From the IMG/VR virus record IMGVR_UViG_3300027852_000192, positions 1 to 20,972 of that record: 20,972 nucleotides of DNA; one strand, 5' to 3'. The stretch comes from a virus. Position 1 is the stretch's first letter; every line of letters starts with the position of its first letter. Of this stretch, positions 1 to 20,972 are shown in pieces. A model generated the notes under the pieces. The model saw only the letters and a program-made list of their open reading frames with translations. It made no database searches and was not told the DNA's origin. Both the position numbers and the translations under genes were made by a program.

Positions 1-2
1 GC

Positions 3-83
3 GTTCAAGAAGCATACGATCAGCCTGACTTATTCGTGGAACAGCCCAAACCTCAACCAAAGCAGGAGGATTTAGACCTATGA
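3..83 (+). CDS. 3' end of an unidentified gene (partial)
   Basis: The window opens inside a reading frame that ends at TGA 81-83. The visible 26 residues are charged and proline/glutamine-rich, including EQPKPQPKQEDLDL, as in a disordered acidic tail. The stop overlaps the ATG of the next gene (ATGA at 80-83), the close coupling used throughout this operon. The other two forward frames also run into stops, but their peptides look less natural. The function cannot be told. An acidic C-terminal tail and a nearby RusA gene would fit a DNA replication or recombination protein, but that is a guess. Confidence 0.55.
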   Translation, partial: VQEAYDQPDLFVEQPKPQPKQEDLDL

Positions 84-262
84 CACGCCGTAAATACACA
101 AGCCACGACATTCTGGAGTGGATGCGTCTACGCACTCTAGGGGTTTCACCTATGGAAATCGCCAAACGCTTCGATGCTACACAGGAATACATTAGGGCCG
201 CAACAAGCCGGGTTGTTACAGATGACGCCAAGTTGCACGATGATAAGATTGTGTTTTTGTGA
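80..262 (+). CDS. Small helix-turn-helix protein
   Basis: This 60-residue basic protein is almost wholly a predicted helix-turn-helix. Helices around residues 8-17 (SHDILEWMRL) and 22-30 (SPMEIAKRFD) are followed by a recognition-like helix around 33-45 (TQEYIRAATSRV). The LGVSPMEIAKRF core is typical of small DNA-binding domains. The Shine-Dalgarno sequence AGGAGGA (64-70) lies 9 bases before the ATG, which overlaps the stop of the gene before it. Its own TGA overlaps the ATG of the resolvase gene by one base. It could be a phage regulator or a DNA-binding accessory of recombination. No operator was identified, so the role is open. Confidence 0.75.
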   Translation: MTRRKYTSHDILEWMRLRTLGVSPMEIAKRFDATQEYIRAATSRVVTDDAKLHDDKIVFL

Positions 263-618
263 TGAAAGTTGTCCTAACATACCCATCGCCAAAGCTATCC
301 CCAAATGCAAGGGGCCATTGGTCAAAGGGCGCGGCGGCAAAGAAGTCTTACCGCTACGAGTGCGCCACAGAAGCACGCAGGCAAGGGGTTGGCAAGTTAA
401 AGGGTGAGGAAGTTCACGCAATTATCACGTTTCACCCGCCTGACAAGCGTCGCAGGGACATGGATAATATGCTCGCCAGCTTCAAAAGCGGCATAGACGG
501 AATTGTCGATGTAATAGGTATTGATGACAGCAAGTGGCGCATAACGATAGAGAGGGGCGATCCGGTCAAATTCGGCAAGGTCGTTGTGGAATTAAAAATA
601 GGAAAGGAAAGAGCATGA
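262..618 (+). CDS. rusA: RusA-family Holliday junction resolvase
   Basis: This 118-residue protein matches the RusA family, small metal-dependent endonucleases that cut four-way DNA junctions in phage recombination or replication intermediates. It has the family's N-terminal pattern (TYPSPKLSPNARGHW), then the acidic core RRRDMDNMLASFKSGIDG at about residues 63-80 and GIDDSKW at 86-92. Asp66 and Asp68 match the paired aspartates of the RusA active site by spacing, and Asp88 or Asp89 is the likely third. E. coli RusA has 120 residues, so the length fits. The ATG at 262 is preferred over the in-frame GTG at 259 because it forms the TGATG coupling with the preceding stop. The 3' end overlaps the next gene (ATGA). 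Confidence 0.93.
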   Translation: MKVVLTYPSPKLSPNARGHWSKGAAAKKSYRYECATEARRQGVGKLKGEEVHAIITFHPPDKRRRDMDNMLASFKSGIDGIVDVIGIDDSKWRITIERGDPVKFGKVVVELKIGKERA

Positions 619-1154
619 CAAATACAAAACTAAAAATAGAGGCTGGCAAGCGATATGTTTGCCGTGATGGTGGGATTAGCGGGGTGATTGAGGCTCGCGA
701 TCCGGAAAATAGCCCCTACCCGTGGTGCGATGGTGATTATACTTGGACAAAAGACGGACTGTTTCACCACGATAGAGATGGTGGCGGGGAATACCCCGCA
801 GACCTAATCCACGAATACATAGAACCGCAAAGCGAATGGGGGCCGTGGATCGGATGGAACGGCGGGGAATGCCCTGTTGATGGCAACGACATTGTGCAAA
901 CGCATCAAATGATAGATAATCGTTATAGTGCGGAAAAAAGCCAAGCAAGAAACGCAGCCGGGTGGAATTGGCTTAACGATGGCACGGGTGGCTGCATCAT
1001 AGCCTACCGCGTAAAGGAAGAGCCTGAAACAGTGGAGAATCAAGTTTTTATTAGTAATTCAGGAATTTCATGGATTAAGGATTCAGCGGGCAGGCGCAAA
1101 GCAATCATAACCACCAAAGGCGATGATATAGCTATACGGTGGGCTGAAGAATAA
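615..1154 (+). CDS. W/G-rich phage accessory protein of two small modules
   Basis: I chose the start at 615 (179 residues), although the frame stays open to an ATG at 534. The 615 start has a purine-rich leader (GGAAAGGAAAGAGC) and overlaps the resolvase stop as ATGA. The first part (residues about 11-70: GKRYVCRDGG, DYTWTKDG, ADLIHEYIEP) resembles a small beta module common in phage accessory genes. The middle (about 75-132: GPWIGWNGGECPV, later CIIAYRVKEE) matches another recurrent phage module with a conserved WNGGxCPV signature and an AYRV ending. A third beta-like segment (ISWIKDSAGRRKAII) follows. No catalytic motif is visible. I recognise the modules from phage proteins but know no proven function. 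Confidence 0.85.
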   Translation: MTNTKLKIEAGKRYVCRDGGISGVIEARDPENSPYPWCDGDYTWTKDGLFHHDRDGGGEYPADLIHEYIEPQSEWGPWIGWNGGECPVDGNDIVQTHQMIDNRYSAEKSQARNAAGWNWLNDGTGGCIIAYRVKEEPETVENQVFISNSGISWIKDSAGRRKAIITTKGDDIAIRWAEE

Positions 1155-1155
1155 A

Positions 1156-1221
1156 ACGGGGGAGCATGAGAAAGGAAGAAATCACGCTCAACCCCGTAAG
1201 ACAGCAAGGTGGGGATTGCTG
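1156..1221 (+). promoter_or_regulatory. Two consecutive RNA hairpins between genes
   Basis: The first hairpin pairs ACGGGGGAGC (1156-1165) with GCTC plus CCCCGT (1186-1189 and 1192-1197). That is ten pairs with an AA bulge and a 20-base loop. The second pairs CAGCAA (1202-1207) with TTGCTG (1216-1221) around an eight-base loop, GGTGGGGA. No T-run follows either, so they are not ordinary terminators. The first loop contains an ATG and an AAGGAAG sequence resembling a ribosome binding site. They may be mRNA stability or processing elements, or may control the mini-ORF or the following peptidase gene. The pairings are seen in the sequence; the function is inferred. Confidence 0.4.
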
Positions 1222-1222
1222 A
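1166..1222 (+). CDS. Possible 18-residue mini-ORF
   Basis: An ATG at 1166 preceded by CGGGGGAGC opens an 18-codon frame (MRKEEITLNPVRQQGGDC) ending in TGA at 1220-1222. It fills about half of the gap between the W/G-rich protein and the peptidase gene. Its start lies in the loop of a predicted hairpin. A frame this short arises easily by chance, so it could equally be a leader peptide or nothing. Confidence 0.2.
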   Translation: MRKEEITLNPVRQQGGDC

Positions 1223-1260
1223 CAAGCAGACGATAGCAAATAGGTTTAGGAGATACAACA

Positions 1261-1599
1261 ATGGAATTGCCGAAAAACGTTAAGATAGGTTACGCTACCT
1301 ACAAGATTATTGATTGGGATCCAGAAATCGCGGACGCGAGCGGTCACTTTGGGATGATTAGATACGCCAAGCGAGAAATCAAGATCGACACATCGCACGG
1401 GGATATTAAAACGGCAAACACGCTGCTGCATGAAATAATTCACGGTGTTCATTATAGTATGTCTATGAGTGAAGTTGAGAAGTGGGGTAAAGAATACCTA
1501 ACGTGCATACACGCAGACGGGCTAATGCAGGTGTTCTTGGACAATCCGAAAGTTGTTGATGTAATAAGCGCAGCAATCGCCACCTATGAGGGTAGGTGA
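1261..1599 (+). CDS. Small HExxH metallopeptidase-like protein
   Basis: The 112-residue protein has a beta-rich N-terminal half (KNVKIGYATYKII, then REIKIDTS) followed by a helix carrying LLHEIIHGV, with the zinc-binding HExxH at residues 57-61. A later segment, HADGLMQVFLDNP (85-95), is typical of a compact phage family related to SprT- or ImmA-like minimal zinc peptidases. In such folds HExxH gives two zinc ligands and the catalytic glutamate. The third ligand is not certain here. The Shine-Dalgarno sequence TTTAGGAGA lies about 8 bases before the ATG. It is the last gene but one before the late control region. Its substrate is unknown. An anti-repressor, regulator-cleaving or host-takeover role is possible but not shown. 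Confidence 0.75.
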   Translation: MELPKNVKIGYATYKIIDWDPEIADASGHFGMIRYAKREIKIDTSHGDIKTANTLLHEIIHGVHYSMSMSEVEKWGKEYLTCIHADGLMQVFLDNPKVVDVISAAIATYEGR

Positions 1600-1600
1600 A

Positions 1601-1882
1601 ATGATAAAGTGCTGTGTTTGCGGGCGTGATTTCGAAGAATATAAAGATATAGTCGTAAAGATGGATGATGGAAGCAAAATTTCAGCAAGAATGCGCGTTG
1701 GCTCTATGGCCCTTTACATAGATGAGGTTATGTGCAGCCAACCGTGTGCTAGTATAGCAGGCGTCGTGGGGCGTAACCAACACATGCGCGACTCCGCAAT
1801 GGTTATGGATGGCAATACAATCACGATTCCAATGGTGACAGATTCGTATAGTTACGCAAAACTTACAGGGCGCGAAGAATAA
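1601..1882 (+). CDS. Small Cys-rich, zinc-binding-like protein
   Basis: I start this 93-residue protein at ATG 1601, one base after the peptidase stop and just after GAGGGTAGG. An in-frame ATG at 1586 has no good binding site before it. Residues 3-8 read KCCVCG, giving a CxxC pair (Cys4/Cys7, with an extra Cys5). A second pair lies in MCSQPC (Cys45 and Cys49). This arrangement suggests a zinc knuckle or ribbon with a beta-rich insert between the pairs. The C-terminal third (VMDGNTITIPMVT) carries no motif I recognise. A small nucleic-acid- or protein-binding factor is the most that can be inferred. Confidence 0.65.
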   Translation: MIKCCVCGRDFEEYKDIVVKMDDGSKISARMRVGSMALYIDEVMCSQPCASIAGVVGRNQHMRDSAMVMDGNTITIPMVTDSYSYAKLTGREE

Positions 1883-1940
1883 CGATAGTTAGCCCAGCGG
1901 GCGGTGGCTTAAAACACCCGCAGCAGGGGGAGGGTTCTAA

Positions 1941-1982
1941 TTGAATCAAACGCCTTTTGACCCTGCAATAAGCCAAACTTGA
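1941..1982 (+). CDS. Possible TTG-started 13-residue leader ORF
   Basis: A very strong purine run (GCAGGGGGAGGG, 1923-1934) lies 6 bases before TTG 1941, which opens a 13-codon frame ending in TGA at 1980-1982. The strength of the binding-site-like sequence is the only support. It sits in the 198-base gap before the terminase genes. The purine run could instead belong to a regulatory RNA or protein site. Confidence 0.15.
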   Translation: MNQTPFDPAISQT

Positions 1983-2007
1983 CTAGCACAACAAAAAATC
2001 ATAACCT
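1979..2007 (+). promoter_or_regulatory. Candidate sigma70 promoter before the terminase genes
   Basis: TTGACT (1979-1984, five of six matches to the -35 consensus) is followed after 17 bases by TAACCT (2002-2007). That -10 is weak, keeping only the conserved T, A and final T. The spacer is A-rich. It lies in the 198-base gap between the early/middle and late genes, pointing toward the terminase operon. A poor -10 could mean help from an activator. The transcription start would fall near 2013-2015. Confidence 0.4.
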
Positions 2008-2038
2008 ACACCGGAATGGGAACCTGCTCTCCCCAACT

Positions 2039-2066
2039 GCCGTGCCTTAATCGGCGCGGCCTTTTT
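2039..2066 (+). terminator. Intrinsic terminator before the small terminase gene
   Basis: GCCGTGCC (2039-2046) pairs with GGCGCGGC (2053-2060), eight pairs with one G-T wobble, around the loop TTAATC. CTTTTT follows at 2061-2066. It ends 14 bases before the terminase ATG, so it would stop transcripts from upstream and also those from the promoter at 1979. The terminase Shine-Dalgarno sequence AAGGTGG follows directly. Confidence 0.75.
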
Positions 2067-2080
2067 CATAAGGTGGTAGA

Positions 2081-2512
2081 ATGGTTAATCCAGTTGGTAG
2101 GCCAACCAAATACAAACAAGAAATGTGCGACATCGTAATAGAATGCGGTAAGGAGGGGAAAACCCTTGCAGAAATGGCAACCGCGATAGATGTAGATAGG
2201 GCAACGGTCAATGATTGGATGGAAAATAACCAAGAATTTTCTCGCGCCGTAAAGCATGGACTCGGAAATGCCCAAGCATGGTGGGAAAAACAGGGACGCA
2301 AGCGCACGTTCGATAGCAATGGGTTCAACGCCACTTCATACATCTTTCAAATGAAGAACCGTTTCAAAGACGATTGGCGTGATAAGGTTGAAAATGACCA
2401 CACATCAAGCGACGGGTCTATGTCGCCAGTAGGTGAAGTGCCAGCAACCGAACGCCTCGCCGCATTGATAGATGCCATTAAGCCAAAGGCCGAAGATGAA
2501 AAGTCGGGCTGA
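2081..2512 (+). CDS. terS: Terminase small subunit
   Basis: The 143-residue protein begins with GRPTKYKQEMCD and a helix-turn-helix at about residues 20-48 (GKTLAEMATAIDVDRATVND), typical of small terminase subunits that bind the packaging start site on phage DNA. The NDWMENNQEF step after the recognition helix and the later QMKNRFKDDWRDK segment, which is often seen in this family, support the call. The acidic, flexible C-terminus (PKAEDEKSG) is the usual contact region for the large subunit or portal. AAGGTGG lies 4 bases before the ATG. The 3' end overlaps the large subunit gene by 17 bases. In P22 the packaging site lies inside this gene; no such site can be picked out by eye here. Confidence 0.9.
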   Translation: MVNPVGRPTKYKQEMCDIVIECGKEGKTLAEMATAIDVDRATVNDWMENNQEFSRAVKHGLGNAQAWWEKQGRKRTFDSNGFNATSYIFQMKNRFKDDWRDKVENDHTSSDGSMSPVGEVPATERLAALIDAIKPKAEDEKSG

Positions 2513-3845
2513 AGAATTAGCAGAACTACCAGAAAAAGAACGCAACGAATTTCTTGCAAGCCTAACGGAGCAAGAAGCAGCAAACCTGTTATATGACTGG
2601 CGGGGGTTCCTAGCAAGACCTGACCAAATAGCGCCAGACGGTGATTGGGACATATGGTTAGCATTGGCTGGCCGTGGCTTTGGTAAGACCAGGCTGGGCA
2701 TGGAATGGGTCAAAGAGCAGGTTGAGGAGCATGGTAAGCGCCGCGTTGCTTTGGTCGCAGAAACCGCAGCGGACGGGCGTGATGTTCTTATCGAGGGAGA
2801 GAGCGGGCTAATGTCACTTTACCCCCCGAACGAAGGGCCGCTATATGAACCATCAAAGCGCCGAGTAACATGGCCGAACGGGGCTATAGCAACGCTGTTC
2901 AATGCAACAGAGCCGGGGCAGTTACGTGGCCCGCAGTTTGATTGCGCCCTGTCAGATGAGATTGCAAAGTGGAAGTATGCCCGCGAAACGTGGGACCAGC
3001 TACAGTTTGGCTTGCGATTAGGTGCCGATCCACGGCAGGTAGTAACAACGACGCCAAGACCGATTGAAATAATTAAAGCCCTTGTTGCTGGTGAGGAGGG
3101 CGTTGTTGTTGTTACTCGCGGCAACACCTTAGATAACCGCTCCAACCTAGCCGATAAGTATCTAAGAAAGATTGTGGTAAAATACGATGGGACGCGATTG
3201 GGTAGGCAGGAGCTTAACGCGGAAATACTCGGAGACATTCCGAACGCCCTCTGGACGTTGGATAACATCGACCTGCATAGGGTCCATAAAGTGCCGGACC
3301 AAATGGGCCGTATCGTTGTGGCCGTTGATCCCGCTATAACCAACACAGAACGAAGTGACGAGCATGGTATCGTTGCCCTTGGGGTTTCCACAGGGTCAGT
3401 TGATAACCGCGAGGGCTATGTATTGGAAGACGCAAGCGTTAGCGGCTCTCCAGAGCAATGGGCAAGGCGTGCCATAGCGTGCTATGATTCATGGGAGGCT
3501 GATGCGATTGTAGTGGAGGTCAATCAAGGTGGTGACATGGTGGCGAATACAGTCCGCACTATCCGCAGTGATATTCCTATTCGTGAAGTCAGGGCTACAC
3601 GCGGCAAGCACGTGAGGGCGGAGCCTACTTCGTCGCTTTATTCGCAAGGCCGCATACATCATGTGGGTTCTTTCCCAGATCTTGAAACACAGATGACAAT
3701 GATGACAAGTCACGGATTTGAAGGAGAGGGTTCCCCTGACCGCCTAGATGCGCTAGTATGGGCAGCAACTGAGTTGTTCCCGTCAATGATAAGGCGGAAG
3801 GCATCTAGCGGTCCAATCATTAGAAAAATGGGAACTATGGCGTGA
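2496..3845 (+). CDS. terL: Terminase large subunit
   Basis: This is the ATPase and nuclease that pumps DNA into the procapsid and cuts it. The N-terminal ATPase has a Walker A loop, LAGRGFGKT (residues 57-65), and a Walker B CALSDEIAKW with Asp154-Glu155. The C-terminal RNase H-like nuclease starts at VVAVDPA (Asp278 as first metal ligand) and ends near SPDRLDALVWA (Asp415/Asp418). With 449 residues the length is normal for this family, which also contains gene-transfer-agent terminases. I prefer ATG 2496, with AAAGG about 9 bases upstream, to the in-frame ATG 2472, which has no binding site. It overlaps terS, so the two subunits are translationally coupled. Confidence 0.96.
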   Translation: MKSRAEELAELPEKERNEFLASLTEQEAANLLYDWRGFLARPDQIAPDGDWDIWLALAGRGFGKTRLGMEWVKEQVEEHGKRRVALVAETAADGRDVLIEGESGLMSLYPPNEGPLYEPSKRRVTWPNGAIATLFNATEPGQLRGPQFDCALSDEIAKWKYARETWDQLQFGLRLGADPRQVVTTTPRPIEIIKALVAGEEGVVVVTRGNTLDNRSNLADKYLRKIVVKYDGTRLGRQELNAEILGDIPNALWTLDNIDLHRVHKVPDQMGRIVVAVDPAITNTERSDEHGIVALGVSTGSVDNREGYVLEDASVSGSPEQWARRAIACYDSWEADAIVVEVNQGGDMVANTVRTIRSDIPIREVRATRGKHVRAEPTSSLYSQGRIHHVGSFPDLETQMTMMTSHGFEGEGSPDRLDALVWAATELFPSMIRRKASSGPIIRKMGTMA

Positions 3846-3869
3846 TATTATTCACTTCGACGGAATGTG

Positions 3870-3898
3870 TTGGCAAAAGCGCCGATGAAGTGTATCAT
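3870..3898 (+). promoter_or_regulatory. Strong candidate sigma70 promoter before the portal region
   Basis: TTGGCA (3870-3875) and TATCAT (3893-3898) each match five of six consensus bases and are separated by exactly 17 bases. The site lies in the 86-base gap after terL, the only sizeable gap in the head genes. Transcription would start near 3905, giving a leader of about 27 bases before the ATG at 3932, including the ribosome site AGGGGA (3915-3920). It would let the portal, scaffold and coat genes be expressed apart from the terminase genes. Confidence 0.6.
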
Positions 3899-3931
3899 AG
3901 CCCCCAAAGTACACAGGGGATCGTGTAAATC

Positions 3932-3948
3932 ATGGCTAGAATGAAGAA
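3932..3948 (+). repeat. 17-bp direct repeat, copy 1
   Basis: ATGGCTAGAATGAAGAA occurs here, at the start of the orphan gene, and again at 4203-4219, at the start of the portal gene. The repeats are identical over 17 bases and the flanks differ. Recombination between the copies would remove 271 bases and place the portal ATG directly behind the promoter at 3870-3898 and its ribosome site. Confidence 0.9.
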
Positions 3949-4210
3949 TAACGGGCATATGACCGTGCGTCACAAGTATACGATTACTGGTGAGGTCTTA
4001 ATTGGTGGGCCCAGAGACGTTTCGCTAAACATAGTTTGTGAGAAGGGTGCCAACCTAACGCTTGCACACTATGTATTTAAGAACGAACAGTCTTCTGCGG
4101 CAGCATTCATGGGCTTGTCCAACTTACTCCCATGCGGCGAGGACAAGATAATGGCAAATATAGAACGTATTTCAAAACTACATGGCGGTGAGGTTTTCGC
4201 GAATGGCTAG
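3932..4210 (+). CDS. 92-residue orphan protein before the portal gene
   Basis: The protein has a beta-rich middle (HKYTITGEVLIGG, RDVSLNIVCEKGANLTL) and a helical C-terminal end (DKIMANIERISKLHG). I do not recognise a family. It starts at ATG 3932, 11 bases after AGGGGA, and is the first gene behind the promoter at 3870-3898. Its first 17 bases (MARMKN) are repeated exactly at the start of the portal gene 271 bases downstream, in a different context and frame. It overlaps the portal start by 8 bases. It may be an inserted accessory gene that used the portal's initiation region. An alternative in-frame ATG at 3959 would leave the repeat outside the coding part. Confidence 0.6.
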   Translation: MARMKNNGHMTVRHKYTITGEVLIGGPRDVSLNIVCEKGANLTLAHYVFKNEQSSAAAFMGLSNLLPCGEDKIMANIERISKLHGGEVFANG

Positions 4211-4219
4211 AATGAAGAA
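4203..4219 (+). repeat. 17-bp direct repeat, copy 2
   Basis: This is the second exact copy of the sequence at 3932-3948, forming the first codons of the portal gene (MARMKN). The two copies are in different reading frames relative to one another, because the unit between them is 271 bases long, not a multiple of three. Confidence 0.9.
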
Positions 4220-6239
4220 CTCCGAACTGGAATCATTGCTTTCAGCGCAACAGAATAACGCTGTAGGTGCGTTAAACAGCACAATAGGACAGCATAGGGC
4301 CAGCTTAATCGACCGATATAATGGCGAGCCATACGGTGATGAAGTTGACGACCGCTCCAAAATCGTGATGACAGACGTCCGCGATACGATTGAAAGCATC
4401 AAGCCGGAACTTATGGATATATTCACGGGCGGCGATAATGTTGTTGAGTTTTCGCCGCGCGGTGCCGAAGATGTAGAAGCAGCCAAGCAAGAGACTGAGG
4501 TTTGCAATTACGTGTTCAACCAAAAGAATAACGGCTTTATGGTGCTGTATTCGTGGTTCACTGATGCGCTACTGCTCAAGAACGGATACGTCAAGCGGTA
4601 TTGGGATGAGCGAACCGTTACCCGCATTGAGGAATACGACGAGTTAAGCCCGCAAGAGGCATATCAAATCCTTTCTGACCTTGATGATGGTGATGATGAG
4701 ATAGAGGTGTTGGAGCAATGGGGCGGCCCAGAGGTTGACGAGTTCGGGTTGCTCCTAGAGATGGATCCAATCGGGTTTAAGGTTAAGATTACAGAGGAAA
4801 TAAAGGACTACAAGATTGTCCCTGTTCCTCCAGAGGAAATATACGTCTCCTCGCAGTGGCCAAGTCTTTCGTTTGTTGGGTGCCCATTTGTAGCACACCG
4901 CCAAAGCATCACCGTTTCGGACTTGATTGGTATGGGTTTTGACCGCAATCAGGTAGAGAAATTGCCAGAGGTTGACGATAAGCTGGACAGTGAGGAGTCC
5001 GAGACACGTTGGGCGGGCGAGAACGGCGCAACGAGCAGCACAGATGTGTCTATGAGAGTCGTGCGCGTATACGAAAATTACATTCGTGTTGACCGTGATG
5101 GGGATGGGATAGCGGAACTACTGCAAGTGTTTACTGGCGGCGAAGGTGGAACCATACTAAAGCGCAACAAAAAACTGGCAATTGAAGAAGTTAGATCAAC
5201 GCCGTTTAATTCTGCATCCCCACTGCCTATTCCCCACAAGCATTACGGGCTTAGCGTCGCAGAACTTGTTGAGGATTTGCAGCGATTGCGCACTGTTCTA
5301 GTGCGGCAGATGGTTGATAATATCGTATCGACAAACGATCCGGATATTGTTGTTGATGAGGATGTCATAACTGAAACCACTGTGGAGGACTTGTCTATAA
5401 CACAGGCGGGGCGCGTCTTGCGTATCCCCGGTGGTCTGCAATCGCTAGGGTATGCGAATGTGCCTAATTCGGCGGGTCAATCGTTACAGGGCATTCAGTA
5501 TGTTGACAGCTTACGTGAAGAACGAACGGGCGTCACCAAACACGGGCAGGGGTTAAACGCCGATAGCCTCAAGCCATTGGCTGAGGGCACGGTTAATCAA
5601 CTAATGACCGCTAGTCAAAAGAAAATACTCTTGATCGCACGCATCTTTGCAGAAACGGCGGTAGCGCCAATGTTTGTTGATATGCACGCTGATTTACGCG
5701 CCGGCCCTCTCAAAAGCATTGCTATGCGGCTGAATAACGAATGGGTCGAGGTTGACCCCCGAACATGGGTTGACCGCGCCGATATGACGGTAAACGTAGG
5801 GCTAGGCACTGGAGACCGTGGCGTGCAGTTCCAACGCTTGTCTATTATTCTGATGCAGCAAAAAGAGGCGCTCGGTGCCGGAATGATTGGTGTTGAACAC
5901 CTATATCACACACTATCCAAGATGGTTGAGCTTAGTGGGTTTAAGGACGTTGAGGCGTTCTTCCCTGACCCGGCCAATGCACCACCCAAGCAACCAGAGC
6001 CAGAAAAACCAGATCCCGCTATGTTACTGGCACAGGTTGAAATGAAGAAATCCGAGAACGTCATGAAGGCCAAAATGGCCGAACTTGAAATCAAGAAGAT
6101 GGATGCCGACACAAAACGGCTTGATGTGCTTATGAAAGATGATCTCACCCGCGATATGAAGACGGCTGATATTGAATCCGACGAGGCGACACGAATGGGG
6201 GTCGCTGTTGATGGGGCGGCTTTGACTAATGCTGGATAA
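4203..6239 (+). CDS. P22-like portal protein
   Basis: The dodecameric portal forms the DNA entry channel at one capsid vertex and docks the terminase and then the tail. This 678-residue protein (P22 gp1 has 725) shows the P22-type pattern: RSKIVMTDVRDTIESIKPEL (about 51-70), MDIFTGGDNVVEFSP (71-85), then YSWFTDALLLKNGYVKRYW (116-134). A core region with LRQMVDNIVSTNDPD-like helices and an RVLRIPGG loop follows. The C-terminus is a basic/acidic coiled coil (about 611-650) that could form a barrel. I chose ATG 4203 because GGTGAGG lies about 9 bases upstream; ATG 4182 is possible. The stop overlaps the next gene by 11 bases. Confidence 0.93.
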   Translation: MARMKNSELESLLSAQQNNAVGALNSTIGQHRASLIDRYNGEPYGDEVDDRSKIVMTDVRDTIESIKPELMDIFTGGDNVVEFSPRGAEDVEAAKQETEVCNYVFNQKNNGFMVLYSWFTDALLLKNGYVKRYWDERTVTRIEEYDELSPQEAYQILSDLDDGDDEIEVLEQWGGPEVDEFGLLLEMDPIGFKVKITEEIKDYKIVPVPPEEIYVSSQWPSLSFVGCPFVAHRQSITVSDLIGMGFDRNQVEKLPEVDDKLDSEESETRWAGENGATSSTDVSMRVVRVYENYIRVDRDGDGIAELLQVFTGGEGGTILKRNKKLAIEEVRSTPFNSASPLPIPHKHYGLSVAELVEDLQRLRTVLVRQMVDNIVSTNDPDIVVDEDVITETTVEDLSITQAGRVLRIPGGLQSLGYANVPNSAGQSLQGIQYVDSLREERTGVTKHGQGLNADSLKPLAEGTVNQLMTASQKKILLIARIFAETAVAPMFVDMHADLRAGPLKSIAMRLNNEWVEVDPRTWVDRADMTVNVGLGTGDRGVQFQRLSIILMQQKEALGAGMIGVEHLYHTLSKMVELSGFKDVEAFFPDPANAPPKQPEPEKPDPAMLLAQVEMKKSENVMKAKMAELEIKKMDADTKRLDVLMKDDLTRDMKTADIESDEATRMGVAVDGAALTNAG

Positions 6240-6459
6240 GACCCAACGTGCGCACCAAGCCAACAATGTGCTAAAAGATGATGTTTTCCGCGACGCTTTG
6301 ACATCCGTGCAAGATTTATGTATAAAAAAACTACTTGCCGCGAAAACCCCTGAGGAACGTGAGCGACACTACCAAGAGTGGTCTGGACTTGACCGGGCTA
6401 AAAATAAACTAGCAGTCTGGTCAACAGAGGTCAGACAAAGCAAGGGAATCAAAGAATGA
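6229..6459 (+). CDS. Small helical protein between portal and scaffold
   Basis: The 76-residue protein is predicted to be all-helical and charged: RAHQANNVLKDDVFRDALTS, then a helix ending in GLDRAKNKLAVWSTEV. Short proteins of this kind, with a QANxxLxDxxFxxAL start, are commonly found between the portal and scaffold genes of P22-like podoviruses. I know of no proven function. It overlaps the portal gene by 11 bases and the scaffold gene by 4, so it is probably made in step with both. A head assembly or scaffolding accessory role is an inference from position. Confidence 0.75.
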   Translation: MLDKTQRAHQANNVLKDDVFRDALTSVQDLCIKKLLAAKTPEERERHYQEWSGLDRAKNKLAVWSTEVRQSKGIKE

Positions 6460-7424
6460 GCGACAACCAAAATGGATCGCAAAGCATTGATGACGTTCTT
6501 GACGCACAATTTTCGGAGCCTGATGCGCCAACCGATGATGTTGTTGAGGAATCTCCACAAGAGGAGACACTAGAAGCGGAATCTGAAGGTGATGACCTAG
6601 AGGATGAAGCTGATACTACAGAAGAAACCGACGAAACGACCGACCCAGAGACGGAATCACAGGAACCGCAACACCTAAGCCTTGACGAATACGGGGAACT
6701 GACGATCCCCATTATCGTTGACGGTGTAGAAACAGCGGTTAACCTAAGTGAAGCTGCCAAAGGATACCAGTTGCAAGCCGATTATAGCCGTAAAACAGCT
6801 ACACTTGCTAATGAGCGCAAACAAATGGAAGCCGCGCTCCAGCAGGGACAAGCTGAACTAGCGGATAAACAACGGTTGCTTGATGAGCAGCTTGCACAAC
6901 ATATTGAACAAGAGCCTGATTGGGTAAAAATGGCACAAGATGACCCCCTTGGTTATCTGCCAGCCCGTGAACGGTGGAACCAACAACAGGCGGCCCGAGC
7001 GCAAGCACAAGGCCGTTATCAAGAAGCCCAAGCCGCGCAATCGCGTGAATTCCAAGCAAGGACTGCTGAAATAGCGGTTCGCGCGATGCCCGAATGGGTA
7101 ACGGATGAAGGGTTTGCCAAAAATGCGAGTGGCCGTATGGCTGTAGCAATCGAGGCTGGTTTTACCGAAGCGGAATATAACGGAGCGGTTGATTATCGAC
7201 TAGCTGTATTGTTGGAAAAGGCGTCACGATACGATGCCATGCAGACCAACAATTCGGCGGTTGAAAAGAGGCTGGCGTTAGCCCCCAAGGTTCTAAAGCC
7301 CGGTAAGTCTAAGGGTAAAGCAGATGTGCGAGCTGAACGGAAAGCGATTAGAAATCGCAAACTGAACCAGCCGCATTCTCTTGATGATGCCCTAAACGCA
7401 TTTATGGAAAATACCGCTGGTTAA
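6456..7424 (+). CDS. Scaffolding protein
   Basis: This 322-residue protein lies between portal and coat, the normal place for the scaffold that directs procapsid assembly and then leaves (P22 gp8 has 303). Residues about 11-72 are strongly acidic (Glu/Asp/Thr). The segment LTIPIIVDGVETAVNLSEA (82-100), followed by ADYSRKT, is a pattern shared by many phage scaffolds. A long Gln/Ala/Glu-rich coiled coil covers about 111-205. A basic stretch near the C-terminus (KPGKSKGKADVRAERK, 281-296) could bind the coat protein by charge, as in P22. AAGGGA precedes the ATG, which overlaps the previous stop. No protease motif is visible. Confidence 0.88.
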   Translation: MSDNQNGSQSIDDVLDAQFSEPDAPTDDVVEESPQEETLEAESEGDDLEDEADTTEETDETTDPETESQEPQHLSLDEYGELTIPIIVDGVETAVNLSEAAKGYQLQADYSRKTATLANERKQMEAALQQGQAELADKQRLLDEQLAQHIEQEPDWVKMAQDDPLGYLPARERWNQQQAARAQAQGRYQEAQAAQSREFQARTAEIAVRAMPEWVTDEGFAKNASGRMAVAIEAGFTEAEYNGAVDYRLAVLLEKASRYDAMQTNNSAVEKRLALAPKVLKPGKSKGKADVRAERKAIRNRKLNQPHSLDDALNAFMENTAG

Positions 7425-7441
7425 ACCTCGAAAGGGTTTAA
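7421..7441 (+). promoter_or_regulatory. Hairpin over the coat gene ribosome site
   Basis: TTAAACC (7421-7427) pairs perfectly with GGTTTAA (7435-7441) around the loop TCGAAAG. The hairpin contains the scaffold stop codon and part of the coat gene Shine-Dalgarno sequence (AAAGGG, 7431-7436). It ends three bases before the coat ATG at 7445. Ribosomes finishing the scaffold would melt it. It could thus couple coat synthesis to scaffold translation or protect a processed 5' end. The pairing is visible; the role is inferred. Confidence 0.5.
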
Positions 7442-7444
7442 TCT

Positions 7445-8392
7445 ATGGCACAGCCAACCAATACCTTTGATACTTACGATTCCGTTGGTATCCGGGAAGA
7501 TCTGTTCGACACAATCTATAACGTCGATGCAGATGAAACGCCGTTCTTGTCCAAAATGAGCAAAGTAAAGGCAAAAAACACCAACCATGAATGGCAGACC
7601 GACGGTTTGGACGCGCCGAGTGCGGCTAACTCCAATATCGAAGGTGACGATACTGTAGCGGGTGCCGTTACTGCAACTGCCCGCCTTGGCAACTACACGA
7701 ACATCTTTAAGAAGGCCGTTACTATCCCCGGCACTCTTGAGGCAACAACTCGTGCAGGACGTGGCCGTGAGCAAGCATACCAAAAGCTGCTTAAAGGCAA
7801 GGCAATGAAAACAGACATGGAAATGTCCGCATTTGCCAATAACGCTAAGGTCGCTGGTAACTCTACCACTGCCCGCGAAATGGCTGGTGTGCCCACGTGG
7901 TTGACTAGCAACACTGTCGCTGGTTCTGGCGGCGCTGATGCCACTGGTGATGGCACGGATGCACGCACAGACGGAACACAGGCGGCCTTTACCGAGGCTA
8001 TGCTTAAATCTGTCCTTGCGAGCATCTATGACAATTCTGGGAAGAAGCCAGATTGCGTATATCTTGGCTCTTGGAACAAACAGATTGCTTCTACCTTTGC
8101 TGGTTCAAGCACTCGCTTTGACAAGGGTGAAGACGCAAAGGTCACAGCGCATATTGATGTATATGAATATGATTTTGGTGCGGTTCGCTTTGAGCCTTCC
8201 CGTCATGTTCGTTCTCGCGATGCACTGGTTCTTTCCACAGATATGTGGGCTTGGGCTGATCTTCGCCCGATGTTTGACGAACCTCTTGCAAAAACTGGTG
8301 ACGCCGAGAAGTTCCAGATTGTTGCCGAGTCTACCCTTGTTTGCCGGAATGAGCTGGCAAGCGGCGGTGCGTTCGACTTGACCACATCTTAA
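7445..8392 (+). CDS. Major capsid protein (DUF5309/SU10-type)
   Basis: The 315-residue coat protein opens with FDTYDSVGIREDLFDTIYNV and ETPFLSKMSK, then NHEWQTDGLDAP. That is the recognisable start of the DUF5309 family of HK97-fold coat proteins, which includes the SU10 coat. Other typical parts are the basic helix ending in QAYQKLLKGKAMKTDMEMSA and the C-terminal strand EKFQIVAESTLVCRNELASG. It is shorter than P22 gp5 (430 residues) and has no obvious extra surface domain, so small decoration proteins downstream may stabilise the shell. The ATG follows AAAGGG by eight bases. A hairpin covers this site and another follows the stop. Confidence 0.92.
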   Translation: MAQPTNTFDTYDSVGIREDLFDTIYNVDADETPFLSKMSKVKAKNTNHEWQTDGLDAPSAANSNIEGDDTVAGAVTATARLGNYTNIFKKAVTIPGTLEATTRAGRGREQAYQKLLKGKAMKTDMEMSAFANNAKVAGNSTTAREMAGVPTWLTSNTVAGSGGADATGDGTDARTDGTQAAFTEAMLKSVLASIYDNSGKKPDCVYLGSWNKQIASTFAGSSTRFDKGEDAKVTAHIDVYEYDFGAVRFEPSRHVRSRDALVLSTDMWAWADLRPMFDEPLAKTGDAEKFQIVAESTLVCRNELASGGAFDLTTS

Positions 8393-8398
8393 ACAACG

Positions 8399-8420
8399 AG
8401 GGGCGGCGCAGGTCGCCCCT
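8399..8420 (+). terminator. Hairpin after the coat gene (partial terminator or stabiliser)
   Basis: AGGGGCG (8399-8405) pairs perfectly with CGCCCCT (8414-8420) around an eight-base loop. Only TT and then TACTACATCT follow, so it is a weak terminator at best. It begins seven bases after the coat stop. It could allow partial read-through, lowering expression of downstream tail genes, or protect the 3' end of coat mRNA. Confidence 0.5.
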
Positions 8421-8443
8421 TACTACATCTAAGGATATTATCA

Positions 8444-8602
8444 ATGGCTGATAAAAAAACACCAAAATTAGTTACCGTTAAATGCACGGTAGCCAACATA
8501 TGGACAACCAAAGGGAAGGTTTTCCTTGGTGAGTCTGTTGATCTAAGCGCAGACGAGGCCAAGGCTATCAAAAAAGCTATGTCCGCAATGGAGGGTAATT
8601 AA
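8444..8602 (+). CDS. 52-residue protein after the coat gene
   Basis: ATG 8444, with AAGGATA (8431-8437) 6 bases upstream, starts a 52-residue frame ending in TAA at 8600-8602. The sequence has a strand-rich core (KLVTVKCTVANIW, KGKVFLGESVDLS) and a C-terminal helix (ADEAKAIKKAMSAME). This K-G-K-x-x-x-G-E-x-V-x-L-S-x-x-E-A layout recurs in small phage head-module proteins. I know no proven function. The next gene starts one base after the stop. A capsid accessory or connector role is inferred from position only. Confidence 0.75.
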   Translation: MADKKTPKLVTVKCTVANIWTTKGKVFLGESVDLSADEAKAIKKAMSAMEGN

Positions 8603-8603
8603 T

Positions 8604-8903
8604 ATGTCTAGCAGAAATGATGCACGGGTTCCTTACCCTGTAAATGGCGGCACGCAATCTGTAGCGTATACAGGAACGCACGGGGTTATTGCTAACGCTG
8701 TGGGCGCCCAAACACGGCGGGTTCTAGTCTATGCGTCAAGTGATTGTCATATTCAATTTGCTTCTGCCCCTGTAGCAACCACGGCGGATATGTTCTTGCC
8801 AGCCACGTCACAGATATTCTTGTCCATTCGTGGCGGCGAAAAGGTCTCGGCCATTCAGGCAACGGATGGCGGCACCCTGTATGTCAGCGAAATGACTTAC
8901 TGA
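8604..8903 (+). CDS. Small beta-rich head accessory protein
   Basis: The 99-residue protein is almost entirely beta strand. It has YPVNGGTQSVAYTGTHGVI, then QTRRVLVYASSDCHIQFA, a low-complexity turn, LPATSQIFLSIRGGEKVSAI and a final GGTLYVSEMTY. Related proteins are seen just after the coat gene in marine podoviruses. The fold and position fit a decoration or head-fiber protein exposed on the capsid, but that is inference. GGAGGG (8591-8595) gives a ribosome site. Its TGA overlaps the next ATG (TGATG). Confidence 0.75.
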   Translation: MSSRNDARVPYPVNGGTQSVAYTGTHGVIANAVGAQTRRVLVYASSDCHIQFASAPVATTADMFLPATSQIFLSIRGGEKVSAIQATDGGTLYVSEMTY

Positions 8904-9244
8904 TGGATACGCGTTGGAAGCCACACAGCGCCCTCAACGGGGTCTATGAGCGTTACGTTGACGGGTTCGCCAATGATACGGAGTTCCACCGTCAAAAAGT
9001 GCAGGACGTGGCCCCTATCATTGATTTCAACACAAGGGTTCGCAATGAAACCAATGGCGCAACACAGGGTGGCGGTAGGCATGTTGGCCGCATACCGGCC
9101 ACAGTATATTATGATTGGGTTGCGGAGTGGACAAAGAAGGGGCTTGTAGGGCCGGGCAACATGTCAGGGCTGAATGATCTTCTAGTTGCCAGACTACGGG
9201 ATGCAGACTTTGCCAAGTTTAGAACCACGGATGGAGGTATTTGA
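8903..9244 (+). CDS. 113-residue protein of unknown function in the neck region
   Basis: The protein starts at ATG 8903, overlapping the previous stop by one base, although the frame is open further upstream inside the neighbour. Visible features are an aromatic N-terminus (TRWKPHSALNGVYERYVDG), ATVYYDWVAEWTKKG in the middle and LLVARLRDADFAKFRTTDGGI at the end. The final FRTxxGxI pattern is familiar from small phage proteins beside head-completion genes. It has no membrane segment or catalytic motif. A virion or assembly role is inferred from its position between coat accessory and adaptor genes. Confidence 0.7.
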   Translation: MDTRWKPHSALNGVYERYVDGFANDTEFHRQKVQDVAPIIDFNTRVRNETNGATQGGGRHVGRIPATVYYDWVAEWTKKGLVGPGNMSGLNDLLVARLRDADFAKFRTTDGGI

Positions 9245-9786
9245 TGGCTATTACCTTACGGGCTGCTAAAGGCAGCGCCTTAACGCATAGCGAACTAGAC
9301 GCAAACTTCACTGATCTGGATACGCGCACTACCGCGATTGAAACTGGCGCTTATGCGACGATTTATTCGTCCCAAAATGATGCTGTAACCGTTTCAACAA
9401 TCGGGACAACAGCAAAGAAATTGGTGGGCTTTTCTAATAACGGGCCTTCGAATAACTTAACACCAGATTCAGCAAACGACAGAATGGTAATATTAGCCAA
9501 GGGGGACTATTGGGTCGATGTTAGCGTATCGTTTGGAACTGTTGCGCCCGGCGATTCTGGATTATACGAGTTTCACGTCAGGGTAAACGATGTAGAAACG
9601 GTTGTAGAGTTCCACCGGAATATGTCGGGGACATCTGACAAGGGATCGTCTGGATGTTCTGGCATTTTGTCGATGGATGTTGGTGATGTGGTCACCTTAT
9701 GGGTTGAGTCTGACGAGGCTGGAGATACAGACGATATTTCGATTTCAAATGTTGCCCTGAACGCTTTAATGGTGAGGGCTACATAA
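9244..9786 (+). CDS. Trimeric appendage-type protein with C1q/TNF-like C-terminus
   Basis: The 180-residue protein opens with KGSALTHSELDANFTDLDTR, a short helix that in many phage fibers and surface appendages precedes the external domain. Residues from about 45 onward form a jelly-roll-like series of strands (GDYWVDVSVSFG, LYEFHVRVNDVETVVEF, then SGILSMDVGDVVTLWVE). This resembles a C1q/TNF-type head domain that makes trimers. It lies among head genes rather than tail fiber genes, so a capsid or neck fiber is plausible. I chose ATG 9244, which overlaps the preceding stop (TGATG), over TTG 9241. Confidence 0.75.
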   Translation: MAITLRAAKGSALTHSELDANFTDLDTRTTAIETGAYATIYSSQNDAVTVSTIGTTAKKLVGFSNNGPSNNLTPDSANDRMVILAKGDYWVDVSVSFGTVAPGDSGLYEFHVRVNDVETVVEFHRNMSGTSDKGSSGCSGILSMDVGDVVTLWVESDEAGDTDDISISNVALNALMVRAT

Positions 9787-10407
9787 ATGGATTTCCAGAC
9801 GTTAAAGTCTAGTGTTGAAAGCGCGTTAGGTAGAACTGACGTGCCTGATTACGTTTATACCCTTATGACCTCGGATATTAACCGTGATATTCGCATCGTG
9901 GAAATGGAATCACTATCAACGATGTCGGTATCATCCGAGACAACAACCCTGCCTGCGGATTTCTTGCAGGTTGTTAGCATGTATGTTGACGCAACGCCGC
10001 GAACGCCAATGGTTCCACTTACACGCCAAGCACAGGCTACTAGGCATGACGAATCAAACAAGCCGTACTATTATGCTATTTCAGGCCCGTCTGCCGATGA
10101 CCCTGACCCTACCACGTCAACCTTGCAGGTTATGCCCGCTCCTGATTCAACCTATAGTGTGGTAATGCGATATATTGCCAGCGTTGCAGCGTTTTCAGCT
10201 AATACTGATACCAATAATGTTATCTCGCTACACCCCGGATTGTTTTTATATGCAGCGCTGCATCATGCGGCGATATGGGCACAGGATGCCGAATTGGCGG
10301 CGGGATACGGTGCGGCATACGTTAACTTAAAATCTATGATCCAAGACGCGGACAGGAAGAAGCGCAACAGCGGCCCAATGACCCAACGAACGGCGGTGCA
10401 GTTGTAA
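9787..10407 (+). CDS. P22 gp4-like head-to-tail adaptor
   Basis: The 206-residue protein fits the gp4-like adaptor family, which forms a ring under the portal and seals the packaged head (P22 gp4 has 166). It has helices at the N-terminus (FQTLKSSVESALGRTDVPDY), then VYTLMTSDINRDIRIVEMES and the typical TTTLPADFLQVVSMYVD. A beta insert (SKPYYYAISGP-like, TLQVMPAP) follows, then the conserved YSVVMRYIA and a helical end with AALHHAAIWAQDAELAAGYG. GGTGAGGG lies 7 bases before the ATG. It is directly followed by the hub gene, the same order as gp4-gp10 in P22. Confidence 0.85.
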   Translation: MDFQTLKSSVESALGRTDVPDYVYTLMTSDINRDIRIVEMESLSTMSVSSETTTLPADFLQVVSMYVDATPRTPMVPLTRQAQATRHDESNKPYYYAISGPSADDPDPTTSTLQVMPAPDSTYSVVMRYIASVAAFSANTDTNNVISLHPGLFLYAALHHAAIWAQDAELAAGYGAAYVNLKSMIQDADRKKRNSGPMTQRTAVQL

Positions 10408-11948
10408 TGCAGACGTTCCCTATCCCCTTAGGACAATGGTTACCAGACCAGACAGATTATAAGAACCCCGGCACAGTTGTGGCTAAGAACGTGTATCCAT
10501 CAAGCGGTGGGTTTACACCGTTTGAATCGCCAGCCGGAACGGGTGATGCCGTGTCTGAGGCGGTCGTGGGTTCAGCTTTGTTTATCAAGGCGGACAATAC
10601 GCCTTTAATCGTTGGTGGAACGTCTACAAGGCTATTCTCCCGCGTTTCTGGAACTGTGACGGAAACGGCGGGATACACAGCCTTAGGGTCAGATCATGTT
10701 TGGAGGTTTGAGCGTTACAATGATATGATTATTGCGGTAACGCCCAATAACACGCCTCAATACCTTACTGATTTAGATGCAGATACAAGCTGGTCTGACC
10801 TTGGAGGGTCGCCACCAAAAGCGGCGATTATTGGCAGGGTGTCTGACTTCATAGTCATGGGAGATTTAACCGATATTGACGCAAGCACACAGCCGTATCG
10901 TGTCAGATGGTCTGCGCTTAATAATCCCAACGGTGATTGGGTTACAGATCGTGGCGAACTGTCTGATTACCGCGACCTAGATCCAAAATACGGTCGTATC
11001 ACAGGGATTACTGGCGGTCGTTTCGGCATTGTGTTTCAAGAGCGGGCCATTTGGCGCATGACGTTTATCGGGTCGCCTAAAGTGTTCGACTTTGAAGAAA
11101 TATCTGTTGATCGCGGATGCGCTGCACCTGATAGCGTGGTTACAATCGGGTTCGACACCTACTTTCTAAGTCAAGACGGGTTTTATGCAACCAACGGTTC
11201 TGCCATCGACACGATAGGCTCACAGCGGGTTACTGAATGGTTTATAGGTGAGGTTAAACAAGCTGAATATGACCGCGTGCAAGGGGCCTTAAACTGGCCT
11301 AAACAGGCTATCATTTGGTCGTTCATACCCACAGACTCGTCCACTTTTGTCAGGCAGATCATTTATTCATTTGCCGAGGATAGTTGGTCTTACGCAAGTG
11401 AAGCGGTTCATTTCTTGGTGAAGGTTAAGACGGATGCGACAACAATAGGTGATTTAGCCACACTTTTCCCCGGCGGGCTTGGTGACATTGGTGCTATCGG
11501 GAGCAGTGATTTTGAATCCAAAAACTACACCTTGGCGGCATTCACAGCGGATACTACGGGGCCATATAGTGTAAGTGATTACGTGACCGACGGTTATATA
11601 GAGGGCATGCCGAGCGGGTCTGAGCTTGCTGTTCTTTCTGGTCCAGCACGGGAAGCCACGCTAGAAACGGGTGATTTTCAGATCCATCTTGGCAGTAATT
11701 CGCATGTAAACGGTATATTGCCTGTGGTGGAGAACGTTAGCGGCAACACACGAACACAGGTTTTAAGCCGGTCAAGGCAAGGCTTTGGCCAGTCTGCATC
11801 CATATCCACAACCGAGGGTGTGGATGGGTTTTGCCCACATAAAACAGATGCCAGATTTATAGCGGCACGCATGACATTGCCCGCAGGGGCTTCATGGAAC
11901 AATGCCTCAGCGGTTCATGTAAGGGCCAGAAAGTCGGGTAATAGATGA
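10407..11948 (+). CDS. P22 gp10-like tail hub / DNA stabilization protein
   Basis: The 513-residue protein resembles the gp10-type tail hub (472 residues in P22), which extends the adaptor and helps keep DNA in the head. It starts with the family pattern GQWLPDQTDYKNPGTVVAKN and PSSGGFTPF, followed by many short beta repeats as in a propeller-like fold. Clear examples are WRFERYNDMIIAVTPNN, RVSDFIVMGDLTD, YRVRWSALNNPNGDW and RFGIVFQERAIWRMTFIG. The end (HVRARKSGNR) overlaps the next gene by 4 bases. The order adaptor then hub supports the call. Confidence 0.85.
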   Translation: MQTFPIPLGQWLPDQTDYKNPGTVVAKNVYPSSGGFTPFESPAGTGDAVSEAVVGSALFIKADNTPLIVGGTSTRLFSRVSGTVTETAGYTALGSDHVWRFERYNDMIIAVTPNNTPQYLTDLDADTSWSDLGGSPPKAAIIGRVSDFIVMGDLTDIDASTQPYRVRWSALNNPNGDWVTDRGELSDYRDLDPKYGRITGITGGRFGIVFQERAIWRMTFIGSPKVFDFEEISVDRGCAAPDSVVTIGFDTYFLSQDGFYATNGSAIDTIGSQRVTEWFIGEVKQAEYDRVQGALNWPKQAIIWSFIPTDSSTFVRQIIYSFAEDSWSYASEAVHFLVKVKTDATTIGDLATLFPGGLGDIGAIGSSDFESKNYTLAAFTADTTGPYSVSDYVTDGYIEGMPSGSELAVLSGPAREATLETGDFQIHLGSNSHVNGILPVVENVSGNTRTQVLSRSRQGFGQSASISTTEGVDGFCPHKTDARFIAARMTLPAGASWNNASAVHVRARKSGNR

Positions 11949-12322
11949 GTAAATTGCAAGCTCCATTTGTAGAACAGCATCTACGAAGGCAGAGTAACCT
12001 TGTCACACCTGTTGCGTTTTCCCTAGACTTGGGGACAAGCCCCACAACGATATACACAGGAATTACGGGAAAGTTTTTTCTAATCCGAACGCTGGCTTGT
12101 TGCAACACGTCAGGTGCGGCGGTTGATTTCACTCTAACAAAAGACACTAGCACTTGGGTTGATGCTGTTAGTATTGCCAGCGGTAACACAGATAGAACCC
12201 TTGAGGTTAACGGGGTTTTATTTGCAGATGGCGAGGACTTGGCTGGATTCGGATCCGCGACTGGATTGACCGTGTTTGGTTGGGGCCTACAAATAGAAGG
12301 CGGTGACGCATGGATATTGTAG
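11945..12322 (+). CDS. Small beta-structured virion protein
   Basis: This 125-residue protein is predicted to be beta-rich: VTPVAFSLDLGTSPTTIYTG, then KFFLIRTLACCNTSG, VDFTLTKDTSTWVDAVSI and LTVFGWGLQIEGGDAWIL. Its layout recalls the small surface protein encoded at 8604-8903, with a repeated strand-turn pattern, but direct homology is not evident by eye. It sits between the tail hub and a GNAT-fold protein, in the place where podoviruses carry small tail or head-surface proteins. I cannot name the role. The start overlaps the hub stop (ATGA) and its end overlaps the next gene by 13 bases. Confidence 0.7.
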   Translation: MSKLQAPFVEQHLRRQSNLVTPVAFSLDLGTSPTTIYTGITGKFFLIRTLACCNTSGAAVDFTLTKDTSTWVDAVSIASGNTDRTLEVNGVLFADGEDLAGFGSATGLTVFGWGLQIEGGDAWIL

Positions 12323-12717
12323 GCATCCCAAAGCAGAACTTTGCTGATGTATCGGGGCTTTTGTCGTGGCACTTCGAGTCTTTTGTTGACAGATCGGGCG
12401 GCGAAGAAAGCATGGACCACCTTATGGGTGAGGTTTTTGACGGAAAGAGGCAGTGCTGGATTGCTTGGGATGGGCGCGTAAGGGCTTGTGGGTTAACACA
12501 AGTGGTAAATAATGATATGAAGGTTGTAGAGTTCACACATTGCGCAGGGGACGGGCGCAAAGAATGGAACAAAAAGATGGTTGATGAGATACGAAATTGG
12601 GCAAAGCATATAGGGGCTAACCGTATGCGTGTTATCAACCGCCCCGGTCATACACCCATGTTAAAAGGCATGGGATTTAAGGAAACCCACAGGATATTGG
12701 AGCAGGACATTGTCTAA
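12310..12717 (+). CDS. GNAT-fold acetyltransferase-like protein
   Basis: The 135-residue protein has the end of a GNAT domain: KMVDEIRNWAKHIGANRMRV (about 89-108), then RPGHTPMLKGMGFKETHRIL, the strand-helix-strand that follows the acetyl-CoA site. The acetyl-CoA loop would fall around HCAGDGRKEW (77-86), a loose version of the usual QxxGxG/A. Similar proteins often lie next to ejection genes in podoviruses, and a GNAT-like fold is reported for the T7 internal protein gp13. It may therefore act as a structural or assembly factor rather than an enzyme. It overlaps the next gene by 8 bases. Confidence 0.75.
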   Translation: MDIVGIPKQNFADVSGLLSWHFESFVDRSGGEESMDHLMGEVFDGKRQCWIAWDGRVRACGLTQVVNNDMKVVEFTHCAGDGRKEWNKKMVDEIRNWAKHIGANRMRVINRPGHTPMLKGMGFKETHRILEQDIV

Positions 12718-13621
12718 AACAACAACAACCAAACAAGAAGCGGCCCCGTGGAAGCCCGCACAAGGAAACCTGCAAGATGTTCTATCCCAAAGTCGTGATT
12801 TATATCAGTCAGGTGGTTACCAGACAGAACCATATCAGGGGCAGCGAGTAGCCGACTTTTCCCAAGCAACAAAGCAGGGAATGCAGGGACTTATGGCCCC
12901 ATCCGCAATTACGGGCCAAGCCGAGCAAGCATTTGGTGGCTTTATGGACGATAGCGCAAGGAGTCGCGCCTTTGACCAGATGAAAGCAACCACAATAGCT
13001 GACACTAAGGCGGCGCTAGGGTCCACGCTGGCTGGCGGTGGGCTTAATACGGGGCTAGGTGGTGAAATGTTCGGGCGCGGCCTTGGTGAGGCCATTGGTG
13101 GCATCGAATACGGTGCTTGGGGTGACGCGCAGAACCGCAAGCTATCGGCTATGGGTATGGCCCCACAGATTGCAGGACTTGGGCGTGCTGATACGGCGGG
13201 CATGTTGCAAGCCGGGGGAATGCAGGACATTCGCAACCAGAAGGTTATTGGTGCGGACGTGGCTAAATACTACGAGGGGCAAGGGGCGCAAGCTAATGCT
13301 CTTGATCGTTATGCTAACCTGTCTGGAATGATGGGCGGCATGGGTGGCACAAGTTCAGGGTCATCGACTGAGCCTTGGTCTTTGGACGATGTCGGTAGTG
13401 CAGCAAGCGGTATCGGTGGCGCTATGAAATTCTTCTCTGACAGGCGTCTAAAAGAAAACGTGATGAAGGTTGGTGAAACCCTTGGTGGAACCAATGTTTA
13501 CAGCTATAACTATAAGGGCGGCACGCACCGCCACATAGGGCCGATGGCTGACGAAGTGCCGGGCGCGATTATTGGAACGATCAACGGGTATTCTGTTGTG
13601 GATTACGGGAAGGTTGAGTAA
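12710..13621 (+). CDS. Ejection-type virion protein with C-terminal S74-like domain
   Basis: This 303-residue protein must use the TTG at 12710, since the first in-frame ATG is about 57 codons in. GGAGCAGGA lies 5 bases before the TTG, and the start overlaps the previous gene. The N-terminal 240 residues are Gly, Ala, Gln and Met-rich (APWKPAQGNLQDVL, LYQSGGYQTEPY, many GG steps), as in podovirus ejection or tail-tip proteins. Residues 242-303 match the start of a peptidase S74 / intramolecular chaperone domain: FSDRRLKENVMKVGE, VYSYNYKG, HIGPMADEVPGA and YSVVDYGKV. Ser243 is the residue before which characterised S74 domains cut themselves. The domain is short (about 61 residues), lacking the longer helical end of the full family. 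Confidence 0.82.
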   Translation: MSKTTTTKQEAAPWKPAQGNLQDVLSQSRDLYQSGGYQTEPYQGQRVADFSQATKQGMQGLMAPSAITGQAEQAFGGFMDDSARSRAFDQMKATTIADTKAALGSTLAGGGLNTGLGGEMFGRGLGEAIGGIEYGAWGDAQNRKLSAMGMAPQIAGLGRADTAGMLQAGGMQDIRNQKVIGADVAKYYEGQGAQANALDRYANLSGMMGGMGGTSSGSSTEPWSLDDVGSAASGIGGAMKFFSDRRLKENVMKVGETLGGTNVYSYNYKGGTHRHIGPMADEVPGAIIGTINGYSVVDYGKVE

Positions 13622-15172
13622 ATGGCTTTCGATGGTTCTAGGTTTGGCACGGGCCTTATGGCTTTTGGGGCGGGGTTGCAGGGTGGTGACCCTATGGTCC
13701 CCATCAACCGATACCGCGACGAGATCGAGCGCAACGAGCGTAAGGGCAATATCTCCGCACTAATGTCAAACATGGGCATTGGTGGCAACCAGCGTGCCCT
13801 TCTTGACATGATGCCGCAAGAGACGCAGATGGCCTCTCTATATGAGTTGCAGGAGCAAAACCGTGCGAATGAAGCTACAGATGCGGCCAACGCTGGATTC
13901 ATGCAAAGCCTCTTTCCGCAATCAGGTATTCCCGAAACCTCGCAGCCAAGCGGAAAGGCGGACTTTATCGAGCAGATGATGCCGTATGCAATCGAGGCTG
14001 GGAATAGAACGGGTGTTGATCCGCGAATTATAATTGCCCAATCCGCACAAGAAACGGGGTGGGGTGATCATGCGCCTAACAACAACTATTTTGGAATAAA
14101 GAGCCACGGCCAACCCAATGGTGCGGAACTATCAACGATGGAATACTCTGGTGGCCAGCCTGTGAATGTTTCGGATAGCTTTAGGCAGTATGGCGGTATG
14201 GGCGAAAGTGTATCGGGTTACGCTGACTTTCTCCTAAACAATCCGCGCTACAATGAAATGATGCAAGCGCAAGGCATGGACGCACAGTTAGCGGCTTTGG
14301 GGCGTTCTGGATATGCAACTGACCCTAACTATGCGACTTCGGTGGGGCAGATCGCCCGCAGTATTTCTATGCCGCAGCAAGGCGGTCAAGAGGTGGCCGG
14401 TGATCCAACATTACTTAGTTGGATGAATATGGCTGCTAACCCAAATTTGGGTGCGGGTCAAAAACAGTATCTCGATATGTTGATTGCTGATCGTATGGGG
14501 GGCGAAGGCACGACGCTTATGCAAAATTATGATATGTATGCACAGCAAGAGCGGGCCGCTGGACGCCAGCCAGCAAGCTTTATGGATTATCAGCAACAAT
14601 TGAAAGCTGGAACCAACGTAACGGTAAACAATGGGCAAACCGAGATAGGTCCAATCCCGGCAGGGTGGGAGACATATACAGACGCTGCTACAGATCAACG
14701 GGCAATGCGGCCAATCCCCGGAGGTCCAATAGCAACGTCCCTTGCTCAAGGTGTGCAGATGACATCTGCAGACTTTGCTGACTACGAGGCAAACACCAAT
14801 ATGGTTCTGGATGTTATAAAAGGCGTTCTTGAGTCTCCCGGGCTGGAAGGTGGCACAGGATTTATTCAAGGGCGTTTAGGGGGGTATAATCAAGACACAG
14901 CGAACTTTATAGCTAGGCACGACCAGTTGCAAGGTAACGTGTTCTTAGAGGCTTACGAAAAGATAAAAGGCGGCGGCCCAATCACGGATTATGAAGGTGA
15001 TAAGGCATCTAATGCCCTAGCTAGACTTCAAAGAACGCAAGACGCTGCCGAATATAGAGCTGCGCTTATGGAGTTTTACGAAATAATAAATGATGGGCTT
15101 GAAAGAGCTAGAGGTGGTCAATCGGGGAGCCAAACACTAACCGATGAGCAACTATTCGAGAAGTATAGATAA
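13622..15172 (+). CDS. Ejection-type protein with FlgJ-like GH73 muramidase domain
   Basis: The 516-residue protein carries a glucosaminidase of the FlgJ/GH73 type at about residues 113-250. The helix GVDPRIIIAQSAQETGWGDH puts the catalytic glutamate at Glu144. NNNYFGIK (153-160) and TMEYSGGQPVNVSDSFRQY (172-190, with Glu174) are typical follow-on motifs, as is the ending SVSGYADFLLNNPRY. The enzyme would cut peptidoglycan locally so that phage DNA can cross the wall. The N-terminus is Gly and Met-rich, and the C-terminal part (GRLGGYNQDTANFIARHDQL, LERARGG) resembles other phage ejection proteins. It starts right after the S74-type gene (TAA ATG) and overlaps the next by one base. Confidence 0.88.
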   Translation: MAFDGSRFGTGLMAFGAGLQGGDPMVPINRYRDEIERNERKGNISALMSNMGIGGNQRALLDMMPQETQMASLYELQEQNRANEATDAANAGFMQSLFPQSGIPETSQPSGKADFIEQMMPYAIEAGNRTGVDPRIIIAQSAQETGWGDHAPNNNYFGIKSHGQPNGAELSTMEYSGGQPVNVSDSFRQYGGMGESVSGYADFLLNNPRYNEMMQAQGMDAQLAALGRSGYATDPNYATSVGQIARSISMPQQGGQEVAGDPTLLSWMNMAANPNLGAGQKQYLDMLIADRMGGEGTTLMQNYDMYAQQERAAGRQPASFMDYQQQLKAGTNVTVNNGQTEIGPIPAGWETYTDAATDQRAMRPIPGGPIATSLAQGVQMTSADFADYEANTNMVLDVIKGVLESPGLEGGTGFIQGRLGGYNQDTANFIARHDQLQGNVFLEAYEKIKGGGPITDYEGDKASNALARLQRTQDAAEYRAALMEFYEIINDGLERARGGQSGSQTLTDEQLFEKYR

Positions 15173-17460
15173 TGACATATGAAGAAATCATGCAGGCCGT
15201 AAGGAACGCGGACAAAGCGGGGGATGCCGAGGCTGCATCACGGTTTCTAAGTATGGCCGAAAACATACGACCTACGCCGTCTAAATACCCAGAGGGAACG
15301 GAGATTCTAGCCGAAGTTAACGGCGGGCAGGTCTACAAATTACCTAGTGGTCAACGTGGATTTAGCGGTGATGGATATTCTACAACAGACCCGGAAAAGG
15401 TTGACGAAATTTTATCGGGTGTTCCTGCTGGACTTACGTCAAAAGAAGGGCTTTACGAGGATATAATTGCACAACACCCCGTTGCTGCACGTGGTGCAAC
15501 AGCTCTACAGGGCGTGCCATTCGCGGGTGAATACCTAGACGAAGCAGCGGGGGCAGTATTCGGCCCACAGGCTGAGCAGGGAATTAGGGCATCGCAGGAA
15601 GCTATGGCGCAAATAAGGCCAAAAGAAACAATGGCGCTTCAAATTGGGACTGGAATAGCATCATCTTTGCCTGTCGCGGTTGCTGCGGCTCCAACTATTG
15701 CGGCTCATATGCCCGCAAGTATGGGCCTGAAGATTCTAGCTGGCGGACTTGGTGGCGGCATTAGTGGTGGTATTGAGGGTCTTGTTTCGGGGTATGGTGC
15801 CGGAGATGGTGGATCTCGAAGTGAGGAAGCGGGTCGGCGTGGTGTCTTTGGTGGGACAATTGGAACAGGGCTTGGCCTTGTGGCCCCTGTTATTGGTGCG
15901 GGTGTTCGCAGGGGGGTAGAAGCGTGGAAGGCTTCACCAACAAGGGCGGCAATTCGGCAAGCTGGAATTGATGATAGTTCTGCCCGAATGTTGTCATCTG
16001 TTGTTGATGCTGATTTATCTGTTGCAGAAAGAAATATCCGCGCCGCTGGACCATCTGCTATGGTAGCGGACGCTGGGCCGAACACAAAGCAGCTTTTAGA
16101 CCTTTCGATCCAAGGCTCTGGGCCAGCCTCAACGCAAGCGCTGGATGCCGTTCAAGACCGAGCATCAAGAGCGGGGCGCGATTTGGTCACAGCTCTTGAT
16201 GATACGCTTGGAACCCCTGCTGGGATTAAATCAATCCAACGCGAAGTTATGCAGAGCAGTTCTGGTGCCCGGGGTGCCGCTTACGATGCTGCCTATGCAA
16301 CGCCAATAAATTATGCTTCAGACGCAGGGCGTAATCTGGAGGAATTACTTACCCGAGTTCCTGACAGAATAATAAGAAATGCGGAATCTATGATGCGTGC
16401 TGAAGGTATGTCTAGCGCACAAATCAAGGCGGTTCTTGGCGAAAGTGGTGAAACTGTGTTCGAAACGCTTCCTGATGTGCGTCAAATAGATTACATCACA
16501 CGAGCCTTGCGCGATGAAGCGAGTGGGGCAACCCGTTCTGGGACTGGTGATCTTGGGCGCGTATATACCGGATTATCCCGCGATATACGCAACGCGCTTA
16601 GTGTTGATGATCTAGTCCCAGAATATGCCGCTGCGCGGTCTGTAGCCGCAGACGCTATTTCACAGCGGGAGGCTGTTCAAACTGGTCGGGAACTCTTACT
16701 AACACGCACAACACGAGAGGATGTGGCCGAGGCTGTTGGTGATATGGGGCTAGACGAACTGTCACGAACCAAGCAAGGAGTTCGCGGCTATATTGATGAC
16801 ATAATGGCTAACGCCAAGCGTGCCTTGACTGACGATAATATGGATGCACGAGAGGCATTGCGCCCACTTTCAGAGATGACAACTAGGGCTGGACGCGAGA
16901 AGCTCGCGTTACTCCTTGGGGACGAGTCCGCCACCGCGTTACAAAAGCAAATGGACGAGATTTATCAATCGCTGGCATTGCGTGCAAGTATTGCACAAAA
17001 CTCAAAAACCTTTGTCCGACAGGAGTTTTCGAGAGTGCGCGACGAACTGACAGCTCCAGGCGCTATGGAAACGCTTTTGGGTGAGGGCAAGCCGATAGAC
17101 GCGGCGCAAAAAATGTTATCTGGTGTTCTTGGTGCTGATCCAACAGAAAAGGTTTTGAGGGAGCAGCAGATAATGAGCAACTTAGCTAGTGTTTTAACGT
17201 CCAATGCAAGCCCGCAAGCGGCGGCGCAGAGTTTCGCCAGGATGGGGCCTTCGTTGGCATCTGCACGAGCTGCTGGTGATGTAGCTGGACAAAGGGCTGT
17301 TGCAGGAATCGCTGGTGGCGTCTTCCCAGCGACAACACAGCCGAATGCGCCTGTTGGCCCAACGGTAGTTTCGGCAAGGGTGTCTGAACTGCGTGAAAGC
17401 GGCATTACGGATGCAATAGAAATAAACAACATTCTGCGGCGAGAAGGATTGATAAAATGA
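15172..17460 (+). CDS. Large ejection / internal virion protein
   Basis: The 762-residue protein is the last and largest of the ejection set, comparable in position to P22 gp16 (609 residues). The N-terminus (EEIMQAVRNADKAGDAEAAS) is a helical module often found on phage internal proteins. Residues about 154-250 hold hydrophobic, glycine-zipper-like segments (ALQIGTGIASSLPVAVAAAP, LKILAGGLGGGISGGIEGL, GTIGTGLGLVAPVIGAGV) that could enter the host membrane. The remaining 500 residues are mainly helical and charged, and end in a short helix (ITDAIEINNILRREGLI). No enzyme motif is seen. It overlaps the muramidase gene by one base and the fiber gene by four. The ejection role rests on position and composition. 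Confidence 0.82.
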   Translation: MTYEEIMQAVRNADKAGDAEAASRFLSMAENIRPTPSKYPEGTEILAEVNGGQVYKLPSGQRGFSGDGYSTTDPEKVDEILSGVPAGLTSKEGLYEDIIAQHPVAARGATALQGVPFAGEYLDEAAGAVFGPQAEQGIRASQEAMAQIRPKETMALQIGTGIASSLPVAVAAAPTIAAHMPASMGLKILAGGLGGGISGGIEGLVSGYGAGDGGSRSEEAGRRGVFGGTIGTGLGLVAPVIGAGVRRGVEAWKASPTRAAIRQAGIDDSSARMLSSVVDADLSVAERNIRAAGPSAMVADAGPNTKQLLDLSIQGSGPASTQALDAVQDRASRAGRDLVTALDDTLGTPAGIKSIQREVMQSSSGARGAAYDAAYATPINYASDAGRNLEELLTRVPDRIIRNAESMMRAEGMSSAQIKAVLGESGETVFETLPDVRQIDYITRALRDEASGATRSGTGDLGRVYTGLSRDIRNALSVDDLVPEYAAARSVAADAISQREAVQTGRELLLTRTTREDVAEAVGDMGLDELSRTKQGVRGYIDDIMANAKRALTDDNMDAREALRPLSEMTTRAGREKLALLLGDESATALQKQMDEIYQSLALRASIAQNSKTFVRQEFSRVRDELTAPGAMETLLGEGKPIDAAQKMLSGVLGADPTEKVLREQQIMSNLASVLTSNASPQAAAQSFARMGPSLASARAAGDVAGQRAVAGIAGGVFPATTQPNAPVGPTVVSARVSELRESGITDAIEINNILRREGLIK

Positions 17461-18464
17461 CAGTTAGAGATTATTCAACAACGGCCAGCGATAATGCCAC
17501 AATTGAAGGCATTGCGCTTAATGACACTATGCTTGCCAATGCTCTTGATAACGCTATTCGGCAACAAATGGCAGATAGTGCTAATTTCCTGCTTGATATT
17601 TCTAAGCCTACTGCATCGACTGGTTCGGCTAACGCATACACCTTAACAACAGGTGGCACAATTGCGTCATACGAAGACAAAATCCGGATTGCGTTCGCAG
17701 CTAACTTCTCAAATACGGGGGCTTGCACGATTAATATAGACACGCTCGGCGTTGTTGATTTGAAGGTTTACGGAGGTGGTGGTATTGCCGATCCTGCGTC
17801 CGGACAAATTCAAAGTGGTGGGGTTTATGACATTATGTATGTCGCCGCAATTGGCGATTTTGTTGTTTTGAATCCGTCTATAGCAAAAGCCACCACCGTT
17901 CAAATGCAGGATGGAGTAACGGATGATGTTTACGGGGATAGCGTCGGCGTTAAGGCGGCCATTAAGGCACTGCAAACAGATGTGTTCCAATTAAAGCAGT
18001 CGCCAACCTCACAGCCGGTAAGAAGCATCACTCTTGTGCCCGGTGTTGATGAAACTATATGGAGGTTTAGCCAAGTAATACCTGCAACAGATGCCGCTGA
18101 TTTTATACTTTTGGCGTCGGATGACTCGCTTTCTACGTTTGAGACATGGGAATTGAGGACGGTCACTAACGGATCATCCTCCTTACAAACCACATCTAGC
18201 CCAGTAATCGCGTCAACGGTTGGGTCTGGCACCAATCAATATGGAGTGTCCGGGGAAATCATTGTTAGGCAATCATCCGGTCAATGGGCTTCAGTTAATA
18301 TAGACATTGGATATTTTAGTGCTGACCCAGGCGGAAGTGTAAGTCATGTTTCTGGGTATGGGGTGATAAAAACGACAGCAGATCTCACAAACCTTCGTGC
18401 AAAATTTTCTAGCGGTGATATTGAAATTGGCGAATTTATTCACCTAACGAGGACATACGAATGA
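17457..18464 (+). CDS. Tail fiber protein with virion-anchor N-terminus
   Basis: The 335-residue protein begins with RDYSTTASDNATIEGIALND and ANALDNAIRQQMAD, a pattern typical of podovirus fibers that attach to the tail. A beta-rich domain follows (ANAYTLTTGGTIASYEDKIR, TGACTINIDTLG, then VYDIMYVAAIGDFVVLN), which is common in fiber shafts. A helical linker around VGVKAAIKALQTDVFQLKQ probably forms a trimeric coiled coil. The C-terminal part is another beta domain. It is the only gene of the receptor-binding cluster with a clear anchor motif, so it may carry the others. The start overlaps the ejection gene (ATGA). Confidence 0.85.
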   Translation: MTVRDYSTTASDNATIEGIALNDTMLANALDNAIRQQMADSANFLLDISKPTASTGSANAYTLTTGGTIASYEDKIRIAFAANFSNTGACTINIDTLGVVDLKVYGGGGIADPASGQIQSGGVYDIMYVAAIGDFVVLNPSIAKATTVQMQDGVTDDVYGDSVGVKAAIKALQTDVFQLKQSPTSQPVRSITLVPGVDETIWRFSQVIPATDAADFILLASDDSLSTFETWELRTVTNGSSSLQTTSSPVIASTVGSGTNQYGVSGEIIVRQSSGQWASVNIDIGYFSADPGGSVSHVSGYGVIKTTADLTNLRAKFSSGDIEIGEFIHLTRTYE

Positions 18465-18805
18465 TTGAACTTTGTTTTGCGGCAACGATGCACTTTGGTC
18501 TCGGTGAAGGGTGGCAAGATAAACATCCGTGCGTCCGTTATGAAATGGATGGGGTTACGGTCGGGGCTTACCTCAACAGTGAAAACGACCTTTCAGTGTA
18601 TGCATCACACACTTGGAATTCAGGGCAATGGTTTGCGGAACTAGGGGCGGTGACTGGCTACGAGGGCGCAGCGGTTGCCCCCATGTTGCGCGGCGGGTAT
18701 AACCTGTCTGACAACGCTGCGGTATTCATATCACCGGCAATGACAACCAGAGGTCAAGTTGGCGTTGTTGCTGGAATAGAAATCAGCATGGGAGTTCTAC
18801 AATGA
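18461..18805 (+). CDS. Small beta-barrel-like protein in the fiber cluster
   Basis: The 114-residue protein shows alternating hydrophobic and polar strands with aromatic ends: PCVRYEMDGVTVGAYLNS, DLSVYASHTWNSGQWFAELG, VTGYEGAAVAPMLRGGYNL, NAAVFISPAM and QVGVVAGIEISM. This resembles small bacterial outer-membrane barrels. Related proteins with YLNSE, ELGAVTGYxGAxVAPM and GIE motifs are found in many marine phages. No clear signal peptide is visible, though the first 13 residues are fairly hydrophobic. It could be a fiber accessory, a host-surface protein or a chaperone. It is joined to both neighbours by ATGA overlaps. Confidence 0.75.
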   Translation: MIELCFAATMHFGLGEGWQDKHPCVRYEMDGVTVGAYLNSENDLSVYASHTWNSGQWFAELGAVTGYEGAAVAPMLRGGYNLSDNAAVFISPAMTTRGQVGVVAGIEISMGVLQ

Positions 18806-19218
18806 GTTTATCTCTAGGCATGGGCTTGGGCCTCACAATGCAGCGAGGATCCAGCGACCCTCTTGGCCCTGAGGTTGTCCTAAATGGCGGCTTTGACACA
18901 GATACTATTTGGTTCAAAGCCGCTGGGCATACAATCTCCGGCGGCGAGTTGAACATAAGCACAGGCAGCATCACAGTAACAAATCAAAACGCCTTAGTTC
19001 TTGGTAAAACATATAGGGTTGTATTCGATGTTACAAACTTTGTGTCAGGAGAAGTAAGGGTAAATCTCGGATGGAGTGGTTACGGGACGCGCCGTTCTGC
19101 TAACGGAACATACACTGAAGATACTGTTTGTTCGGGCAACACGTTTATAGAAATTACTACATTTACTTCGGGATTTGTTGGTTCGGTCGATAACGTATCG
19201 GTCCGAGAGGTTCTATAA
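18802..19218 (+). CDS. Carbohydrate-binding-like module of the tail
   Basis: The 138-residue protein has a short Gly/Leu-rich start (MSLSLGMGLGLTMQRG) and then one beta-sandwich. Typical signatures are GPEVVLNGGFDTDTIWF, ISGGELNISTG, GKTYRVVFDVTNF and the ending GSVDNVSVREVL. Such domains resemble carbohydrate-binding modules and are usually part of larger phage fibers. Here the domain is a separate gene between the anchor fiber and the tailspike. It may bind surface sugars or act as a link in the fiber. It overlaps the previous gene (ATGA) and ends one base into the tailspike gene (TAATG). Confidence 0.78.
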   Translation: MSLSLGMGLGLTMQRGSSDPLGPEVVLNGGFDTDTIWFKAAGHTISGGELNISTGSITVTNQNALVLGKTYRVVFDVTNFVSGEVRVNLGWSGYGTRRSANGTYTEDTVCSGNTFIEITTFTSGFVGSVDNVSVREVL

Positions 19219-20837
19219 TGCTTCAAGCAAAAATATCTGTGGAAGACACTAGCAGCGCCCAATACTTCGGGGCGGTCGGTGATGGGGTTGCTGATGATAG
19301 CGTTGCAATATCTGGTGCAACCGGCGTTAAAGAACTGCGCTTTCCGGCAGGAACATATCTAATCGGGGAAAACGCGACTATCGCCCCTGATATTTACATG
19401 GCAACGGGTGCGGTGTTTTTGGTTGATGATGGTGTAACCCTAACTATTACAGGGCAAATACATGCGGAAAACCAGCAGATATTCAAGCGTGTTAACACGG
19501 GCAAGGTTTCGGTTAATACCCTATCGCAGCATTCAACCGTTCAGATAGCGTGGTTCCTAGACAAACAGGCAGAGGATCACGCAGACGGTTTTAAGTGGGC
19601 GATGCTATCTAATAACGGCGGCGGCGGTATTCTGGAGTTCCCGCCATATACAATGAGTGTCGGCTCAAAGATTTCGTTTGACTCAACGTCAGCCGGCGCG
19701 AACGTGACTGATAGAACCTTCCGTTCTTCCGGGGTCAACCCAGGCGCGGGCATTTTACTTAATGCTGGCTACACCGATGACTGTCTATTTGACATAAACG
19801 GCCTCAACGCTGCGGGGGGCTGGCTGTTTCGCCTGAAATTTGACGGAATATACATTGATGAATCCAACGCTCCGGAAGGGTTTACGACGATCAGGTGCAA
19901 GAATGCGTATTCCACAAAGTTTTGCAACATAAGAAACTATGGCGCATTGCCAACGTCAAATTACATGGACATCGAGGATTGCAACGACGTTGTCTTGGAT
20001 GGGGTTACTGGTAGCAATGGGCATACAGGAATACGGGTCACCGGAAATCAGCAGCGCTGCACCGTAACCATTCGTGACTGCGATCTTGAGGCTTACAAAT
20101 ATGGCATTGAAACTGTAGGCGCCGCGCACGTCACGGTAGATGCTCCATACTTCGAGCGGAACGGCGCTTGCATATGGCACAAAGGCGATGACCGAGGGGC
20201 AGTGACGGTTGTGGGTGGGTCATGGAACTTAGTTAACGATGTGTCGGCCATTCGAGTTGAAGGGCCAAATCTGACGGTTACCAATCCCGCTGTAGAATAT
20301 AGCGGCACAAACCCGTGTTTCTTTCTGATATATCCTGACGGAACACCCTACACCCGCTATAAGAATATCAACGCTATAGGCATGTCTAGGGCTGACCCGA
20401 ATGTCATTCGCGGGAATGCATCGGCTGTGAATTTCCTAGGCAATGATGTGCTTGACGGAATGTTCGTTGCTGAATTATGGAATAAAGCCGAAAACGTAGA
20501 TGGTGACTTACTCAACCTCTTTGCTGTAGATCACGCTGACAACGCTATCTACGAAATGGAAGTATTTATCGTTGATGGTTACACATCGAATCACTATTCC
20601 GCAAAGTTTGTTTGGGGTGGGCGCGTAGGTGATACTTCAGCGCCAACAAAGGTTTATGAACACGCAGAGGGGCCTTGGGCAGTCACAATGACCAATACGA
20701 AGATTGACCCAAACGCATTTCATGCCGGAGTGACGGTTTCTCACGGGTCTAACGTAACCATAGCCGCTAAAATTAAGGCTGTAGAGCATGGTGGTTCTGC
20801 GAGCCTTGGGATTAACCAGATATATGTTGGGGCTTAA
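19218..20837 (+). CDS. Tailspike with pectate-lyase-like beta-helix
   Basis: The 539-residue protein contains the pectate lyase superfamily start YFGAVGDGVADDSVAI (residues 16-31), followed by LRFPAGTYLIG. A run of beta-helix rungs follows (about 200-400), for example TTIRCKNAYSTKFCNIRNYG, DIEDCNDVVLDGVTGSNG, CTVTIRDCDLEAYKYGIETV and GAVTVVGGSWNLVND. The end is a separate beta domain (about 440-539). Proteins of this kind bind or degrade capsule or O-antigen sugars. Catalytic residues cannot be assigned by eye. It has no visible virion-anchor domain before the beta-helix, so it probably attaches through a partner such as the fiber at 17457. It overlaps the previous gene by one base. Confidence 0.87.
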   Translation: MLQAKISVEDTSSAQYFGAVGDGVADDSVAISGATGVKELRFPAGTYLIGENATIAPDIYMATGAVFLVDDGVTLTITGQIHAENQQIFKRVNTGKVSVNTLSQHSTVQIAWFLDKQAEDHADGFKWAMLSNNGGGGILEFPPYTMSVGSKISFDSTSAGANVTDRTFRSSGVNPGAGILLNAGYTDDCLFDINGLNAAGGWLFRLKFDGIYIDESNAPEGFTTIRCKNAYSTKFCNIRNYGALPTSNYMDIEDCNDVVLDGVTGSNGHTGIRVTGNQQRCTVTIRDCDLEAYKYGIETVGAAHVTVDAPYFERNGACIWHKGDDRGAVTVVGGSWNLVNDVSAIRVEGPNLTVTNPAVEYSGTNPCFFLIYPDGTPYTRYKNINAIGMSRADPNVIRGNASAVNFLGNDVLDGMFVAELWNKAENVDGDLLNLFAVDHADNAIYEMEVFIVDGYTSNHYSAKFVWGGRVGDTSAPTKVYEHAEGPWAVTMTNTKIDPNAFHAGVTVSHGSNVTIAAKIKAVEHGGSASLGINQIYVGA

Positions 20838-20841
20838 CGGA

Positions 20842-20972
20842 ATGCTTGGCACATCTGATTTTCAAGAGCGTGACCCCCACCGTAAGTTAACGGTGGGGCT
20901 TTCGCACGCTTGGGTTGGTGGGTTCGGTGTAGTAATTGGCTTGCCTATTGGTAAGGAGGTCGTTTTGATTTG
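20842..20972 (+). CDS. Start of a further gene running off the window (possible small membrane protein)
   Basis: ATG 20842 lies four bases after the tailspike stop and opens a frame with no stop to the window end (43 codons seen). The start is charged (GTSDFQERDPHRKLTVGL). It is followed by a Gly/Val-rich hydrophobic part (WVGGFGVVIGLPIG) that could begin a membrane segment, as in lysis or small membrane proteins. The ribosome site (AACGGA) is weak. The frame runs through a strong hairpin at 20875-20898. A 43-codon open frame can occur by chance, so the gene is only likely, not certain. Confidence 0.5.
   Translation, partial: MLGTSDFQERDPHRKLTVGLSHAWVGGFGVVIGLPIGKEVVLI
20875..20901 (+). terminator. 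Strong hairpin after the tailspike gene
   Basis: CCCCACCGT (20875-20883) pairs perfectly with ACGGTGGGG (20890-20898) over nine bases around the loop AAGTTA, followed by CTTT. The stem is the strongest in the window but the T-run is short. It would be a natural end for the virion operon. It also lies inside the frame that starts at 20842, so it may be read through, or that frame may not be a gene. Confidence 0.6.
20952..20967 (+). promoter_or_regulatory. Near-perfect ribosome binding site at window end
   Basis: TAAGGAGGT (20952-20960) is an almost complete anti-16S match, followed after four bases by TTG at 20965. The TTG is in frame with the open frame starting at 20842, so it could be an internal or alternative start. 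Another start codon may lie past the window edge. Confidence 0.4.

Follow-up and report, generated by a model that had tools for sequence, protein, structure and literature searches.

A 92-codon gene bracketed by a 17-bp duplication of the portal start is probably a lineage-specific insertion between terL and portal of a virus genome

The 20,972-base virus record IMGVR_UViG_3300027852_000192 (positions 1-20,972, hereafter the window) carries a 92-codon orphan gene between the terminase large subunit gene (terL) and the portal gene, and we consider it probable that this is a lineage-specific accessory gene that was inserted into the portal start and is now flanked on both sides by 17-bp copies of that start. 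The arrangement is most simply explained by a fairly recent insertion whose start and stop signals were borrowed from the portal gene. The window encodes small non-structural genes, terS, terL, the orphan gene, portal, a 76-aa gene, scaffold, the major capsid protein and tail genes, with portal and capsid assigned to SU10/LUZ24-like families by Pfam and PHROGs. The left border of the slot is formed by terL (2505-3845, plus strand like all features of the terL-portal region given here; Terminase_6N, E 8e-19, and Terminase_6C, E 4e-16), and the gene that follows the insertion is the SU10/LUZ24-like portal (4203-6239; SU10_portal PF23899, E 1.9e-181; PHROG 1216, E 2.7e-135). As such, the case may be a compact example of how a phage gene is added to a tightly packed structural operon without harm, in that a duplicated start would preserve the downstream gene and give the newcomer working signals.

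The direct repeat ATGGCTAGAATGAAGAA is present at 3932-3948 and 4203-4219, exactly where the preliminary description had placed it, with its copies 271 bases apart from start to start, and since 271 leaves a remainder of 1 when divided by 3, the two MARMKN readings are in different frames, as had also been stated. Copy 1 gives the ATG and first codons of the orphan gene (3932-4210), while copy 2 gives the portal start codon and, through ATGGCTAG, also the orphan stop codon (TAG, 4208-4210), the two genes overlapping by 8 nt. The orphan gene thus starts in copy 1 and ends in copy 2, where its final AAT GGC TAG is the portal's ATGGCTAG read in another frame. Given that the two portal-start copies provide both gene ends, the unique insert between them (3949-4202; 254 bp, or 84 codons plus 2 nt) needs neither signal.

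The repeat is the longest exact direct repeat of the window, where only its two copies match at up to 3 mismatches (0.05 expected), and a 17-bp repeat within 300 nt arose in 0 of 200 Markov-1 simulated windows, against 1% for one located anywhere; the probability of such a repeat by chance is thus very low. In addition, a second IMG/VR contig (L002) has both copies, the same spacing and an identical insert. As L002 can be told apart from the window through a substitution at 3178, several N and a deletion of about 0.6 kb (window 1259-1871), the structure is not the error of one assembly. We give next to no weight to an assembly artefact or chance, as the sequence of the insert is unique, its codon usage is biased as in a coding region, and the distinguishable L002 has the same structure. 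The segment that L002 lacks (at about its position 1939) holds two small genes, an ORF at 1261-1599 with an HEIIH motif and an ORF at 1586-1882; with a few scrambled bases at the join, it has the appearance of a natural accessory-gene indel between near-identical phages.

Short repeats at gene starts are also known as the start-associated sequences (SAS) of cluster K mycobacteriophages, which are 13 bp long, precede the start codon, encompass the ribosome site (AGGAG) and occur in 11-19 copies (PMC3203893). On this model, the repeat might be a functional element, such as a protein- or RNA-binding site or an optimized translation start, that arose or was kept by selection at both genes, and both copies do lie exactly at starts with good Shine-Dalgarno sites. 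However, unlike the SAS, the repeat is limited to two copies in the window, with none elsewhere even at 3 mismatches, it extends from the ATG onwards and has no ribosome site within it, and the relatives have one copy, which makes such an origin very improbable.

The repeat sequence is native to the portal gene, as the portals of the relatives open with the same kind of start. The window portal is 79% identical to that of L047, 78% to that of L003, 75% to that of L006 and 70% to that of L004. The portal starts are ATGGCAAAATTGAAGAA in L003, ATGGCTAAAATGACAAA in L004, ATGGCTAAAATGACGAA in L006 and ATGGCTAAAATGAAAAC in L047, with ATGGCTAA opening the gene in L004, L006 and L047, and the relatives' proteins begin MAKLKKSELESLL, MAKMTKAALEALL, MAKMTNTELES and MAKMKTAELES. 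The earlier suggestion that the portal initiation region was duplicated therefore stands, with a single copy in the relatives. The starts of the close relatives differ from that of the window at no fewer than (at least) 2 of 17 positions, whereas the two window copies are identical, so that the event must be later than that divergence, or the copies were homogenized. L047 is CALCGO010000568.1, a contig binned in an uncultured Rhodobacterales metagenome bin (MAG), and as it is a close relative of the window phage, a Rhodobacterales host is suggested for the latter.

Two relatives serve as empty sites. In L047, whose capsid is 90% identical to that of the window and whose terL is 76% identical over its full length, terL and portal are two bases apart (terL-TAG-ac-ATG portal) with no gene between them, and in L003 a leader homologous to that of the window runs directly into portal, so that L003 shows the arrangement expected of the window in the absence of the 271-bp unit. 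Thus the late insertion proposed in the preliminary description is well supported, and far from all relatives carrying the gene with unrelated start regions, which that description had singled out as contrary to its proposal, terL abuts portal in L047. Removal of the unit would likewise, as had been proposed, join the promoter-like site to portal, since the homologous leader of L003 lies directly before portal at the same distance. Against this reading, the empty-site relatives have portal proteins that differ by 21-22%; these are the nearest empty sites, no near-identical genome without exactly the 271-bp unit having been found in the collections searched, and the exact event is not isolated.

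We surveyed 84 loci, redundant ones included, that have a portal of the window's family and a terL-like ORF upstream, with portal starts assigned by similarity. In 50 of the 84, terL lies at most 17 nt from portal, and the others carry varied small genes, among them genes of 44 aa (L003), 71 aa (L004) and 74 aa (L010), a putative peptidase in Sinorhizobium phage phiM5 and a 56-aa ORF in a Microcystis phage. The longest exact match to the portal start within the gap was 17 nt in the window lineage and 10 nt in the next highest locus, the duplication being unique to the window lineage among the 84 loci. Given these varied occupants and a duplication found in the window lineage only, the terL-portal slot is a recurrent insertion site and its occupant in the window is recent. 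The idea that the family generally acquires inserts flanked by repeats was rejected, as no other surveyed locus has one. The close relatives and the differently filled slot make gene gain at one site testable.

The same survey bears on the opposite direction of change, in which L003, L047 and others have lost an ancestral 271-bp unit through recombination between the repeats. Direct repeats promote deletion, and for the 29-bp repeats of mycobacteriophage LRRHood, too, gain and loss were not told apart (PMC3029335). Yet the identity of the copies argues for youth, given how the portal starts have diverged among the relatives; moreover, empty sites are the most frequent state in the family and no relative has a homologue; ancestral loss is hence improbable in our view, and the event would have been a gain, not a loss. 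Loss of the unit by recombination between the repeats, as envisaged before, is plausible, and the unit is still present in L002, the single close variant.

Between terL and the orphan gene lies a leader (3862-3931) with a -35-like TTGGCA (3870-3875) and a -10-like TATCAT (3893-3898) with a 17-nt spacer (TTGGCA-N17-TATCAT, 3870-3898, where a promoter had been claimed), followed by a Shine-Dalgarno-like AGGGGA (3915-3920; anti-SD duplex -6.5 kcal/mol). Window positions 3862-3914 align to L003 2198-2249, directly before the L003 portal, with a local score of 41 versus 16.5 +- 2.8 in shuffles (reached by 0 of 500). The L003 leader has TTGGCA-N17-TATNAT at the same distance from the ATG, with 11 of the 12 hexamer bases kept and 6 mismatches in the first 11 spacer positions, the conserved blocks TGTTGGCA and GAAGTGTATNATA being the -35/-10 pair with a diverged spacer between them. 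Promoter-like sites are no commoner in the window than in shuffles (20 versus 25.1 +- 5.2), so that only its conservation in L003 makes the 3870-3898 site credible, and on this ground the leader might function as an active promoter. L047 has no leader at all, and the leader's own history thus includes loss or transfer. A 28-aa ORF in this region (3842-3928) was considered as a coding leader peptide and rejected, as it has no coding signal (score reached by 226 of 500 shuffles) and the changes between it and L003 are not concentrated at third codon positions. For portal, the present ribosome site appears to be GGTGAGG (4187-4193; -6.0 kcal/mol; 9 nt before ATG 4203), which lies inside the end of the orphan gene and is part of the insert. 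The sequences GGTGAGGTCTT (3989-3999) and GGTGAGGTTTT (4187-4197) inside the orphan gene match at 10 of 11 positions, possibly by chance, and the second of the pair serves as the portal ribosome site.

The sequence itself shows the repeat and the overlap, the two leaders, the two ribosome-site-like sequences, the coding bias and, in relatives, the empty sites; on this basis, the course of the insertion may be pictured as follows. Before the event, the promoter-like leader would have run straight into the portal ATG, as L003 suggests. Afterwards, the original leader and the first six codons (copy 1) would drive and initiate the new gene, which would run through the 254 bp into copy 2, where the portal's ATGGCTAG would act as a stop in its frame, and portal would restart at the same place from the ribosome site inside the end of the new gene. 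The newcomer would then likely be expressed as the first cistron of a portal-scaffold-capsid operon, and the 8-nt overlap would be expected to couple portal translation to it. Here we speculate that the unit was acquired either by illegitimate or annealing-type recombination with target duplication, or by integration of a small circle that shared the 17 bp.

The orphan reading frame scored best of six frames by codon usage, with the score reached by 2 of 1000 shuffles, and its GC content is 46%, compared with 52% for terL and 50% for portal. An alternative internal start, ATG 3959 (Met10), has an anti-SD duplex of -2.3 kcal/mol versus -6.5 kcal/mol for 3932, and could be an older start despite its poor ribosome site. 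An origin of the insert as a diverged tandem copy of the portal 5' end was rejected, as the two are dissimilar beyond the 17 bp (253 of 300 shuffles reach the score). No homologue of the protein was found in Pfam, PHROGs, PDB, phage records or plasmids, nor in 395 genomes of the family of the Rhodobacterales MAG, nor, beyond L002, in pattern scans of IMG/VR and GTDB, which reach close relatives only. Likewise, the insert DNA had no match in the fetched loci except L002 and loci derived from the window, and none in phage records. In Pfam, PHROGs and PDB, matches that might point to a function were weak and inconsistent, with armadillo designs (E 0.005) on one side and a mostly beta AlphaFold (AF2) model on the other, which is itself poor (pLDDT 46) and not usable. 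The 92-residue product is most likely a dispensable accessory protein that would be translated just before portal.

A less likely alternative is that the gene is old and only the duplication recent, namely that a family member already stood before portal in the common ancestor with L006 and that its start was later overwritten by a portal-start copy, through gene conversion or slippage between the two nearby start regions. The L006 contig begins 41 nt before portal, and its upstream frame ends with ISNYGGRHIFNG and a stop on ATGGCTAA, much as the orphan gene ends with ISKLHGGEVFANG and a stop on ATGGCTAG; the portal Shine-Dalgarno site and docking geometry are also similar in L006 and the window. 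However, this weak likeness covers about 15 residues and partly reflects the shared Shine-Dalgarno site and start-stop overlap, its DNA score was reached by 15 of 500 shuffles before correction for several comparisons, and L047, with the same terL type, has no gene in the slot at all. If the L006 similarity is real, the gene or its end would predate the 17-bp duplication, and the latter would be a secondary or homogenized feature. The 71-aa gene of L004 (ending MANG) and the truncated L006 frame (ending FNG) finish on the same ATGGCTAR site. This was noted for a more far-reaching reading, which we regard as unlikely, that the ATGGCTAR portal start with its built-in out-of-frame stop is a docking site for cargo DNA and the slot a place of gene birth. 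If so, an insert arriving with a duplicated copy would gain promoter, ribosome site, start, stop and coupling to portal, and open fragments could become translated genes in one step.

Returning to the insertion of an accessory gene, the closest precedents are found among mycobacteriophages, and phage insertions flanked by direct repeats are already known. In LRRHood (cluster C1), a 1.35-kb insertion lies between 29-bp direct repeats of which relatives have one copy (PMC3029335). Similarly, the extra gene of the window is flanked by a pair of exact short repeats, of which relatives retain a single diverged version at the portal start, and gain or loss would proceed by recombination at the repeat. 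Unlike in the window, the LRRHood repeat is found where genes end, ahead of the following gene, and four genes form its cargo, whereas the window repeat is 17 bp, extends exactly from the ATG of the downstream gene and gives the start and stop of one gene. Island3 gene 68 (cluster I) is an 85-residue orphan inserted between genes and sharing its end with a neighbour (PMC3029335); as in the window, a small orphan between genes shares a stretch with its neighbour, but in Island3 that neighbour is the upstream gene, with about 50 bp and 18 C-terminal residues in common, and in the window it is the N-terminus that is shared with the downstream gene.

The preliminary description had called the gene a moron. 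Morons are described as additional segments in which an ORF typically stands between a promoter and a terminator (PMC3029335), and the window resembles them in having a small additional gene that separates two genes found side by side in relatives (L047, and the short gaps of the survey), a promoter-like site before it and slightly lower GC. In the strict sense, however, the term does not hold: the gene has no promoter of its own, as the leader is that of portal, is homologous to that of L003, predates the gene and is not part of the repeat-bounded unit, and a search for terminator-like sites on the plus strand in 3846-4203 was negative, the gene overlapping portal and being fully embedded in the late operon. 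The orphan gene is thus not a textbook moron, being present here and absent in relatives but lacking both flanking signals. MPME and transposon insertions are alike in being small and in possibly duplicating their target, but the insert has no terminal inverted repeats at its ends, no transposase and, in the scans, no copies beyond that in L002. A length of 17 bp is long for a target-site duplication. A limited literature search, which is weak evidence of absence, found no report of a duplicated portal start, and the case is an unusually tidy variation on a known way in which phages gain genes.

Lineage-specific inserts also occur at other junctions of the structural module, where L047 has about 1.7 kb that separates portal from the 76-aa gene (8020-9698) and L003 about 1.5 kb that separates capsid from the gene after it (6629-8196), and neither insert is flanked by a direct repeat of 14 nt or longer. 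In addition, terL is mosaic: the full-length version is common to the window and L047, and L003, L004, L008 and L021 match it only in the C-terminal ~240 residues, from about residue 205, having a different N-terminal ATPase domain beside the same portal. Further downstream in the window, the C-terminus encoded at 12710-13621 (SDRRLKENV...YSYNYKGG...GPMADEV) looks, by eye, like a peptidase S74-type intramolecular chaperone domain of tail proteins.
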